From positions 1-64,000 of IMG/VR virus record IMGVR_UViG_3300031885_000008: DNA of 64,000 bases; one strand, 5' to 3'. A program made the position numbers and the translations under genes. The stretch comes from a virus. This document shows, in pieces, positions 1-64,000 of this stretch (positions are counted from its first letter, which is position 1; the number at the start of each line of letters is the position of its first letter). Under the pieces are notes generated by a model that saw only the letters and a program-made list of their open reading frames with translations, did not search any database and was not told where the DNA came from.

Positions 1-1
1 G

Positions 2-592
2 CTTTCGCCGGAACTCACCGTACACGTTCGAGACGTAGGTGGATACATTCCAGGTCTAGTGTTCAGCCCGGAAGGGCACAAACTTGAAAGACTCATAACC
101 CAGAGGTTCGCCCGGGCAATTACCGAGTTGGATACAATTTCGATCTCGGGATGGATCCACAAAGTCCTGACCCAATTTTCTGCCGTCGCCTTGCGGGCGG
201 CCGGTGGATTCTATTTCATCCCGAAAGCTGAGTTGTCGGAATGGTATCGCCACATGGCGCCACTGCAGCAAACGAGCCGGCATCAAATCTACGCCCTGCC
301 AGCCATCGGCTCTCAGGACGTCATCGCCGCCGTCCTCGATGCGCTAGAGGCGGAGACAAAGCAGGTGGCCAGCGAACTCGAGATCGAGCTGCAGACGCTC
401 GACCTTGGCGTCCGCGCCCTCACATTCAGGGCTGGAAAATGCGACCGCATGATTTCCAAGTTTGAACGATACGAGGGCATCCTCGGCCAAAAGCTGGAAA
501 ATCTGAGGAAAGTGTTCGACACGCTGAAAGCGCAAACCTCAACAATGATTCTCATGGCTAACCCGGACCAGGAAGCTCAGGAGGCAGTGTGA
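2..592 (+). CDS. Protein of unknown function, 5' end outside the window
   Basis: The reading frame is open to the left edge, so the true start lies outside the window; an internal GTG at 59 could be mistaken for a start. A motif near the visible N-terminus (RAAGGFYFIP) resembles DUF6744-type proteins, which I recall near VWA/MoxR genes; this is a weak family guess. The C-terminal half is charged and helical (about residues 100-160), probably coiled coil. The stop overlaps the next gene (GTGA at 589-592), so the two are probably translationally coupled and may act together. No catalytic motif was seen. Confidence 0.7.
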   Translation, partial: LSPELTVHVRDVGGYIPGLVFSPEGHKLERLITQRFARAITELDTISISGWIHKVLTQFSAVALRAAGGFYFIPKAELSEWYRHMAPLQQTSRHQIYALPAIGSQDVIAAVLDALEAETKQVASELEIELQTLDLGVRALTFRAGKCDRMISKFERYEGILGQKLENLRKVFDTLKAQTSTMILMANPDQEAQEAV

Positions 593-1980
593 TTATGCCA
601 AAAATTATGAGCCCCCAGCTAAAGCTTGCCTGCGGCCGACTGATGGCGTGCGAGAAAATGCCTTATTTTTCTGCCGCTCTGCATGCACTCACACCGTGTT
701 ACGTTCCAAAAGGATCCCTTGGGACTTTTGGTGTAACTAAAACTGGAATACTCCTCGTCGACGAGGAGGCCCTGGAAAAATGGAACGTTCCACAAATCGC
801 TGGTGTGCTCGTTCACGAGGCGCTTCACATAATTCGAGACCACTACGCTCGAGGAGTCCGCTTGAAATACGCGGAGGACCTCTGGAATATTTCGGCGGAC
901 TGTGCGATCAACGACGATCTAGTTGCAGCTCGGCTCAAACTCCCAGAAACTGCTTGCCACCCGGCAACGTTCAAGCTCCCCACGGGACAGACCGAGGAGT
1001 TCTACTACGAGGAGCTGCTACGCAAAGCCAAGCAGTGCCCAACCTGCTCAGCTCAAAGCAGACAAGGCCAGGGCTCCGGGCAAGAAAATGGTCAAGGACA
1101 AACTCAAGGACAAACCAAGGGTAAAGGGCAAAAGAAAAAATCAAAAAATTCCTCAAAGCAGCCGCCATGCCCTCGTTGCTCGAGTCCGGATGAGCCAACT
1201 ACCACCGGAGGCTGGTGTGGTTCGGGCGCAGGTCGCCCTGTACCAGGGGAGCCAATTGATGAAGTAGACGAGCAAGCCAAGGGTGGGCGATCCGAGGCGG
1301 AACTCAATGCGCTTCGCAGGCGTGTGGCCGAAGACATCCAACAGGCCACCTCGAAACAGCCGGGTACCGTTCCGGCCGGGCTTGCTCGCTGGGCCAACGA
1401 CTATGCGAAGCCAGCCAAGATCAATTGGCGTGCGAAGTTAGCACGTCTGACGCGGAACGCCATGGGATACCGGCCGGGTGCTGTGGACTTTCGCTACCAT
1501 CGACCATCCCGAAGGCAGGCCGCCTTCGGCTACGGGCTCGGGCACCCGATTCTGCCCGCGCTCGTGCGACCTGTCCCAAAATGCGCCATCGCCGTCGATA
1601 CGTCTGGGTCGATGTCGGGGGCTGACCTGGCTGTTGCCATCAGGGAGTCCCTGGGAATTCTTCAAGCGGTTGGCGCGCAGGTCACGTTCCTGTCTTGCGA
1701 CACCAAGGTCAGCGCGGTGCGGGAAGTTCACACGGCGAAAGCAATGATGGCAACCCTACAAGGTGGCGGCGGCACGTCGTTCCTTCCGATCTTCGAGGCC
1801 GTCTCGAAGGTGAGGCCTCTGCCAGAAATTCTCATCGTCGCCACCGACGGATGGGGACCAGCGCCAAGACTTCCGCTGCGTGGCGTCCACACGATCTGGC
1901 TCCTGATCGGGAAAAATTCCCGCCGTCCAATGTTCCCCGAGAATTCATGGGGCGCGATGGTTCAGGTGGACGATCTGTAG
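589..1980 (+). CDS. Metallopeptidase-like / VWA-like protein (DUF2201 type)
   Basis: The N-terminal domain carries a zinc-peptidase HExxH motif (VHEALHII, H76-E77-H80), as in DUF2201_N putative metallopeptidases. A low-complexity Gln/Gly/Lys linker (about residues 150-185) contains a CxxC pair and is followed by CPRC. The C-terminal VWA-like domain has a MIDAS motif DTSGSMS. In cellular relatives such proteins pair with MoxR-type AAA+ ATPases; no ATPase is in the window, but it could lie just upstream. AGGAGG at 579-584 serves either GTG 589 (4-bp overlap with the upstream stop) or ATG 595. The substrate is unknown; a chaperone or maturation role is inference. Confidence 0.85.
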   Translation: MIMPKIMSPQLKLACGRLMACEKMPYFSAALHALTPCYVPKGSLGTFGVTKTGILLVDEEALEKWNVPQIAGVLVHEALHIIRDHYARGVRLKYAEDLWNISADCAINDDLVAARLKLPETACHPATFKLPTGQTEEFYYEELLRKAKQCPTCSAQSRQGQGSGQENGQGQTQGQTKGKGQKKKSKNSSKQPPCPRCSSPDEPTTTGGWCGSGAGRPVPGEPIDEVDEQAKGGRSEAELNALRRRVAEDIQQATSKQPGTVPAGLARWANDYAKPAKINWRAKLARLTRNAMGYRPGAVDFRYHRPSRRQAAFGYGLGHPILPALVRPVPKCAIAVDTSGSMSGADLAVAIRESLGILQAVGAQVTFLSCDTKVSAVREVHTAKAMMATLQGGGGTSFLPIFEAVSKVRPLPEILIVATDGWGPAPRLPLRGVHTIWLLIGKNSRRPMFPENSWGAMVQVDDL

Positions 1981-1991
1981 GGGTATAAAGC

Positions 1992-2025
1992 GTGGAACTT
2001 GGCGGATGGGGCCGCCAAGTTCCAC
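1992..2025 (+). terminator. Perfect 14-bp stem-loop after the VWA gene
   Basis: GTGGAACTTGGCGG (1992-2005) pairs perfectly with CCGCCAAGTTCCAC (2012-2025) across a 6-nt loop, 11 nt after the stop codon. No U-tract follows, so it is not a textbook intrinsic terminator. It could also stabilise the mRNA 3' end or bind protein. Confidence 0.5.
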
Positions 2026-2152
2026 TAGCCACGGAACAAGGGTCGACGTTTGCTGCCCGTCAAACCTACCAAAGCGACAGGTCAGCGTCAATAGACAACG
2101 TTGCCTCTCGAAATGTTCCGCGCTTTTCTACAGAGATGCGCAATACTAGTGT

Positions 2153-2356
2153 ATGCGTGACGTTCCTATCACAAGGGCTTGTGCTAACGTCGAAGCCATG
2201 GTGGTACACAGCTTGGGCCGACAGAGCATTGCCGTTCTTGCCATGGTCCTCGGTCGGCTGTGTCATCTGTATCAAGTACAGCCTGACGTGGCAACACACG
2301 TCATGGAAATTGCTTACACGAATTCCAACCTCAGCTCCTCGGCGGGTCCGACGTGA
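2153..2356 (+). CDS. Small hypothetical ORF coupled to the resolvase gene
   Basis: A 67-codon frame opens with ATG 2153 (or ATG 2198) and ends in a TGA overlapping the GTG start of the next gene (GTGA, 2353-2356), the coupling style used throughout this genome. There is a short hydrophobic stretch (SIAVLAMVLGRL). No clear ribosome-binding site and no recognisable family, so it may be only a leader ORF. Confidence 0.3.
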   Translation: MRDVPITRACANVEAMVVHSLGRQSIAVLAMVLGRLCHLYQVQPDVATHVMEIAYTNSNLSSSAGPT

Positions 2357-2883
2357 CCTCTTCAAGAAATCCGTCCCAAATTGGGCGCTATGCCCGTACC
2401 AAGGGCGCACGATTTGAACGCGAAGTCGCTGAAGCCCTCCGCGTACTATTCCCAGAAGCAAAACGAGGCATCGGCCAGACTAGATGTGCGGGTGAAGTCC
2501 CCGATGTCTCGGGAACCCCACTCTGGATAGAGGCAAAATTCAGAAAGAAATTCAGTATTCTAGATGCCATGGCTCAGGCGGAACGCGCGGCCGCCATGAA
2601 CACACAAACTCCAAAACACTCCGTCGTCATCTGGAGGAAGCTCCATGCACGGTCGCTGTCTGTTGCGTGCCGGCTCGAGCTGCTCGTCCAACTGTGGACC
2701 CTTCAGCCCCTCCGCCTCGCCGGCGGACCTTCAACGATGGTACACCTCGAGTTCGAAGATTGGCTTTCTCTCGTGCGCAGATGGAACGAATCCATTGCAC
2801 AAACAGCGGGGACCGACGATACTCTATCGGTACGGGAAACCTTTTGCCTGCCCATCCCCGTCACCCCCCCTCCAGCGGGGTAG
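2353..2883 (+). CDS. PD-(D/E)XK nuclease, Holliday-junction-resolvase-like
   Basis: The pattern KGARFEREVAEALR, then an acidic residue in GEVPDVSG, then WIEAKFRKK, is that of PD-(D/E)XK nucleases seen in phages as putative resolvases: Glu in helix 1, Asp of the PD motif, and E-x-K (IEAKF). The tail AMAQAERAA is also typical. The C-terminus (STMVHLEFEDWLSLV) fits the usual family end. A Leu-rich stretch before it (about residues 105-125) looks like an insertion. Likely role: resolving branched DNA during replication or packaging, inferred from family. Confidence 0.7.
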   Translation: MTSSRNPSQIGRYARTKGARFEREVAEALRVLFPEAKRGIGQTRCAGEVPDVSGTPLWIEAKFRKKFSILDAMAQAERAAAMNTQTPKHSVVIWRKLHARSLSVACRLELLVQLWTLQPLRLAGGPSTMVHLEFEDWLSLVRRWNESIAQTAGTDDTLSVRETFCLPIPVTPPPAG

Positions 2884-3732
2884 GGCGGGCGCCACTCTAC
2901 GGATGCCAGCCGGCAGGCAGCCAGCCATTGCGAAAACACAGCGGCTCAATATCGTCACGGCATCCACGAGAACCCGGCCGACACCAGAAAGCGTTTGCAG
3001 TCTCGGTAGGAATGCGAGCGAGCCCGCGACGACAGGCCATAGCGTCGTCACAGGCACCCCCTGGACGTTCGCATCGACCGCCCCAGGCAATGGCCACCCC
3101 TCTGCCAAGCGTCACCCTCTGTACCGCCTGACCGCGTGCCAGCCCACGCGCCAACTGCGCAAACCGTAGGCAACGATCTCGGACACCATTCCACCGTTGC
3201 CTCGAAGGGTAGCCCTCTGGCATCTCACACGAGAGGTCAAGGCGAGACACCCATCGCTGCCGCGTCGTCCGTGCCGGCTTCCCTCCAGTCACCCTTGGTG
3301 ACAACCTCCGCAACGCCGACGCCACAGTCTCTCCTCGAGTCGAGCATGTGGTGATCGATGGCAACTTCTGACGATCGCACTTCCGAGACCGAACATTCTT
3401 GGCAACCTCCCAAATTCCAACACAGTCAGGCCAACTCGAGAAACTCGCCTCGCTTACGCACACCCGTAGCATGTTCGTAGCCAACGTGACCTGATTCTCC
3501 TCAGACTTTCCAACTTCACGCGGAACATTTGAAACGCTAGGGAGGTAAGAAAATTCGGAAAAGTCTCTTGAGCTAGGCTGGAATTCTCGACTCGAGAGAT
3601 CCATGGAAATACTTCGAGGGGTTACCCCGAATAATTCGCCTCGCCCTCCACCTACCATCAAAAGCCCAACCCCCCCGCAAAACATATACCCCAACCACGT
3701 TGCCCATCTCATTGCTGCTCCTGTCCCCCGCC
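2884..3732. other. 0.85-kb region without a convincing gene; several hairpins
   Basis: Open frames on both strands lack protein-like composition and ribosome-binding sites. Short inverted repeats occur: GACGAC/GTCGTC (3028-3033/3044-3049), AGGCAACG/CGTTGCCT (3168-3175/3195-3202), GTCACC-CTT-GGTGAC (3288-3302) and TTCG-a-GGGGT/ACCCCGAA (3613-3631). It may hold a structured RNA, decayed genes or a control region. Confidence 0.5.
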
Positions 3733-3761
3733 TTGCGAAGCTTTGATTCTAGTGGTACTTT
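3733..3761 (+). promoter_or_regulatory. Possible sigma-70-like promoter
   Basis: TTGCGA (3733-3738) and TACTTT (3756-3761) are separated by 17 bp, about 33 bp before the small zinc-protein gene. The -10 match is modest and host promoter rules are unknown. Confidence 0.3.
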
Positions 3762-3793
3762 CCGATTTTCTCAAGTTTCTCTAAGGAGTGGAA

Positions 3794-4201
3794 ATGCCTA
3801 GTGAATTTCGGACAGCTCTTTGGATATGCTCAGACTGCGGACGTTCCGCATCCGAACGAGTTCATCCAAAAACCGATGGAGACCTAACGAAACTACCCCC
3901 GCCCGACGGATGGTCGCAAACTGGAGACGCTCCACCGTACGACCTCGTCTGCCCGAGTTGCGTCAAAAAACATGAGCTAGCCGTCCAACGCACCACCGCT
4001 GCGAAAACAGACGCGTCGATTGCAACAATCACTTATCGAGGAATGCCCCGCGAAGAAGCCCTTGCCAACTGGCGCGAGCAGCACATCTGCCTACAGTGCG
4101 CCAACAAGCCAGTTTGCAAATTCGCACATACCGATCTGCCAGACTCGTCAGTCTGCCAAACAATTACGCGGTGTAAAGCATTCAGAATGCTGACAGATTG
4201 A
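3794..4201 (+). CDS. Small zinc-ribbon-like hypothetical protein
   Basis: This 135-residue protein has two paired-cysteine sites, CSDCG near the N-terminus with CPSC about 45 residues later, and a second cluster CLQCANKPVC followed by two more Cys. That suggests two zinc-binding sites. ATG 3794 is preferred over GTG 3788 because AAGGAG at 3783-3788 sits 5 nt before it. It is alone on the + strand and converges with the virion module. No family recognised. Confidence 0.7.
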   Translation: MPSEFRTALWICSDCGRSASERVHPKTDGDLTKLPPPDGWSQTGDAPPYDLVCPSCVKKHELAVQRTTAAKTDASIATITYRGMPREEALANWREQHICLQCANKPVCKFAHTDLPDSSVCQTITRCKAFRMLTD

Positions 4202-4207
4202 CGAAAA

Positions 4208-4227
4208 GCGGAGTACAATTACTTCGC
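4208..4227. terminator. Hairpin between convergent genes
   Basis: GCGGAGTA (4208-4215) pairs with TACTTCGC (4220-4227), one G-T wobble, 4-nt loop. It lies just after the + strand zinc-protein stop and overlaps the end of the - strand membrane-protein gene, fitting a bidirectional terminator for the two convergent units. Confidence 0.4.
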
Positions 4228-4665
4228 GCTGCCAATGGTATCGGACGCCTTCCCCACCGATTCTGTTGGCGGCGCCTCCTTAGGCGTATTGGATGCATAC
4301 TTAGGAGAGTGAAACGCGAGCAATTCAGGAAGGCCTGCCCCTTTGCGTTTCGCTAACGTCTTGATCACATCGTATACCCAGGTGCTCATAAGCCCGGCCG
4401 TCGCATAGTAGAGAACCCGCGAGGCCACCGACCTTGAGTCGAATCCTCCAGCGGGTATGCCAGGAATGAGCCCGAAAAGGCATCCAAGAAAAACAGGATG
4501 CAAGGGAAGCATCTTGCGCCCCCACCACAAGAAGGTGCTCAAAAACCCAGCATGCAGAGTTCTCCTCGGCGCCCACACCGTCGTCTTCAGAACCTGCATC
4601 AAAACTGCAGCGATGCACGAAAATGCAATGAACGACCAGTGCCCAGCAAAAAATTCCTCAGTCAT
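4219..4665 (-). CDS. Membrane protein, candidate holin
   Basis: Starting at ATG 4665 (GGAGG upstream), the 148-residue protein has three hydrophobic segments: FIAFSCIAAVLMQVL near residue 15, a long Leu/Gly/Pro-rich stretch near 50-75, and VLYYATAGLMSTWVYDVI near 90. The C-terminal tail is hydrophilic and charged. It follows the candidate lysin by 14 nt and ends the virion module, a usual place for lysis genes. Holin function is inferred from membrane topology and position; it could be another membrane protein. Confidence 0.5.
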   Translation of the reverse strand: MTEEFFAGHWSFIAFSCIAAVLMQVLKTTVWAPRRTLHAGFLSTFLWWGRKMLPLHPVFLGCLFGLIPGIPAGGFDSRSVASRVLYYATAGLMSTWVYDVIKTLAKRKGAGLPELLAFHSPKYASNTPKEAPPTESVGKASDTIGSAK

Positions 4666-4679
4666 AGACGGCCTCCAAG

Positions 4680-5480
4680 CTAGGGCGAGCGTCTCAGAAC
4701 CCGACCCCACTTCGACAAAACCTCCCACTGCTCGCGCGTGACGAATCCAGACGACCATCCTATCAGGGCTGAGATCGAAGATGCACTGCCCATAAAGTGA
4801 GAAAGATGCTCGTGCAGCTCCGGCCCCGTCTTCGAGACGGCTGTCTTTGTCTCATCGCTTCCAGGAGCGGCAACGAACTTGTAGTTGCCAAAGCTCGGAA
4901 TAATGACGTCGAAGCCAAGCTTTTTCCAGTCGGCAAGCCCTTGCTTCACCTGGGCTTCCCCAACCACGTAGAGCTGGGGGCTTCCATAATCGACCTCGAC
5001 CTCCGCGTTGGAAACCCCAGGCTTGGCGAAGGCCTCGAATGGAAACGTCTTATGACCTCGCGGCAAACCGTAGCTTGTCATCCCGAGCACACGGTCCGAA
5101 CCGAGATACGCGCGAGACTGAGCAAATAGACTGTTCGCCTCGCGTACCTGATTCTTGAGACCCAGCTCTGGGTCGAGCAGCCAACCGTCGACGGAACCGT
5201 TTGTGCATTCGATCATGTTGTGGAGGAACAGATCAATCCGATCGTGCCAACAGTAGCCCCAAACGTGTGCCGACACCCCAGCGGTTTTGAAGGCGTCAGC
5301 GTAATTCTGCACTTGGATCGGCTTGTTGACCCAGACCGAATTGTTTTCGTCGTGCCAGGGGCCTCCAATCGCTACCCACGAAATGCCTCGCTTGGCGTAC
5401 TGGTCGGCTAGACGTGGCGGATCCAATTTCTTTGAATCGAGGTGGCGGAGGTAGAGACCGATACCGGTTGGGATGCTCAT
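4680..5480 (-). CDS. Glycoside-hydrolase-like TIM-barrel protein, candidate endolysin
   Basis: The 266-residue protein (ATG 5480) reads like a TIM-barrel glycosidase: GISWVAIGG, then VSAHVWGYCW, then an acidic strand end DGWLLDPELG that could supply catalytic Asp/Glu, then VDYGSPQLYV. It recalls GH25 or DUF1906-type peptidoglycan hydrolases but I cannot assign a family firmly. There is no signal peptide, so it would need a holin, and a membrane protein lies immediately downstream. Cell-wall lysis late in infection is the likely role; a virion-borne wall hydrolase is an alternative. Confidence 0.5.
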   Translation of the reverse strand: MSIPTGIGLYLRHLDSKKLDPPRLADQYAKRGISWVAIGGPWHDENNSVWVNKPIQVQNYADAFKTAGVSAHVWGYCWHDRIDLFLHNMIECTNGSVDGWLLDPELGLKNQVREANSLFAQSRAYLGSDRVLGMTSYGLPRGHKTFPFEAFAKPGVSNAEVEVDYGSPQLYVVGEAQVKQGLADWKKLGFDVIIPSFGNYKFVAAPGSDETKTAVSKTGPELHEHLSHFMGSASSISALIGWSSGFVTREQWEVLSKWGRVLRRSP

Positions 5481-5488
5481 GATATTTA

Positions 5489-7363
5489 TTAGGCTCGTGT
5501 CAAGGAGTACCACAAATCGTAATTATCACAGATGACGAAACGTCCATTGACGTACTTTATGCAGTTAGGATACGCAATAGTTGCGGCTCCAGAAACATCA
5601 CCAATCTCTGCCTCAGACCACACTTTACCGCCACCCGTAGAAACTTGTGAATGATGCGAACCAGCCGCAATGTTTACCGACCTGTACGAAGCCACTCCAT
5701 ACACACTAGACGCAAGATTCGCAATCGTCCAGGTCGTCCCATCTTGTGACCAATACGCTTTCGTTCCGCCAACAGCAATGAATCGGTCTGCGGTGCCATC
5801 GTAACAAACACCAAAGAGTTCAGATGGTGGGGAAGATAGGCCTCCAGATACATCGGTCCACGTCGTACCGTTCGTCGAACGCATGACGAATGCGGAGCTG
5901 CTTTTCGATCCGACAGCTACGATTATTCCATTGTTATTACTTGCGACGGAATTCAACGTTGTGATACTAGAAGGAACTGTTGCTGCAGACCACGACGTCC
6001 CAGCCCCGGAATACCATGCTTTGCTTTTACCAACAGCAACTACGAGGTTGGCATTCGGGTCATACGCGAAAGCGCGTATCTCATCTCCAGTAGTTGTTGA
6101 TGCAACAGTCTGTGAAGTCCACGACGAACACGTTCCGGTATTTGCCGTCTCAACAATTGCACCAGAAGCATTCTTTCCACCAACAATCGTCAAACCAAGA
6201 GATGTAACATAAATGACGCCAGTGATAGCAGTTGGCGTACTACCGAAGGATCCGCAGGCAGCCCAGGTATAACCCAAATTCGAGTAGATTGCGTGACACG
6301 TTGGTCCTGCAGCAAACACGCCAATAAGGATATAGTTTGCTCCGTTGTGTGTAATATCGTAAGGCGCGTAGCTAGATCCACCATACACATCATCGAATGG
6401 TACAGCTTCTCGTGTCCAGTTCCCTCCAATAAGCATCGCAAAATCGCGATTCACCGCACCAAGATGGTTGAGTATGGATTCTAGTTGATCGCCGATAGAT
6501 GCCGCTGAGATCGGAAATTCAGGGTAATTTATGGGGGATATTGCTGCCGATCCAACTCGATCGGATCCAGCGTTGGCCACTAAGTCGGTCACAATCTTGT
6601 CAAGCTGCGCTTCAACCGTCGCAGCCGGGTTGGTTGTTGAATCTTTCCACACCGGCCCCCCTGCATAATTGACCGCTGAGGCCACATGCTCACTAGATGT
6701 ACCAGCTTTGTGTAGCGCGAGATCGGAGCCACTTCCAGAAATTGCATCGGCGAGAACTTGGACCGCCGCTTCGGTTGTCCCTACACCAACACTCGTTCCA
6801 CTTGTCGTAGTAATCGCCCACTGACGACGTGTTGTCAGTACGTTAGCATTCAGAATCTGGGTCTGCCCGTAAATGAGCGTGATGTCCGCCAAGAGGATCT
6901 CGTCGGAACGAAGGACGGGCGGTGTCCCTGGCGGCGTGCCCTCGGCGCCCTGGGCCACGTGAATCTCGTAACTCTCCGCCTTGTCGAAGTAGACGGTTGC
7001 CCCTGCGAGATCGAGACGTGGGTCTGAAACAACACGCTTGAACTTCGCGAAGACGCTGAGCTTCTTCCCGTTTCCGGGCGTCGTCACCGCGGTCGAGTTG
7101 GCGTTCTCGTCCACCGAACAGTTGACGTTTAGTAGGGACGTCCAACAGATACGCTGCCCGAGCTGGTCGTAGATCGTCGCGCCTACAATATCGACCGTCA
7201 TGTTTGTAGTGCCGGCATGCTGGGATACGCCTCCACCTGAGGTGATCCCGATAATGCCGTTGTCGAGCGCCCAGTTCTGTTGTGCGGCTTCACATGCGTC
7301 GAACGCTTGGCCCAATTCTTGCTCTGATACCTTTTGCCCCGAGAACCAATCATAACTTTGCAT
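5489..7363 (-). CDS. Tail fibre/baseplate protein with Asp-box-like repeats
   Basis: ATG 7363 is preferred (GGAG 7 nt upstream); a longer frame would run into the HNH gene. The N-terminal third (SGQKVSEQELGQAFDACE and following) looks like a tail attachment domain. The middle is low-complexity Ala/Ser/Thr. The C-terminal third has recurring S-x-D/N-G-x-T-W motifs (RSTNGTTWTD, WSQDGTTWTI, YSNLGYTWAA), as in BNR/Asp-box beta-propellers. It lies at the end of the tail module before the lysis genes. Host-surface binding is inferred. Confidence 0.65.
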   Translation of the reverse strand: MQSYDWFSGQKVSEQELGQAFDACEAAQQNWALDNGIIGITSGGGVSQHAGTTNMTVDIVGATIYDQLGQRICWTSLLNVNCSVDENANSTAVTTPGNGKKLSVFAKFKRVVSDPRLDLAGATVYFDKAESYEIHVAQGAEGTPPGTPPVLRSDEILLADITLIYGQTQILNANVLTTRRQWAITTTSGTSVGVGTTEAAVQVLADAISGSGSDLALHKAGTSSEHVASAVNYAGGPVWKDSTTNPAATVEAQLDKIVTDLVANAGSDRVGSAAISPINYPEFPISAASIGDQLESILNHLGAVNRDFAMLIGGNWTREAVPFDDVYGGSSYAPYDITHNGANYILIGVFAAGPTCHAIYSNLGYTWAACGSFGSTPTAITGVIYVTSLGLTIVGGKNASGAIVETANTGTCSSWTSQTVASTTTGDEIRAFAYDPNANLVVAVGKSKAWYSGAGTSWSAATVPSSITTLNSVASNNNGIIVAVGSKSSSAFVMRSTNGTTWTDVSGGLSSPPSELFGVCYDGTADRFIAVGGTKAYWSQDGTTWTIANLASSVYGVASYRSVNIAAGSHHSQVSTGGGKVWSEAEIGDVSGAATIAYPNCIKYVNGRFVICDNYDLWYSLTRA

Positions 7364-7412
7364 GACCGACTCCATCTTGCGCGCGGTGACGTTCCGTGTT
7401 AGGTAGCAAAAG

Positions 7413-8273
7413 GTGGAACGAACACCAACAGGAATTTGTGAACGTTGTGGCGCCTCGTTCCGAAAGCGGCACAAACGCTCGCGTTTTTGTTCGAGAAGCT
7501 GCTTCGCCCAATGGAAATTTGGACGGGATAGCTACAATCAAGTCATCGACGTTCCAGGAAGCGAGCGTCTGCGCACTTGTAACGTCTGTGCCAAGCCATT
7601 CGTGGGACGCCCCGACGCTATACGGGTGGGACGAGCGAAGTTCTGCTCGAAAGAATGTAGAATCATTGGAAGGGATTTCAACACATACCAGGAATCCCGA
7701 ACGGCTACTGATTGGTACCTGAACAACGGATGGAAGGCCACGCGGCAAAAGTTTCTTCTGGGCTTTCCAGCATGCTCGTTGTGCGGAGCGACTAAGCAGC
7801 TCCTCGTCCATCACGTCATTGACCCGTGGCCCACTAGAGATCTTGATCTGCTCAAAGACCCGGCCAATCTCCGAATGTTGTGTCGCGCATGTCACGGCCG
7901 TGTGCATCGGGCTCCACGAAAGCGCGCCACGTGCTTGTCCTGCGGAATCCCCTTCGAGTATTCTAGGAATCGCTCTGCGAAGTACTGTTCGCATTCCTGC
8001 TACGTGCAGCACAAGACGGTAAAAACGGTGCCTCGCTCGTGCATACGCTGTGGAAAGGTATTTCGACCTACCTGCGAGTCTGGCCGTTTTTGTAGTTGTG
8101 CGTGCGCGGCCAAAGAAATCGGCGAGACGAAGCTTGCTCGCCGACCACAGATCACATGCACGGTCTGCGGGCAAACCTTTACCATGTCGCCAAGCCACTA
8201 CGCGCGTCCTCGAAAGTTCCCTGCATGCTGCTCTCAGGCGTGCGTCCATAAACTTCGGTATCCTCTACGTTGA
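7413..8273 (+). CDS. HNH endonuclease with five zinc-finger repeats
   Basis: The central HNH domain (residues about 121-165) begins CSLCG, continues LVHHVIDPW, and ends NLRMLCRACHGRVH. It is flanked by five CxxC...FCSxxC-type units: two N-terminal (about 9-30 and 56-82) and three C-terminal (174-196, 210-231, 249-277). The start is GTG 7413. It lies opposite to the tail genes, filling the gap between two of them, and its 3' end overlaps tail protein I by 9 bp. This is the usual placing of a free-standing homing endonuclease; the fingers probably bind DNA. Confidence 0.85.
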   Translation: MERTPTGICERCGASFRKRHKRSRFCSRSCFAQWKFGRDSYNQVIDVPGSERLRTCNVCAKPFVGRPDAIRVGRAKFCSKECRIIGRDFNTYQESRTATDWYLNNGWKATRQKFLLGFPACSLCGATKQLLVHHVIDPWPTRDLDLLKDPANLRMLCRACHGRVHRAPRKRATCLSCGIPFEYSRNRSAKYCSHSCYVQHKTVKTVPRSCIRCGKVFRPTCESGRFCSCACAAKEIGETKLARRPQITCTVCGQTFTMSPSHYARPRKFPACCSQACVHKLRYPLR

Positions 8274-10025
8274 CGCATGCAGTTTCCAGTTACCGCTCCG
8301 GATGCCGCCACCCAGCCACGAGTACCCGAGCACCAAGTGGTCAAGCTTCGCCTCTGGCAACGCCGGCTCGACGATGCGTAGCAAGTGCGTGTGCCCAGGC
8401 TTCATCAACTCGGCGATGTCCGTGATACGCTTTCGTTCGATGTCCGTCAGTGCCCGTAGGCTGACGATCTCGAACGTGTACAGCATTCGCTGTGCGCCAT
8501 GACCCAACGTCGCTGCGCCCGTCGGCTCCTCGGCAACACTCGACAACGGGTTGCCTACTACCTGTGGGCTCAGAGCGTCAAATGTGGATTCGTTCGAGAG
8601 CGTCCAGCCAAGGCCATTGAAAATATTGATCGTAACTTCCAGCCCCAGAAAAAACCGAATCACGTTGCGGAGCCCAATCGACGTACCCTTCTCCCGGTAC
8701 ATGTCGACGAGCACCTTCAGAAGACGCCGCTTGTCCACCACCTCGAGTTCCGAAAACGAAAAGGGGTTCCCGAGGTCGAGCAGCATCCAGTCGAGCCACT
8801 TCTCATCGGCGAGGTCCACGTCCAGAATTCGTGTCCAATCGTCGATGAGCTTGAGCAGCAAATCGCACACGTCCTGAAGGCAGCCGATGAACCGCGCCAG
8901 CTCACCGGTCACATCCTCAGTACGGTTGATCTGCGGTATGAACTCGAGCAACTGCCATCGGCGGCCCACAGGCCAGGGCTGGCTCAGCGTAACGAATATG
9001 GCCTCATCGTTTGGGGTGACGATGATATTCCCGTAAACGTCAGCGACATTTGCGACCGTGAGCAGATATTGGCAACCCCAGCTCAACTCCGTGTCGACTT
9101 CCACGTCCACCGTTCGGGTATCAACCGGGGTGACCTCGTAGGCCACGACCTCGACGGACGGAATCGACGCTCTTGAAAAAACGTAGTTTGCTGGGTTGAG
9201 CGCGTCGTCAGTGTTTGTTGGGCTGACCTGCTTCACAGCCTCGTTGAACACAACTCGCACGAACGTCTGAGAACGCACTTCGGCGGAAACGAGCTGGGGC
9301 GTGATGTTGTCAGCGGTCCGAAACGTGTACTCGTCATCGAGGACCGTGGAGACCACCACGCCAACGGTATACTCTGTGTCCGGGTCGAAAACGCCCGTAG
9401 GGGCAAACACCAGACGAAGCGTGGCTGCGTTCGGGGTAGTGTCTGTCCCAGCCCAGCCCGCTTGCCAGTCCGCCCCGTCGAACACCAGGGCGTCATTGAC
9501 GCGAACCTCGACGTCCCCAAGCGTCGGGGCCACACCACTTCCAGAATGAAGCTCCAGCTCGATGTCGGCATCGGTCGGAACTCCATACTCGGAATTTTCA
9601 GGAATTCTGTTGATAAGCTGGGTGACCGGAACGAAATTAGCACCGCGATGCAAAGCGGTATCAAACCCAAGAACTCCGTTTCCCGTCCCACCTGTAACCT
9701 GAACCGATGAGCCGTATCCCCAGGTTGCCGACGTAATTCGGATCGCCCCAGCTTCCCCACTCGCGACCGCTCCAGTAATTCCAGTCGACGCCCCCAACAC
9801 CGCCAAAACTTCAGCCAGCGTTGCGTCGGCTACATCGACGAAATCGATGGCATGGAACGTAATCGTTTGCGTTCCACCCCCATCGATCTGAACGGTAAGC
9901 GTGTCTCCGTCGACGAGCGCGAACGGCTCCACCCCACCAGACAACACAGTGCCCTGGGTTGCATCTCCAAGGTCTTCTCGGATGAGGTCAATCTGAACCG
10001 AAGGGAGTTGAACTCGGATCGCCAT
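8265..10025 (-). CDS. Baseplate/tail protein I-like with N-terminal Ig-like domains
   Basis: The C-terminal half has the P2-gpI-type signature: EKWLDWMLLDLGNPFSF, then DKRRLLKVLVDMYREKGT, then GLRNVIRFFLG. The N-terminal part holds a beta domain (PFALVDGDTLTVQIDG ... GTGNGVLGFDT) also seen in the tail sheath, then Ig/Big-5-like repeats (about 150-340, for example TVGVVVSTVLDDEYTFRT). The start is ATG 10025, overlapping the upstream stop (TGATG). Protein I proteins sit in the outer baseplate and carry fibres. The added domains make it longer than P2 gpI. Confidence 0.75.
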   Translation of the reverse strand: MAIRVQLPSVQIDLIREDLGDATQGTVLSGGVEPFALVDGDTLTVQIDGGGTQTITFHAIDFVDVADATLAEVLAVLGASTGITGAVASGEAGAIRITSATWGYGSSVQVTGGTGNGVLGFDTALHRGANFVPVTQLINRIPENSEYGVPTDADIELELHSGSGVAPTLGDVEVRVNDALVFDGADWQAGWAGTDTTPNAATLRLVFAPTGVFDPDTEYTVGVVVSTVLDDEYTFRTADNITPQLVSAEVRSQTFVRVVFNEAVKQVSPTNTDDALNPANYVFSRASIPSVEVVAYEVTPVDTRTVDVEVDTELSWGCQYLLTVANVADVYGNIIVTPNDEAIFVTLSQPWPVGRRWQLLEFIPQINRTEDVTGELARFIGCLQDVCDLLLKLIDDWTRILDVDLADEKWLDWMLLDLGNPFSFSELEVVDKRRLLKVLVDMYREKGTSIGLRNVIRFFLGLEVTINIFNGLGWTLSNESTFDALSPQVVGNPLSSVAEEPTGAATLGHGAQRMLYTFEIVSLRALTDIERKRITDIAELMKPGHTHLLRIVEPALPEAKLDHLVLGYSWLGGGIRSGNWKLHAST

Positions 10026-10501
10026 CAGCCCGCACACCCTCGAAGCTGCAGCTCGTCAAACCAATCCAGTACCTTGGACTTCATCCCAGGGATGAATTCG
10101 TCTCCGGACATCTGCTCAACGGATTCCTTCATGAACCACCCAGAGTCCCCACTCAACAAAGCCGAGCCCACCTGAGCCTCATACAAACAAAGGAATCGAA
10201 TCCCGGGTATAATCCCACTTTTCCACGGAATTTCATAAAACTCGTGCACCCCGTGGAATGACACGACCAGTCCTAGCTCAGCTCGAAAAATTCTGCGCAC
10301 CCCGTCCTGAAAAGTCTCATGCGCACGCAGGCACCCGCCACAGCCATCCCTACAACCCTGAACAAACTCTTGATCACCTGGCAAGCGTTGGAGCAACACC
10401 GACCACATGCCCTGCAATCGGCGGAAGCATAACCCCGACACGTGTACTTCGAGCGGAAGCGGCGCCTTCTCTCGAAGTTCCCGTACGGACATTGGTATCA
10501 T
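10025..10501 (-). CDS. NUDIX-fold-like protein with degenerate NUDIX box
   Basis: The start region (VSGLCFRRLQGMWSVLLQRL) resembles the first strands of NUDIX hydrolases. It is followed by a NUDIX-box-like helix: GGCLRAHETFQDGV then RRIFRAELGL. Compared with GX5EX7REUXEEXGU, the first Glu, Arg, last Glu and Gly are kept, but REU is RIF and the first Glu of EE is Ala. Metal binding may be lost or changed. ATG 10501 overlaps the upstream stop (ATGA) and has GGAGG. It sits inside the baseplate operon, where NUDIX proteins are not expected; a structural role is possible. The fold is inferred by eye. Confidence 0.45.
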   Translation of the reverse strand: MIPMSVRELREKAPLPLEVHVSGLCFRRLQGMWSVLLQRLPGDQEFVQGCRDGCGGCLRAHETFQDGVRRIFRAELGLVVSFHGVHEFYEIPWKSGIIPGIRFLCLYEAQVGSALLSGDSGWFMKESVEQMSGDEFIPGMKSKVLDWFDELQLRGCAG

Positions 10502-10896
10502 GCAGCCTCCAATGTCAGCCGGACAGAAATGGTGTTCGTGGCGCCCCCTGTTGCCCCAATCGTTGGAATGCAAATGTCAGCGAGCACGAGCCCTCTCTGC
10601 TCGGCTCGGAGATACCTTGTGTAACACGTTGTTGAATTCAGCCGCGCAGACAACTTCCAGACGGCCCCCTCCAGCACCAATGGAAGGGCCACCTTGATTC
10701 GCAATCGTACTAGGGTCGCCTGGGAATCAAACGCGATAGACGACTGGGCAACCTGAACGTAGTTTCCAATTTCAAGGTAGACGTCTTCTCGAATTTGCGA
10801 ACCAAGCTCGAAAACGTAGACGCCGTCTGGAGCCCCCGATACAGCGAGCCTCCCAAACTTGCGACCCAATTCATGCTGGAACGCGCTCAGTGCCAT
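10498..10896 (-). CDS. Hypothetical virion protein
   Basis: A 132-residue beta-rich protein (GVYVFELGSQ, YLEIGNYVQVA, ATLVRLRIKVALPL) with no catalytic motif. ATG 10896 has a weak GGGAC upstream; the 3' end overlaps the NUDIX-like gene by 4 bp. Its place between baseplate genes suggests a minor tail component. Family not recognised. Confidence 0.65.
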   Translation of the reverse strand: MALSAFQHELGRKFGRLAVSGAPDGVYVFELGSQIREDVYLEIGNYVQVAQSSIAFDSQATLVRLRIKVALPLVLEGAVWKLSARLNSTTCYTRYLRAEQRGLVLADICIPTIGATGGATNTISVRLTLEAA

Positions 10897-10911
10897 CCGC
10901 TGACGTCCCTA

Positions 10912-11643
10912 TTAAAGCTGCCTGGCAATTTCGATCGAATCAAGATACGCCCGTCTTGTCACGTCTTCGACTCGAAATGCAAACCCAGCACGTCCCGAGG
11001 TAAACGGAACAGATCCAGTGTTGATCCCGAGGGCATCGTCGACGAAGCCTTCCACGCTCGGAATCCGTGGGCCTTCCATTCCTGCGATGGTTTCCCATAC
11101 TGGAGCCGTCACGGCATTCACCGTCAGGTCGTTCGCAAAACACTGCAGAACGACGTCGCCCGAGCCCTGCACGATAAAATCTAACCTCAGTTGGAGCCAA
11201 GTATCTTCCTCGAAAGTCTCGGTGCTCCGCATGAGAATGTGGCTTGTCCCGTCTGGATCGGCCGCCAGGTCTGGCAACCCGGTCAGAATCGATCCCTTCC
11301 GAAGCACGATATGATGGGGCGACTCATCCCCAAGCCCAAGAAGATAGCCGGAATCGGATACAGCTCCCCCTTGAAGGCCGATAAAAAAGAACGGAGCAAA
11401 CCCAATCGCGCCCCCTCCAGGAGCACGCTTGATAGCTCCTCGAATGGATCCCCCCTTGGCCATCGGTGCAAAGCCAGACAGGCTACAGCATAGCGCGACC
11501 GCGCCATCCACGATGGCCAGTGAGTTGAACCCGTAAACAAAGCTTCCCCCACCATTTGGGGGGACCACCCCAGCGGTCACACCTCGTGCGACGCTCCCCG
11601 ACCCCAACCCGCCTGTAAGAAATGCCCAGTCTGCCTGCGCCAT
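10912..11643 (-). CDS. Hypothetical tail protein, Gly-rich beta-sandwich-like
   Basis: The 243-residue protein begins MAQADWAFLTGGL with GAGGG upstream (ATG 11643). Alternating strands and a late segment TWLQLRLDFIVQGSGDVVLQ recall concanavalin-A-like lectin folds, followed by GRAGFAFRVEDVTRRAYLD. It ends in IEIARQL. A carbohydrate-binding or structural role at the baseplate is only an inference; no family is recognised. Confidence 0.6.
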   Translation of the reverse strand: MAQADWAFLTGGLGSGSVARGVTAGVVPPNGGGSFVYGFNSLAIVDGAVALCCSLSGFAPMAKGGSIRGAIKRAPGGGAIGFAPFFFIGLQGGAVSDSGYLLGLGDESPHHIVLRKGSILTGLPDLAADPDGTSHILMRSTETFEEDTWLQLRLDFIVQGSGDVVLQCFANDLTVNAVTAPVWETIAGMEGPRIPSVEGFVDDALGINTGSVPFTSGRAGFAFRVEDVTRRAYLDSIEIARQL

Positions 11644-11650
11644 GATTCCC

Positions 11651-12571
11651 TCAGCTATCCAGCTCGGTCACCCAAAACGACCGATCATCATGTACCACAA
11701 AATGCTCGCCAGATCCGAAGTCTCCTATCGAAATTGGAGACCCAGAAATTGTCCATGACACCTGAAACGTATCGGTCGTCTTGTTTTGCACGAAATAACG
11801 CATATTTGCATACACGCCTTCCGGAAGTTGGCCGTCTTCGTTCCGAAAGGTTATCCGCCACAGATCTGACAATCCATGGGAAAGACATGTAAACGTGTCC
11901 GTCGCCGGGTCTGCCGCCACCTCCCCGAGGTCTGGCTTCAACACGTTGAAGCTCTCAATCGTATCGGTCACCATGAAGGCAATGAAAAACACAGCGAATG
12001 TCAGCTCGCTGCCAGCGCCGCTCGCTGGAAACTCCCAGTTGTAGACGTTGTTCCATAGCTCCTCGAAATCCTCTACCGTTTCCGAGGTGCCCGCAGAGTC
12101 AAAAATCGCAGCCGTTAGATCGGAAGGCTCAAACGCCCCATGGAACAAAGTCCCAGCAGGCCAGCCCTCGTCAAAATCCTCGACCGGCTCCGATCCAGAG
12201 GCCTCCGTCACGTCGACGGCGAAAAACTCACCGACGATGTGATCAAAATAGAAGACCCCCTGCGCCCCCAAGCTCCACAGGGTCTCAAAATTCTCGTACC
12301 GGGAAGGAGCACCAGCCGTGGAATTGAACGCCACAGGATCCAAATCGCTGTAGTAGCCCACAAAACCGTGCACAAGCCCCGTGCTGTAGCCTGACGGCCA
12401 CTCCCCCTCGAACTCCTCACACGCCCCTGTCAAAGTTCCAGCGCCAAGAATCGAGACCACAAACTCAGCGTAGTCGAGCGCGGTCGACGTCTCCGTGACG
12501 CTCCAGCCATTTGCGTTCCCAGGCTGAATTCCCGTCGCTTGATCCTCGAAGCTTCCGTTCAAGATTGCCAC
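11651..12571 (-). CDS. Tail protein with internal E-x-F-E-x-x-W repeats
   Basis: Starts at GTG 12571, directly after the stop of the J-like gene. The protein contains four related units marked by CEEFEGEWPSG, YENFETLWSLG, VEDFDEGWPAG and VEDFEELWNNV, spaced about 45-50 residues, each followed by a hydrophobic/Gly strand. The C-terminal region (FTCLSHGLSDLWRITFRNED) looks like a separate beta domain. Repeated units suggest a fibre-like or surface-binding structure. Its position among baseplate genes supports a virion role. Confidence 0.65.
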   Translation of the reverse strand: MAILNGSFEDQATGIQPGNANGWSVTETSTALDYAEFVVSILGAGTLTGACEEFEGEWPSGYSTGLVHGFVGYYSDLDPVAFNSTAGAPSRYENFETLWSLGAQGVFYFDHIVGEFFAVDVTEASGSEPVEDFDEGWPAGTLFHGAFEPSDLTAAIFDSAGTSETVEDFEELWNNVYNWEFPASGAGSELTFAVFFIAFMVTDTIESFNVLKPDLGEVAADPATDTFTCLSHGLSDLWRITFRNEDGQLPEGVYANMRYFVQNKTTDTFQVSWTISGSPISIGDFGSGEHFVVHDDRSFWVTELDS

Positions 12572-14083
12572 TTACAGCGCGCTCCCCGTCGAGCCGTTGA
12601 GCAACACGACGTTTCCGAGAGTTGGAAATTGCTGTACCCCAATCGAGACGTCGCTACGTTCCCCGTTTAGCAACAAAGCCCCGAGGGTGTCCCCAATCTT
12701 CCGAACGCCGGTCGTGTCGCGAATTACGTTGAACACGTCCGACCAGGCGATCTCGTTTATTGGGTCGCCATTCTCGTCCTGCATGTAGTAGCCAAAGTTT
12801 ACGGTCGTGTTCGGGCTCCCGTCGTACGTCTCGATCGCAAAAAATGACGTCAAATTCGCAAGAATTCGAGCAGAAACGACACTCGCTGTCTGACCCGCCG
12901 ACAAAAACACGGTCGCCTGCACGTCGACTGGCAGATATTCAGGATCCTCCACGCTCACAAGGAACGTCAACGTGTTTGGATAGGTCTCTGTAACCGACGT
13001 GAGCACAGCATCCTTGAGTAGCTGCGTCGGGAGACCACCCCCAGTTGGGATCACATGGAGCATGCCCTGGTTTTCTAGAATCCCAGGACGTTCATTCGAG
13101 GTGAGCATCAAGGCACGGCTGACACCCGACACGCGCCGGGCGTTGATCTCATAGTCCTCACGACTGACCGTCCTCGTCAGCGTGCGCAAACTCTCAGGCC
13201 CGTAAATCCGAATCTGCTCGAGCCCATCCCGATTGAACCCGTTGCTCGCTGCGGCCGGATTCGTAACGGACATCACTACAGCATTCCCAAACTCGTCTTT
13301 GTATGGAGCATCCACCCTTACGATGGAGTTGCTCTCCACGTTCCCGTTCACGCCCCCACCTGTCTTGTAAAGCACCGAAATGTTTCCGACAGGGACGCTA
13401 CCGGAAATCCCGTTTCCAAACCGAATTGTAGCTCGGTCGTTCTCGTCAACGGTCACGGTAAAGTGGGCGCTCGTGGATAGCGAATCAAGAAAGTTATCAA
13501 CCTGGGTGTACACTCCGTCTGCAGATACCCTCGCTGAACTGTCGAGATACGGGTAATCGTTCAGAATATATTCCTGATTCGGCAGCCCAGTCGATACGAA
13601 AACCTGTAAACTGAACGCACTATTCTCGACAATGATGGCCGCTACGGGCGGATTGGTTCCAGCAGGAATCGTTGTCGCAAGCAAGGTCTGAAAAATAACT
13701 GGCGTCGTAATCTGTTCCGTGCGAAATGTCGACCGGGCCGGAATGAGAACGTCACCGACTGGCACGGCTGCAAGAGTGACGGTCAGATTTGCCGTCGCCG
13801 CAGCCGATCCCCTCGGCAAGTACCCAATGAGCTTTGTCAGGGCCAGCATATTCTTTCGAAGTTGCGCCGTGCTGATTCTCGATTCACGAGCTTGGTTGTC
13901 CTGGTAGAACAACAGCACGTCCCCAACGAACGCAAACAACTCAAGAAGAAGGTTGCCAAAATTCGCGACGTTGAAATCGGTCCACTCGGGGAACGCTGAC
14001 CGCGCCAGGTTTATGAGACGCACACGAAGACTATCGAAATCTTTCTCGGAATACGTGAGGTTGGACCCGAGCAATGACGTCAT
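12572..14083 (-). CDS. Baseplate J-like protein
   Basis: The 503-residue protein has the baseplate wedge (P2 gpJ/Mu gp47-like) layout: EWTDFNVANFGNLLLELFAF, then YQDNQARESRISTAQLRKNM, then VPVGDVLIPARSTFRT, then DRATIRFGNGISGSVP and DYEINARRVSGVSRALML. It starts at ATG 14083 and lies between gp25-like and tail-protein-I-like genes, as in other contractile-tail phages. It forms part of the wedge that links the hub to fibres. Confidence 0.9.
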   Translation of the reverse strand: MTSLLGSNLTYSEKDFDSLRVRLINLARSAFPEWTDFNVANFGNLLLELFAFVGDVLLFYQDNQARESRISTAQLRKNMLALTKLIGYLPRGSAAATANLTVTLAAVPVGDVLIPARSTFRTEQITTPVIFQTLLATTIPAGTNPPVAAIIVENSAFSLQVFVSTGLPNQEYILNDYPYLDSSARVSADGVYTQVDNFLDSLSTSAHFTVTVDENDRATIRFGNGISGSVPVGNISVLYKTGGGVNGNVESNSIVRVDAPYKDEFGNAVVMSVTNPAAASNGFNRDGLEQIRIYGPESLRTLTRTVSREDYEINARRVSGVSRALMLTSNERPGILENQGMLHVIPTGGGLPTQLLKDAVLTSVTETYPNTLTFLVSVEDPEYLPVDVQATVFLSAGQTASVVSARILANLTSFFAIETYDGSPNTTVNFGYYMQDENGDPINEIAWSDVFNVIRDTTGVRKIGDTLGALLLNGERSDVSIGVQQFPTLGNVVLLNGSTGSAL

Positions 14084-14111
14084 GGGGGCATCCTATCCCA
14101 AAGACCTTCAA

Positions 14112-14651
14112 TTAACCAAGAGGGATCGTCGCCTCAATGCCCGGCATCAACACAGCGTTGCTGGCGCTGTTTCTCGAAATGATGTCAAATTGAGCGCGGA
14201 CACCAATGGCTACCTCTCCCAAGCCCTCGACGTCCTCCGCGATGATCTCCACGTTCGTCACCTGAACCCTAGGCTCCCAGCGTGTAAGCGCCTCAACGAC
14301 ACCGATCCTAGCCAATTCCCTCGTGGTATCGTCGTTCGCTCGATGGCGTACCATGTACAACGACGATCCAAACTCATCCCTCCAGGGAAGCTCCCCTTGA
14401 AATCGTCCGGCTGCCGAACGCGTACCAAGCACCTGCCCTACGCACGAGGCAACCAAGCGCACCCCATTGGCCGACGCAAAATCAAGCTTGCGGTCCCGGC
14501 GGAATGGACGGGTAAGGCCGCTTCCAAGAAAATCTCCGCCTCCAATGAGTGCCGGCCCCTCGCTCACCTGCGGCAAAACGGGGACGCCAACCGTCGGAGG
14601 AGTTGGTTCCGCAGGAATTGGTGGAGTGCTCCATGTCGAATCCATGCTCAT
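14112..14651 (-). CDS. Baseplate wedge protein, gp25/W-like
   Basis: After a Pro-rich N-terminus (about 30 residues) comes the gp25-like core: GLTRPFRRDRKLDFASANG, a middle helix ASCVGQVLGTRSAAGRFQGE, then VVEALTRWEPRVQVTNVEI. ATG 14651 has AGGAG. It lies upstream of the J-like gene, the conserved order of this family. Acts in baseplate wedge assembly near the sheath initiator. The lysozyme-like name of the family does not imply activity. Confidence 0.85.
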   Translation of the reverse strand: MSMDSTWSTPPIPAEPTPPTVGVPVLPQVSEGPALIGGGDFLGSGLTRPFRRDRKLDFASANGVRLVASCVGQVLGTRSAAGRFQGELPWRDEFGSSLYMVRHRANDDTTRELARIGVVEALTRWEPRVQVTNVEIIAEDVEGLGEVAIGVRAQFDIISRNSASNAVLMPGIEATIPLG

Positions 14652-14660
14652 GTATTTCTC

Positions 14661-15167
14661 CTATGCGCCTTCAATATTTCCAGCGGAATCAACTGCCCAA
14701 ACGCGTACTCGAATTTGTGTCCCAGTGGGCCACCCATGGCGCCTTCGCACCACGTATTCAAACCCATTCTCAATAGCAGTTCTTGACGATCCCAATCGGT
14801 ACATGGATGTAAACGATAGCCCATCATGAACCAATTCCTGAATACCCGTTGATATAATCTCCACAGCCGCAAGTATACGATTCAAGTTTCCAGTCGAGTC
14901 TACTACAGAAAAAATGATCGGGTCGGCCACTCGTAACGTGTCTAGTTCTCCAGGATAAATATAGGTGACAACTGGACTGATGACGTCAGCAGATGCAAGC
15001 GGAGCTACCCACTCGATTGCCTCTGGTACAAGTTCGCCGGCCCCCCAGTTTGGTGGTGGCAGATCTAAAAAGACAGTAGCCACCGAAATACAATCGGCAC
15101 TCGCCTGAGCTATCGAAGGTGGCATGTCGAGAAATACAACGTTTACCGCGTTCCACGAAGTCGCCAT
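14661..15167 (-). CDS. Hypothetical baseplate-associated protein with Ig-like tail
   Basis: ATG 15167 overlaps the upstream stop (TGATG); 168 residues. The C-terminal part has an Ig-like pattern (PIIFSVVDSTGNLNRI ... IRVRVWAVDSAGNIEGA), typical of accessory domains on phage tail proteins. The N-terminal half has two similar segments, NVVFLDMPP and ATVFLDLPPP, hinting at a small duplication. Function unknown; likely a virion component. Confidence 0.65.
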   Translation of the reverse strand: MATSWNAVNVVFLDMPPSIAQASADCISVATVFLDLPPPNWGAGELVPEAIEWVAPLASADVISPVVTYIYPGELDTLRVADPIIFSVVDSTGNLNRILAAVEIISTGIQELVHDGLSFTSMYRLGSSRTAIENGFEYVVRRRHGWPTGTQIRVRVWAVDSAGNIEGA

Positions 15168-16855
15168 CAGATAACGACCCCCCTTCCGTGCCAAGCGTAA
15201 CAAAGACCCTGCATAGCATGGAACCACTCCTTATTGGTTCCAAACGGAGACCACAACGCGAGATTCGTTCTGCAATGGCCGAAATTCTGATTCGTGGATT
15301 CTATCAAAGAGAACTGCCCCAGAAGGCCGGCCCAATCCACAAAGGCCATAAACGGGCGAACGGATTCTTTCCCACTCCAGGGATTCGCCTTCGCATTCGT
15401 CATCGCTTCTGTGACAGCCGTACTCGTCCCCATACCAGCCGACGCCAAACACGTTTGGGCGGCTAGCCCATATTTCCCGAAGGCACAGCCCCAGTACGTC
15501 CACGCGTATGTGAGATTGGCGAAATGCAGAGATGTGCAAATCTGCGAGCCGTCCTTTTGTTGTAGATGGACAAACGTGTCCGAAAAGGCCCTTCTGGTGT
15601 CCCCAAGAAAGCCCATGAAAAACGCCGAGTGTACCTGCGTCGCTCCAGTATAACGAAGCGTTCCAAGCGTAAATGTTTCGCCATCAGTCAAAAGACTAAA
15701 TCGCACCGGCCATGCGGATACCTGTAAAGTACCAGTAAACCCATAGTAATCCGCAGCGGCCGGGCGATAGACTTCGCTCTTGTCAAGAGCTATATAGCGA
15801 GACGTTGAACGCTGGTCGTCGGTGTAGAACTGGAAAGTATCCGTGTTTAGAGCACAGTTTTCAGGCGATGATGCCCACCTTCCAAGTGGATAATCCGCAC
15901 CACCTGTATAGGTGGTGCCAAGTCGATACTTCCAACGCCACTTTGAGCTGTGAGTAGACTCAAGGCAAAAACCAGAGCCAGATCCTCCAACACTTGTAGG
16001 CCCCACTACTGGAATGTCTGCGGGATCTAAAATACGGAACGCGAGACCCGTGGCCGCAGTCAAAAACGATGTACCGTCGTCTCGAATGTCAAGAATAGCT
16101 TTAGCACCTGTGCGCGAAAGTACCTTGTAGATCCCGCTGTTCCCTACGTTCACCAAATCGACAAGACAGACAAAGCGTTCAGTCGTAATGTCAGCATCCG
16201 TGAATGAATAGCTAGCCGTTGAGAATGTGTTGTTCCCTGTCTCAATGACACCATCAGTACCGCTCCCGCGAACCTTTGCCTCATACCAGCTTCTACAAGT
16301 TGATGCGGAGTCAATGTACACCTGGCCGGCTAAGACTGTCCCATCCTCGTCAACAAGCTTGAACTTGCAAGCGGTCACCGTAGAGTGTGACGTGTAACCG
16401 AACTGATATTTTGTCCAGACGCCACCGTTGTCCGGGACAGCCCCAGCGAGCACGTAGCTACCATTCCCATTGTCTATGTACACCTTGAGCTGGTGCGTGC
16501 AGTTATTCCAAACCCAAATTGTGAATACGTACGCCTTGGAAGCTTCCATAGAGACAAAAGATGCGCTCTGAACTCCATCTCCCGTCGCGGACGTTGTGAA
16601 AGTCAGACTTCGATAGCCGGAATACTTCTGAGAATCGCTCTTTGCTCGAGTCGCGGTCCCCACAACCGACCAGTTAGCAATACCCGCGTCATCCATGCAG
16701 CCGTCAGTTATGTGACTACAAACTGTAATGCTTGCCGTATCGCACTCCGCCTCGAGCTTCCACCCCAAAAGTCGTAGAAAGTGGAATAGAAACCAGGCAC
16801 TGCCTGAGTGTTTACTCACAGAGGACAAAGGAAGGTCTGTTATCCAATGATTCAT
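15167..16855 (-). CDS. Fibre-like paralogue 3 with carbohydrate-binding-like region
   Basis: The N-terminus (FLFHFLRLLGWKLEAE) aligns with those of the two downstream-coordinate paralogues (FSTWFHREVLLAGRWTEVA). A jelly-roll region follows (GYRSLTFTTSATGDGVQSAS, YVFTIWVWNNCTHQLKVYID), as in CBM4/9-type carbohydrate-binding modules. The rest is divergent and Trp/Tyr/Ser-rich. ATG 16855 has AGGAG. It lies between gp25-like genes and two paralogues. Receptor or glycan binding is inferred. Confidence 0.65.
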   Translation of the reverse strand: MNHWITDLPLSSVSKHSGSAWFLFHFLRLLGWKLEAECDTASITVCSHITDGCMDDAGIANWSVVGTATRAKSDSQKYSGYRSLTFTTSATGDGVQSASFVSMEASKAYVFTIWVWNNCTHQLKVYIDNGNGSYVLAGAVPDNGGVWTKYQFGYTSHSTVTACKFKLVDEDGTVLAGQVYIDSASTCRSWYEAKVRGSGTDGVIETGNNTFSTASYSFTDADITTERFVCLVDLVNVGNSGIYKVLSRTGAKAILDIRDDGTSFLTAATGLAFRILDPADIPVVGPTSVGGSGSGFCLESTHSSKWRWKYRLGTTYTGGADYPLGRWASSPENCALNTDTFQFYTDDQRSTSRYIALDKSEVYRPAAADYYGFTGTLQVSAWPVRFSLLTDGETFTLGTLRYTGATQVHSAFFMGFLGDTRRAFSDTFVHLQQKDGSQICTSLHFANLTYAWTYWGCAFGKYGLAAQTCLASAGMGTSTAVTEAMTNAKANPWSGKESVRPFMAFVDWAGLLGQFSLIESTNQNFGHCRTNLALWSPFGTNKEWFHAMQGLCYAWHGRGVVI

Positions 16856-16864
16856 GCTACGCTC

Positions 16865-18046
16865 CTATGTCAACGTTGTTATTGGTGGGTACTTGTCAAT
16901 ACCAAAGGAGCCTGCGCTAGGAAGCAAAACAGCCCCTGGAGATGTCCTGAATGTATTCAAGGCGTTCATGAATCTCCAATCTTGCCAGTTCACGTTTATC
17001 AACCTGAATGGTAGCTTCCCTCGGCGGTAGCCACCAGCCAAAGCGTCGGGCATAACAACCCATGGATAGATTGTTGGGACTTTGATAGCGTCACACGTCA
17101 TCCACCCGTACGGCGCAGAGATACCACCTGAAATCAAGTCATACGACCCAGCAGCAGATTCATCCGAAAAGGCTTTGGGACGCTCCAGAACAGGGCTAAT
17201 CTGTGTATCCGTGTAGCTGAGCATGTTTATCACGTTGAAGAATCCGTTTGTGGTCATTGGATTCCAGGAATTGGCGTAAGCGCACAAGCAACTTGTAAGA
17301 AAGCGAGGATATAAATCCGTCGGGGCTATTGTCGAAACATCTAGGGTTCCACCCGCTATGCCGTACCACGCTCCCTGGTGTTCTCCAGTATTGATGTAGT
17401 TGTTATTCCACACCATGAACAGATCTCCAGCAATATCCGCATTGATACGAACAACGCGAGTTTGCCACGAGTAGTCATGGTTGAAAACAGCCGTATACGT
17501 CTTAGCCCCTGCGTAGTCTCCCTTAGGTAGACAATCAATCACGAACCGATTGGCAGTTACTCCAGAGACGGTAAGTCGAAGCTGATATTGATTCCCAGAA
17601 CCGGGGGCCTGAAGAACTGTCCACGCCCCATAGGCCAGCATCGCCGACTGTCCACCGATATGGATTCTTCCTGTGAGATTCGAAGCCGCTACCCACGGCT
17701 TCGTAACGCAATAGTCATCGAGGATGAGGGTATCCGTTCCAGCGACAGCTCGAATGTTCGCCATAATACAGTTTGCGTCGTTGTTCGGATCTCTGAGGGA
17801 GATTATACGCCCAACGTGAGCGGAAACATTTCCAGCGACTGTCTTGATTAGGCTCGGGCTAGCTGGGTCAACGTAGAAATCAGTGAGCGTCGTGATTACG
17901 TTGCTCGCCCAAGCCGCGTCTCCGTTGTTTGCCACTTCAGTCCAGCCCGCAAGAAGGAAAATCTCTCGGTAGAGCCAAGCCGTGAACTTCGCGCCGAAGT
18001 CTGTAGCTCCATAGAAAGGAGTCACGCAGTTTCTTATGTGAATCAT
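16865..18046 (-). CDS. Fibre-like paralogue 2
   Basis: The 393-residue protein is a tandem paralogue of its neighbour at 18059-19198: shared N-terminus (MIHIRNCVTPFYGATD, then TEVANNGDAAWASN), shared core (LRDPNNDANCIMANI, YGAWTVLQAPGSGNQYQLRL) and shared C-terminus (GGYRRGKLPFRLINVNWQDW, IDKYPP). ATG 18046 has GGGAGG. No catalytic motif. Position between spike and baseplate wedge genes suggests a fibre or baseplate decoration. Confidence 0.7.
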   Translation of the reverse strand: MIHIRNCVTPFYGATDFGAKFTAWLYREIFLLAGWTEVANNGDAAWASNVITTLTDFYVDPASPSLIKTVAGNVSAHVGRIISLRDPNNDANCIMANIRAVAGTDTLILDDYCVTKPWVAASNLTGRIHIGGQSAMLAYGAWTVLQAPGSGNQYQLRLTVSGVTANRFVIDCLPKGDYAGAKTYTAVFNHDYSWQTRVVRINADIAGDLFMVWNNNYINTGEHQGAWYGIAGGTLDVSTIAPTDLYPRFLTSCLCAYANSWNPMTTNGFFNVINMLSYTDTQISPVLERPKAFSDESAAGSYDLISGGISAPYGWMTCDAIKVPTIYPWVVMPDALAGGYRRGKLPFRLINVNWQDWRFMNALNTFRTSPGAVLLPSAGSFGIDKYPPITTLT

Positions 18047-18058
18047 TAGGTGACCTCC

Positions 18059-19198
18059 CTAAAAAATCATCAGTGGTGGATAAATATCACATCCTGTGAT
18101 TCCTGCACTGTCCACGAGCAACTTTCCAGGAGCTGTGCGATGCTCTCCCTGAGCATCAGCGATCAACCAGTCTCCCCACTGTTCGTGAACAGTACGCCAA
18201 GGAAATCGCCCTCTTCGATAACCGCCACTTGGTACGTCACCAATCACAACAAATGGATACTGCCGGGCGGTACGCCCCTGAGAGTTGAACCACCGGTCTA
18301 CGTGCCAAATCCCAGAAGTGTACGTGAGATCACTCATATACTTAAGCCCTTCGATGTAAGAGGCCACAGGCTTAGAAAGGTGGTCGAGCATGTACACTTG
18401 CCACTGGAACCAGTCCCATCCGGGGGTTGTTCCCGCCCACGACGTGTTTGCATTAGCCGCTATGAAGTAGGGGTATACGTCCTCGACAGGCGTATCAGTG
18501 AGTCTCCCTCCACACCAAATGTAGGGACCGTTGATAGCTGTACTGGTGTAACCGTTCCAATCAAATAACATGAAATTCTCTCCATCAATGTCTGCATTGA
18601 TGAGAGAACGCCGCTCTGTCGTTCCGTACGCCCAGGTAAACCCTCCTGTTATACTCTTGAGCGTCGAATAATCACCCGTCGGGTATGCATAGATCCACGG
18701 TCTATTCGCAGTTGTTCCAACTTCCAATCGAATCTGAAATCTATCCGATTCCGTCCCAGGAGCAGCAAGAACGGTCCACGCACCAGCCGTCAACAAATTC
18801 GTCTGCCCGAAAACATGAACCTTCCCAACGAGCCCAGTCGCGGAAATCATCGGCCTCGCAATGCTCGACATGTCAATGAAGAGTGTCTTCGTGTCGTAGC
18901 CGATAATATTTGCAATAAAGCAATTGGAGTCGTTCAATGGATCCTTCAAGGTCAAGGCAGAATTCGCAGGTGGTGTAGAGAAACCAGCCGCTCGAAATAC
19001 CTTCCCTTGCTGGCTGGCGTCCACATACAAGTCAGAATACGAAGACGAATAATTTGAGGCCCAGGCTGCATCCGCATTATTCGCCACTTCCGTCCACCGG
19101 CCCGCAAGTAGCACCTCCCGATGAAACCACGTCGAAAACTTGTAGTGAGCACTGTCACTCCCATATATTGGCGTCTTGACGTTTCGTATGTAAATCAT
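18059..19198 (-). CDS. Fibre-like paralogue 1
   Basis: The 379-residue protein has MIYIRNVKTPIYGSDS, TEVANNADAAWASN, LKDPLNDSNCFIANI, AGAWTVLAAPGTESDRFQI, and GGYRRGRFPWRTVHEQWGDW followed by CDIYPP. All have clear counterparts in the next gene; the central regions differ most. ATG 19198 overlaps the upstream stop (ATGA). Tandem duplication with divergence in the middle suggests host-range variants or a hetero-oligomeric fibre. Structural role inferred. Confidence 0.7.
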   Translation of the reverse strand: MIYIRNVKTPIYGSDSAHYKFSTWFHREVLLAGRWTEVANNADAAWASNYSSSYSDLYVDASQQGKVFRAAGFSTPPANSALTLKDPLNDSNCFIANIIGYDTKTLFIDMSSIARPMISATGLVGKVHVFGQTNLLTAGAWTVLAAPGTESDRFQIRLEVGTTANRPWIYAYPTGDYSTLKSITGGFTWAYGTTERRSLINADIDGENFMLFDWNGYTSTAINGPYIWCGGRLTDTPVEDVYPYFIAANANTSWAGTTPGWDWFQWQVYMLDHLSKPVASYIEGLKYMSDLTYTSGIWHVDRWFNSQGRTARQYPFVVIGDVPSGGYRRGRFPWRTVHEQWGDWLIADAQGEHRTAPGKLLVDSAGITGCDIYPPLMIF

Positions 19199-19932
19199 AC
19201 CGGGATCAACTCCTTCATCTCACGAAAGGCAGCAATCAATTTGCGAATTTCAGTTGACGCCTTCGAGAGATCCTCATCGATGGCCCCAACCTGGGGCACC
19301 TGAGGACATCCTGGGATCAAAGAAGCGAACGCGTTGAGCAGGTCGACCAGCGAACTCATTGGCTCGGACGCATTCCGGATATTCTGAATCTGCGCGGCCT
19401 GCATTTCCGAGCAGCACTCCGCCCCCTGCTGCAAAAAGGTTAGGCCATGCGTCTGGGCCACCGCGACCGCACGTACGATGCGTGCCTCCTGCCGGCCTAG
19501 CGCATCGATCGCCGACGCGATTCCCTCAAGGTAGCCCAGCAGCACCTCGACCATATCGCAGAGCATGGCGGGTATGCAGAGCAGCGGCAGGAAGCTCGCG
19601 AGCTTCCCGAGCTTTTCGAACACCTCTTCGGCTTCCTTTGCCAGTTTGAAGGGATTCGTGATCAACGCCTTCACAAGCTCGCCGACGGCGAGCAGGCATC
19701 CAACGATGTCAAACAGTGGCTGGAGCGCGGCGATAGCAGCCGTTGACTGCGCCATGATTTGTTGAGCTAGATTCAACTTTGGCGCGTTGAGCCCTGGCAG
19801 TTGAACGGCGATGACCGCACCACCAGGAAATCGTATCCGTAGCCCACGGCTGTTCGTGGACAACTCCGGACAGAGTTGCCCTTCAGGCAAATAGTTGAAC
19901 GGAGATATTGGGGCTAGAGGTCCTGTGGTCAA
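19195..19932 (-). CDS. Helical hypothetical virion protein
   Basis: A 245-residue protein with long hydrophobic helices: IVGCLLAVGELVKALI (about 75-92), ASFLPLLCIPAMLCDMVEVLLGYLEGI (about 112-140; given here as key region), then coiled-coil-like stretches and an acidic C-terminus. TTG 19932 overlaps the upstream stop (TTGA). It follows the spike gene. It could be a membrane-contacting baseplate component; family not recognised. Confidence 0.6.
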   Translation of the reverse strand: MTTGPLAPISPFNYLPEGQLCPELSTNSRGLRIRFPGGAVIAVQLPGLNAPKLNLAQQIMAQSTAAIAALQPLFDIVGCLLAVGELVKALITNPFKLAKEAEEVFEKLGKLASFLPLLCIPAMLCDMVEVLLGYLEGIASAIDALGRQEARIVRAVAVAQTHGLTFLQQGAECCSEMQAAQIQNIRNASEPMSSLVDLLNAFASLIPGCPQVPQVGAIDEDLSKASTEIRKLIAAFREMKELIPV

Positions 19933-20510
19933 ATCGGTTCTCCGCTGGGCAACACAGGTCGCCCGTTGATAACGACGTTCAATCCTTCGATGTTTATCGT
20001 ACCGACAGAATTGATCGACAAACTTGCGGTGCTCAAGATTACCATCTGCCGGGTCAACCCGTTGTAGTCGATTCCATCACCTGAAACTTTGTCCTGCAAC
20101 ACCATTGCTGGGGTATCCGCGGAATCGTCCAAAACAATCAGCCATCGCTCGGTCTCGATGACTTTGACCTTCGGTGCTTCCGCTGGCGTTTTCCCAGTGA
20201 TTCTCGCATTGAGTTGGCTTACCTGACCCGGAGCACTCCAATTTCCAGGCAGATAATTCACCTCGTCGACGTCGCCCTGATGACACCAGACCGCAACCTC
20301 AGCCCCGACGTCCGGCACAAAGAAAATCCCCCGCTCAGGGGACCCTCCCCCGACCGCCATCGGAAGCGCCCACGAGCTTTGTGGCTCGAGCATCCCAGGA
20401 ACCCGTACCCGTACTCTACCATTTCGGAGAGGGTCGGCGTTGTCCGTCACTACCCCTCGGTACAGAGCCGTGAAGCGTGGGTCGCCTGCATCGTCAAATT
20501 CATCCGGCAT
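19929..20510 (-). CDS. Baseplate spike/assembly protein V-like (OB fold)
   Basis: The N-terminal gpV/gp5-type OB domain is clear: YRGVVTDNADPLRNGRVRVR, then VPGM, then FFVPDVGAEVAVWCHQGDVD and NYLPGNW. The C-terminal part (SINSVGTINIEGLNVVINGR) resembles the beginning of a beta-helix spike. ATG 20510 has GGAGAG. It follows the hub gene. Such proteins form the central membrane-piercing spike. At 193 residues it is short, so it may work with a separate tip. Confidence 0.85.
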   Translation of the reverse strand: MPDEFDDAGDPRFTALYRGVVTDNADPLRNGRVRVRVPGMLEPQSSWALPMAVGGGSPERGIFFVPDVGAEVAVWCHQGDVDEVNYLPGNWSAPGQVSQLNARITGKTPAEAPKVKVIETERWLIVLDDSADTPAMVLQDKVSGDGIDYNGLTRQMVILSTASLSINSVGTINIEGLNVVINGRPVLPSGEPI

Positions 20511-20522
20511 CGTATCGCTCTC

Positions 20523-22175
20523 CTACTCCGGGTCGTAAAAGTCGCTCTGAGTTACATCCGGCCACGGCTCAAACGCTGCCGAATTCGGCGTGACGCAATT
20601 ACCCCGAGGCACAGATTGGGTTGGATCGGACTCCTGCCCGGTTGCTGGCCGAAATGCCGTAACTGCGTCTTCATCTTGCTGCGCCGTCGGCGTCAACGTT
20701 TGAGGCGGAGGAGCTGGACGGGTCACGTTCGCTGGGTTTCTGCGGGTTTCTGCCAACGGAGAACCATCTGCGTTGGTGTCAAGACACGGATCCATCGCCG
20801 GCGTCGTGTTCGTGGTCCCCGTGTTTGGAATCCCAGGCTCCAACAGCTCGAGGCCGACCGCAGAGCGACTCGTCGTCGAATGGCCGCCCGAACCGTCGCT
20901 AATGCAATCCAACGAAATTGTGTAGCCTCCGGAATCAATTTTGTGAACAACCTCTTTCACGTAGTATTTGATCCCAAGCCGTCGACCCACCCCCTCAAGT
21001 TGGATTACGGTCTTCGCATACATCTCAGGGTCGCCAACAGCCTCCAACTTCATTTTGACTGCGGTTTCCTGATTTCTGCGCTGCAACGCCAAAGCTTCCC
21101 GACGAGCCTGCTCCGCTGAATTGCTCGAGGTTGGCTTCGTCACGGATTGCTGCGTCATTGAGTTCAGATTTGGATTTCCGATCACGGATTGGTTTGTAGT
21201 CTCAAATGGCAACAGCGGATCCATCACACGCCACTGGCCATTCTCCATGACTTCATACACAGGCGCCTGTGTAGGTGCATTGGCCTGAGCTGCAGGAGAA
21301 GGATTTACAAGCGCTGTCAGCGCATCCGCCGCAGCCGCTTCCATCGCTGCGGGATCTGCCCCGCCAACGTCAGCCGTAGGCGTCAAGCTTGGAACGCTGT
21401 TCAGCTCGCCTGCGGTGGCCTCCCCCGAGGTGTCACACCCGTCTCTCGCATTTCGACCTTTGACGCGTACCCCTCCCGGCTTTACAGTCAAATCGTTCTC
21501 AATGCTGATGTTGATTATCTCTCCCCTACGGTCTGTGAAGTAACGAAAAACTCTGCAAGGCCGTTGCCCAGTACGTCTCCGATGAAAATGAAACCCTTCG
21601 AAGTCAACGTAGAATTGAAACCCTTCCGCGGCCGCCAGTCGTCGAACGAACTGCGCGTCGGTGAGGCGTGCCTGGGTAATGTGTGGATGGACCACCTGTG
21701 TATCTTCGATGTCGAGCGTCTCCCATCCATTTTCCCCTGCAATAACACGAACTACGTCGGATCTCTTCGCATTCTCGAATATTTGATTGTGCGTAACCCT
21801 GTTCATTAGGAGAGAAAGGGCCTTTGCCTCGATCTGCAGCTCGGTAAAACCAGTGACCTTTGTGATCACCAACTGGCGAGCAGCCGCCATACGCCCAGCG
21901 TACCCCCACGACACGTTCAGGCGGTTGCCTTTCTTCCAGACGGGATCGTCGAAATTCTTCAGGTTGTAGTTGTCAACACGCAGCTTGAGCGAATCAGCCT
22001 TCCGCTCGCTGTCTGTGTACTCGAAGGACAACACCCGAACAATATCCTCTTGCGCGGCACCCGCTGAGTAGTCCTCCATCGTGGTGGCTACCGGTATGCT
22101 CCGGCCACCCTCGTCAAGAACTGTTACCCAAAAATATGGGTACGCACGCAAACCAAGATTGCTCGGGAGTGTCAA
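20523..22175 (-). CDS. Baseplate hub protein, late-control D-like
   Basis: The 550-residue protein has gpD/gp27-like features: VLSFEYTDSERKADSLKLRV near the N-terminus, FVRRLAAAEGFQFYVDFEGF in the middle, and GIKYYVKEVVHKIDSGGYTI late. The C-terminal 100 residues are Pro/Thr-rich and probably disordered. TTG 22175 overlaps the LysM-gene stop (TTGA). The hub connects the tail tube to the spike. The order LysM, hub D, spike V is conserved in contractile tails. Confidence 0.85.
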   Translation of the reverse strand: MTLPSNLGLRAYPYFWVTVLDEGGRSIPVATTMEDYSAGAAQEDIVRVLSFEYTDSERKADSLKLRVDNYNLKNFDDPVWKKGNRLNVSWGYAGRMAAARQLVITKVTGFTELQIEAKALSLLMNRVTHNQIFENAKRSDVVRVIAGENGWETLDIEDTQVVHPHITQARLTDAQFVRRLAAAEGFQFYVDFEGFHFHRRRTGQRPCRVFRYFTDRRGEIINISIENDLTVKPGGVRVKGRNARDGCDTSGEATAGELNSVPSLTPTADVGGADPAAMEAAAADALTALVNPSPAAQANAPTQAPVYEVMENGQWRVMDPLLPFETTNQSVIGNPNLNSMTQQSVTKPTSSNSAEQARREALALQRRNQETAVKMKLEAVGDPEMYAKTVIQLEGVGRRLGIKYYVKEVVHKIDSGGYTISLDCISDGSGGHSTTSRSAVGLELLEPGIPNTGTTNTTPAMDPCLDTNADGSPLAETRRNPANVTRPAPPPQTLTPTAQQDEDAVTAFRPATGQESDPTQSVPRGNCVTPNSAAFEPWPDVTQSDFYDPE

Positions 22176-22519
22176 CCGAATTTCCTCCTCGAGAAGTTGA
22201 AGATTTCCTCTTCAAGCACGCGTCGGGACGGAACGACCATCACGGAACCTACCGTCAACTCAATCGTGGGATCGTGAATGCGCTGCGGCTGAAAATCAGC
22301 AATGACCCACCACAATCCAGCCGCACGAGGGTAAGGTCGGAAATACTTTCCAGCAAGCGAAAACAACGAATCCCCAGATTGAACAACATGAAATCTGTTG
22401 TCCGCCCGTTGCTGGAACGAAAACGGAATTCGATCCGTCAGCCACAATGTCTTCTCGCCACGGCTTCGTAGCTGTATCCCGTACGTAAACGAATGCCTAG
22501 AATATTGCCGAGGGGGCAT
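22172..22519 (-). CDS. LysM-domain tail protein
   Basis: A 115-residue protein with a LysM domain (FHVVQSGDSLFSLAGKYF then LWWVIADFQP, then VGSVMVVPS; residues about 43-98). In contractile systems such small LysM proteins (gp53/gpX-like) cap or bind the hub rather than degrade cell wall. It lies between the adapter and hub genes, with a 4-bp overlap to the latter. ATG 22519 preceded by GAGGTG. Confidence 0.85.
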   Translation of the reverse strand: MPPRQYSRHSFTYGIQLRSRGEKTLWLTDRIPFSFQQRADNRFHVVQSGDSLFSLAGKYFRPYPRAAGLWWVIADFQPQRIHDPTIELTVGSVMVVPSRRVLEEEIFNFSRRKFG

Positions 22520-22522
22520 CCA

Positions 22523-23182
22523 TCACCTCACTGTCGTTTCATGAGGACGCGTTGACGCTGGCGGACTGTAGCGTTGCTGGGTATTTGCCCGCACGTCCGC
22601 GCTCAAAAGTCGGAAATCTCGAATTTCCTCGAAATTCACTGAAGCCTTGGCGATATAGGAACGACCCTGATAGTTGAATTGTGTATGTGTGAACTTCACT
22701 CCCGATACAACACACGTGCAGGAAATCATCTGCGGCCACACAAACAACACCCTCGGAGGACCGCTTCCTTCAATCGAATCCACCTCGCCCTGCGGGTAAC
22801 AAAGCGAAAAAAGAAACAACCGGTCTCGTCTCAGATTCCCAGCAGCCATCTGTGCAGACCCATTCCACCAAAACTCAGCCGGAAGTAGTAGGTTGTTGGT
22901 GTTGTTGTACTGGAGAACCTGATGGCTGAGGCCTGGAACCGTCAAACGATTCCAGGATACCTGCACCTCCTCATCAAGAATTTCAGGATTGTGCGCAACA
23001 TAGATTGTCTCAGCCGTCGCAACATTCGTCAGAGACATTCGTGTCGGACTATGCACGACCGATGGAGGTATCGTCACACGAACTGGAGCAACTCTTTCTC
23101 GAGGAGTGTACGTTCCTTGTACATGGTGAGGCGTATACGCGACGGCCATCGGATCATGTTGTGGCGGCATCCTTGTAGGCAT
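22523..23182 (-). CDS. Contractile-system tube adapter-like protein
   Basis: The arrangement FNPEILDEE-like region (VAHNPEILDEEVQVSW), then LLPAEFWWNGS, PRVLFVWPQMISCTCVVSGV, HTQFNYQGRSYIAKASVNFE matches the CIS-tube/Afp7-type adapters that sit beside LysM proteins. ATG 23182 has GAGGAG. It would join the end of the tail tube to the hub. Assignment rests on motif order and neighbours. Confidence 0.65.
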   Translation of the reverse strand: MPTRMPPQHDPMAVAYTPHHVQGTYTPRERVAPVRVTIPPSVVHSPTRMSLTNVATAETIYVAHNPEILDEEVQVSWNRLTVPGLSHQVLQYNNTNNLLLPAEFWWNGSAQMAAGNLRRDRLFLFSLCYPQGEVDSIEGSGPPRVLFVWPQMISCTCVVSGVKFTHTQFNYQGRSYIAKASVNFEEIRDFRLLSADVRANTQQRYSPPASTRPHETTVR

Positions 23183-23223
23183 TCTGTGTTACTCCTCACA
23201 ATGCATAATTTCAAAATAAACCA

Positions 23224-25824
23224 TTACGGAATACCGTGTTCAGACGGTGTAGGAACCATTGAGAATGAAGTTTCATTCTCGTTACGTCGCACTTGTTCGG
23301 TTAGCCTCGCAAGAGACTGCCCGTCTACACTAATGTTTGAATGCAAAATTATTGTTTGCGTCGGCAATTCGGCACGAGGCGATATTCTTGCCTTAGGAAG
23401 AGGCTCCGCAGCCGAAGGTGGCGGTAGTGTGTATCCAGTGTTACTACCAGTCCTTGCAGATCGCGAACGTTGCACAGCTTCTTCTGCTAGCAACGCTCGA
23501 CCTGTTAAGGGAGAAGGTGGAGGTGTATGAAGGGGGGCCGGACTTGGTTCAGGGATGGATCCTACTTTGCGAGGACTCGGAGCCGATTCTGAACGTAGCA
23601 ATCGCGCATATCTATCTAGCACCCACGATGTCTCACGCTGTGCAATTCCAACTGGAGACCATCGTTGAAGTCCAACATCTGGACTAAACATCCATTTTAT
23701 TGCAGCTCCAATGGTTATCATCACAGAAAGCATTGAGGTAATCATTGCAAACAAGCGAAGCAAAGAGTTTACAGCCGGAAGAATGTCATTAGCCAAAGTC
23801 GCTCCAAATCCTTTAGCTTCTGTATTCGCACCTCGCATCGCTGGTCCGAGCCCTGCATAATGTAGCGCGCCCCCTAAATCTCGGAAACTCTGCGCAATAA
23901 GATCCCACGAAATTCTAAATTCTTCTGCATATCCGTGCGCCACAACCATGAAAGTTGTAAAGGTTAGAGACAACCATGCAACCTTATTGATAACACTCGC
24001 CAAAGCATTCCCAATCCACCGACCAATATTCTCACCAAATCGACGCCACCTTACAGCAGGAGCTTCTGCAGCGTCAGTAACGTCTGCTGTATAAAGCCCA
24101 AGCATTTCAAGAAGCGGTCGAAACGTATCCCGAAGACCGCCGATTGCATGCCCAACTCTCCGAAATGTGAACTCAAATCCATGCCTAATTCCATCCCACA
24201 TCACCCGAAGACCTTGATATATGCGCCAAACCTTTGTGGCAAAATCACGAACTCCAAGATTCTCTTCGAGTCGAGAGGTTAGGCTCGTCTCCTCGGTCAA
24301 ACCGCCAGTCGTAAACAACTCCTTCATCATTCGGAAGAACAGCCTGACATGCCGAATTAGCCGCGTAAAGTAGGTTCCTATTCCCCCAATGTTGAACTTT
24401 GCAGCAATCCCAATCCCAACTAGACCAGCTACAAGAATCCCAAATGCGGCAACAAGAGGAAACACAAGAATCGACAGCGCAGCAAACGTCGCCAGTACAG
24501 TTGTGAACATTGGAATTACCAGGGCAATTCCAAACACAGAAACCATGAACGCGCCCATCGCAATCGTCGCCACGGAAATTCCAATGAATAGTCCGGCCAG
24601 CACCTTGCGAGTTATTGGGGACAAGGAGTCAAACGCGAGTGCAATTGCCCCCAGAAGTTTCCAGACGACTTTCAGCCCTGGGGCGAGCACTTGGCCAAGC
24701 GACTCCCCAAAGACGTCTCGAAGCGTCCCGGCCGCAGCAACCAAGCGATCACGTACCCCTATGAACGACTCCTCGACGATTCGCCGAAATACCTCTGCTG
24801 TCCCCCCTGCCTCGCGTTGCGCTTGAGCTAGATAGGCAACCGCCTCGGCATTCTGTACGACCTCTCCCGTCGGAAGAGTTATCCCTCGCTCTATCTGCCG
24901 TTTGATGCCCATGACCGCTGTCATGCCATACCGACCGACAAGGGCATTGGCTACCGCAGCACGCTCAGCCTCATTCGTGATGCCGTTCAACGCCGTCCCA
25001 AGATCCACAGCTATTTCCATGAAATCTCGGAATCGCCCCGTCGTCTCGTCGGTCAGACTGACTCCAAGTCGCTGCTTGACCTCCCCAGCACGCGTTGACA
25101 GATGGATGAGGGCGCTCGACACAGAGGCCGCCGCGACGGACGCAGCAACGCCTGTATTCCGAACCAGGCCTACAGCCGTAAGCATGGTCTCCAAACTCTG
25201 ATGGGCCGCCCCAGCACCTCGGGACACGTTTCCTAACGCGATCTGCAATTCGTCGGCAGACAAAGCCGTCGTGTTGGAAATTGCCAGCAGACGATCGACG
25301 GCCCAACCAGCCTGATCGGCACTCAACCCAAACGAATTGAGAGCGGCCCCAACCGTTGCCGAAGCACGCTCGAGGTCAATCATCCCTCCAACTGCGAGAT
25401 CAAGCGTAGCTGGCAAGGCAGCAATCGTCTCCCGAGCTGTGAGACCCAAGGCCGCCAATTCTCGTTCGGCCGTCGCTGCTTGAGCAGGAGAAAACCACGT
25501 TGTCGTGCCCGACACGAGTGTCGCCGCACGAAGCTGCACCATTTCTGCAGCAGTTGCCTGGCTGACTGCTCGCACCCTCGTGAGCTGCTGTTCCCACTCC
25601 CCCGCCACGTTTGCCGCCTGAAGCCCGGCACGCAAGCTCAGGATGCCGGCGGCCATTGTCGCAATGCCGGAAGTGACCCCCAGCATACCTGCCTGAAAAG
25701 CAACACCGGATAGCCGAGCACGCAACGCAGCCCTGTCGAGCGAAACACCAACGCCTTGAATTACTCGGCTGGCCCGATCACGGGCAGTCAAAATAAAGCC
25801 TAGCGAAAAATTGTTGAGTGCCAT
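23224..25824 (-). CDS. Tail tape measure protein
   Basis: The 866-residue protein has the TP901/P2-T-like core: GEWEQQLTRVRAVSQATAAE, ATAERELAALGLTARET, LSADQAGWAVDRLLAISN, and repeated Ala-rich helices. Two hydrophobic regions lie at about 380-470 (for example LVIPMFTTVLATFAALSILV). The C-terminus is disordered. By the usual ratio of about 1.5 angstrom per residue the tail would be about 0.13 micrometre. The gap to the tail chaperone is occupied by tnpB and HNH genes on the other strand. Confidence 0.9.
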   Translation of the reverse strand: MALNNFSLGFILTARDRASRVIQGVGVSLDRAALRARLSGVAFQAGMLGVTSGIATMAAGILSLRAGLQAANVAGEWEQQLTRVRAVSQATAAEMVQLRAATLVSGTTTWFSPAQAATAERELAALGLTARETIAALPATLDLAVGGMIDLERASATVGAALNSFGLSADQAGWAVDRLLAISNTTALSADELQIALGNVSRGAGAAHQSLETMLTAVGLVRNTGVAASVAAASVSSALIHLSTRAGEVKQRLGVSLTDETTGRFRDFMEIAVDLGTALNGITNEAERAAVANALVGRYGMTAVMGIKRQIERGITLPTGEVVQNAEAVAYLAQAQREAGGTAEVFRRIVEESFIGVRDRLVAAAGTLRDVFGESLGQVLAPGLKVVWKLLGAIALAFDSLSPITRKVLAGLFIGISVATIAMGAFMVSVFGIALVIPMFTTVLATFAALSILVFPLVAAFGILVAGLVGIGIAAKFNIGGIGTYFTRLIRHVRLFFRMMKELFTTGGLTEETSLTSRLEENLGVRDFATKVWRIYQGLRVMWDGIRHGFEFTFRRVGHAIGGLRDTFRPLLEMLGLYTADVTDAAEAPAVRWRRFGENIGRWIGNALASVINKVAWLSLTFTTFMVVAHGYAEEFRISWDLIAQSFRDLGGALHYAGLGPAMRGANTEAKGFGATLANDILPAVNSLLRLFAMITSMLSVMITIGAAIKWMFSPDVGLQRWSPVGIAQRETSWVLDRYARLLRSESAPSPRKVGSIPEPSPAPLHTPPPSPLTGRALLAEEAVQRSRSARTGSNTGYTLPPPSAAEPLPKARISPRAELPTQTIILHSNISVDGQSLARLTEQVRRNENETSFSMVPTPSEHGIP

Positions 25825-25882
25825 GGCCCGTCGTTGCCTCTCTACTTTATCTATGCTACTTGCCCGAATTTATCCAGAAGAT

Positions 25883-25900
25883 TGTCGTCTTTAGGCGACA
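25883..25900 (+). repeat. Left-end hairpin of element 1
   Basis: TGTCGTC pairs with GGCGACA (one G-T) around TTTA. The downstream GGTGAATGGC closely matches GATGAATGCC after the equivalent hairpin of element 3, showing a shared left-end family. Confidence 0.65.
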
Positions 25901-25951
25901 GGTGAATGGCGTTTTACTTGCGTTTGCTGAAAAAGGAATATACTGTAAGCC

Positions 25952-27172
25952 ATGTTCACCGCAACGCGCATCCGCCTTTATCCAAACGCCACGCAGGAGA
26001 ATGCCATGGTACGACAGTTTGGGTGTGTGCGGTGGGCGTGGAACGACGCACTTGCGGAGACGCGGCGTTTGTATCAGGAGACAGGCAAAGGACTCGGATA
26101 CGAATCCATGGCCGGTCGCCTTCCCATACTGAAACAAGAGCATGAGTGGCTCAAAGAGGCCAATGCGCAATCCTTGCAGCAGTCACTACGCAACCTTTCC
26201 CGGACGTTTGTAAACTTCTTTGAGCGGCGTGCAGGGTATCCACGATTCAAATCTAAATTTGGTTCGCAGTCGATCCAGTTCCCTCAGGGCGTCAAGGTCA
26301 ACGAGAAGCGCGTCTTCTTACCCAAAGTAGGGTGGTTCAAGGCGGTCATCCATCGCCCTATCGTGGGCGAAATCAAGACGGTCACGGTGACGCGCGAGCC
26401 ATGTGGCCACTACTACGCCTCGATTTTGGTGGATGATGGTCGACCAGTTCCAGCAGCGTCGTTTAATGGTCCAGTCCTTGGGATAGACGTGGGACTCATC
26501 GACTTCGCCGTGACGAGCGACAAGAATCATTTTGCAAATCCCAAACACTTAAAGCTGGCGGAAAAGAATCTGAAGCGCAAGCAACAGAAGCTCACGCGCA
26601 AGGTCAAGGGCTCCAGCGGGCGCGATAAAGCACGTCGATTGGTGGCGCGGGTGCACGAGCGAGTCAAAAATAGGCGCAAGGACTTTGTGCACAAGGTTTC
26701 GACACGGCTGGTTAACAAAAACCAAGTGATCGCCGTGGAAGACTTGAACGTCAAGGGTATGCTGTGCAATCATAGCTTGGCGAAGGCCATCGCAGACGTG
26801 GGGTGGGGCGTGTTCACGCAATTTCTGAAATACAAGACGGCCCGGGCAGGGAAGGGATTGATCAAGGTCAATCGTTTCTATCCCTCGTCCAAGGCATGCA
26901 ATGCGTGCGGGTGCGTTCGGTACAATCTTGATCTGTCGGTACGATTTTGGACGTGTGGCGACTGTGGGGCCAGCCATGATCGTGATGAGAACGCGGCGCG
27001 CAACATCCGAGATGAGGCGCAACGCATGATATGGGCTGGGATCATCCCGGCCTCTGCCCCGGGGACCGGGGCGGCTGCCGCTGGAGGGAACGTGAGTCGG
27101 GGCCGAGGGCGGAAGTCCTCGATCACGCAGATCCCGGTGAAGGCGGAAGCTGTCGCATTCATGCGACAGTAG
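25952..27172 (+). CDS. tnpB: TnpB RNA-guided nuclease (IS605 OrfB), intact
   Basis: All three RuvC acidic residues are visible: D179 (LGIDVGLIDFA), E263 (AVEDLNVKGM) and D345 (SHDRDENAARNI). A CxxC pair (C316/C319, C335/C338) forms the zinc ribbon. The N-terminus (TATRIRLYPNATQENAM) and PRFKSKFGSQSIQFPQG are typical. TnpB proteins cut DNA using an RNA from the element's right end. The last codons overlap the right-end hairpin. The C-terminal 40 residues are Gly/Ala/Arg-rich. It lies opposite the tail genes, between tape measure and chaperone. Confidence 0.9.
   Translation: MFTATRIRLYPNATQENAMVRQFGCVRWAWNDALAETRRLYQETGKGLGYESMAGRLPILKQEHEWLKEANAQSLQQSLRNLSRTFVNFFERRAGYPRFKSKFGSQSIQFPQGVKVNEKRVFLPKVGWFKAVIHRPIVGEIKTVTVTREPCGHYYASILVDDGRPVPAASFNGPVLGIDVGLIDFAVTSDKNHFANPKHLKLAEKNLKRKQQKLTRKVKGSSGRDKARRLVARVHERVKNRRKDFVHKVSTRLVNKNQVIAVEDLNVKGMLCNHSLAKAIADVGWGVFTQFLKYKTARAGKGLIKVNRFYPSSKACNACGCVRYNLDLSVRFWTCGDCGASHDRDENAARNIRDEAQRMIWAGIIPASAPGTGAAAAGGNVSRGRGRKSSITQIPVKAEAVAFMRQ
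27150..27169 (+). repeat. Right-end hairpin of element 1
   Basis: CTGTCGCAT pairs perfectly with ATGCGACAG around a TC loop. It overlaps the last tnpB codons and probably lies in the guide-RNA scaffold. Downstream AGTAGTTCAC resembles the terminal sequence of elements 2 and 3; a second stem (TTCACTT/AAGTGAA) follows at 27173. Confidence 0.7.
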
Positions 27173-27203
27173 TTCACTTCACTCCAAGTGAAAAGGTAAG
27201 ACG

Positions 27204-27779
27204 ATGGCCCAGTCTTTCCCCACGAAGACAACAACGCCTCCACCGGAAAGATGGAGACCGGTTCCGGACTACGAAACACTCTACTCCGTTTCAAGCGATG
27301 GGCAGGTACGCCGCGAACTGACACGCACCAGCGGAAAACAGGGTACGCTGAAAACGGTCGGCCCAGACTCCGCCGGGTTCCAATGCGTCTGCCTCAGCCG
27401 TCCAAACGACAGAGGCCGGCAAATTGCGGTCCATCGATTGGTTTGGAAAGCATTTAGGGGACCAATCCCAATCAACAAAATCATTGTCCACATCGACGGC
27501 AACCGGCTCGACAACAGCCTTGCAAATCTCAAAGAGGTTCCCCGCGGATCGCTAGCTCGCCGGAATGTCCAAAACGCAAAAGCAAAAAATGAGAAGCTCG
27601 ACGACAAAGACGTCGAAAACATTCGCCTTGACCGTGCAGGTGGACTCACAATTCGACAGCTCGCCACCAATTATGGAGTCTCAATTGTACACGCCAGAAA
27701 TGTCGTTCTTGGGCGAGCGTGGAAAAATAGAGGTGGCCCGATAACACGGCCTCGCTACAGACCTAACGGTGTCGTGTAG
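27204..27779 (+). CDS. HNH homing endonuclease with NUMOD4-like N-terminus
   Basis: The N-terminal NUMOD4 motif (RWRPVPDYETLYSVSSDGQV) precedes an HNH core VHRLVWKAFRG ... IIVHIDGNRLDN. The first HNH-family Asp before HID is replaced by Val-His in IVHIDGN, but His and Asn are kept. The C-terminal part (LDDKDVENIRLDRAGGLTIR, then QLATNYGVSIVHARNVV) is an IENR/NUMOD1-like helix-turn-helix. It starts at ATG 27204, 28 nt after the element 1 right end, and its end overlaps the chaperone second frame. Likely a free-standing homing endonuclease. Confidence 0.85.
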   Translation: MAQSFPTKTTTPPPERWRPVPDYETLYSVSSDGQVRRELTRTSGKQGTLKTVGPDSAGFQCVCLSRPNDRGRQIAVHRLVWKAFRGPIPINKIIVHIDGNRLDNSLANLKEVPRGSLARRNVQNAKAKNEKLDDKDVENIRLDRAGGLTIRQLATNYGVSIVHARNVVLGRAWKNRGGPITRPRYRPNGVV

Positions 27780-27975
27780 CCCGTGCGATAGCATCAGACT
27801 CGAGCTGTCGTTGCTCAGTCAACCACTCTACCGCAGCGAACATCTCGCCCAAGCTCATGTCCAGAATATCCCTTCGGCAAAAAGAATATCCGGATCCGCC
27901 GTTTGGCATGTAACAAAGAACTCGAGTAAGCTGCCATAAATCCTCAGTTGAAAGAAACTGAAAACAACCGAACAA
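27763..27975 (-). CDS. Second frame of the tail assembly chaperone, possibly reached by -1 frameshift
   Basis: A 70-codon frame follows the chaperone stop by 2 nt and lies in its -1 frame. The first usable codon is TTG 27975, with no ribosome-binding site. The -1 frame stays open upstream through the chaperone's last 20-plus codons, so translation could pass from one to the other. Its sequence (STEDLWQLTRVLCYMPNG ... DILDMSLGEMFAAVEWLTEQ) resembles the short second chaperone of contractile phages. No classic slippery heptamer was found. Confidence 0.55.
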   Translation of the reverse strand: MFGCFQFLSTEDLWQLTRVLCYMPNGGSGYSFCRRDILDMSLGEMFAAVEWLTEQRQLESDAIARATRHR

Positions 27976-27977
27976 AG

Positions 27978-28757
27978 TCAGGTTTGCGTTTGACCTTGTG
28001 CCTGTTTGGCCCGCTGCCGCTTCCTCCTCAGCTTGGAGGGCGCGAACATGGCCTGCAAGTCCAAAGGGAGTTCAATCTCCCATTCGTACTGGCATCCCTG
28101 ACAGAATACCTCGATGGATGTTTCTATCCCGCCGTCGATCTCATCGAAGGATGAAATCAAACTCTCAACATCTCCCATTGAGAGTTCTGCGAGAAACTTC
28201 GGGAGATCCCGCGCCTTCACGTTCTCCACCTCGAGCACGCGTGTCTGCAATGACGCCGTGACCAGATCGGTAGAATTCTCTCGAATTACCTTCAGAGCAC
28301 GCAACTGATCGAGTCCGTCCATCAGGCGAAACCATACCTTCCGCCCATCTCTCAAAGCTGTCTCAAATTTGTTCGTACCCATCGCGACCGCATTTCGAGA
28401 GGCCGTTGGAAGCAAACGCATTGGAAGCTGCGAAAGCGGAACGTCCCATATGAATTTATTTGTGCACCCGGGGCATCGCAGATCCAGCTCGTAGGATTCT
28501 CCAAACGTCTCAACTCGAATCATCACAAGAAGGTACGTCTTGTCACACGACAGTACCCGATCCCAGTTGAGCTTGCCTTGCGAATCCAATGTATATGGAC
28601 CCGCATTCGTTGTTTCAACCCAGCAGGAATTCAAAATGCGGTCCGCTGCATGCCCTGCACGCAATTCTCGCGCGTTTCCAAGTACCCCAGCAGCCTCCGC
28701 TGCGAGGTACTTGATACGCCCTGAAAGTCCAGACGGACATTCGATGATGTCACTCAT
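27978..28757 (-). CDS. Tail assembly chaperone, T4-baseplate/gp26-like with zinc sites
   Basis: The 259-residue protein has a CPGC pair in LDLRCPGCTNKFIWDVPL and CQGC near residue 220 (IEVFCQGCQYEWEIELP), making a zinc-binding beta unit. The middle (GRKVWFRLMDGLDQLRALKV, ELSMGDVESLISSFDEIDGG) matches the T4_baseplate-type chaperones of contractile phages. The C-terminus is Lys/Arg/Gln-rich. It lies between tube and tape measure, the conserved chaperone position. Confidence 0.75.
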   Translation of the reverse strand: MSDIIECPSGLSGRIKYLAAEAAGVLGNARELRAGHAADRILNSCWVETTNAGPYTLDSQGKLNWDRVLSCDKTYLLVMIRVETFGESYELDLRCPGCTNKFIWDVPLSQLPMRLLPTASRNAVAMGTNKFETALRDGRKVWFRLMDGLDQLRALKVIRENSTDLVTASLQTRVLEVENVKARDLPKFLAELSMGDVESLISSFDEIDGGIETSIEVFCQGCQYEWEIELPLDLQAMFAPSKLRRKRQRAKQAQGQTQT

Positions 28758-28827
28758 GAATTCGCCTTCCCCTTTATTCGTTAGGAGCCGACGATGAAAC
28801 TATCATACGTTGATAGGTCGGGCAAGC

Positions 28828-29289
28828 TCAGGCAAGCTCGGGATAGTCGTAGGCAAGTACGAGCGTCTCGATCACATTCTCATCCGCGCCGTTGTCCCAC
28901 GCACCGGCCACAAATCGCTTTGGCCAGGCATTATTCAATCGCCACGTCCGCAACGTATTGTTGTCACGGTCGAGCTGTTTGATTTCAACGGTGCGCTTGT
29001 AGTCCTCATCGACGAGACCCGCGTGCGCCGAGGCGTCTGCCATCGACAGGAACCAATTGTAGACGTCTTCGTCCTGTGTGGCCCCACGCTCAAGCGTGAT
29101 GTCATCCACCGTCAGCCGTCCAGGAGCCTTGTTGGAAATCAACACGCCGCCTTCCCACTGCTCCACGACGGCGGCTTCCATGGCGACCTCAGAACACGTC
29201 TGAAACGCAGCACTTCCGAACCTATCAATATCCACCAGAAACTTGAATTTCTTGTGGAAACTTCGCGGACCTCCAATTATTTCGGCCAT
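28828..29289 (-). CDS. Tail tube protein
   Basis: The 153-residue protein fits the T4 gp19/phage tail tube family: HKKFKFLVDIDRFGSAAFQT, then VEQWEGGVLISNKAPGRLTV, then ITLERGATQDEDVYNWF, RTWRLNNAWPKRFVAGAWD. ATG 29289 has GGAGG. It follows the sheath gene by 15 nt, as usual. It polymerises into the inner tube, guided by the tape measure. Confidence 0.95.
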   Translation of the reverse strand: MAEIIGGPRSFHKKFKFLVDIDRFGSAAFQTCSEVAMEAAVVEQWEGGVLISNKAPGRLTVDDITLERGATQDEDVYNWFLSMADASAHAGLVDEDYKRTVEIKQLDRDNNTLRTWRLNNAWPKRFVAGAWDNGADENVIETLVLAYDYPELA

Positions 29290-29304
29290 AGTCTGTTTTC
29301 CTCC

Positions 29305-31560
29305 TTACGCGGTCGCCGCCGCGAGTTCCTCTTCCAATGCCCTGGTATCCTGGGAGACGCGAATGATGATGAACTCCGCCGGCTTCTTCGTCGCAAGCCC
29401 TATGCGAATGTTCATCTTCATCGCAAACTGCTCAGAAGGAGGGTTGAGCCCCAAGCCGGTATCCACGAAGAAGCTCGCCGCAGGCGTCGTCCCGCGAAAT
29501 GCCTTGTTGTTGAACTGCACCAGCAAAAACGCAGCGATCGTTCGGTTGACTCGCGCACGGCTCGTGTCCGTGTTGTCCCCATGGCGAGCAAATTGCGTTC
29601 CTCTCTTGATCGACTGCTCGATGTACGTCACGCCACGTCGCTCGGCGACCGTTGGGAAGTTGCTTGACGTCTTGAGGGCATAGACACCGTCGATATGCAG
29701 CGGAAGTCCGGGGGCCGTCGTGAGCGGATTGATGTGCTTCGGGTAGATGAGGTCCCTGCAGGTCTCCTGCTTGACGTCGTCATCCTCGAAGCCAACGACA
29801 CCCCGAAGAATTCCACGCTCGATCCCAGCCGGTTGGTTGTATACGCCGCCAGGCTGAGACGCATCCGTACGCGCGTAAACGCCTGCGATGTGCCCCGAGG
29901 GTGGAACGATGATCGTGTCATCCAGCCCGAACAAATTCTTGTTCGGATTGATCACCTTGACTTGCGGCCAGTAAATCGCCGCGAATTCTGACAACTCGTA
30001 GAGTGCAGCCGTGGTGTCCACGTACGTGCAAATGTCCGTCTTGCTGTATCCGGCCGGCGGATCCAAGATGGCGAACACCTGCCCGTCACGAATTGTCTCG
30101 CAGTAGGTGATCATCGCGTTGTGCATGGTGGACCCTTGCATGTCGGGCACGGCCAACAGCGCAAGGTCCAACGACTGATCCAGCACACGCAACCCAGTCG
30201 GGCCGCCCACGTCACCGACGAAGTCAGCAGCGGTGATGTCGTCGATCCCGTCCAGGCCTCCGGCCAACGGACCATGATGAACCGTGACGGTTACCGCAGG
30301 ACGACGTTGCGCCGTCGTCCCAACAGCATCCACGTCCTCGGCCGACACCAACTGAGACCCGGTCTTGGCGTGGTTCACGATGGTCTCGACATAGCGATCC
30401 GCTGTCGAATCCATCGTCAGGTTGGCGAAATTCTCCATCACCAACCCGCCATCCAACACCCTGAGATTGAACTCGCTGGCGACCCCGCTCGACGCGTTGG
30501 AAATTGCGACCGTAACGTCGTTCACGTACGTCCCGTCGTACTTCCCCCACATCTTCAACGTGCTCTGCGCCGCTCCGCTGGTGCCGGAATGCGTAGCGTT
30601 GTCAAAGCCGAGTTCGTCGTCTGAGGTTGAGGGCGCGGTCACCTGCACCGAGTAGGACGCCCCTGCCGAATTTCTGGTGATCTTGGCGTATCCACCGGAA
30701 TTGGAAACAGTCACGCCTGCCACTGCCAACTCGACAACCGTCTTGACTTCGGCAATCGAAACAGCGTCAATCGCTGCCACGTTGCCCGTTCCAGCTACGC
30801 TGCCAGTCGAAAAGCCAAGGATCGCGTTTGCAGTTCCGCCCGTGATGTGCACAACGGATGCAGTCCCTCGGGTATCCGAGGTGATCGTGACCTTGGTGCC
30901 TCCGGAGGTCACCGTGGCGTGTGCACCGATGCACTTGGCGTTGATCACCGCAGCAACTTCTTCTGCGGTGGCCGCCCCGATGCTCACGAATTCCGACGTG
31001 AGGAATGCAATCGTCTGCTCGGCTGCTGCGTCAATGTGGAAAATCAGCGTGTAGCCGTTGACCAATGCATAATTCTCAGCCGTCGCGCACTGCACAGCCG
31101 CAGCCACCGCAGTGAAGGTCGCTGTCGTCCCTCCGGCGCCGTCGACCGCGACAATCAGCGTGTCGGAAGGCTCCAGATTGAACGGCGCCAGGGCGGTGCC
31201 GAGAACCGATCCGGCCGTTGCGGACGTAGCCGCGGTCGGAATCGTATATGAGCCCTTATCGCTGTGCTTTGAGCTGACCACCGAGGCGTCGGTGAAATGC
31301 ACCGTCCGGACGAAATCGAGAACCTGCCCGCCATTCTGGAAGAAGCCTCGAACGGCGTGGCTAGCCTCGCCATTCAGAATGTCGCCTCCAAAGTAGGAGG
31401 CCCATTCCTCGAAGGAGAGCACTCGCTTCAATTCAGCGATGGGTCCGCGTTCGGTGATTCCAATCATGCCGAGCACGTTCGTGGGCACGCCCTGAATTTG
31501 GCGAATCCGTGGCTCTTCCTCAAGAATGATGGTTTTGGACGCAAGTAGTTCTTTTGCCAT
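29305..31560 (-). CDS. Tail sheath protein with inserted beta domains
   Basis: The N-terminus (IRQIQGVPTNVLGMIGITER) and C-terminal domain (RRGVTYIEQSIKRGTQFARH, FLLVQFNNKAFRGTTPAASF, NIRIGLATKKPAEFIIIRVS) are typical of contractile sheaths. GFQNGG-type motif FFQNGG occurs near residue 75. At 751 residues it is long. The extra length is a region at about 115-350 with two related units (DTLIVAVDGAGGTTATF ... GGTANAILGFSTG; and DELGFDNATHSG). The same unit occurs in tail protein I. The insert probably decorates the sheath surface. Confidence 0.95.
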   Translation of the reverse strand: MAKELLASKTIILEEEPRIRQIQGVPTNVLGMIGITERGPIAELKRVLSFEEWASYFGGDILNGEASHAVRGFFQNGGQVLDFVRTVHFTDASVVSSKHSDKGSYTIPTAATSATAGSVLGTALAPFNLEPSDTLIVAVDGAGGTTATFTAVAAAVQCATAENYALVNGYTLIFHIDAAAEQTIAFLTSEFVSIGAATAEEVAAVINAKCIGAHATVTSGGTKVTITSDTRGTASVVHITGGTANAILGFSTGSVAGTGNVAAIDAVSIAEVKTVVELAVAGVTVSNSGGYAKITRNSAGASYSVQVTAPSTSDDELGFDNATHSGTSGAAQSTLKMWGKYDGTYVNDVTVAISNASSGVASEFNLRVLDGGLVMENFANLTMDSTADRYVETIVNHAKTGSQLVSAEDVDAVGTTAQRRPAVTVTVHHGPLAGGLDGIDDITAADFVGDVGGPTGLRVLDQSLDLALLAVPDMQGSTMHNAMITYCETIRDGQVFAILDPPAGYSKTDICTYVDTTAALYELSEFAAIYWPQVKVINPNKNLFGLDDTIIVPPSGHIAGVYARTDASQPGGVYNQPAGIERGILRGVVGFEDDDVKQETCRDLIYPKHINPLTTAPGLPLHIDGVYALKTSSNFPTVAERRGVTYIEQSIKRGTQFARHGDNTDTSRARVNRTIAAFLLVQFNNKAFRGTTPAASFFVDTGLGLNPPSEQFAMKMNIRIGLATKKPAEFIIIRVSQDTRALEEELAAATA

Positions 31561-31568
31561 GGTGTCGC

Positions 31569-31934
31569 CTATTCAACCTTTCGCGTCTTGACGCCGTTTT
31601 TCTCGACCCGGACGCTTCCGTTCTTCGGCGGCTCTAGCACCGCATGAATCTCGTCGACCAGCATCAGGAGTCCCGCACGCACCAACCTGACCACGTCCGG
31701 CACCGCCGCGATGGCGTCCGGGAATCCTGACTTGGACGCCCCGGCCAACAAAGACAGCGTCCCCGAGCACGCCTTGCGCTGCTCGAGTCGGCCCACCTGT
31801 CCATTTCGCGGATTCAGCTCATTCGTACAGACGAGTTGTCGGGTGAAGCCCCAAGACCGCCGATGAAATTCTGGGTGATCCAGGGAAATCATGCACCGAC
31901 GTCGCCCTACATTGACCAACGTCTTCATCTTCAT
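31569..31934 (-). CDS. Hypothetical small protein next to sheath
   Basis: A 121-residue protein with basic N- and C-terminal ends and a helical middle (DVVRLVRAGLLMLVDEIHAV). It overlaps the upstream stop by 4 bp (ATGA) and precedes the sheath gene by 8 nt. It lies among neck and tail genes, so a tail-completion or assembly role is possible. Family not recognised. Confidence 0.6.
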   Translation of the reverse strand: MKMKTLVNVGRRRCMISLDHPEFHRRSWGFTRQLVCTNELNPRNGQVGRLEQRKACSGTLSLLAGASKSGFPDAIAAVPDVVRLVRAGLLMLVDEIHAVLEPPKNGSVRVEKNGVKTRKVE

Positions 31935-33178
31935 CCTCCTGGGCTTGGGCCAACGTCGTAGCTCTCGCCCGTCTGATCCAGAGAAGTAACTATTTCGTCA
32001 ATCATCTGGGTGACCTCGACGATACTCTCTCCGGTAAATCCAGCAAGCTCCTCCAGGTCGAACCCTCGAATAACGACACTACCAGAAAATGCTCGGATGT
32101 TTGAGACGCTCTCAAGCGACATCATGCTAAAGCTTCCACCAGCAACAAAATCAAACTCATACCGAACCTGGCCCAGGCTTGGATCGTCTTCGTCTCGATC
32201 CAGGTAAATGAACGGATTTCGATCTACAACCTGAGTTGCCAACGCCATCAGGTTGAGTAGCTCAACCTGAGAATCGCTCACGCCGACGACAGCAAATATC
32301 AAATCAACCGTATACGGAGCGGGGCGCAACACAATCTCCCCGCTCGGAAGCACGGTTGTGAGCATGCCGTTCAAACTGAAAAAGCGATCCTCTACCAACT
32401 CTGGGCCATTCAGCGCGATCCCAGGAAGCTCGGCAAGAAGTAGAGTATTCAGCCGGTCTCCGGTCTCGGCGTCGTATTCCGTATGGGTTCCAATGACGAC
32501 GTTCGGAATTATTTGTTTCCGGAATTCTCGAATGAGCCTCCGAACCAACCGAGCCAATCCTGTCTCTGTCGCAAGCTGAACACGAGCATACGTGTAAGCG
32601 TCGGTCGCCGTGACAGATTCTCCGGGAATCAAAACTCCCTGATCATCCAAATTACGCACGACAACGTCGACTTTACCCTCCCCGTACGCATGGGAATCTA
32701 TCTCTACCCCGGCAGTAAGGCTCTCCGCCGTCAGAATTCCAGCCGCTGTCAAGGTCAACGTCGATGGGGATACCGTCCCTAGGCGAAACGTTGCATTGTT
32801 ATGTAGGCTTTTGTCTACATGAATGTACTGTCCAGGGCAAAACCCATCTGCTCGCCACGAACCAGCACTCCGAACAAGCGTATCAGGCACCGTGTGTGCA
32901 AAGGTTACAAGTGGATTTCCAACCATGCGAATGGTCGTGTCCGCAATTGGAGACGGAGGAGCCAGCACAAACAAACGATTTGACCGCAATACCCTGGCGC
33001 TCGAGCACGCCTCGCCCCCGAAGAGGACTTCCACTGTGGGGCCAAGATCGGGCGCAACCCCAGGAGCAGCCCAGTCTACTTTTCGAATGCGGAAATTATC
33101 CCCGTAAATATGCACACCAGAGCGACCTGTCGTCGGCCCTCGGCTAGGGGTGATGGTAAAAATGACGGGCGTCGCCAT
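31931..33178 (-). CDS. Neck/tail-terminator-like protein with N-terminal IPT/TIG domain
   Basis: The N-terminus (TPVIFTITPSRGPTTGRSGV then IYGDNFR, EVLFGGEACSSARV) is an IPT/TIG Ig-like domain. A middle domain (about 95-190) is beta-rich. The C-terminal half (RRLIREFRKQIIPNVVIGTH and LPSGEIVLRPAPYTVDLIFA, then SLESVSNIRAFSGSVVIRGF) resembles neck or tail-terminator proteins with repeated strand pairs. It lies between head-tail connector and sheath genes. Exact family unsure. Confidence 0.6.
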   Translation of the reverse strand: MATPVIFTITPSRGPTTGRSGVHIYGDNFRIRKVDWAAPGVAPDLGPTVEVLFGGEACSSARVLRSNRLFVLAPPSPIADTTIRMVGNPLVTFAHTVPDTLVRSAGSWRADGFCPGQYIHVDKSLHNNATFRLGTVSPSTLTLTAAGILTAESLTAGVEIDSHAYGEGKVDVVVRNLDDQGVLIPGESVTATDAYTYARVQLATETGLARLVRRLIREFRKQIIPNVVIGTHTEYDAETGDRLNTLLLAELPGIALNGPELVEDRFFSLNGMLTTVLPSGEIVLRPAPYTVDLIFAVVGVSDSQVELLNLMALATQVVDRNPFIYLDRDEDDPSLGQVRYEFDFVAGGSFSMMSLESVSNIRAFSGSVVIRGFDLEELAGFTGESIVEVTQMIDEIVTSLDQTGESYDVGPSPGG

Positions 33179-33246
33179 GTCGCTGCCAGTCTAACAAAGA
33201 AAACTCTCGAACCGCCACTCCAATCCATCCCAAAATGCGCAAGCTC

Positions 33247-33924
33247 CTAAGGAATCCCGAATTTTCCCCCCAGCTTCAACTGCAACGCGCCACAAATACG
33301 TCGGTCCAATCCAGGAAGCAACTGCTGAGCTGTCGGATGCATGAATGGCCTTTTCGGAATGAACGTTACCAAAACCCCACCTGGCTGAAAACTAGGCCTA
33401 GCCCCACTCATAGACGCACTTTTCCCAAAAACTTTAGCAAATGAAGCACGCATGAGACCGGCTTTGGATAAATTTCGCATTCGCCAAAAGAACCAACGAG
33501 CTTGCTTTGCGGTAATTGTCTGGATAATGATCCGTCCGTATTCATGTAATCGTGCGACTTTACCAGCGTCGGCGTCAACAACCCCTGCAAAAAACTCCAT
33601 CTGTGCAAGGCGAAGCGCACGTATCGATCTAAGCAGCTTCCTCGTCTGAATTAGAACCTTTTTGCTGCGTTTGAACTCAACTGTGAGCGGCTTTAAAGGG
33701 GTAAAGGCCTTCCCACCAGGAGCCTGTCCTTCGATCCCGCGTCGTAAAAACTCAGCCCAAATGTCCGCCTCATCCTTGAGAGCCGCATGCATTGCTCTGC
33801 GTAGCTTTCCTCCACCTCGAAAACCTGCCAAGTAAGCCCTAGCTAAGGTCCACCCAGGAGAAAGCTGCACATGAAACGATGTAAGAGGAGTTCCCGCTGG
33901 AGAGCTAGCAGACTGAATCGTCAT
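33247..33924 (-). CDS. Virion morphogenesis / tail completion protein
   Basis: The 225-residue protein resembles phage virion morphogenesis (Mu gpG / P2 S-like) proteins: FLRRGIEGQAPGGKAFTPLK, then VEFKRSKKVLIQTRKLLRSI, then VARLHEYGR ... RPFMHPTAQQLLPGL. It is basic and overlaps the upstream stop (ATGA). Such proteins act at the head-tail junction or complete the tail. Confidence 0.75.
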   Translation of the reverse strand: MTIQSASSPAGTPLTSFHVQLSPGWTLARAYLAGFRGGGKLRRAMHAALKDEADIWAEFLRRGIEGQAPGGKAFTPLKPLTVEFKRSKKVLIQTRKLLRSIRALRLAQMEFFAGVVDADAGKVARLHEYGRIIIQTITAKQARWFFWRMRNLSKAGLMRASFAKVFGKSASMSGARPSFQPGGVLVTFIPKRPFMHPTAQQLLPGLDRRICGALQLKLGGKFGIP

Positions 33925-34448
33925 TGCACAACCGACAACGTTCTAGCTTCAAACGATAGTCGCAATAAATTACGAGTCCCACTTAGCCCATCCAGGCGCG
34001 GCTGCACCTCCACACAAAAAAGACCTGGAGGGTTTGGAATCGTTTGAATCAACGTACCGTTTTTGTTGTAGACGGCAGCCAGCCGATCGCTCAGCCTAAA
34101 CGGAGTGGATCCGTCCGCTGAAACCATCCCCCGTTGCTCAAGCTCTTTGAAATGCACGTAACATCGAAGGCGCCCCGACGGAGAGTTTCCCGTCGCCATC
34201 ATCGAAACCAAATCGAACGTGTCGTCCTCAAACTGAGCGAAAACTCGGACCAGCGTCTCAACACGTCGTACCACGCCACGACTCGAGGCCCCTTCCTCCG
34301 CTGGAGGAACGATCACTGGTTCCCGGAAATCGTCGTCGTACCCTCGCGTCAACGGACCCGCCCCATCTGGATCCGCTGCAGTCGCGTCGGTGTCGAGCTG
34401 GGCTATCTCAATCTGCACTGGGAAAATGAGTCGGCCTCTCATCATCAC
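33921..34448 (-). CDS. Head-tail joining/neck-like protein
   Basis: The 175-residue protein (GTG 34448, or ATG 34445, overlapping the upstream stop) has a beta-rich layout: DTFDLVSMMATGNSPSGRLR, then YVHFKELEQRGMVSADG, then PPGLFCVEVQPRLDG, NLLRLSFEARTLS. Its position between connector and tail-completion genes fits a stopper or neck protein. Family not identified precisely. Confidence 0.6.
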   Translation of the reverse strand: MMMRGRLIFPVQIEIAQLDTDATAADPDGAGPLTRGYDDDFREPVIVPPAEEGASSRGVVRRVETLVRVFAQFEDDTFDLVSMMATGNSPSGRLRCYVHFKELEQRGMVSADGSTPFRLSDRLAAVYNKNGTLIQTIPNPPGLFCVEVQPRLDGLSGTRNLLRLSFEARTLSVVQ

Positions 34449-35431
34449 ACCGCCCGAATCTGCGAAGGCCTTCGATACCTAGCGAGGATCGTATCGATCC
34501 TCGGGTCGCCGGTGAAGATGCCGATGACCGACCGCACCGTAGACCCCGCTGTCGGAACGAAAAACCCAACCTGCTGATCCCGGGTCTTGCGATAGGCCGT
34601 CTTCCACTCCGAAGCGACGTCCGCGGCATCCGGAGACGCTGCCCCGGCCAGCTCCCGAAGAGCAATGAGCTTGCACGCGTGACGAATCATCAGTGGAATT
34701 TTCCCGGTCACGGTGCCGTCATAGTCGGTATACCCGAACGTACCGACAACACGCACATTCTGCTGACCCTGAGGAAACCACCTACAACCAGTCCCGCCCA
34801 CCGAAGCAAAGTCGTAGCCAAACGTCTGAAACAGCTCGATGCGAGGATTCTCCCTATCGTCTGGGTTCGTCAAACCCGTCATGTGCCGGTTGTAGATGAT
34901 CAAGTCGGTCAGGGCGATTTCAACTGTACCAACGTATACGTTGGAAATCTCGATGATGGGCTGCTCGAGATGGATGCTCCGCGCATTGCGGCCGTCTGCC
35001 AAAAAATCCAGACTCCTGGGCTCGAACCAACGCCCAGTGAACATCTCAATCTGTTGGCTCGCCAACGAAATCGCCATGCTTACCCTGGCGTCAGAATACT
35101 GAGCTGCCGACACGCCTTCGTCACGAATGTCGGAAATCGTACAGTATTGGCCCTGGGCGCCTTCCGGCTGAATAGCCTCCGACGACGAGCCTTCGGCTGC
35201 CGTCCCGGAATCATAGAAGGCAAACTTGTACCAGAAGGCGGGATCGCCACTCCCGTCGATGAATTCGTACAGCGTGACATCGACCACCAGCGTCAATCGC
35301 GTGCCAGGGCCGGTGACCTCGACGAACGGGCCAGCCTCATCCGTGATCGATCTGTAAACCTTGATCTCGTCGAACACCAACATCACGTTCGATAGTTCGT
35401 TGACGAGAATCCGAAGTTTGATGGCGGCCAC
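34445..35431 (-). CDS. Head-tail connector-like protein with N-terminal beta domain
   Basis: The C-terminal two thirds look like a gp6/gp15-type connector: QYSDARVSMAISLASQQIEM then FTGRWFEPRS, and PLMIRHACKLIALRELAGA near the end, typical helical connector segments. The N-terminal 100 residues are an added fibronectin-like domain (EIKVYRSITDEAGPFVEV, FWYKFAFYDSGTAAEGSSS). GTG 35431 has GGAGG. Confidence 0.65.
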   Translation of the reverse strand: MAAIKLRILVNELSNVMLVFDEIKVYRSITDEAGPFVEVTGPGTRLTLVVDVTLYEFIDGSGDPAFWYKFAFYDSGTAAEGSSSEAIQPEGAQGQYCTISDIRDEGVSAAQYSDARVSMAISLASQQIEMFTGRWFEPRSLDFLADGRNARSIHLEQPIIEISNVYVGTVEIALTDLIIYNRHMTGLTNPDDRENPRIELFQTFGYDFASVGGTGCRWFPQGQQNVRVVGTFGYTDYDGTVTGKIPLMIRHACKLIALRELAGAASPDAADVASEWKTAYRKTRDQQVGFFVPTAGSTVRSVIGIFTGDPRIDTILARYRRPSQIRAV

Positions 35432-35433
35432 CG

Positions 35434-35883
35434 TTAGACCTCCTCCGCGCTCAGAGGCCGGGGCACCAAGTCAAGAGCGTGCGCCGGCATCGGTATCAGA
35501 TTGATAGCGCGAACAGGCTCAGGTGTCGAACCTGCCACATCCAAATTTTCACCGATCACCGCTCTCGGCAACAAATTCACCGCCGACCCTGCCACGGGTT
35601 CCAGTACAAGAGCCATGTACAGCTCGGGCGCCACAGGGAATGCAACGGCCGTTGACCCACGTTCCTGGTAGTAGAAATGTACCCGAGAATTGGTAAGGGG
35701 AGCCCGCTTCATGCGGACGGAATTCCCGCCTAGCTCTATCGGCCCGTCGTCATCCGACTTTCGAATGAGCTGACCATCAAGGTACGCCCACAGAGACCCA
35801 GGATAGTAAGGGCTGAACGTCGTGAAATCGGTATTCACGCCGTCGATGCTTCCGGCCGCCTCGCATAGGATTGGATCGCTCAA
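35434..35883 (-). CDS. Hypothetical virion protein, paralogue of the next small gene
   Basis: The N-terminal region (GSIDGVNTDFTTFSPYYPGS, LWAYLDGQLIRKSDDDGPIE) matches the layout of the 77-residue protein encoded at 35880-36113. The C-terminal half is a low-complexity tail rich in Leu/Ala/Pro/Val (NLLPRAVIGEN, INLIPMPAHALDLVPR). TTG 35883 overlaps the upstream stop (TTGA). Likely a virion component; function unknown. Confidence 0.6.
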   Translation of the reverse strand: MSDPILCEAAGSIDGVNTDFTTFSPYYPGSLWAYLDGQLIRKSDDDGPIELGGNSVRMKRAPLTNSRVHFYYQERGSTAVAFPVAPELYMALVLEPVAGSAVNLLPRAVIGENLDVAGSTPEPVRAINLIPMPAHALDLVPRPLSAEEV

Positions 35884-36113
35884 GCTTCGAGATACCTCAC
35901 GGTCAACGTATCACCAACACGCCATGGGATGCGAGTTTCAAATTCCCGTTCCCCAATTTCTAGCCATCCGTCATCGTCGCTCGCCAAAATGAGAGTTCCG
36001 TTACGAAATACAAACAACGACTCACTCTGAAACACATACTCGGTTGTGAACGTAACGTTGGAGCCGTCAACAGGCTCTGTAGGACTCTCAAAGTGCTCAT
36101 CACCGATAGCCAC
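35880..36113 (-). CDS. Hypothetical small beta-domain protein
   Basis: A 77-residue protein: GSNVTFTTEYVFQSESLFVF, NGTLILASDDDGWLEIG, and GDTLTVRYLEA. This is the same single-domain layout as the N-terminus of its downstream neighbour, suggesting duplication. GTG 36113 start. Probably a structural domain. Confidence 0.6.
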   Translation of the reverse strand: MAIGDEHFESPTEPVDGSNVTFTTEYVFQSESLFVFRNGTLILASDDDGWLEIGEREFETRIPWRVGDTLTVRYLEA

Positions 36114-36114
36114 G

Positions 36115-36423
36115 CTACTTACCGTTTCTTCCAGATGAAGTTTTCTGGAGCCTATCGTAGGACATTACGCCACAAAGACGCCCGCGTTCTCTACACAATC
36201 CGGTCAACTCAGCGAGGGCGACCCCCTGATGTACCTGAGCGTCTCGAATTAGCTCAATCGATGCGTGCATACGGTCTACATCAGAACGCAGGGCTAATAT
36301 CTCAGCCAACATCTGATCTGAAATGTTGACAACTGATGTGACACCATTGGTATCGTCATCATCTTGTACTTCCTCAAGCGACGCGAGTTCTTCGTCAGAG
36401 GAACTCTTCGAATATGAGTCCAT
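36115..36423 (-). CDS. Hypothetical coiled-coil protein
   Basis: A 102-residue protein with an acidic N-terminus (SSSDEELASLEEVQDDDD) and a heptad-like helix (MLAEILALRSDVDRMHASIE). The C-terminus is basic. ATG 36423 has GGGGGA upstream. Virion-module position only; function unknown. Confidence 0.6.
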   Translation of the reverse strand: MDSYSKSSSDEELASLEEVQDDDDTNGVTSVVNISDQMLAEILALRSDVDRMHASIELIRDAQVHQGVALAELTGLCRERGRLCGVMSYDRLQKTSSGRNGK

Positions 36424-36443
36424 GAAAATCCCCCGTAATAGAC

Positions 36444-37133
36444 CTATTCATTGGGATCCACTGGATTAGCTCTTGGAGGAAAGATCTGTCCCAAGGTTGG
36501 ACGCGAAACCGGAGCGTGTAATCTGTCAAATCGTTCCATTATTTGAACTTGATCTCGTTGCCGTTGGCTCGCTTCCAATTCCAGAGTTTTAGCCATTTGG
36601 GCCACGTACCAAATAGCACCTCCTACCGCTCCAAGAAACGCAATCAGAACACCTACAATATAAAAAATCAACTCGCGTCGTCGGCCTGCATTCCGTGCGA
36701 TATTCTGACTCAAATGCATTATAGCCGTATCAGACGCAGAAAGTCGCTCTCGCACAGCAACAACTTCATTCGAGAATGTCGACAACGTTTGAGCCTGATT
36801 TCGTAATAGCGTAACAAGATCAATAACGGGTTTCTCTTGAACACACACATGTGGTGCAGATACAGCAGATTCCATACGTGCCAAACGGCCATCCAACGAC
36901 TCGACAGCCACAGTGCAACGCGCTGATTGAATTTGCGCATCATGGGTGTTATCTTGCATCTCTGGAATTACTCCGTCCAACGCCTCGGCGACGGCCGCCA
37001 CGCGATTGACGGCAGCCGCAATACGCACAATCTGCTCCCAGGCCTGCCCCCAATCCTCAATTGGAGTTATGGCGGGCGGAGGCGTAAGTGTAAGCCGACG
37101 CCGACTAGGAATTCTGCTTGTACGGTCGGTCAC
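36444..37133 (-). CDS. Coiled-coil membrane protein
   Basis: The 229-residue protein (GTG 37133) has long coiled coil (about 25-140), one transmembrane segment (ELIFYIVGVLIAFLGAVGGA, about 155-175), and a second coiled coil, then a Pro-rich end. A single internal membrane helix between coiled coils is unusual among virion genes. It could be a holin-, spanin- or ejection-related protein; none is proven. TnpB element 2 lies immediately upstream. Confidence 0.6.
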   Translation of the reverse strand: MTDRTSRIPSRRRLTLTPPPAITPIEDWGQAWEQIVRIAAAVNRVAAVAEALDGVIPEMQDNTHDAQIQSARCTVAVESLDGRLARMESAVSAPHVCVQEKPVIDLVTLLRNQAQTLSTFSNEVVAVRERLSASDTAIMHLSQNIARNAGRRRELIFYIVGVLIAFLGAVGGAIWYVAQMAKTLELEASQRQRDQVQIMERFDRLHAPVSRPTLGQIFPPRANPVDPNE

Positions 37134-37166
37134 CCCCTAATTTTAGCAGATGACCGGTCAACTACC

Positions 37167-37182
37167 ATCGCCTAAAGGCAAC
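37167..37182 (-). repeat. Right-end hairpin of element 2
   Basis: On the - strand GTTGCCT pairs with AGGCGAT (two wobble pairs) around TT. It includes the tnpB stop codon and is the likely right-end/guide-RNA structure. Confidence 0.6.
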
Positions 37183-38290
37183 AGCTTGTAACTGAAGGAG
37201 AACGAAAAGCGTGCCCACTCGCTACCATTGGCTGGTTGACAGCAGCCCTGGCTCTCGAACGGATGTTCAAGGCCGCGATGTGGTCTGCGAGGCCAGCGAG
37301 CCCGCACGACCGACAGAGGAACTCGGCTTGAGACTTTCGATTGGCCTTTTCGACATGCCCACACGATGGGCATTCTCGGCTGGTGTTGCGCGGGTCGACG
37401 AAGGCCACAGGAACACCAGAAAGCCGGGCCTTGTACGAGACGAACATGCGGAGCTGAAAGAACGACCAGTTCGACAGGCGTGCCCGCTGGCGCTTCCGAG
37501 CCGTTACCCGTTCGCGAATGCCTTTGAGATTTTCGAGGGCAATACCGCGACCGGTGCGTTGAGCGTTCGACACGAGTGTCTTGCTGATCTTGTGGTTGAT
37601 GTCCTTTTGATAGCGAGCTTGCTTGCCGCTGACCTTCAACAACTTGCGTGTGGCAGACCGCGTGCACTTGCGCTGAAGATTGCGCCTGCGATGGGCGGAC
37701 TTGCGGCGGTTCTTTTCGACGGCAGCTCCCGAGTAGACGTTCCCATCGCTATCCGTGGCAATGTTGATGATGCCAAGGTCGACACCAAGCACGTCCGTGG
37801 TCTTGATCAACTCTGGATCGTCAACCTCGCAAACAGCCGACAGATAGAATATGCCGCGGACAAAGAGAAGATCGGTTTCGCCCTTGCGTCGCGCGAGCAG
37901 CGCACGCTGACGCTCTCCGCAGGTGAACGGCACGACTTGACGCCCATCGACAGTCCAGATCGAGACGCGATCGTCGGATTTGAAGCGCAGGATACGGTCG
38001 TCGTAGGCGAGAGCGCCCTGAGGACGGAAGGTGCGTCGGGCCTTTCGGTCGAGTTTGTAGGCGTCGGCAACCTTTTTGATGCATTGCACGACGACCTGGG
38101 CTGTGAGCCCGGAGCTGGTTCGTACGCCGTGATAAACGAGCTTGTGCAAAGCATACTGTCCGAAAACGTGCTGGTCCCAAGCGATCGTGCTGATCTCGTT
38201 GCAGATCGCGTTGGCCTGTTCGAGCGTGCGCTTCAGGGTCGTATGCTGCTCCTTGGTCGGCTTGAGCTTGAGATTGACGACGAGCCGCAT
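37172..38290 (-). CDS. tnpB: TnpB RNA-guided nuclease, second subfamily, intact
   Basis: A 372-residue TnpB only distantly like the other two: MRLVVNLKLKPTKEQ, RuvC D171 (VLGVDLGIINIAT), E253 (IALENLKGIRE) and D336 (LADHIAALNI), with zinc cysteines C307/C310 and C326/C329. The bridge helix ENRR-type region (VEKNRRKSAHRRRNLQRK) is visible. All catalytic residues are present. It separates the coiled-coil membrane gene from the small gene at 38509-38742. Confidence 0.9.
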   Translation of the reverse strand: MRLVVNLKLKPTKEQHTTLKRTLEQANAICNEISTIAWDQHVFGQYALHKLVYHGVRTSSGLTAQVVVQCIKKVADAYKLDRKARRTFRPQGALAYDDRILRFKSDDRVSIWTVDGRQVVPFTCGERQRALLARRKGETDLLFVRGIFYLSAVCEVDDPELIKTTDVLGVDLGIINIATDSDGNVYSGAAVEKNRRKSAHRRRNLQRKCTRSATRKLLKVSGKQARYQKDINHKISKTLVSNAQRTGRGIALENLKGIRERVTARKRQRARLSNWSFFQLRMFVSYKARLSGVPVAFVDPRNTSRECPSCGHVEKANRKSQAEFLCRSCGLAGLADHIAALNIRSRARAAVNQPMVASGHAFRSPSVTSCCL

Positions 38291-38508
38291 GGTTTTAGCT
38301 TGTGTTTAGACGAGCGATTTGTCAAGAATAGAAAGGAGACGGGCACTTCCTCCGCCAGCTAAAGTAGGTGGATTCCGTGCCGAGGAGACTATTTGAGCAA
38401 TATCTAGTTGTGCTGGATTCCGCCTAGAACCAAATACAAGCTGTTCAGGCTAAGGTACGGTGACTGATGCTGTTCGCGACGAGGACGCGGACTTCCCCAA
38501 AATCCAGT
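38291..38508. other. Gap upstream of tnpB 2
   Basis: A 218-bp stretch with no gene. On the - strand it holds TTGACA about 34 nt before the tnpB start, with only a weak -10 match. It probably contains the left end of element 2. Nothing else was seen. Confidence 0.4.
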
Positions 38509-38742
38509 CTACTTAAGCGGTGGCGGGTTCCCCGTATGAGTGTTGACGATTGAAAGAAGCAGTGTGACATCGGCTTCTGACAATAGCGCACTGAAAAACA
38601 GCATGCAGGCATCGCTGATTACGTTCATGTACTCATAGGAAGCAGACAAGATATTTGTCTGAATCGAATCCTCCAGAGTCTCTGGGCAGATCCGATGGTT
38701 TGGAAAATCCGTTGCTATGCTGTAGACGTACGACTGGGACAT
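38509..38742 (-). CDS. Small hypothetical protein
   Basis: A 77-residue acidic protein (ATG 38742, TAATG overlap with the upstream stop, GGAGGG upstream). A hydrophobic helix region lies late (MLFFSALLSEADVTLLLSIV). No family recognised. Confidence 0.55.
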   Translation of the reverse strand: MSQSYVYSIATDFPNHRICPETLEDSIQTNILSASYEYMNVISDACMLFFSALLSEADVTLLLSIVNTHTGNPPPLK

Positions 38743-39416
38743 TAGGAAACCCTCCATATAGTGATGTAGGCTGAAAGCATGATTACGTTTCCATTACCGC
38801 TAGCTTTGAAAATATCAAAGTCTATGTTATGTGTACCAGCGGTCAAAGTTACTGTACGAACGCCTATGAGTTGAGAGCTACCCCCAACGTACGCCACAGG
38901 CCCAACAAACCGAGCAAAGGTTGTAGTGTCGTCAATCTGTACCCTGGCGTCAGTCACGTTTCCAGCGTTCGAGCAGTCGAGGTTAGCGAGCGAAACGAGA
39001 AAATAGTTACCCGCAGGGACTGAGGTAGTCGTATATCTGTAGACCTGTTGGTAAGTCCCCGCTGAGGTAGAAAATGGAGTCGTGTACTCGCCAGATTGCA
39101 AGTTTGGCGGGTAGGCTTCGACGTAATCAACTAAAGCTATTCCCCCAGCACCATCTGTCTGAAATGTCTTGTTTGCTGGAGCAGCCCCACTCGATAGAGA
39201 CTGCGCTGTCAGCGCATCTGATTGACTTTTGTTATGTGTCGAAGCGTGGGGAGATACAAAAGTCTTTGGGTTGAATACTTCCGTACCATCTTTGAAACGA
39301 AACGACCCAGAGACGTACCTCATCCCTCCAACAACAGTAGGATCTGAATCCCCTCCAAGGATGATTCCTTCGTCCTCTTGAAGCTCTCCTGGAGTCCTGT
39401 CTGGGGTCCGAGTCAT
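38742..39416 (-). CDS. Head-fibre/decoration-like protein
   Basis: The 224-residue protein has a short N-terminal anchor-like stretch, a spacer (ASTHNKSQSDALTAQSL) common in phage fibre proteins, and a C-terminal beta domain (AGTYQQVYRYTTTSVPAGNY, TVTLTAGTHNIDFDIF, NVIMLSAYITIWRVS) like the trimeric heads of fibres. It lies among capsid-associated genes. Head-fibre role is inferred. Confidence 0.6.
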   Translation of the reverse strand: MTRTPDRTPGELQEDEGIILGGDSDPTVVGGMRYVSGSFRFKDGTEVFNPKTFVSPHASTHNKSQSDALTAQSLSSGAAPANKTFQTDGAGGIALVDYVEAYPPNLQSGEYTTPFSTSAGTYQQVYRYTTTSVPAGNYFLVSLANLDCSNAGNVTDARVQIDDTTTFARFVGPVAYVGGSSQLIGVRTVTLTAGTHNIDFDIFKASGNGNVIMLSAYITIWRVS

Positions 39417-40247
39417 CTACCTACGTCTCCCACGCTTCCCGCCAAACTGTACCACCTTCTGAACCGACACGCTCGGCTGAGCAATCGAAGCGGGGCTGTC
39501 AACTTGCTCCACGTGCTCCGTCATGAATTCATTCTTTGAAACAGCCTCAACGATTTGCTCTACCAGGGATACTTCTGTTGTCTCTTCGGCAGGCTTCTCA
39601 CACGAATCTGCAGCCGCTACTATGCTGTCAGAAATACATGAATTGGAAACACTCACTTCAACGTTTTCCTCTAGCGGATCTGCTGGAGTGCTTACCTCTG
39701 CATTGACGACACCACCACCTACGGTCGGCATCACAACTTCTTTCGCGTTCACTGGTATATCCTCAGACTGAACGCTAGAGGCGACATCCTCTCCCTTCCC
39801 TCTTAAAGCTCGCTCGGCATCCATCTCAACTTTCTGCCGAATCTTCCTACTCTCTTCGTTCAACTTGTTTGCCAGCAGCTTTGAAACAAGATCGACCTGC
39901 TTCTGAACAGCTCGAGATTCCCCCTTGAGCATCACGTATTCGGTAGCCGCGTTGGAATGATACGTCTCAATGAGTCGCTTGGCCTTGAGCACAATATCCC
40001 TGCGAGCCATCGCTTCTGCCCCGTCGACGTTCCCAGCTTCGGCCTCACTCCTCACTTCTGCAATTATGCCGTTCATCTGGGCACTCAAGGTTTTGCACGC
40101 TTCTTGTTTGCCAAGCTCTACCGGCATTTGCTCTCGCAGCAGCAAGTCCGATGACTTCTTGACGTGCTCTACCACAGCCTTCAGAGCCTGCGTATAGCCG
40201 AAAATCATTGGGTCTGCCTGGATCACATCGATGGGAACGTCCGACAT
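39417..40247 (-). CDS. Hypothetical coiled-coil virion protein
   Basis: ATG 40247 (GGAGGAGG upstream) gives 276 residues. The N-terminal half is helical (GYTQALKAVVEHVKKSSDLL, RRDIVLKAKRLIETYHSNA, QVDLVSKLLANKLNEESRK), the second half acidic, Ser/Val-rich and probably disordered, ending in a basic tail (GGKRGRRR). An assembly or DNA-contacting role is possible. Family unknown. Confidence 0.6.
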   Translation of the reverse strand: MSDVPIDVIQADPMIFGYTQALKAVVEHVKKSSDLLLREQMPVELGKQEACKTLSAQMNGIIAEVRSEAEAGNVDGAEAMARRDIVLKAKRLIETYHSNAATEYVMLKGESRAVQKQVDLVSKLLANKLNEESRKIRQKVEMDAERALRGKGEDVASSVQSEDIPVNAKEVVMPTVGGGVVNAEVSTPADPLEENVEVSVSNSCISDSIVAAADSCEKPAEETTEVSLVEQIVEAVSKNEFMTEHVEQVDSPASIAQPSVSVQKVVQFGGKRGRRR

Positions 40248-40307
40248 GGTTGCCTCCTCCACGTGCAGACGATACCACGGGCATGTTTTGATGGGAAAGA
40301 ACTAGGT

Positions 40308-42155
40308 TCACGTCGTCGAGAATTGAAGCGCGATGAACACGTCCCCGGCCTTCACGCCTCCAGGATGGTCCACCATGATGTCTCCGTTTGCGGGTGTCGT
40401 GCCCACGTAAACCTCATTCATGTCAGTTCCGTTCCCACCAAGCGCAAGACCTCGGTTCCAGAAAACAAGCGTGTCCACCCCAGACGGAGTGTTCATGTCG
40501 AGGCTGTGCGGGGAGGCCAGACTGATACCCCCAGTACCCGCAGGAATGTTTGTGTTGCGAGCGATGGGAGCTGGACACACATGCACGCCCAAATTGAACG
40601 TCCCGTGCTCAATGGCGTACTTGATGGCGGCAGAAACTGATGCGAAGGTCTGTCCTGCCAAGGCTGAAATCGGACCCGCTGTGGCGTCGTCGAGGGGAAG
40701 CGCGGTCTGCCGGGTCGTCACGAACTCCAAATCCGTTGCGGCCGACAGCGTCAAATCCCCGGAAGCGGTAGAGACCGTTCCGGCGGCGCTTCCAACGGTC
40801 ACGCCATTCCACGTCGCATCGTAGGTCGAGCCGTCCACGTCACCCAGTATCGTGACGCCGCCGGGGGCGAGCATTCGGATGGCGTCACCACCAGTGGTCG
40901 CCTTGGCTACCACCGCGAAAATCTCATCCGTCCCGGTCGAGTCGCGCACTTCAAACAGGCGACCGTCCGTCAGGCGGAAATCAACATCGGTGGAGTCGAC
41001 GTTGACCAGCGACCCGCCATCGTAGGCGGTGTCCAACGTGACGGAAATCGCGGACGCACTGAGATCCACCAGAACGGTGTCTCGTCGGAAATCACCCTGG
41101 GACCACAGATGCAGGGACTCGCGATCGGGATAGGAGTAGTTGATTGACAGTCCCTGCACGTCCGCTGCGGGGCACAGCTCAAGGTCGTCGTACGTTGCGT
41201 TCGGTCGCACGAACGTGAGCTGAAGCTGATTCGTGGCATCGTCGGGGGCAAGCCCGTCCGTGGCGGTCGACTCCGCCTGCAGCAGCGCGTAGACTTTGCG
41301 TGCGCTGGACGTCACAGGGTCTCCGGTGCTGCCATTGACGACCATGCAGATATTGTTGGGGGTCAGCGCATTGTCCCCGGTGATGTCCGTCAGGCTTGCT
41401 CGCCCAACCAACGTTGACAACTGAGCGCACACCATGCCGGAGGTCGTCGTGGCCAGCGAAATGTTCCTCGTCGCTGGAACATCAGTTCCGGCCACCGACA
41501 GAACGACCATGTCTCCGGCACCGCCCGTCATACCAGTCACGGCCCAATCTGAATCTGCGATGGTCGACGAAATCGGAATGTTCCCGAAGGAGCCTTTGAC
41601 GTCGTTCGTCAGGGTGAGCACTGGCGATCCGCCAGCCGCCGCTGTGATTGCCAGGGTCGGAGCCGCATTGATCGCCGCGCGAGTCGCCGCATGCACCGTC
41701 GCTGCGGAATCCCCAGCGGTGAAGACAACCGCACGCAGCGTCGGTGTTTCCACGACGCTAGCATTGCTGTCGTATTCAAAGGTCACAGCCGCGTTCACGC
41801 CGTCATTGAGGACGAACAATTCTCCGTCGATCAACTCAGCGCCGCTGACAACGGTCAGCGTTCCGCCAGCCGCCACTTCGGCCGGAATTGTGATGTCGTG
41901 CAGGAGCAGCCTGCTGCGAATGCGCTTCACGTCTGACAGCCACGTCCTGGCCGCCATGGTCGCGATGGACAGATCGGGCGCCGCCTCCCAAGTCGTCTCA
42001 CCAGTGATGTCAGCGAGTTGCGAAGCGATGTAGTCAATGGTGTCCTGAAGACTGACGGCTGAAGCGTCGTGGCTCGTCGGGGTCCGGTTGTCCGTGATCC
42101 CTGAACCCAAAGTCCAGATATGGTCTTGCCTCATGCGGGTGAGCGTGCTTGCCAT
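40308..42155 (-). CDS. Large capsid-associated structural protein
   Basis: The 615-residue protein (ATG 42155, GGAGG) begins MASTLTRMRQDHIWTLGSGI. It has several beta units, one like the repeats of the sheath and tail protein I (VFTAGDSAATVHAATRAAIN, then LTLTNDVKGSFGNIPIS). Later parts are Gly/Thr-rich, ending DHPGGVKAGDVFIALQFS. It could be a decoration protein or fibre on the head; no firm family. Confidence 0.6.
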   Translation of the reverse strand: MASTLTRMRQDHIWTLGSGITDNRTPTSHDASAVSLQDTIDYIASQLADITGETTWEAAPDLSIATMAARTWLSDVKRIRSRLLLHDITIPAEVAAGGTLTVVSGAELIDGELFVLNDGVNAAVTFEYDSNASVVETPTLRAVVFTAGDSAATVHAATRAAINAAPTLAITAAAGGSPVLTLTNDVKGSFGNIPISSTIADSDWAVTGMTGGAGDMVVLSVAGTDVPATRNISLATTTSGMVCAQLSTLVGRASLTDITGDNALTPNNICMVVNGSTGDPVTSSARKVYALLQAESTATDGLAPDDATNQLQLTFVRPNATYDDLELCPAADVQGLSINYSYPDRESLHLWSQGDFRRDTVLVDLSASAISVTLDTAYDGGSLVNVDSTDVDFRLTDGRLFEVRDSTGTDEIFAVVAKATTGGDAIRMLAPGGVTILGDVDGSTYDATWNGVTVGSAAGTVSTASGDLTLSAATDLEFVTTRQTALPLDDATAGPISALAGQTFASVSAAIKYAIEHGTFNLGVHVCPAPIARNTNIPAGTGGISLASPHSLDMNTPSGVDTLVFWNRGLALGGNGTDMNEVYVGTTPANGDIMVDHPGGVKAGDVFIALQFSTT

Positions 42156-42262
42156 AGTTCCTCCGTTCTACAACGAGAGTATCATGCCAAGCTCAAAATC
42201 AATCAGATCAATGCGCAGAGGGGGCGGCGTCGGGCGACGTCGGGAGGCGTCGGACTGAAATT

Positions 42263-42841
42263 CTAGGCAACTCCCTTGAGAAGCTCAATCAATCCGGTCT
42301 TCTTCATTCGGTGATCGAATTCTATGTTCTTGGAGTCCGCCATGGAAATCAGCTCCTCCCTTGTCATGTGCTCAAGGTCAAACGAAGGAGACACCTGAGG
42401 GGAGACGCCAGCCGACATCACGATATTCTGCATTGCAGGAACGAGATCCTGCGCCGCAGCTCGAGCCGCAGTGACATGATCGACTTCTTTTGCAGCAATT
42501 TTGCCAAAGGACGAGGCGATTTTCTCGCCCTCGTGCTTAGGCTGGGCCGAAGGCGCGACGGTCTTCGGCTGGAACATGTCGGCGAGCGCGGCCCCTGCCG
42601 GACCGGCCATTGCCATGGCCAGCTCCCGCCGATTGATCTCCCGCCACTCCTCCTCCGTCTCCGCGATCTGCATGTAGGGCGTACCAGTTCCCTGCTTCAG
42701 AGGACGTAGCATTTTCACATGTTCCGCCGCCAGTTGATACCAACGGCCTTCCTCAAACAACATCCCTCCAACCGTGAATCGACGACACAAGGCCCCCTTT
42801 GCCACGTCGAAAGGTTGCAGCCGAATGTACAGCATACCCAT
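42263..42841 (-). CDS. Hypothetical protein with HeH/SAP-like C-terminus
   Basis: The 192-residue protein (ATG 42841, AAGGAG) begins with a small beta domain (FTVGGMLFEEGRWYQLAAEH), has an Ala-rich middle, and ends in a helix-extended-helix-like motif (MTREELISMADSKNIEFDHR, then KKTGLIELL) as in phage HeH/LEM domains. Likely capsid-associated. Confidence 0.6.
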   Translation of the reverse strand: MGMLYIRLQPFDVAKGALCRRFTVGGMLFEEGRWYQLAAEHVKMLRPLKQGTGTPYMQIAETEEEWREINRRELAMAMAGPAGAALADMFQPKTVAPSAQPKHEGEKIASSFGKIAAKEVDHVTAARAAAQDLVPAMQNIVMSAGVSPQVSPSFDLEHMTREELISMADSKNIEFDHRMKKTGLIELLKGVA

Positions 42842-42854
42842 TGTCTCTCCTTAT

Positions 42855-42874
42855 GCGAGGGACTAGCCCCTCGC
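42855..42874. repeat. Intercistronic hairpin
   Basis: GCGAGGG (42855-42861) pairs with CCCTCGC (42868-42874) around a 6-nt loop, between the genes at 42900-43289 and 42263-42841. It may act as a processing or attenuator site within the capsid operon. Confidence 0.4.
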
Positions 42875-42899
42875 CGCCTTCCCCGAGTTCGATAGGCCT

Positions 42900-43289
42900 C
42901 TAACCCTTTGTGGTTCGGATGGCCGTAGGCCGAGGTGCCATCAAAACTGCGGCAGCCGTCACCGCGTCGGTCGCGTTGAACAACAGCGTAGCCACGCCAG
43001 CAGTGAATGTCACTCGAACGTAGCCCGCTGACGGAGCTGCCGTCGACTGCATGATTTTCGCACCGGCGGACGTGGCCGTGGTAGCCTCCACCGCAACGGG
43101 GACACCTGCTCGAGGCAGCGTCACCGTGTGTGAGGCAACCACGAGGCCGGTCGTCCACGCCGCAGCCACGCCCGCCAGGTCTCCGATGTCATCGGCCACG
43201 TCGCGCAGTGCTGTGGCCAAGCTTGGAGTCCCGTGACCGGGCTGCAACCCGACGCCGCCTTCTCCGAAAGTCGTCTTTATCGCGCTCAT
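42900..43289 (-). CDS. Small capsid-associated protein
   Basis: A 129-residue Ala/Thr/Val-rich beta protein: SLATALRDVADDIGDLAGVA, then VVASHTVTLPRAGVPVAVE, then AGYVRVTFTAGVATLLFNAT. It lies between capsid and head-associated genes and may be a decoration or cement protein. Confidence 0.6.
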   Translation of the reverse strand: MSAIKTTFGEGGVGLQPGHGTPSLATALRDVADDIGDLAGVAAAWTTGLVVASHTVTLPRAGVPVAVEATTATSAGAKIMQSTAAPSAGYVRVTFTAGVATLLFNATDAVTAAAVLMAPRPTAIRTTKG

Positions 43290-43313
43290 CGAAGCACCCT
43301 TTCCTTTCCTCGC

Positions 43314-43640
43314 CTAGTAGCCAGTCCAGAAAAGGTCGACGTTGGCGTGTCCCGACACGTTGACCGCTGCGGTCGTCTCCGCTCCGGGAGCACCGTTTGT
43401 GCTGACGAACGCTTGCACCTTGCCCACCGAGGAAATCTGAAGCCACCGAAGGGCCGACCCGTCATAGTGCGGAATGGGCGCTGTCGGAATGACTGTGATG
43501 CCCGGCGGCAGACTTGCAGTGATGTCATACCCACCAGTGGGGTACGACGTATCAAGCGTCACTCGGATCCTCCCGCTCATCAGCGGTGCCGACGGCTGTC
43601 GCCCTGAATCAACGGGAGTTCCAATGATCGAAATGGCCAT
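43314..43640 (-). CDS. Small capsid-associated protein, decoration candidate
   Basis: A 108-residue beta-rich protein (MAISIIGTPVDSGRQPS, SGRIRVTLDTSYPTGGYDI, VNVSGHANVDLFWTGY) located directly after the major capsid gene, with GAGGAG before ATG 43640. Small proteins here often decorate the capsid; this is inference from position and size. Confidence 0.65.
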   Translation of the reverse strand: MAISIIGTPVDSGRQPSAPLMSGRIRVTLDTSYPTGGYDITASLPPGITVIPTAPIPHYDGSALRWLQISSVGKVQAFVSTNGAPGAETTAAVNVSGHANVDLFWTGY

Positions 43641-43720
43641 TTCTTTTCTCCTCTACCCCGTAGCAATATTTTGCACCATACGGCTGGGTGCCAAAAATTA
43701 CTTCGGAAACGCGCGCGCTA

Positions 43721-44653
43721 TCAGACGGCGCGAACTCCAGTTGCCTTCACCACTGCGGGCTCATGGGCGAATCGGAAATCCACCCGAGCCGTCACCACGA
43801 TGATGTACACGCCGGCCGAGGCGTCCTTGTCGGTGTCGATTCGGATATTCCTCCAAATGCCGAAAAGCATGTTCGCGGGATCCGTGAAAAGCACCACTGT
43901 CTCGTTGGTGCTTCCGCCGAGATTCACCGGGAAAATCGGAACGCCAATCACAGGAATTCCCTGGAACGGACGAGATTCCGAAGCCTGAACTTGCTCATCA
44001 CCCAGAGGCGTCGCGCGATCGCCGAGGCTCTCCTGGTAATCGATATTGGCCTCATCCGCGGTGAAGAAGCGAAGGCTTCTTCGATCACGCCGAAACGCCG
44101 ACGGCATGGTCTTCAACGCGTCTTTCAGCACTGACCGCTGAAGCGTAGCGCCACCGGCCGCGACAGTGTTCGTGAACGCCGACGTGATGAACCCGTTCAG
44201 CGTCTTGAGCAGCTCATCGCTGGACGAGGTGATCCCGTTGAATGCCAACTCCTCCAGCTCCAACGCGATCTTGGCAGCCATCGTCTCCTGTACGGTTTGC
44301 TCGAACCGCTGCCGCTCGATCGAATCCTCCAACGCCTCAAACGAAAGTCTCGTCTCCGCCTTCACGAGTTGGGCGTCCAGCTCCACCTTGCTGGTGGTCG
44401 GAACAGAACGCTGTGCGTAGGGCAGTGCCGTCGCTTCGGTTCCCTTCCTCAGCGTCCGACCCTCATACCGAATCTTCTCCCTCAATTCCTTTGGTGACGT
44501 CATGTCCACACGCGTCATCATGGGAATCACAACTGCCTGATCGATGAGCAGTTGAATGAACCGATCTCGCTGCGCCGACTGAAGAAGGCCGCCGGGCGCG
44601 AAATTCGACAGAAGAAAATCTGCCTTTTGGACTATGAACCTGTTGTCTTCCAT
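43721..44653 (-). CDS. Major capsid protein (HK97-like)
   Basis: ATG 44653 (GAGGAG upstream) gives 310 residues beginning MEDNRFIVQKADFLLSNFAP. The N-terminal arm and spine (RFIQLLIDQAVVIPMMTRVD, KVELDAQLVKAETRLSFEAL), ERQRFEQTVQETMAAKIALE and C-terminal NLGGSTNETVVLFTDPANML then FGIWRNIRIDT match HK97-fold capsid proteins. It follows the scaffold gene by 13 nt. An upstream in-frame extension is not supported. Cleavage of an N-terminal arm is not evident. Confidence 0.9.
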   Translation of the reverse strand: MEDNRFIVQKADFLLSNFAPGGLLQSAQRDRFIQLLIDQAVVIPMMTRVDMTSPKELREKIRYEGRTLRKGTEATALPYAQRSVPTTSKVELDAQLVKAETRLSFEALEDSIERQRFEQTVQETMAAKIALELEELAFNGITSSSDELLKTLNGFITSAFTNTVAAGGATLQRSVLKDALKTMPSAFRRDRRSLRFFTADEANIDYQESLGDRATPLGDEQVQASESRPFQGIPVIGVPIFPVNLGGSTNETVVLFTDPANMLFGIWRNIRIDTDKDASAGVYIIVVTARVDFRFAHEPAVVKATGVRAV

Positions 44654-44666
44654 TTCACGCGCTCCT

Positions 44667-45935
44667 CTACATAATCCATGGCGATTTGAGAACGCCACGG
44701 CGATCCGCATTTGCCTCAGGCTTGCCCTCGGGGCGGCTCGCTGGAATCTGCGGTGTGGATGCAATCTTCTCCACCGTAGACACCAACGCGTCAAGCCGCT
44801 TCATCACCGATGCAAGCACGCCTTCACCCTTGCTGGCCGGATCATCTCCGGTCGGACCCACCCCAACGTTGGGAAGAACCCCGGACTCGACCGCCGGTGG
44901 TATCGGCTGGTCCACCATGGCCCGCTTCTCAGCCGTCGTGATCAGCGCATCGACACGCCTCTTCAGCTCTTCCACAACCTTTGTCAACTGATCCACCAGC
45001 AGGGTTTGAGCAGCCGTCGGCTCTTCTGCGTTTGCCGATTCAGGCAAAAGCGCCTTCGTGACGCCGCACATCTCGACCTGCAAGGCGGCCAATGCCTCGG
45101 GGTCCGGCGCCTCAGCGATTCGCTGAATCACCGAAGCCAGCACTTTCATTTTGTCTGCGAATTCCGTTCCCAGAGCGGAAAGGGAAGCGACCACAGGCGC
45201 ATCCGGAGGACTCGCTTGGGTCTCCTCTGCCTTTTGCTCCAGGGCCACAGGAGTTTCTTCCATGACATTCTCCTCGACCTTGGCAACCTCAGCACCTGAG
45301 GTCGGCGATGGATATTTCTCAACCAACGTATTCAGAGCTATTGCGAGCTGCCGAATTTTCGTGATGCAGTCTGACGCGAGTGAATCTTCCTGCGCCGCCT
45401 GCTTAGACAGCTCCAACGCTTGCTCGCCAATGGCGGCTAGGGTTGTGGCGACGACGCCCTCCGCCTTTGCAACCGGCGAAGGATACCGCGAAATTACACT
45501 CCCCAACAGATCGGCGATTGCCTTGATCTCTACACCGAGGGCGTTGTCCAGCGGAGCGTCCGAGGCTGCCGTTGTCTCTTCCGAATCCTTCACCATGTTG
45601 GCAACGGATACGGTACGCTCCAACACCTCGGTCAAAATGCGCAAGATGCCCTCCTTCACCGTCGAGGGCATCCCCGCCGAGCCACTTCCTTCAGCCGAGC
45701 TTCCCTCCGGAGACGTAGCTGGCTGCCCAACTTCTTCTGCCTTATTGATATTGTCCACGGATCCACCTCGTTGCTTGACCACAAGGAAACGGCGTCGATT
45801 GGCGGCTCGGTCAACGATTGAAACCTCTTCCACAAGGATGTCGTGCAATCGAAACGCGGCTTCGTCCTCGTCGGGACTCCCTCCGAGGAACGCTCTCGCA
45901 ACAGCTAGCACGCTATCCAGTTTTCTGATTTCCAC
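44667..45935 (-). CDS. Scaffold-like protein with XkdF-type EVSIVDRAAN motif
   Basis: The N-terminus (LHDILVEEVSIVDRAANRRR) carries the EVSLVDxxAN motif typical of protease/scaffold proteins. The rest is acidic and helical, with two related units ending SRYPSPVAKAEG and EKYPSPTSGAEV (about residues 90-240), then a coiled coil (LVDQLTKVVEELKRRVDALI). It is acidic and extended, like scaffolds. It lies between the polyprotein and the capsid gene. GTG 45935 start without clear ribosome-binding site. Confidence 0.75.
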   Translation of the reverse strand: MEIRKLDSVLAVARAFLGGSPDEDEAAFRLHDILVEEVSIVDRAANRRRFLVVKQRGGSVDNINKAEEVGQPATSPEGSSAEGSGSAGMPSTVKEGILRILTEVLERTVSVANMVKDSEETTAASDAPLDNALGVEIKAIADLLGSVISRYPSPVAKAEGVVATTLAAIGEQALELSKQAAQEDSLASDCITKIRQLAIALNTLVEKYPSPTSGAEVAKVEENVMEETPVALEQKAEETQASPPDAPVVASLSALGTEFADKMKVLASVIQRIAEAPDPEALAALQVEMCGVTKALLPESANAEEPTAAQTLLVDQLTKVVEELKRRVDALITTAEKRAMVDQPIPPAVESGVLPNVGVGPTGDDPASKGEGVLASVMKRLDALVSTVEKIASTPQIPASRPEGKPEANADRRGVLKSPWIM

Positions 45936-45943
45936 GTTGTTGA

Positions 45944-48900
45944 CTATATCTCGCGATTGTTACAGGACGAAAGCTTTTCTCGCAATGCTGTGCCGCCCAT
46001 TGAAAATCCAGTAAACTCACCCGCCTGAATGGCCGCCCATATTTTGTCGTCTCTAACTCTGGAAGCCAAGAACCATGTTCCAGTCGGAAACGTTTCTTCC
46101 CCGTGCGTCTCTGGTTGCTTGGAGAGGTAGGACTCCAAAACTTGTATGCCCTCGATCGGCTCACCTTGGTGCATAACCCGGAACTTTCCGCCGAAAAATT
46201 CCAAAAACGAATGAGCAGCTTTGCGTACGTCCGCAGCCGTGTACACGTCGCCCTGCGCATCAGTCTCATCTGGAATCAGCACCACGCCAAACACATATCG
46301 CTCTGAGGTGTCCTTGGTTGGCTCCACAGCCTTCACGATACGCACTGCACGGCCATTCTTGCGAACGTTTTTCATGTCCGCCTCTCCAGCCTCCAAGGCA
46401 TCTTTTGAACCAGAGGAGATCTCTCCTGGACGAAGCAACGCCTTCAACTCCGAAATCGTTGTCGGAGGCATATCAACTTTCGCCAGTGCCTGCGCCGGCC
46501 CAAACCACCTAATGCGAATCGGAGGCCCCTCCTCGAAAAATATTTCGGTCGTTGTCGTCGCGATAACGTCTCCGACATTCGCATCCAGTTTACGGTTTCC
46601 CGTCCGACCGACCATCACCCAATGCTTCCCGTTCAGCTCGACAGGCTCAGCCCACTGAGACAGCTCCCCCTCTGGAATTGGACCGATGGCGCCAACAAAA
46701 TTGTAAACGCCAGGCGACCCTTTCACCTCGTGCCGTTCAACAACCATCGCGAGAATTTCCCGGACGACTTTCACCTTCACCCACAAATCCTGCTCCCCAC
46801 CGAGCGAGTAGGTGGAGCCGATCTGTTTGAGCATCGCCCCCTCAGACCCGGGCTTTGCACTCATCACCTTCATCCGCTGAAGGAGTTCCTCCCGAGAAAC
46901 CGCAAGCAACCCGGGAGCCTTCAAAATGTGGGGAGCCGAATCCTTATGTTCGAGCAACCAGGCGCCCAAACTCGCTTCGCGTTTTGCCAGCGGTTGCGCA
47001 AGTAGGTTCCCCAACGTGGGGTGATACAGCATGTCAAACACAACAAACCGAAGCTGCTCATCGTCAGCCGGCGCTGTCCCTCGGAACTGCGCCAAATCTG
47101 CACGGGGGAGAAACTCATCGGTGGTACCTGGCACGAGCGCCATAATCTCACCGTCGAGAATGAAGCTCCCCCCGAGGCCTTCCAAATCCTTTGTCAGGCC
47201 AGGCAGGATCTTAGCGAGGTCGCGCTGCGCGTCCTCCGTATAAATCATCACCCCCTCATCCAAAACGTCATCGTCGAGACCGGCCTCCCATCGTTCCGCG
47301 ATTGCTCGAAAGCCGTTGTACTTTGGCTCAACTCGAACGCCATCCGCAAGTAGGGCGTCGGTGAAGGCTTCGCGAGCGGCCGTCTCGGGATCTGTGAATC
47401 GATTGGAGGGACGCGGCGCAGGTTTCATCGGCTGAAACAAAGCTGGAGGCCGAAGTTTCTCGCGGTCTCCCCCCCGGTCGTCAGTCTCAGACCTCGATGC
47501 AATGTCCCACATTTGCATTCCGTCCTCCCGCACCCGAACGGACTTCTCTATCGAGGGCACATTCCTGGACGGCACACTTCCAGGCGAAAAAATCCAAAAG
47601 TCGCTTCCGACTTCTTCCAGGACCAGCGTAAACAAGCCCTTCAGTTTGGACCCCCGAAACCGAAGCTTCTTGAAGGTTGGCTGATCGTCCAACACGTCGA
47701 CCTTTCCCTGGTCGATTATCTTCATTGTCGAAGGAGTCGCCTTTGTATTGTTCAGACGAATTCCGCCAACTTCAAGCCCTGGCGAGGCATCCCCCTCGAA
47801 CGTCAGAAGCTCATCGCTGCCCTCAACCAAAACCGCCAAAATTGATTCCTCACCTGATAAAGGATCAATTTGCAGTTGAAAATCTTGTACACGCCCTCCC
47901 GCTGGAACAGGAAGCATCAGGTGGAAAATTTGCCTACTGGGTGTCCCACGAACAACGGTCTGCCCCTTCCAATATTGCCAGGACAGTACAAAGTCCGAAA
48001 CACGAACCTGCTTATCAAGCTGCTCGACGTCGATGGCGTCGGAACGCACCTTGGTGGAGATTCTCGTGTAATCTCCGTCGACGAAACGAACGTTCTCCTC
48101 AGTGAAAAACTTGGAGGACACCAACGCATCCCGAATTTTTCGGGCCTCAGCTTCCCCGTCAGCCTCCCAAAACCGAAACTCACGTGGCGTGATTGCCATC
48201 AACGACGAGGGCATCGCCGACTGCCCAAGCGGAGGCATCGCGCCAGTCTCCACCGAACGACTGCGAAGGATCGAAGGCAACGCAACCTTGGCAAATCCGG
48301 ACGTCCAGAACATCTCGCCCGTGCCAGTGAGATCTTCAGTAGACCGGCTGACGCCGCCTTCGAGCATGCGGAACGTCAAGGTCCCCTCAAACTCTGGCGT
48401 ACCAAACACAAAATACTCGTGAAAATGGGGATCTTGTTTGCCCCATTCGACTTTGAGCTTCGCCAGCTCGACGTAAACGCCTGCCTCAAATCGCGTCGCT
48501 CCAACCGACCCTGGCTCGAACACAACGTCCCCAATCGTCAGCCACTCGAGAGGCTGCCTCGACTTCGGAACGGCGTAGACACGGCTCGGAAGGATCATCG
48601 CCTTGTTGGCCGCCGACCCCTCCATATCAAATGGAGCCATGACACGATTGGCTTCCTCAATCGTATCCACTTTCCCAGTAATTCCAGGCTTCATCGCCGC
48701 AATCGTCCATCCAACCAGATAGTCGGCGACCTGCATACGGAGGTCGAGATGATAGCCCGACCCCCTAAAATGAGCCTGTAGAACTCCGGACCGCTCCCCA
48801 AGCTTCTTCGGCCAATCTAAAAGCGGGTCGTCTTGCTTCGCTACCATCTCGATCTGGACTTTTCTGGCATGCGGAACCAGCACCAGATCGTACAACGGAA

Positions 48901-49981
48901 CGTGGGTCGTGAACGGACCCCCCTGCGAATCGTCATGAAACTGAACACGGGAAGACAGCCGAGGGGGCAATGCGCGGCCAAGCCGAAACTTGATCACATG
49001 CCTGGTCTCTTCATCCAACGGACCCCGAATGAGCACGTCAATATCATTGTCCGACTTCCGATGGTTGCACAATGACCCCACCAAAAAGACCGCCGGCATT
49101 CGCAGAGCCATCGGTTGGGACCAGTGCGCCAGCACCTCGTCCAAGGTCGCCGGGTCATCGTGATGCTTCCCAAGTCCGCTCGGATGAATCACCGCAAACT
49201 TTGAACCAATAACAGACTTGAGAACTGCAGCCGCCCCATCCAATCCAGGATCGGACGTCAACTCGAGTCCCCTCCGGCGACCTTCCTCCATTACGAAAAT
49301 GTAAGCGTTGACTACGTCTTCCCGTGAAGCGCCGCCTCCACTGTTAGCCGAGTTCCCCGCAAAAAATTCCGTAAACCACAGGATCAAATCTTTCTGGGCA
49401 GTCCTCAAATCCTCATCTGAGAGAGAGCGTAGTCGCTCAGGATCGGGTGCGGCAACAAACTGCATCACGTCAAACGCTACGGCCTTGACCACATCCTGGT
49501 CAAAGTCGACCTCGCCGCCGAAGCGTCGTCCTTCTGGAGCTTGCCGAAGCTTCAACGGAGGATCAAACACAACCACGAGCTGTAGCGGCAAATACCAGAT
49601 GTTCTTCTCGGTTGAAAATTCCTCGGCCGTCAGCGGGTCTATTCCAGCTCGCTGCTCCTTGGACAGTTCAACCATTGAAGCCATGGCTATCGGAGCGTCT
49701 TGAGCGACAACGGCCCATACGAACACGCTCTTCGGGTTGCTCTGGGAAAGCTCGTTCACGAGCGCCTGGGGATCTCCAACTCGTTCGGTGCGCTGGCGAC
49801 GAGAAAGCAACGCTGCGGACTCCCCCTGGCGCAGCCGTCTTACAAGGAATTGGGGATCCGGAACTTTGAGCGCCGGCAGCACGCCACGAGGTGGCTCAAA
49901 TTTGCTCACCCGAAACGCTCCCTGCCCTGAAATAGTTTCCGTGGTCAAACCCGTCACCGCCGCTGGAAAAGAATCTTCCAT
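45944..49981 (-). CDS. Polyprotein: nucleotidyltransferase-like, LigD-PE-like, DNA-ligase-like and XkdF-like protease domains
   Basis: A 1345-residue protein. Residues about 290-390 have a minimal nucleotidyltransferase motif, VGS (301-303) then DNDID (311-315). Residues 400-575 resemble the LigD phosphoesterase domain (YHLDLRMQVADYLVGWTI; EFEGTLTFRML). A second such unit lies at about 660-805 (VLSWQYWKGQTVVRG; KKLRFRGSKLKGLFTLVLEE). ATP-dependent ligase motifs follow: I EPKYNGFRA (K887, Asp of KxDG replaced by Asn), III FILDGEIMA (E945), IIIa FVVFDMLY, IV SEGAMLKQ, V LWVKVKV, with an OB region at 1090-1165. Residues 1226-1335 are XkdF-like: VMHQGE (H1271) and GFSMGG (S1327). It sits between portal and scaffold; prohead protease is likely, ligase role unknown. 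Confidence 0.85.
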   Translation of the reverse strand: MEDSFPAAVTGLTTETISGQGAFRVSKFEPPRGVLPALKVPDPQFLVRRLRQGESAALLSRRQRTERVGDPQALVNELSQSNPKSVFVWAVVAQDAPIAMASMVELSKEQRAGIDPLTAEEFSTEKNIWYLPLQLVVVFDPPLKLRQAPEGRRFGGEVDFDQDVVKAVAFDVMQFVAAPDPERLRSLSDEDLRTAQKDLILWFTEFFAGNSANSGGGASREDVVNAYIFVMEEGRRRGLELTSDPGLDGAAAVLKSVIGSKFAVIHPSGLGKHHDDPATLDEVLAHWSQPMALRMPAVFLVGSLCNHRKSDNDIDVLIRGPLDEETRHVIKFRLGRALPPRLSSRVQFHDDSQGGPFTTHVPLYDLVLVPHARKVQIEMVAKQDDPLLDWPKKLGERSGVLQAHFRGSGYHLDLRMQVADYLVGWTIAAMKPGITGKVDTIEEANRVMAPFDMEGSAANKAMILPSRVYAVPKSRQPLEWLTIGDVVFEPGSVGATRFEAGVYVELAKLKVEWGKQDPHFHEYFVFGTPEFEGTLTFRMLEGGVSRSTEDLTGTGEMFWTSGFAKVALPSILRSRSVETGAMPPLGQSAMPSSLMAITPREFRFWEADGEAEARKIRDALVSSKFFTEENVRFVDGDYTRISTKVRSDAIDVEQLDKQVRVSDFVLSWQYWKGQTVVRGTPSRQIFHLMLPVPAGGRVQDFQLQIDPLSGEESILAVLVEGSDELLTFEGDASPGLEVGGIRLNNTKATPSTMKIIDQGKVDVLDDQPTFKKLRFRGSKLKGLFTLVLEEVGSDFWIFSPGSVPSRNVPSIEKSVRVREDGMQMWDIASRSETDDRGGDREKLRPPALFQPMKPAPRPSNRFTDPETAAREAFTDALLADGVRVEPKYNGFRAIAERWEAGLDDDVLDEGVMIYTEDAQRDLAKILPGLTKDLEGLGGSFILDGEIMALVPGTTDEFLPRADLAQFRGTAPADDEQLRFVVFDMLYHPTLGNLLAQPLAKREASLGAWLLEHKDSAPHILKAPGLLAVSREELLQRMKVMSAKPGSEGAMLKQIGSTYSLGGEQDLWVKVKVVREILAMVVERHEVKGSPGVYNFVGAIGPIPEGELSQWAEPVELNGKHWVMVGRTGNRKLDANVGDVIATTTTEIFFEEGPPIRIRWFGPAQALAKVDMPPTTISELKALLRPGEISSGSKDALEAGEADMKNVRKNGRAVRIVKAVEPTKDTSERYVFGVVLIPDETDAQGDVYTAADVRKAAHSFLEFFGGKFRVMHQGEPIEGIQVLESYLSKQPETHGEETFPTGTWFLASRVRDDKIWAAIQAGEFTGFSMGGTALREKLSSCNNREI

Positions 49982-49982
49982 G

Positions 49983-50360
49983 TCACTCTACGCCGGACGC
50001 CGTTTTGCTGTCTGGGTCACTCCTATCTGGACTCCAGCCTCTATCCGCCGCTGGAGGAGTCCATGATTCCTTTCGCAGAGTCGTCCGCAATGCTCTCGGA
50101 AGCAGGTCGAACGTTTTTTGCATCGAAAAATGCATGTCGCCACGCATTCTCAGAAACCAATCCAGGCAAATATTGGTGCGTTCCTGAATTTCAGCCCGCG
50201 TTGCAGGAGCCTGCAGCAGAATGATCCGTCCCGCAGGCTGGCGATCGTTCTCAAACGACGCCTGCACAATCGCAGCAATCCTCATCGTTATCAGATCTCG
50301 CTGCGCCTGATCCGAAGCAAGACTGTACACCAATGCCTGCCGTGACATCCCAACCGTCAA
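49983..50360 (-). CDS. Hypothetical protein between portal and polyprotein
   Basis: A 125-residue basic protein starting at TTG 50360, with GGAGG about 9 nt upstream and overlapping the previous stop (TTGA). Helices include AQRDLITMRIAAIVQASFE and MQKTFDLLPRALRTTLRKE. The C-terminus is Pro/Arg/Ser-rich. Family not recognised. Confidence 0.55.
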   Translation of the reverse strand: MTVGMSRQALVYSLASDQAQRDLITMRIAAIVQASFENDRQPAGRIILLQAPATRAEIQERTNICLDWFLRMRGDMHFSMQKTFDLLPRALRTTLRKESWTPPAADRGWSPDRSDPDSKTASGVE

Positions 50361-50797
50361 GATTTTTCCCTCCGCGCTCGAGTACCACCTGTGACCTTGA
50401 GCTGCACCTTGTCCGCTGTTCCAAGCGTCAACGCTGTAATACGGAAGGCAGCATCATGCCCTCGAACGGCTGCCAACGCAGTGATGCCTGTGGTCAACGA
50501 GGCAACCGTCGAAAGAATTCTCCATCGCCGCCCAACCGTCGAAATAGCATCGGGCGTCGCGATGAGAATTTCAATAGTTAGCGCCCCTCCAACGTCGGCC
50601 ACCCCCAGCTTTTCCCAGTCAGCTACAAGCTGGACGTCGTCCCACTCTCGAGCGTCCAAGGTAACTGCCTCGGAGATAACTCCCGCAGAAATCTCCCCGG
50701 CGCTCAAATTATCAGGCGTCCAATCTGCAGCATCCGAAGCAGCTCGATTTGGCCGAACGACTACCGCAGCGTCTTGGCTGTAAAGCCTCTTTTTCAC
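50357..50797 (-). CDS. Hypothetical virion protein
   Basis: A 146-residue beta-rich protein: EISAGVISEAVTLDAREWDD, LVADWEKLGVADVGGALTI, RRWRILSTVASLTTGITAL. GTG 50797 overlaps the portal stop (GTGA), with GGAGGA upstream. Likely a minor capsid or portal-associated component. Confidence 0.55.
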   Translation of the reverse strand: MKKRLYSQDAAVVVRPNRAASDAADWTPDNLSAGEISAGVISEAVTLDAREWDDVQLVADWEKLGVADVGGALTIEILIATPDAISTVGRRWRILSTVASLTTGITALAAVRGHDAAFRITALTLGTADKVQLKVTGGTRARREKS

Positions 50798-52584
50798 TGA
50801 GCATCCTCCTCATTCGATTTTCGAGAGAGCCTCCCGACAGCCTCGTCAAGATCCTGAAGCGTCGTATCCGCCACCTGCGGCAATGCTGGACCAGCAATTC
50901 CGACAAACGGTTGGGCCGGCTGTCGTTGCACCCCCGGCAGCGACGAATTCGTGTCACCCATGGTCAGCTCCACCATGGTCAACTGCAGCGGTTGCTTTGC
51001 CCAATCCTGTTCGATGGGCGCAAACGCGCATCCCATAATGTCACTTGCCAACTCCCGACCTTCGTTCGGCGTAATAACACCGACCTTTGACAAACTCGAA
51101 ATAACCTCAGCCCCGGTGCTCTGATCTCGAGATTGGGGTCCGTTCGTCCGAAATAGCCATAACAAAATTCCAAGCTCGGAAAATACAACTCTATTTACCC
51201 ACGAATCGAACTCTGTACGTTCCGGATTGAATACTTGCTCATCGGCAAAGCGTAGGGAACTTTCAGCCGTCCCGCGGTTGAAATCACGAACGTCTCCTCT
51301 CAACAACCTAGGCAGTCGAAAAGAAGATCCAACCTTGTCGGTATTTCTCTCGTCGTATTTTTGAAACAGCGCATCCCCTTGCTGGGCGTCGGTGAGCCGT
51401 TCCATCTTGATCACGGGGTTTTCTCGAGGAGACAACGGATCGTTATCTGTCTCAGCCTCTATCACGAGAATCTTGTGAAAATTCTCTCTGCCACGCAAAT
51501 TGTCTCGAATGTAGGTCTCAATCGTGGCTACGGATTCCGCCGCAAGCCGACCACCAGACACGAGCAAGGCCAGAGGAGGAACGGATTTGTTGTCAAAATA
51601 ATTGTAGTTCACTTCCTCTGAGGCTCGCGACCCCAACACCGACAACAAACTTCCAATCCAACGAGGTTGCCCGTACGGCTCGCCCGTGGCGTATATCTTG
51701 AAGTGCGCAATTTCAGTTGCAGGTTGATCGTGCTGCCCGGCATGCTTCGTAAACGTGGCAATATCCGAATAGACGTAGCCTGTATCCCGCGATACAACCC
51801 TCGGATCTCCGAGTTCCTTGAACCAAACAAGCTTTGCCCCAATGGCTTGAACGTATCGCCTGAAAAAACGAGGTTGTCGGATTGTTTCCCAACTCAGCCC
51901 ATGTCGAACCCGCTCCGTCACAATAATCGGATCGACATCCAAACCTGTACAACGCATGTATGAGGGTGGCACGTGTACAAATCGAGCAAGCCGTCCTTGC
52001 CGATCCCTCAAACATTCCCAGTAACCATTTCCGGTTATCTCAATATCCTGCCGGGTTATTCTCCTAAGCGTAACGAACGAACTCGACGGGCTGACATGCT
52101 CAAAAAATGACACGAGCTTTCCATACTCAAGCCGTGCACGAATTTTGAGACCCTCGATAGCCAGGGCGACCTCCGCATCGGAGGGTCGCAAATGCACAGG
52201 GTCATTTGCGTTTGGCTGAAGGGATGACCCAGGAAGACTGACATGCTCCTCCGCTTCAGAAACACGCTCAAGCCACATAGCGTCGCGAACGCGCTCAAAC
52301 GAAGCGTCAGAGTTCAAATCAATTCGTGGCGCAAACCGATGCCCAAGACCATCAATGTTCGTAACGTACGCCTGCACATTTGGGCCGAGCGCCCCAGAAT
52401 TCTCGTACCACCGAATGAGAACCAACGGATCGTAAACTGGCGCAAGAACCTGGGCTTGACGAAAAAGTCCCCCAAGGATGTCCGCCTGCTCGTCCTGTAT
52501 TGACGCTGGCGCATGGACGTCAGCGCCGGCAATCCGAGCCTTCACCGTCGTGTGCCTCGGAAACTCTCGCGACGTATCAGTCAT
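50794..52584 (-). CDS. Portal protein
   Basis: ATG 52584 overlaps the preceding stop (ATGA), giving 596 residues. Portal features: VYDPLVLIRWYENSGALGPN then QAYVTNIDGLG, PSYMRCTGLDVDPI, EVNYNYFDNKSVPPLALLVS, RENFHKILVIEAETD, and KVGSSFRLPRLLRGDVRDFN then RFADEQVFNPERTEFD. The portal forms the DNA-entry dodecamer at the capsid vertex. It lies downstream of terminase with two tiny genes between. Confidence 0.9.
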   Translation of the reverse strand: MTDTSREFPRHTTVKARIAGADVHAPASIQDEQADILGGLFRQAQVLAPVYDPLVLIRWYENSGALGPNVQAYVTNIDGLGHRFAPRIDLNSDASFERVRDAMWLERVSEAEEHVSLPGSSLQPNANDPVHLRPSDAEVALAIEGLKIRARLEYGKLVSFFEHVSPSSSFVTLRRITRQDIEITGNGYWECLRDRQGRLARFVHVPPSYMRCTGLDVDPIIVTERVRHGLSWETIRQPRFFRRYVQAIGAKLVWFKELGDPRVVSRDTGYVYSDIATFTKHAGQHDQPATEIAHFKIYATGEPYGQPRWIGSLLSVLGSRASEEVNYNYFDNKSVPPLALLVSGGRLAAESVATIETYIRDNLRGRENFHKILVIEAETDNDPLSPRENPVIKMERLTDAQQGDALFQKYDERNTDKVGSSFRLPRLLRGDVRDFNRGTAESSLRFADEQVFNPERTEFDSWVNRVVFSELGILLWLFRTNGPQSRDQSTGAEVISSLSKVGVITPNEGRELASDIMGCAFAPIEQDWAKQPLQLTMVELTMGDTNSSLPGVQRQPAQPFVGIAGPALPQVADTTLQDLDEAVGRLSRKSNEEDAQ

Positions 52585-52814
52585 GTTGGCGACGCTATCA
52601 CGAAGATCTCCGAATCGCACGTGTCGTCCCACAAATTATCTTGGAAGCTGTCATCGATCACCACCTCATCACCACCAAATATTTCCGATCCCACCAGGAA
52701 ACAACAAACGACAGCTACAGCAATAACGAGTGCAAAAATATCTACAGTCCACCTCGAACGCGCCAGGTCCCAAGGTTCAGACGTACGTCGACGTCTATAG
52801 CTCTCCAGCTCCAT
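52581..52814 (-). CDS. Small single-pass membrane protein
   Basis: A 77-residue protein from ATG 52814 (GGAGGAGG upstream): basic N-terminus (ESYRRRRTSEPWDLARSRW), one membrane helix (IFALVIAVAVVCCFLVGSEI), and an acidic C-terminus (VIDDSFQDNLWDDTCDSE). Its stop overlaps the portal ATG. Function unknown; a membrane anchor or signal-anchor protein near packaging genes is notable. Confidence 0.65.
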   Translation of the reverse strand: MELESYRRRRTSEPWDLARSRWTVDIFALVIAVAVVCCFLVGSEIFGGDEVVIDDSFQDNLWDDTCDSEIFVIASPT

Positions 52815-53046
52815 TTTCAGGCTCCTCCTCCAAAACACCCCAGGATACCGACGGCTCCAACCCGCAAAAACGTATCCGAAGCTGCGCCTCGCACACCGCA
52901 GAGCACACGTGAAACTGACCCACCACCGAAGCAACTTCGAATCCCTTCCAGGGGAACGGAAGCTGACGACAGTACACGGCCGAAAGGTCACCGAGGCGAT
53001 GCCCACAAACGTCACAAATCAAAGTTACAGTCGTTACATTTGACAT
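52795..53046 (-). CDS. Small zinc-finger-like protein
   Basis: An 83-residue protein with CDVCGHRLG near the N-terminus and FHVCSAVCEAQLRIRFC later, suggesting one zinc site. It overlaps the membrane-protein start by 20 bp. It resembles cysteine-rich phage proteins of unknown role. Confidence 0.65.
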   Translation of the reverse strand: MSNVTTVTLICDVCGHRLGDLSAVYCRQLPFPWKGFEVASVVGQFHVCSAVCEAQLRIRFCGLEPSVSWGVLEEEPENGAGEL

Positions 53047-53227
53047 GACGCACGAAAATTCTATAGACTCTGCACCCGAGCTACCGCTTCGATGGAAAGC
53101 TGGCAGCCTGCCACGTGACCGTCACCTCGGCGCCGGTCACCCCCTGGCTCGTCGCTGAGCTACCGTCACGTGGTAGCCAGGAGGCCCGCCCGGAGGTCAA
53201 CCCCCCCGCGTCTGGGCGGGTCTCCAA
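53047..53227. promoter_or_regulatory. Inverted-repeat region between terminase and portal unit
   Basis: CCACGTGAC (53111-53119) and GTCACGTGG (53165-53173) form a 9-bp inverted repeat with flanking CCTG/CAGG. CCCGCCC (53185-53191) and GGGCGGG (53214-53220) form a stem just after the terminase stop, without a U-tract. A regulator site, terminator or packaging signal is possible; none is proven. Confidence 0.4.
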
Positions 53228-55273
53228 CTATTTTCCCAAAATCCTTACGTTGCTCTGTGCCGACTGTCGTTCCTTACGCTTTCGACGATGCGTCTCATAC
53301 ATGCGCGATGCTTCTCTCGCAAACCAACTGTTATGCACGGCAATCCCCTCGACCACAAAAGATTCATCATGCTTGACGTGCAAGTTGCAGACAAGCCCCT
53401 CGTACATCACATGACGTGCGTACTCAATACGCACAACATCACCAGCGCCATCCTCCTGCATGCCGTCTGGAACCCCCGGGGCAAAGACGAAATCACTCTG
53501 CGGTCCTTCTCCAGCACGAAGTGACACGGCTGAACGGAAATCCCATGCATGCGGAACCGCCCTAGTCTCATGCTCAGGGTTGACCCATGGCAACGCCGAC
53601 CATACCGGATGCTCCGCAGTCATGAGAATCTCTACAAACCCGCAGGCGCGCAACCGGACCGCATCCCCTCGATACCATGTGCACGTCGTCCCAGTGACCT
53701 CCTGCCACCTCGACTTGTGGGTGAGGACGAAGTCCCCTCGAACAACTTGCTCAATCGGGACAAGGCCGCGCTTCGTCACCACGAGATACCCAGGTGCGAT
53801 GCATGCCATGAGCAGGTCGCCGGTATGCCTGCCAGGATCGTACCCGACGAGGTCAGAAATCCATTTCCCAACCTGAGGGTCTACAATACGGTTTCCTTGC
53901 TGGCATGGAATGATCCACCGACCAGCCGCAAGCTCCCCCGCAAGACTCTCCACACCATACTCGGGCGAGAGCTTATTCCTCCCTGTCGTGAACGACCGGA
54001 CGCGGAGACCAGGATATTTCTCCCTTGTCCACTGCAAAATAAACTCTTGGGCCGCATTATTCTCTACAACCATTACTGATCGAAACCGGTCGTGCACCGA
54101 AGCAAGCCGGTCGATGATCTCTGGTCCCTGCCACCTACCAGACTGAATTTCAAGAATCTGTCGAGACCCATCCGGCCAGGTCAACAGCGTAAAAATCACT
54201 GACAAATCCGACTTCTCTCGCCCGGTCGACACGTCCACACCAGAAACAACCATCACATTATCGGGCAAACCTCCCATAGCCAGGATCGAATCATTGATCT
54301 GAAATGCCTCTGCAAGCATCGGATACCGAGCCGCCAAGTCGTTCAGGTCCTGCACCAGCGGATGACCCTCCCCACGAGCTAGGCACGTCTCAATCCATTC
54401 CCTCTTGAACCTCGCCGTGCTCTCGTCCCGTGGCTGACAAAGCATCTGCCTCGAGAACTCCACCGGCCCCAGCGTCTTCGTGCGAACATGCTCGATGCGA
54501 GACAACGGCCAGCGTTCCGGCCACGTCGAGCGCCCAACGTCGTCGATCACGGGATACCGTTTTGCCCACCACCCTTGCCGCTCGAGAACATGCGCCATGT
54601 CATCCGGATGCCACGCGTTCGTCAGGAATGCGATCCACGCATCCTCCGACAGTCGCGTAAACGCCGATGAGCGGATCCACTCCTCTATCTTCTCCCGCTG
54701 ATACCTCGTCCGCGTGTTGTTCTCGTTGAGGACGTCGTCAACGATGAGACCGTCCAGCCTGGCCCCCTGCATATTCCCACCCTCGGGCGAGTAGGCCTGC
54801 ACCGATGGATCCTTTATGCCGCTCGGACGCCGCACTTCGATAGCCGAATCGGTCCAAAACAATCCCCGTCGGAGATTGGGGAACACATCGCGAAGGGTCT
54901 TGCTGTTCACGATGTAGCCTTGAATCGTACGGATGACCTTCTTCGCAGCATTCTGCGTGGCACTCAACACAGCAATTCGCTGGCGAGGATCACGCCCAAG
55001 AACCCACAACGGCCGGGCGATAGCCATCAACGAGGTCTTCCCGGCATCTGGATGCGTCCAGAGCACCACGTTCCGATTCTTCTCGAGCACGTCGCTCCAC
55101 TCGAAATGGAACGGCATGAGCGTAATCGGCTCCCCCTTCTCTTCGTCCCGCAATACAAGGGAGCAAAAAGTCGGAAAATCCACACGGGCACACTGAAGAA
55201 GCGAGGAGTACGCTGACGCCGACGCGGCCAGCAGAGGATGCAGGTCTTCCGACAGGTCAAGCCCAACTGACAT
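53228..55273 (-). CDS. Large terminase subunit interrupted by a mini-intein
   Basis: From ATG 55273 (AAGGAAGG upstream): 681 codons, of which 158 are intein, leaving a 523-residue terminase. ATPase motifs: Walker-A-like THPDAGKTS and Walker B LDGLIVDDV. RNase-H-like nuclease: SGVDVSTGREKSD, VVENNAAQEF, and HTGDLLMA, where the intein is inserted. After splicing the junction reads GDLLMASWFAREASRM, the normal family sequence. Terminase cuts and pumps phage DNA into the prohead. Confidence 0.95.
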   Translation of the reverse strand: MSVGLDLSEDLHPLLAASASAYSSLLQCARVDFPTFCSLVLRDEEKGEPITLMPFHFEWSDVLEKNRNVVLWTHPDAGKTSLMAIARPLWVLGRDPRQRIAVLSATQNAAKKVIRTIQGYIVNSKTLRDVFPNLRRGLFWTDSAIEVRRPSGIKDPSVQAYSPEGGNMQGARLDGLIVDDVLNENNTRTRYQREKIEEWIRSSAFTRLSEDAWIAFLTNAWHPDDMAHVLERQGWWAKRYPVIDDVGRSTWPERWPLSRIEHVRTKTLGPVEFSRQMLCQPRDESTARFKREWIETCLARGEGHPLVQDLNDLAARYPMLAEAFQINDSILAMGGLPDNVMVVSGVDVSTGREKSDLSVIFTLLTWPDGSRQILEIQSGRWQGPEIIDRLASVHDRFRSVMVVENNAAQEFILQWTREKYPGLRVRSFTTGRNKLSPEYGVESLAGELAAGRWIIPCQQGNRIVDPQVGKWISDLVGYDPGRHTGDLLMACIAPGYLVVTKRGLVPIEQVVRGDFVLTHKSRWQEVTGTTCTWYRGDAVRLRACGFVEILMTAEHPVWSALPWVNPEHETRAVPHAWDFRSAVSLRAGEGPQSDFVFAPGVPDGMQEDGAGDVVRIEYARHVMYEGLVCNLHVKHDESFVVEGIAVHNSWFAREASRMYETHRRKRKERQSAQSNVRILGK
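53330..53803 (-). other. Mini-intein in terminase (158 residues, no endonuclease domain)
   Basis: It begins with Cys (CIAPGYLVVTKRGLVPIEQV) and block A ends in RGDFVL. Block B has TAEHPVW with the conserved Thr and His. Block F is YEGLVCNLHVKHDESFVVEG. Block G ends VHN, followed by Ser of the extein. All splicing residues (Cys1, TxxH, His-Asn, +1 Ser) are present, so splicing is expected. About 70 residues separate blocks B and F, with no LAGLIDADG or HNH motif. It lies at the metal-binding GDxLMA motif. Confidence 0.9.
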
Positions 55274-55299
55274 GCGTCTACCTTCCTTCGGGCAGAGGG

Positions 55300-55319
55300 C
55301 TGTTGCCTTCAGGCGACAG
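55300..55319 (+). repeat. Left-end hairpin of element 3
   Basis: CTGTTGCCT pairs with AGGCGACAG (one G-T) around TC. The sequence AGGCGACAGATGAATG matches the equivalent of element 1 at one-base difference. Confidence 0.7.
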
Positions 55320-55382
55320 ATGAATGCCCGCTCCAACAAACACAATTTTTTGCCAAGCAGCTATCTTTATGCTAGCTTTCTC

Positions 55383-56489
55383 ATGGTGCGTAAGACCTTC
55401 AAGTACCGACTATATCCGACCAAGGCACAAGCCAGCAAATTCGGCGCGATCCTTGAAGAATGTCGCTGGCTGTACAACAAAATGCTGGAGGAGCACAAGT
55501 ACACCTGGGAAGTCGAGTAGAAGGTGATTGGCCTGTACGACCAGCATGCTCGACTGCCTGCGCTCAAGTCGGCCAGGCCGTCTTTGGAAACAGCACACAG
55601 CCAGGTTCTCCAGAACGTCTGCCTCCGGCTTGACCTCGCATTCAAGGCTTTCTTCCGGCGGGTCAAAGCGGGTGAAGCACCCGGCCACCCGCGCTTCAAG
55701 AGCTTCGGCCGGTACGACAGCTTCACGTTCCCGCAAGCCCCGTCCGGATGCCAACTTCGTGGCGAAAAGCTGGTCGTGTCCAAGGTCGGTCCAGTCAAGA
55801 TAGTCCTGCACCGTCCGGTCGAAGGCGTCGTCAAGACAGCGACGATCCGGCGCACAGCGACGGGCAAGTGGTTCGCGTTCTTCTCTTGCGAGCTTGAGCC
55901 AAAGCCCTTGCCAACCAGCACCGAGCGCGCAGGAATCGACGTCGGCCTCATGACGTTCGCGACCCTGTCGAACGGCGAGAAGATCGAAAACCCTCGGTTC
56001 TTTCGACGGGAAGAGAAGGCGCTCGCGCAAGCTCAGCGCAAGCTCTCGGCAACGCCTAAAGGCACGCCCAAGCGGGTCAAACTTCGCAAGGCTGTTGCCC
56101 GTGTTCACGAGCGCAGCACGAACCGGCGGCACGACTTCATCCATCAGCAGAGCCGCAGGCTCGTCAACAGGTTCGGCCTGATCGCAGTCGAAGACCTGAA
56201 TGTCAACCGCATGGGAAGAGAGCGAAAGTTCTCCAAGAGCATTCACGACGCGGCGTGGTCGATGTTCTTCGCGTGCCTGTCCTTCAAAGCGGAAGAAGCT
56301 GGTCGGACGATGGTCGCGGTGAATCCGGCGTACACCTCGCAGGACTGTTCGCGGTGCGGACAGCGACAGCTCATGCCCTTGGCAGAGCGTGTCTACCGCT
56401 GTCCTTCCTGCGGGCTCGAACTCGATCGGGATCATAACGCGTCGCTCAACATTCTAGCCGTGGGGCTGCACGGCCTGGGCTTGCCCTAG
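55383..56489 (+). pseudogene. tnpB: TnpB with an in-frame amber codon
   Basis: The frame begins ATG 55383 (MVRKTFKYRLYPTKAQ) and runs to TAG 55518-55520 after TWEVE; the next codons (KVIGLYDQHARLPALKSA) continue the TnpB sequence in the same frame. Downstream all key parts remain: AGIDVGLMTFATL, AVEDLNVNRMG, LDRDHNASLNI, and CSRCG/CPSCG. A GTG at 55524 could start a shorter protein lacking the first 46 residues. Other genes here stop with TAG, so reassignment is unlikely. Suppression by a host tRNA, or a decayed gene, are the two readings. Confidence 0.8.
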
Positions 56490-56492
56490 AAG

Positions 56493-56512
56493 CCCTCGGC
56501 TTTAGCCGAGGG
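56493..56512 (+). repeat. Right-end hairpin of element 3
   Basis: CCCTCGGCT pairs perfectly with AGCCGAGGG around TT, 3 nt after the tnpB stop, followed by AGCAGTCAC. This is the classic right-end hairpin of IS605-type elements and probable part of the guide RNA. Confidence 0.8.
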
Positions 56513-56553
56513 AGCAGTCACCAAAGCAAACACGAAAGACCCAGGGCTGTTCC

Positions 56554-56778
56554 CTAAAAAGGAACAGATGGACGATAGGAATGCATCGTCATCAGATCTG
56601 CTGGATCGCACACAACAGCCAGCAATCCGTGCAATTTGACCTGATTCGTACGGGTAGACTCACAGTCCAAGCAAACGTGGTCCCCCCCAAAACCAGAAAC
56701 ACGAAGGTCGCCGTCCATCTCCGACGCACCACAATCAAAGCAGGTCACGCCACGTTCTACTTTTGAGCACCTTTGCAT
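56554..56778 (-). CDS. Small zinc-ribbon-like protein
   Basis: ATG 56778 with AGGAGG upstream gives 74 residues: MQRCSKVERGVTCFDCGAS then GGDHVCLDCES, two CxxC pairs of a zinc ribbon. The C-terminal half has no motif. Unknown role; similar small cysteine proteins are frequent around phage early genes. Confidence 0.7.
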   Translation of the reverse strand: MQRCSKVERGVTCFDCGASEMDGDLRVSGFGGDHVCLDCESTRTNQVKLHGLLAVVCDPADLMTMHSYRPSVPF

Positions 56779-56888
56779 ACAATTCCTCCTATAAGACGAA
56801 GAGCTACAAGGCAATAGAGCTACCCTGCCGCCCCATAGCTCGACCTGGCAAGTGGATTCAAGAAGGATTTGAAATGCAGAGGGTTAGG

Positions 56889-57122
56889 CTACTCGTCCAG
56901 CTCGACGATACGCTGCCAGCCACGCTCTATGGAGACATGACGTAGAGCTTTGAGCGCGACATCCGACACGGCGCCTTGAAGCATGAACGTGTCATACGAA
57001 GACATGGCGTCGTCGAATGAAAAGCACGAACGGTATTCGTCGACCATCTCGGAAAACGTCAACACGCGTTTTCTGCGAGACCCTCTATACGGCTCTTGCA
57101 TGGAGGCGGCGTACACCTGCAT
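56889..57122 (-). CDS. Small hypothetical protein
   Basis: A 77-residue protein with a basic N-terminus (PYRGSRRKRVLTFSEMVDEY) and a helical rest (ALKALRHVSIERGWQRIVEL). ATG 57122 has GGGAG too close; ATG 57101 is an alternative start. Divergent from the next + strand gene. Confidence 0.5.
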   Translation of the reverse strand: MQVYAASMQEPYRGSRRKRVLTFSEMVDEYRSCFSFDDAMSSYDTFMLQGAVSDVALKALRHVSIERGWQRIVELDE

Positions 57123-57220
57123 ACTCCCAAGTTTAGCTCACCCACCAGATAAAGAAAAGAAAATACGAAACAGTTACGAAAATCTCTAAGAAAATGTGAC
57201 AACAAGCGCAATAACCTAGA

Positions 57221-57673
57221 ATGAAACCTTGGGAAATGGAAGTCATCTACGCCTACTTTGAAGACGACCTAGACGATGCGCAGAAAGCAAAGACGCTACT
57301 GCTCCCCGTCCACACGACCGTATACTACAACGGCGAGACCCTCACGATTGAAGTCCACCACGTTATGACCAACACCGCTCCAAACCTTCTAAAGCCACTC
57401 GAAGACGCAAACTGGCTGCGCATCACCGCTGGCGGTATCATTGCGACGTTCATGGTCGACCGCTCAAAAAAGACACTCCAAATACAACTCGGAACCGTAT
57501 CCAGAGGCGTGCGCTACCGTGTTGTGGAATTGATAAGCGTGGAGCCTGTGAACAAGGACGCCATCGTCCCCGACCCGGAAATCAAACCAGAGCTGCCCAC
57601 CCTCCAAGGCTACCAGCCCTCATCTCGCCGGCGACCTCCAGCAAAACGAACAGTCTCAAAAAAATCGCTTTAG
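57221..57673 (+). CDS. Hypothetical protein
   Basis: A 150-residue protein: acidic N-terminal region (YFEDDLDDAQKAKTLLLPV), a beta-rich middle (LTIEVHHVMTNTAPNLLKP, GGIIATFMVDRSKKTLQIQL), and a basic Pro/Arg tail. Single + strand gene among - strand genes, converging with the deaminase gene (4-bp overlap). No family recognised. Confidence 0.6.
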   Translation: MKPWEMEVIYAYFEDDLDDAQKAKTLLLPVHTTVYYNGETLTIEVHHVMTNTAPNLLKPLEDANWLRITAGGIIATFMVDRSKKTLQIQLGTVSRGVRYRVVELISVEPVNKDAIVPDPEIKPELPTLQGYQPSSRRRPPAKRTVSKKSL

Positions 57674-58158
57674 CCGGACTTCGGGCTAGACTGGATAAAT
57701 TCCTCCCCCTCGCCAAGCTTGAAGTAAACGACGGACACGCCCGCCTCGGAAAATAAGGCCAGCGCAAGAATCAGATCTGGTCCCCATTTCTCAGACTGCA
57801 ACCAATCGAAGGACGGCTCGAAACAGCAAACCCTCGAAATTCCCGATTGGATTAGCCCCGCTGCACAAACCGAACAAGGAGGACGCATGGTGTAGATGGT
57901 GCAGCCCTTCAACGCTACCCCCACCCGAGCAGCATGAAAAATCGCGTTGGCCTCGGCGTGCACAATCATGGAATATTTCACAGGTCGGTTGGCGTATCTG
58001 TCTGGTAGGTCGTCGACCCCCCTCGGAAACCCGTTGAATCCTGTCGTACGTACTTCGTTATCCGGACCTACGACGACGCAACCGACCTTTGTCGAGGGAT
58101 CCCGGCTCTTGGCTGAAATCCATTCGCACATCCGAAAAAAGTACGTGTCCCAGTTCAT
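57670..58158 (-). CDS. dCMP deaminase
   Basis: A 162-residue zinc-dependent deaminase. HAEANAI (zinc His and catalytic Glu) and PPCSVCA (two zinc Cys) are conserved, with the early DPSTKVGCVVVGPDNE and FNGFPRGVDD segments of the dCMP deaminase family. It converts dCMP to dUMP, the substrate for ThyX, which is also encoded here. ATG 58158 overlaps the upstream stop (ATGA). Confidence 0.95.
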   Translation of the reverse strand: MNWDTYFFRMCEWISAKSRDPSTKVGCVVVGPDNEVRTTGFNGFPRGVDDLPDRYANRPVKYSMIVHAEANAIFHAARVGVALKGCTIYTMRPPCSVCAAGLIQSGISRVCCFEPSFDWLQSEKWGPDLILALALFSEAGVSVVYFKLGEGEEFIQSSPKSG

Positions 58159-58763
58159 GGAGGCGAAGAAACCCTTCCGATTTTCAACGAGAGGTTTGTC
58201 GATCCATTCTTCAGCTTCACCAAAAGCGAGCAGAGCTTTTGAATTGCCGCCCTGGCATAAACGACTTTGCTCGGAAACACAACCCCAACCCGCTCTATTC
58301 CGAGCGTATGGCAGGCTTCGTCAATATACTCCCACGCCGCACACTCACGAACCAACCCTATTGCGATACGAAGCATATCTTGATCCAAGGCACAGTCGGC
58401 CCGATATTGCTCGAGTTGGTAGGCAGCAGTCCCGTAATACCGCTCGTCTGCGATCCCACAACCTATCTTGGCTTTGCTCACGGCGTAGTCCACCTCACTC
58501 GTAGCCACCCATTCTAGAGCGCCTTCGGCACGCCGGAGCAGATCCATTGGCGCATACGCGAAAGTCACAGAGTCAAGGTCACCCCACACCCCTACCGCAC
58601 CAGCATGAAAGACAACGACCTCCGCCCAGTACGATGAATGCCGTGAGCTGCGGATTCCCCAGTGCCCTTCGTGATACGCCACAGCTTGGTCATGCTCAAG
58701 AAAAGCACGCTCGGCCGCCTCACAAAGCTGGCTGTTGTATTCCTCCGTCGATAGTAACTTCAC
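58155..58763 (-). CDS. Hypothetical protein
   Basis: GTG 58763 with GGAG upstream gives 202 residues; a longer frame is possible. It overlaps the methyltransferase gene by 44 bp. Features: SSYWAEVVVFHAGAVGVWGD, VTFAYAPMDLLRRAEGALEW, LRIAIGLVRECAAWEYIDEA. No family recognised. It lies between methyltransferase and deaminase genes in one operon. Confidence 0.6.
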   Translation of the reverse strand: MKLLSTEEYNSQLCEAAERAFLEHDQAVAYHEGHWGIRSSRHSSYWAEVVVFHAGAVGVWGDLDSVTFAYAPMDLLRRAEGALEWVATSEVDYAVSKAKIGCGIADERYYGTAAYQLEQYRADCALDQDMLRIAIGLVRECAAWEYIDEACHTLGIERVGVVFPSKVVYARAAIQKLCSLLVKLKNGSTNLSLKIGRVSSPP

Positions 58764-59289
58764 TTTCTCCAACCTTTCCCCACGTAGTCCACCCAACCCG
58801 AGGGCCACTCGCAAACATTTCGAGGCGTGGTTCCGGCGATGCTTGCTCAATAATCCGAATCACCTCAACCGGCTTTTCAGAATGACGACGTTTCGGCGCA
58901 TGAATCAAAGTGCCCAACGTTCGAAGCGTAGGCTGCATGAATTTTCCAACTACACCAAATAAGCACAGCTCATGCTGCCCACGAAAATATCGACCGAGTC
59001 CATAACTCGGCTTCGCCCAGCACAAATTCGTAACGTACCGAAATCCGAGCCTTCCCATCAGAACGAGCCCGTCGGGGAGATGATTGTTGGTTACCCACAA
59101 ATAAAGATGCGCCCCATCCAATTCCGGATTGAACGCACCGCTTCGACGGATTACCTGCTCGATCTCCTCCACTGTCTTGATCAAGGTATAATGTCTATCC
59201 GCGCCACGTTTGCAAACTCCAGCACCCTGTTCGTGCCACGGCGGGTCTATCATAATCGTCCGAAAGCCGGTCAATTCGTCGCCTGCCAT
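58720..59289 (-). CDS. MT-A70-type adenine methyltransferase
   Basis: A 189-residue SAM-dependent methyltransferase of the MT-A70/Ime4-like family: catalytic DPPW in RTIMIDPPWHE, VTNNHLPDGLVLMGRLGFRY, NLCWAKPSYGLGRYFRGQHE, and the C-terminal HSEKPVEVIRIIEQASPEPR then LEMFA. N6-adenine methylation of DNA is the usual role; protection of phage DNA is an inference. Confidence 0.9.
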   Translation of the reverse strand: MAGDELTGFRTIMIDPPWHEQGAGVCKRGADRHYTLIKTVEEIEQVIRRSGAFNPELDGAHLYLWVTNNHLPDGLVLMGRLGFRYVTNLCWAKPSYGLGRYFRGQHELCLFGVVGKFMQPTLRTLGTLIHAPKRRHSEKPVEVIRIIEQASPEPRLEMFASGPRVGWTTWGKVGESEVTIDGGIQQPAL

Positions 59290-59789
59290 CGCAAGAAGTT
59301 TGGGAACCCCTCGGGAATCTCAACCTGACTTTGAACACGTCTCCACGGGGTCAATCGCCCCGTCTTCATGTTGGCTGTGTATATTCGCTGGGTGTCGAAA
59401 TCCTTATGCTGGCAAACAGTCACGAGACATAGGCCATTCTTCACAGCATCCTCAACGGCAATTGGAATCATGTCAGTCTTGACAGCCAACGTGAAAATAA
59501 TGGCTCCAACTGCATGAAGCTCATCCGCCATTTTCTCGGAATACTTCAGAAGGGTAGCGAGCCCGGTACCTTCCTCTGGAACGTTCAACACCACAATGTC
59601 GCTCAACGCATGTTCTGGATCGTTATTCTTTTGGGGTATGAGAATGACTAGGTCTCGAAGGCCGTCGTCACTCTTATATTCGTTGCACGCCCATTGTAGA
59701 ATGTTCTTCCGAACTGATTCAAACCCATCTTCGGTCCATGGTTGAACACTGGGCGCCAATTTGATGTATGCAGATGTGACCGCTCCCAT
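59271..59789 (-). CDS. Hypothetical protein
   Basis: A 172-residue protein with alternating strands and helices: GLRDLVILIPQKNNDPEHAL, then DIVVLNVPEEGTG, AVGAIIFTLAVKTDMIPIAV. ATG 59789 has AGGAGG. It overlaps the methyltransferase start by 19 bp and probably forms an operon with it. Family unknown. Confidence 0.65.
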   Translation of the reverse strand: MGAVTSAYIKLAPSVQPWTEDGFESVRKNILQWACNEYKSDDGLRDLVILIPQKNNDPEHALSDIVVLNVPEEGTGLATLLKYSEKMADELHAVGAIIFTLAVKTDMIPIAVEDAVKNGLCLVTVCQHKDFDTQRIYTANMKTGRLTPWRRVQSQVEIPEGFPNFLRWQATN

Positions 59790-59859
59790 ATGCTAGTCCT
59801 CCTACAAAAAGTCTAGCATTCCACAAACAATTGTGCAATGTAAAAAATTGATGCCTCAA

Positions 59860-60096
59860 TTATTTATCCTTTCCAGTGACAGCGAGCAAATACTCACCAT
59901 TTCTTACAGCACCTTTCCGGAGCACCGTGCCACGCCCTCGAAGCCGGGCTAGGTGATACCAGAGAGTTCCATTTGACGCCCCAGTTCGTTCCCGAAGCTG
60001 GGACACGGTCAGATGATCCCCATGCTGCAACGCTGAAATGATTTTGGCTTCAATACCGCAATCTGTCACAGGTCTTCCCCTTCCATAATAATTCAC
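59860..60096 (-). CDS. Winged-helix DNA-binding protein
   Basis: A 78-residue protein from GTG 60096 (TTG 60123 is an alternative). The helix-turn-helix LTVSQLRERTGASNGTLWYH then LARLRGRGTVLR is a winged-helix pattern. Probably a transcriptional regulator of the early genes. Confidence 0.65.
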   Translation of the reverse strand: MNYYGRGRPVTDCGIEAKIISALQHGDHLTVSQLRERTGASNGTLWYHLARLRGRGTVLRKGAVRNGEYLLAVTGKDK

Positions 60097-60244
60097 AGGA
60101 CGCCTACAAATAAAGTAGTACAATCAAAATGCTGCAAAAAGCAACCCCATGAATTTATTTTTGTGGGAATATGTAGCCAACGCGCTCAAACAATACTACA
60201 CACTGTTTACAACGACACAATAACCTACATACTTCACTCAGCCC

Positions 60245-60928
60245 CTAATGTGAACTCAACTTCAACTCTACAAACTCCCCCTCTGGAAGAAACTCGAGCG
60301 CAACCCATGTATGAATTCCAACTTCCCATATTGGAATCCACAAACATTCAACTACATTTTCAATTACTTGAGGGGTATCCACGACAAGAAATAGAAAGCA
60401 ATCGTCTGATGGAAACGCACACTCCACATTGAACGAAGGAATCTTTCCATTGAGACCCCGAAGCGCCCCAATGCTGACCTTTTGGGCCGATACCAAAATC
60501 CGCGACTCGCGTGTTACGAAATCGGAATATTTCGTCCAAAACAGCTTCTCACACGCAGACCGCCCTGACGCATTCTTCGCTACATCCGAAAGCAGCCATC
60601 CTCGAATCACATCTCGAGGAGCAGCCCCAACCTTGATAGCCTCTCGAATCATATCCCAACTGACGAAATCGCAGAGGATCCATTGAAAAATATCCGCAGG
60701 GAGGCGTCCTGCCGCAGAGAGTCCAGCTTTTTGGTCCGCCCCCAAAGCCTCTGTAATCCTCAATATCGTCTCAACCCTTGGAGATGAAATCTCTGGATGT
60801 AACTCAAACCTGGAAATCAAAGCAGCAGAAACACCAGCCTTCCGAGCCAGCTCACGCGTAGTTATCTTCGCAATCCGACGCTGCTCTGCCAGCCACACTC
60901 CAAAGGTTCGCTGTACATTTGGGGACAC
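60245..60928 (-). CDS. XRE-family helix-turn-helix regulator with C-terminal domain
   Basis: Residues about 8-60 are an HTH_3 domain: LAEQRRIAKITTRELARKAG then VSAALISRFELHP. The remaining 160 residues (GRSACEKLFWTKYSDF, FNVECAFPSDDCFLFLVVD) are unfamiliar and could sense a signal or oligomerise. It may repress or switch early genes; lysogeny cannot be claimed, as no integrase was seen. Confidence 0.75.
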   Translation of the reverse strand: MSPNVQRTFGVWLAEQRRIAKITTRELARKAGVSAALISRFELHPEISSPRVETILRITEALGADQKAGLSAAGRLPADIFQWILCDFVSWDMIREAIKVGAAPRDVIRGWLLSDVAKNASGRSACEKLFWTKYSDFVTRESRILVSAQKVSIGALRGLNGKIPSFNVECAFPSDDCFLFLVVDTPQVIENVVECLWIPIWEVGIHTWVALEFLPEGEFVELKLSSH

Positions 60929-60955
60929 CTATCACCTTCCTTCCAAGTTGAGCAG

Positions 60956-61204
60956 CTACGGAAACCTACTGGGATCCGGACGCCACCCAAAGTCATTCTC
61001 TACGATGAAACGAATACGAGTTTGTGCGCGTGGATAAACAGACTCAACCTGCTTCCAAGCCTGGTCCTGAGTCTCCGCATTGATGTACGCGCACATTGTT
61101 TCCGCATCTTCCGCGCCCCACCCGGTGTACCAAATCTGAAACGTCGCAGCCTCTTCTGCTATGAATGGCTCGAACTCGTACCACGACAGCCAAAATGTTT
61201 TCAT
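60956..61204 (-). CDS. Small hypothetical protein
   Basis: ATG 61204 overlaps the upstream stop (ATGA); 82 residues, Trp/Glu-rich (MKTFWLSWYEFEPFIAEEAA, ETQDQAWKQVESVYPRAQTR). The pattern recalls small phage proteins that read like antirestriction or DUF domains, but none is assigned. Confidence 0.55.
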   Translation of the reverse strand: MKTFWLSWYEFEPFIAEEAATFQIWYTGWGAEDAETMCAYINAETQDQAWKQVESVYPRAQTRIRFIVENDFGWRPDPSRFP

Positions 61205-61416
61205 AAATCCTCTAAATCTGCACAGCGTACACAACGAGTAGGTCCGCCGGCCACGAGGCAGGAACAGTCACGACATTCCCGAATCGTTCCAAGCCCTGGA
61301 AGAAAACTCTGAGGAATACCGGGAGGCTCCTGAGGCGGTCCCTCGTGCTGTCGTCTATGCCACTCTTCAAGCCCCTGTAGGGATAGTTGCTCGGGCCACT
61401 CGTCAGACTGTTCCAT
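61201..61416 (-). CDS. Small zinc-ribbon-like protein
   Basis: A 71-residue protein with CRDCSCLVAGGPTRCVRC near the C-terminus, probably one zinc site, and a Gln/Pro-rich N-terminus. Overlaps neighbours on both sides. Function unknown. Confidence 0.6.
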   Translation of the reverse strand: MEQSDEWPEQLSLQGLEEWHRRQHEGPPQEPPGIPQSFLPGLGTIRECRDCSCLVAGGPTRCVRCADLEDL

Positions 61417-61705
61417 TCAACCCTCCAACGAAAACGAGGTGATATTTTTGGTACGGCAAACGTCCAAGTTTGCGCATTGTTTCTTCCCCAAGTCTCACCC
61501 CTGTTCGAGGATCCCCGCAGCCTCCAGTTGAGATGCACTCGTCGCATTCGATGTTCCCAGCATTCTCATACTCACAATCGAAATCGCTTCCGTCTATCGT
61601 GTGAGTCCACCGTCCCAAACAAGGTATATTGAAACTCTCCTTGTTGAGAGAGCTGGGATTGAGGCCCCTTGACTTATGCCTAAATACTCCTCTTCCCTTT
61701 CCCAT
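61403..61705 (-). CDS. Cysteine-rich small protein
   Basis: A 100-residue protein from ATG 61705 (AGAGGAGG). Cysteines occur in IPCLGRW, DFDCEYE and NIECDECISTGGCGDP. The C-terminal part (GEETMRKLGRLPYQKYHLVF) is helical. No family recognised. Confidence 0.55.
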   Translation of the reverse strand: MGKGRGVFRHKSRGLNPSSLNKESFNIPCLGRWTHTIDGSDFDCEYENAGNIECDECISTGGCGDPRTGVRLGEETMRKLGRLPYQKYHLVFVGGLNGTV

Positions 61706-61715
61706 GGCTCCTCCT

Positions 61716-62123
61716 CTAATCTTCTGCCGTCAAATGCGTTGGATGTATCTTCCTCAGTCGCTCGACCTCGGCCTCGGCACGTTCCGCACGCTCCTGAGCT
61801 TGCTTCACACACCACGAACAGGCACCGCAAGGGCCACGACCCGCAGCACGGGCCTCCGCACAAAATTCACCACCGCTGACCGCTGCAAGCGCGAGCGCAT
61901 TCTGAAGCCGCTCCACAGCCTGCTTGACACGTTCGATCTCCTCCTGAGCGTAGCTCACAGGATAATCTCCAATCTGATACCCGCTCACGTAGAAGGAAAC
62001 ACCCCCAATATCTAGGCCCACCGGGATGTCTGTCTCATGCCCTGGACATCCGTTCGGTGTACATGTAGTCCAACAGTCGTACTCGTAATACTCCACCAAA
62101 TCAAGTTGAAGTGGCTTCTTCAT
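61716..62123 (-). CDS. Small coiled-coil zinc protein
   Basis: ATG 62123 (AGGTTGAG upstream) gives 135 residues: MKKPLQLDLVEYYEYDC, CPGHETDIPVGLDIGGVSF, then a coiled coil (EEIERVKQAVERLQNALALA) and a cysteine cluster (CGACSWC), ending in another helix (ERAERAEAEVERLRKIHPTH). Longer starts overlap the next gene. Function unknown. Confidence 0.6.
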   Translation of the reverse strand: MKKPLQLDLVEYYEYDCWTTCTPNGCPGHETDIPVGLDIGGVSFYVSGYQIGDYPVSYAQEEIERVKQAVERLQNALALAAVSGGEFCAEARAAGRGPCGACSWCVKQAQERAERAEAEVERLRKIHPTHLTAED

Positions 62124-62124
62124 C

Positions 62125-62355
62125 TCAACCTTTCCCCGCCACGAGTTGAAGCTGCCCCTCGTCGTCAAGTTTAGCGACGTACACAAGATGCTTGAGCGGC
62201 ACAACCCCCCCAAATCTCCAGAGTTGGATAACGGACTCTGGATGGACACGGGACGTGTCGTGGAACACTGGATTATCATGATCGATATGAAAGTCACAGT
62301 CCTCATCCGGCGTTCCTTCACACATTACTTTCCCATCGAGAGTTACAATATACAT
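62125..62355 (-). CDS. Small hypothetical protein
   Basis: A 76-residue protein (ATG 62355, AAAGGAG upstream): MYIVTLDGKVMCEGTPDEDC, DTSRVHPESVIQLWRFG, VYVAKLDDEGQLQLVAGKG. Beta-rich, resembles small phage DUF proteins. Overlaps the next start region by 1 nt spacing. Confidence 0.55.
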   Translation of the reverse strand: MYIVTLDGKVMCEGTPDEDCDFHIDHDNPVFHDTSRVHPESVIQLWRFGGVVPLKHLVYVAKLDDEGQLQLVAGKG

Positions 62356-62409
62356 TCAATCTCCTTTATCGGTACGCTTTTCTTTTTTGACTGGCACTTC
62401 TTGACTTCC

Positions 62410-62694
62410 TCACCACGAATTCACGAAACGAATAACCGTTATATTCTCTGGGAGTTTCTCCAGAATAACCTCAATCCCATCTTCTGCTCCGTTGCCATCG
62501 TGATACCCTCGTCTACATTCTGGAGGGATCTCTATCAAGGTTCCGGCTTCAGATGGCGCTCTCCAATCAAAAAACTTTCTGATGTCCTCTGGCACGGGTA
62601 GATCGGCCGCAACATAAGCATCGTAAATTGCCTTCACCTTCACCCATCTCTCGTCCGGAGGATGAAATCCGTATACGTGCGTTGACATACTCAT
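62410..62694 (-). CDS. Small hypothetical protein
   Basis: A 94-residue protein (ATG 62694, GGAGAT upstream): STHVYGFHPPDERWVKVKAI, VPEDIRKFFDWRAPSEAGT, EVILEKLPENITVIRFVNSW. It overlaps the upstream stop by 4 bp. Family not recognised; this style of protein is common in phage early regions. Confidence 0.6.
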   Translation of the reverse strand: MSMSTHVYGFHPPDERWVKVKAIYDAYVAADLPVPEDIRKFFDWRAPSEAGTLIEIPPECRRGYHDGNGAEDGIEVILEKLPENITVIRFVNSW

Positions 62695-63089
62695 TGTGAT
62701 CTCCTCTCAGAATGTGCTGCGCGCCACTCAGCAACGTTGACTTCGATAGCGGCTACCTTTTCGCAAACAAAAACCTCGTACTCATTTACGACAGTACGAA
62801 CGAATTCCCGAGCAGCCGCAACGCCAGACGGTTGACGATCCGTCCCCTCGTCAAAATTCCCGTAATCGTCGTCTAGTTTCTCAAGAATACAGTCCAACAT
62901 GTCGTTTGCAAGAGCCTCGCGGTAGGTATCCGAAATTTCCTCCTTTGGAACAAAACCGTAAATCGTGATCTTCTCTGCGAAAGCGGGATGCCGCAAATCC
63001 ACGACCTCCTGAATCGCATCATCCAGAGTTCTGTGAAAGTATTTCTCGGCCTTCTCGTCGTACGTATAGAATTGTGGTTCTCGTTGCAT
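62691..63089 (-). CDS. Hypothetical protein
   Basis: ATG 63089 follows the ThyX stop by 1 nt; 132 residues. Helical and acidic (REALANDMLDCILEKLDDDY, VAAAREFVRTVVNEYEVFVC). No motif. Operonic with thyX. Confidence 0.6.
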   Translation of the reverse strand: MQREPQFYTYDEKAEKYFHRTLDDAIQEVVDLRHPAFAEKITIYGFVPKEEISDTYREALANDMLDCILEKLDDDYGNFDEGTDRQPSGVAAAREFVRTVVNEYEVFVCEKVAAIEVNVAEWRAAHSERRSQ

Positions 63090-63090
63090 A

Positions 63091-63792
63091 TTATCCACAC
63101 AGCCCCTCGAGTAGATTGTCCGTCGCCTCGGCGAGCATGGAGCGTACCTTGCCAAAGATGAACTGCATCTCGGGCGCCGCCGCCTTGCCCGTACGCAGGT
63201 GGATCATATGAGTCCACTGGCGAATGTTGGTGGTGTGGACGAGCGACGTGGCAAGCGCATGGGGCAGCACATAGCGAGCCTGCTCCCGCTTACTGCCAGC
63301 AGCCCGCAGGTCATGGTAGGCGCGTACAGAGGAAAAGCAGGTGAAAGCCCAGGAAGGAAAGCCATCTGGGAATTGCTCGCCCCTCACGTCGAACACCTTT
63401 GTCTCGTCCATGGTGGGCGAGACGAGGTGGAGCGTTCTATCCTGCTCGATAAAACGCGTGCTCGACTGCGTCGGCGACCCAATTCGATGCCGCACGAACT
63501 CGTGCGAGGCTACCCTCGACATCAAAAACGCAAAGGTCACGTTGGCGTGCTCGATGACCGTCGCATGCGGCGGCCGCGCAGCAAGTCGCCGCCTCAGGAA
63601 TTCCAACGTCTCCACATGACCCTCACCCCTCCCCGACAGCAGCCTATCAATCTCGGGCTGCTCCCACAGCAGGTGATGGGACCGACGGCCAGCAAACTCA
63701 CAAATCGCCAACTGCCGATGGATTTCTCGTAGCGGCGTCAGGCACACGACGAGCGGCTGGTGAATTACAACCTTCTCTACAATATCAGTCAT
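63091..63792 (-). CDS. thyX: Flavin-dependent thymidylate synthase ThyX
   Basis: A 233-residue ThyX with the signature FVRHRIGSPTQSSTRFIEQ (RHRxxSxxxxSxR) and the C-terminal QARYVLPHALATS, TNIRQWTHMIHLRTG then KAAAPEMQFIF. It makes dTMP from dUMP using FAD and methylenetetrahydrofolate. With the dCMP deaminase encoded 5 kb away, it would supply thymidylate for phage DNA synthesis. ATG 63792 overlaps the upstream gene by 8 bp. Confidence 0.95.
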   Translation of the reverse strand: MTDIVEKVVIHQPLVVCLTPLREIHRQLAICEFAGRRSHHLLWEQPEIDRLLSGRGEGHVETLEFLRRRLAARPPHATVIEHANVTFAFLMSRVASHEFVRHRIGSPTQSSTRFIEQDRTLHLVSPTMDETKVFDVRGEQFPDGFPSWAFTCFSSVRAYHDLRAAGSKREQARYVLPHALATSLVHTTNIRQWTHMIHLRTGKAAAPEMQFIFGKVRSMLAEATDNLLEGLCG

Positions 63793-64000
63793 TGTGCTCG
63801 TATTCCTCTTCCCAGATGTATTCCTCCGGGGGCCTCCTCGTGAAAATTCCCTGCTCGACCAGCTTCGGTCCTATGCACCGCCATACCCCACGCCAGCAAC
63901 CCAAATCCGGGTCGTGGTCTGGATTGTTGTGCAAATGGCAGGGGGTCTCCTCAAAAAACTCCTCGTCGTGAATTGTGCAGCTCGCCTGCCCCTCCTCCAA
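63785..64000 (-). CDS. Hypothetical protein reaching the right edge
   Basis: The frame is open at the window edge, with a TTG at the very last position, so the true start may lie outside. The visible part is acidic with two cysteines (GCWRGVWRC) and ends TRRPPEEYIWEEEYEHND. Overlaps thyX by 8 bp. No family recognised. Confidence 0.5.
   Translation of the reverse strand: MEEGQASCTIHDEEFFEETPCHLHNNPDHDPDLGCWRGVWRCIGPKLVEQGIFTRRPPEEYIWEEEYEHND

What the first reader, a model, noticed from the sequence alone, without database searches (positions are those of the whole stretch)
45944..49981. Prohead-protease polyprotein carrying nucleotidyltransferase-like, LigD-like and ATP-ligase-like domains
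One 1345-residue frame between portal and scaffold ends in an XkdF-like protease (H1271, S1327) but begins with about 1200 residues of nucleic-acid-enzyme-like domains: a GS...DxD nucleotidyltransferase motif, two LigD phosphoesterase-like units, and all six ATP-ligase motifs (I to V, plus OB). The lysine nucleophile is present, but the KxDG Asp is Asn. Known: XkdF-type proteases are usually single-domain and mature the capsid. Inference: the protease could release a ligase that is packaged or acts on phage DNA ends or nicks. I know of no described polyprotein of this kind.
Basis: partly seen in the sequence, partly recalled or inferred. Interest (0 to 1): 0.9.

Follow-up and report, generated by a model that had tools for sequence, protein, structure and literature searches.

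The report
Phage DNA-repair polyprotein fused to capsid protease
A phage gene in the head-building cluster encodes one giant protein that joins DNA-mending enzymes (a DNA ligase, a 3'-end-cleaning domain and a likely nucleotidyltransferase) to the protease that matures the capsid, and about 35 lineages of mostly uncultivated viruses carry related versions, which suggests that these viruses package their own DNA-repair kit in the particle.

Summary
One intact minus-strand ORF (45944-49981, 1345 aa) lies between portal and scaffold/capsid genes. It carries a Pol-beta-like nucleotidyltransferase motif, two LigD-phosphoesterase-type units (first with the catalytic His-His-Asp triad, second degenerate), an ATP-ligase core with OB fold, and a C-terminal XkdF maturation protease. 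Ligase and second phosphoesterase folds are confirmed by structure prediction. All domains are under purifying selection (dN/dS 0.006-0.13).

It is not a one-off: 59 loci in 35 lineages, almost all uncultivated viruses. The NTase/ligase/phosphoesterase block, often with Dam methylase, 2H phosphoesterase, TGT-like or other modules, sits just upstream of the head-maturation protease. XkdF is fused in 17 lineages and in the next gene in 5; in four to six others the next gene is a different maturation protease. Domain order is shuffled, and a few lineages encode the parts as separate genes. Of 50,697 named phage records only ANMV-1 virus has the ligase-phosphoesterase pair, unfused.

Best reading: a 'polyvalent' virion protein whose cargo is a DNA end-healing-and-sealing kit, carried into the head with the protease and probably delivered with the genome. 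Packaging, cleavage and delivery are inferred. New variant of a known kind.

The parts
45944..49981 (-). Whole ORF: 1345-aa NTase / PE1 / PE2 / ATP ligase / XkdF polyprotein
   Evidence: dN/dS 0.057-0.072
49442..49981 (-). N-terminal region, residues 1-180; a match over residues 44-180 was found only in the two closest relatives (L002, L004), function unknown
49265..49426 (-). Residues 186-239: ~50-aa helical motif ('HEL') found in nearly all family members and in separate upstream genes; candidate shared targeting/linker module
48830..49153 (-). Residues 277-384: Pol-beta-type nucleotidyltransferase-like domain (LVGS...DNDIDVL)
   Evidence: fold not tested
48347..48793 (-). Residues ~397-545: PE1, LigD-3'-phosphoesterase-like unit with H404, H411, D413 triad
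47573..48001 (-). Residues ~661-803: PE2, LigD-PE fold (Z 16.0 to 3p43) lacking the catalytic triad
46490..47413 (-). Residues 857-1164: ATP-dependent DNA ligase adenylylation + OB domains; motif I K887-Y-N-G
45944..46360 (-). Residues 1208-1345: XkdF / Peptidase_S78_2 head-maturation protease (H1271, S1327)
50794..52632 (-). Portal protein (PBSX/phrog_12 type), upstream
44667..45935 (-). Scaffold-like protein immediately downstream (GTG start 8 nt after the polyprotein stop)
   Evidence: weak phrog_3017 match; scaffold role inferred
43721..44794 (-). Major capsid protein (Phage_capsid; phrog_1623)
53228..55345 (-). Terminase large subunit with Hint/intein-like insert

Best explanation
It is a polyvalent virion protein whose cargo is a DNA end-repair kit. 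Shown here: one gene in the head-assembly cluster encodes NTase-like + 3'-phosphoesterase (PE1 likely active, PE2 structural) + ATP-dependent DNA ligase, joined to the XkdF head-maturation protease; all parts are under purifying selection; the arrangement recurs in many lineages. Inferred: maturation proteases act inside the prohead, so fusion to XkdF (or translation beside the protease) carries the enzymes into the assembling head, where the protease cuts itself and the cargo free. The released enzymes leave with the genome, or act on it in the head, and heal 3' ends (PE1), possibly add or fill nucleotides (NTase) and seal nicks or joined ends (ligase). The most likely benefit is to repair or circularise the incoming genome, or to mend nuclease damage before phage genes are expressed, without needing host Ku or LigD.
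For: Domains. Selection: dN/dS NT 0.006-0.022, PE1 0.02-0.03, ligase 0.03-0.07, XkdF 0.12. Ligase Lys invariant in 21/21. Recurrence: 59 loci, 35 lineages; XkdF C-terminal fusion in 17, next gene in 5. The fused state needs at least 3-4 changes on the PE tree, so the module and the protease were joined or separated repeatedly. In XkdF-less loci the next gene is another maturation-protease family (clear: L012, L013, L045, L063; weak: L024, L031). Synteny terminase-portal-polyprotein-(scaffold)-MCP where the contig reaches far enough. In each record with an XkdF, the fused or adjacent one is the only XkdF, and where a PF01068 ligase is found it is the module's own. Other cargo modules (D12 Dam MTase, 2H phosphoesterase, PNK3P, TGT, MBL, ASCH) act on, or plausibly relate to, nucleic acids or nucleotides, as in described polyvalent proteins (PMC5512222). 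In L013 one PE unit is fused to a MuF-like C-terminus (by eye).
Against: No virion proteomics, no cleavage site and no activity were available. Many lineages lack the fusion, so it is not required. The adenylylation motif is KxNG, not KxDG, so activity could be altered. XkdF is the least constrained enzymatic domain here (dN/dS 0.12). No Ku was found in any of 25 records, so double-strand end joining is uncertain; nick sealing or intramolecular cohesive-end joining is safer. A 1200-aa cargo at protease copy number must fit inside the head.
Confidence: 0.5

Rival explanations
1. The enzymes act at the assembly stage, not after injection: the protein sits at the portal/prohead and heals nicks or ends of the DNA being packaged (quality control of packaged genomes), after which it is cleaved and lost or left behind.
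For: Position between portal and protease/scaffold; no other ATP ligase was found in the records checked.
Against: Accompanying modules (Dam MTase, 2H phosphoesterase, TGT) fit protection or counter-defence better than packaging repair; described relatives in concept are injected proteins (PMC5512222).
Confidence: 0.2
2. The phage's replicative/repair ligase cassette merely lies in the late operon and became fused to the protease by gene proximity; XkdF releases it and it works in the infected cell, with no virion role.
For: Split-gene versions exist (L066/L067, L023, L053-type); no other ATP ligase was found in the records checked; in 12 of 35 lineages no XkdF was found beside it.
Against: Even unfused versions stay next to a maturation protease, of whichever family; the protein is a head-cluster gene, probably late for replication; at least 3-4 state changes on the tree.
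Confidence: 0.2
3. The NTase-PE-ligase block is an anti-host or counter-defence effector (for example modifying tRNA, RNA ends or nucleotide signals) rather than a DNA repair kit.
For: Pol-beta NTases and 2H phosphoesterases in polyvalent proteins are proposed as conflict effectors (PMC5512222); KxNG rather than KxDG; RNA_ligase Pfam also touches L024.
Against: The ligase core matches DNA ligases best by profile and fold, including the OB domain; PE is the LigD DNA-repair family; ligase and PE travel together in most lineages, as in LigD.
Confidence: 0.1

Closest known systems
Phage polyvalent proteins (Iyer et al. 2017, PMC5512222)
   Same: Large multidomain polypeptides of terminase-portal phages combining disparate nucleic-acid enzymes (Pol-beta NTase, Dam MTase, 2H phosphoesterase), in some cases with an assemblin-like (prohead-type) peptidase always at the C terminus.
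   Different: The words DNA ligase, LigD and XkdF do not occur in that paper's main text. Here the core cargo is NTase + LigD-PE + ATP ligase and the peptidase is XkdF.
Bacterial/archaeal LigD (NHEJ ligase)
   Same: ATP-ligase plus PE domain in one chain, with domain order that varies between lineages (PMC8656161).
   Different: No LigD POL (AEP) family match in the Pfam scan of this protein; instead a Pol-beta-like NTase. PE is duplicated with one degenerate copy. No Ku in 25 records. Located in the head cluster and joined to a protease.
ANMV-1 virus 'ATP-dependent DNA ligase' AJP62006.1 (KP703175)
   Same: NTase-ligase-PE-PE protein encoded directly after the portal-like gene; 27.6% identity overall.
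   Different: Domain order NT-LIG-PE; no XkdF fusion (the prohead protease is annotated elsewhere); not discussed in the ANMV-1 paper's main text.
XkdF / Peptidase_S78_2 head maturation proteases
   Same: Same family and genome position.
   Different: Known members are usually small (PAK_P3: 138 aa) or carry short extensions (Wheelbite gp18: 373 aa with a 2H phosphoesterase). Here about 1200 residues precede it.
Mycobacteriophage Omega/Corndog Ku with host LigD (Pitcher 2006, cited in PMC7719229)
   Same: Phage use of LigD-type end joining, there for genome circularisation.
   Different: Those phages bring Ku and borrow host LigD; here the phage encodes its own ligase+PE and no Ku was detected.

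Membership tests
XkdF / Peptidase_S78_2 maturation protease | Profile match over curated cut-off | tested here: met
   89 bits vs cut-off 24
XkdF / Peptidase_S78_2 maturation protease | Conserved catalytic His and Ser | tested here: met
   H1271 and S1327 conserved in the aligned fused relatives
XkdF / Peptidase_S78_2 maturation protease | Proteolysis of head proteins | not testable with these tools
   needs virion proteomics
ATP-dependent DNA ligase | Adenylylation domain and OB fold | tested here: met
   Pfam 57.8 vs 26.2 bits; model of residues 850-1345 pLDDT 81.5; Z about 21-22 to archaeal/human/T4 DNA ligases, aligned over model residues 1-336
ATP-dependent DNA ligase | Nucleophilic Lys of motif I | tested here: met
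   K887; invariant in 21/21 family ligases
ATP-dependent DNA ligase | Canonical KxDG | tested here: not met
   KYNG; KxNG also in L016, L020, L021, L024; most relatives have KxDG
LigD 3'-phosphoesterase (PE) | PE beta-barrel fold | tested here: met
   PE2: Z 16.0 (120 aligned, rmsd 2.1) to 3p43; all 7 Foldseek hits below 1e-3 are LigD-type PE. PE1 not matched separately
LigD 3'-phosphoesterase (PE) | Mn-binding His-His-Asp triad (His42, His48, Asp50 in P. aeruginosa, PMC8656161) | tested here: met
   PE1 H404, H411, D413, invariant in 34 sequences; PE2 lacks it
LigD 3'-phosphoesterase (PE) | Pfam LigD_N cut-off | tested here: not met
   no LigD_N match for the window protein; sub-threshold matches in L068, L073, L069
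LigD (full NHEJ enzyme) | POL (AEP) domain and Ku partner | tested here: not met
   no POL family in the Pfam scan up to E 1; no PF02735 in 25 records, some of them fragments
Pol-beta nucleotidyltransferase | GS/GG...DxD motif | tested here: met
   G, D, D invariant in 27
Pol-beta nucleotidyltransferase | Significant profile or fold match | tested here: inconclusive
   NTP_transf_2 in 5/27 members, best E 0.0035; no PDB sequence match; fold not predicted
Polyvalent protein (PMC5512222) | Two or more disparate enzymatic domains in one polypeptide of a terminase-portal phage | tested here: met
Polyvalent protein (PMC5512222) | Processing peptidase, assemblin-like ones always at the C terminus | tested here: inconclusive
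   C-terminal XkdF in 17 lineages; whether XkdF counts as assemblin-like was not tested
Polyvalent protein (PMC5512222) | Packaged and injected with DNA | not testable with these tools
   -

The most novel reading that the evidence does not exclude
A widespread class of uncultivated phages and archaeal viruses carries an NHEJ-like end-healing and sealing machine inside the virion, using the head-maturation protease as its packaging and release vehicle, so that the genome can be repaired or circularised on entry before any phage gene is expressed and without Ku.
Probability: 0.35. Interest if true: 0.88.

Novelty: new variant of a known kind. Interest (0 to 1): 0.74.

Why it matters
If the enzymes are packaged, these viruses deliver ready-made DNA end repair at the instant of entry, a layer of defence against restriction/CRISPR damage or a way of circularising genomes that has not, to my knowledge, been described. 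The C-terminal maturation protease would be a general cargo-loading device: the same spot holds ligases, methylases, 2H phosphoesterases and TGT-like enzymes. It also makes concrete predictions (virion peptides, cleavage sites, nick sealing) and offers natural examples of capsid-loading fusions.

Tried and rejected
Frame artefact or chance ORF: rejected by codon-position pattern and dN/dS and by intact homologues. Decaying or pseudogenised ligase: rejected, dN/dS 0.03-0.07 with the Lys invariant. Ku-dependent NHEJ: no Ku in 25 records, though several records are fragments. First joint MSA of NTase+PE for folding (A9) was discarded because PE fragments slid onto the NTase columns; the NTase fold was therefore not predicted. 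A second portal-type profile made ('term2') drifted onto unrelated ORFs and was ignored. The A12 profile against PDB gave nothing for the NTase. The nine-sequence PE alignment A5 was too divergent for pattern scans. HEL motif search in named phages: no match. A literature search for the ANMV-1 ligase found nothing. VIA-align listed no match for the XkdF part of the model; the ligase fills the list, so this says nothing. I could not test cleavage sites because XkdF specificity is unknown to me.
Full report
What is there. The ORF is on the minus strand, 45944-49981, 1345 aa, between a PBSX-type portal gene (50794-52632) and a scaffold-like gene plus major capsid protein (44667-45935, 43721-44794), with the large terminase further upstream. 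The window is 64 kb of a 67.4-kb IMG/VR virus record. The finding did not state the strand; a translation of the + strand is closed by stops.

Domains. Pfam finds only XkdF (residues 1222-1334, E 3e-25) and DNA_ligase_A_M (879-1071, E 1.6e-15). Alignment with relatives resolves the rest: NTase-like 277-384, a 425-residue PE region 376-800, ligase 857-1164, XkdF 1208-1339. The PE profile finds the solved archaeal LigD-type phosphoesterases 3p43 (E 8e-7) and 3p4h (E 3e-5). On the predicted model (pLDDT 75.6), all seven Foldseek hits with E<=0.001 are LigD-type PE structures. They align to the second unit, residues 661-803, with Z 16.0 (120 residues, rmsd 2.1) for 3p43. The first unit carries the H...HxDxR motif that aligns with the Korarchaeum PE start. 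Its triad is invariant in 34 sequences, while the second unit has lost it. His42, His48 and Asp50 are the Mn-binding triad of P. aeruginosa LigD PE (PMC8656161). The simplest view is one active PE and one structural copy. The ligase model (pLDDT 81.5) matches DNA ligases with Z about 21-22 over both the adenylylation and OB domains, and the family profile matches PDB DNA ligases at E 3.5e-29. The NTase assignment rests on an invariant G...DxD motif and weak Pfam support; I regard it as probable.

Not an artefact. Against L004 (93% protein identity) 432 of 561 differences are at third codon positions and dN/dS is 0.057; by domain NT 0.006, PE1 0.019, PE2 0.050, ligase 0.034, XkdF 0.12. The KxDG-to-KxNG change recurs in L016 and in the L020/L021/L024 group, and the Lys is invariant in 21/21, so it is a variant rather than decay.

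It is a family. Four viral-contig scans and one genome scan, with the phage-record search, gave 59 loci with the PE module, the window included, in 35 lineages at 80% identity; the longest protein has 2241 residues. The commonest order is NT-LIG-PE(-XkdF). The window's clade, L016 and L069 have NT-PE-LIG-XkdF; in the L069 group only the C-terminal part of the ligase remains. XkdF is C-terminally fused in 17 lineages and is the next gene in 5. L066/L067 encode NTase, ligase and PE as three consecutive genes, and the L053/L056 groups split the ligase itself across two genes. On a PE tree the fused state needs at least 3-4 changes (shuffled mean 12), so the module and the protease have been joined or separated several times. 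Where XkdF is absent, the gene directly downstream is a head-maturation protease of another family in L012, L013, L045 and L063, with weak matches in L024 and L031. In L017, L020, L051 and L066 the tested downstream ORF matched nothing. Terminase-portal-polyprotein-(scaffold)-MCP is the usual order where contigs reach that far. No record tested has a second XkdF, and where an ATP ligase was found it is the module's own; four of 25 records (with reduced or ligase-less modules) had none, and none had Ku.

Other cargo. Members add D12-type adenine methylases, 2H phosphoesterase, PNK 3'-phosphatase, metallo-beta-lactamase, ASCH and a queuine/TGT-like domain. L013 has a PE unit joined to what looks like a MuF-type C-terminus (by eye). 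In cultured Arthrobacter phage Wheelbite a 2H phosphoesterase is fused to XkdF, so enzyme-XkdF fusion is not limited to uncultivated viruses. Among 50,697 named phage records only ANMV-1 virus has the ligase+PE module, right after its portal-like gene and without XkdF. The main text of its paper does not mention a ligase.

Interpretation. The described concept is the polyvalent protein (PMC5512222): multidomain, injected, sometimes with a C-terminal assemblin-like peptidase proposed to process proteins during virion assembly. That paper's main text does not contain 'DNA ligase', 'LigD' or 'XkdF'. The present family is therefore best filed as a new variant of that kind, with a coherent cargo: 3'-end healing, possible nucleotide addition, and sealing. 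From established knowledge, maturation proteases are enclosed in the prohead, so a cargo fused to one would be internalised and freed. Mycobacteriophages Omega and Corndog bring Ku and use host LigD for infection (Pitcher 2006, via PMC7719229), which shows that LigD-type end joining can serve an incoming phage genome. Packaging, cleavage, injection and the repair role are inferred, and the rivals (repair during packaging; an ordinary phage ligase fused by proximity; an effector) remain open.

Noticed in passing
window 49265-49426 (-); L012:3982-4392; L044:1509-2555; L021:1977-4397: A ~50-aa helical motif (LxxaHxxLH...GxSxEDVxNLHAxVVdElxRRg) occurs in nearly all family polyproteins and in separate upstream genes, twice in a 137-aa protein of L012; no match in named phages. 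Candidate targeting or head-binding module.
   Followed up: partly
window 53228-55345 (-): Large terminase carries a Hint/intein-like insertion (Pfam Hint_2 at residues 515-551) near its C terminus.
   Followed up: no
window 55524-56489 (+): IS605 TnpB-like ORF on the opposite strand next to the terminase (by eye).
   Followed up: no
L053, L056, L058, L059, L060, L074: The ligase domain is split between two adjacent genes at about the same place (profile positions 150-170, between motifs IIIa and IV) in two lineages: split ligase or programmed frameshift.
   Followed up: no
L068:850-7572, L073:2881-8535: LAGLIDADG/intein-like insertions inside the PE domain of 2241- and 1885-aa polyproteins.
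   Followed up: no
L006:3581-4699, L007:3464-4600, L008:2919-3335: Arthrobacter phages annotate a 2H phosphoesterase-XkdF fusion as 'RNA ligase'; 'DNA methyltransferase' on the 138-aa XkdF gene of PAK_P3 also looks like a label carried over.
   Followed up: partly
L033:1242-3896 (Planctomycetota MAG): The one genome-collection hit: methylase-PE protein beside an MCP-like gene in a groundwater Planctomycetota bin, a possible host lead.
   Followed up: no
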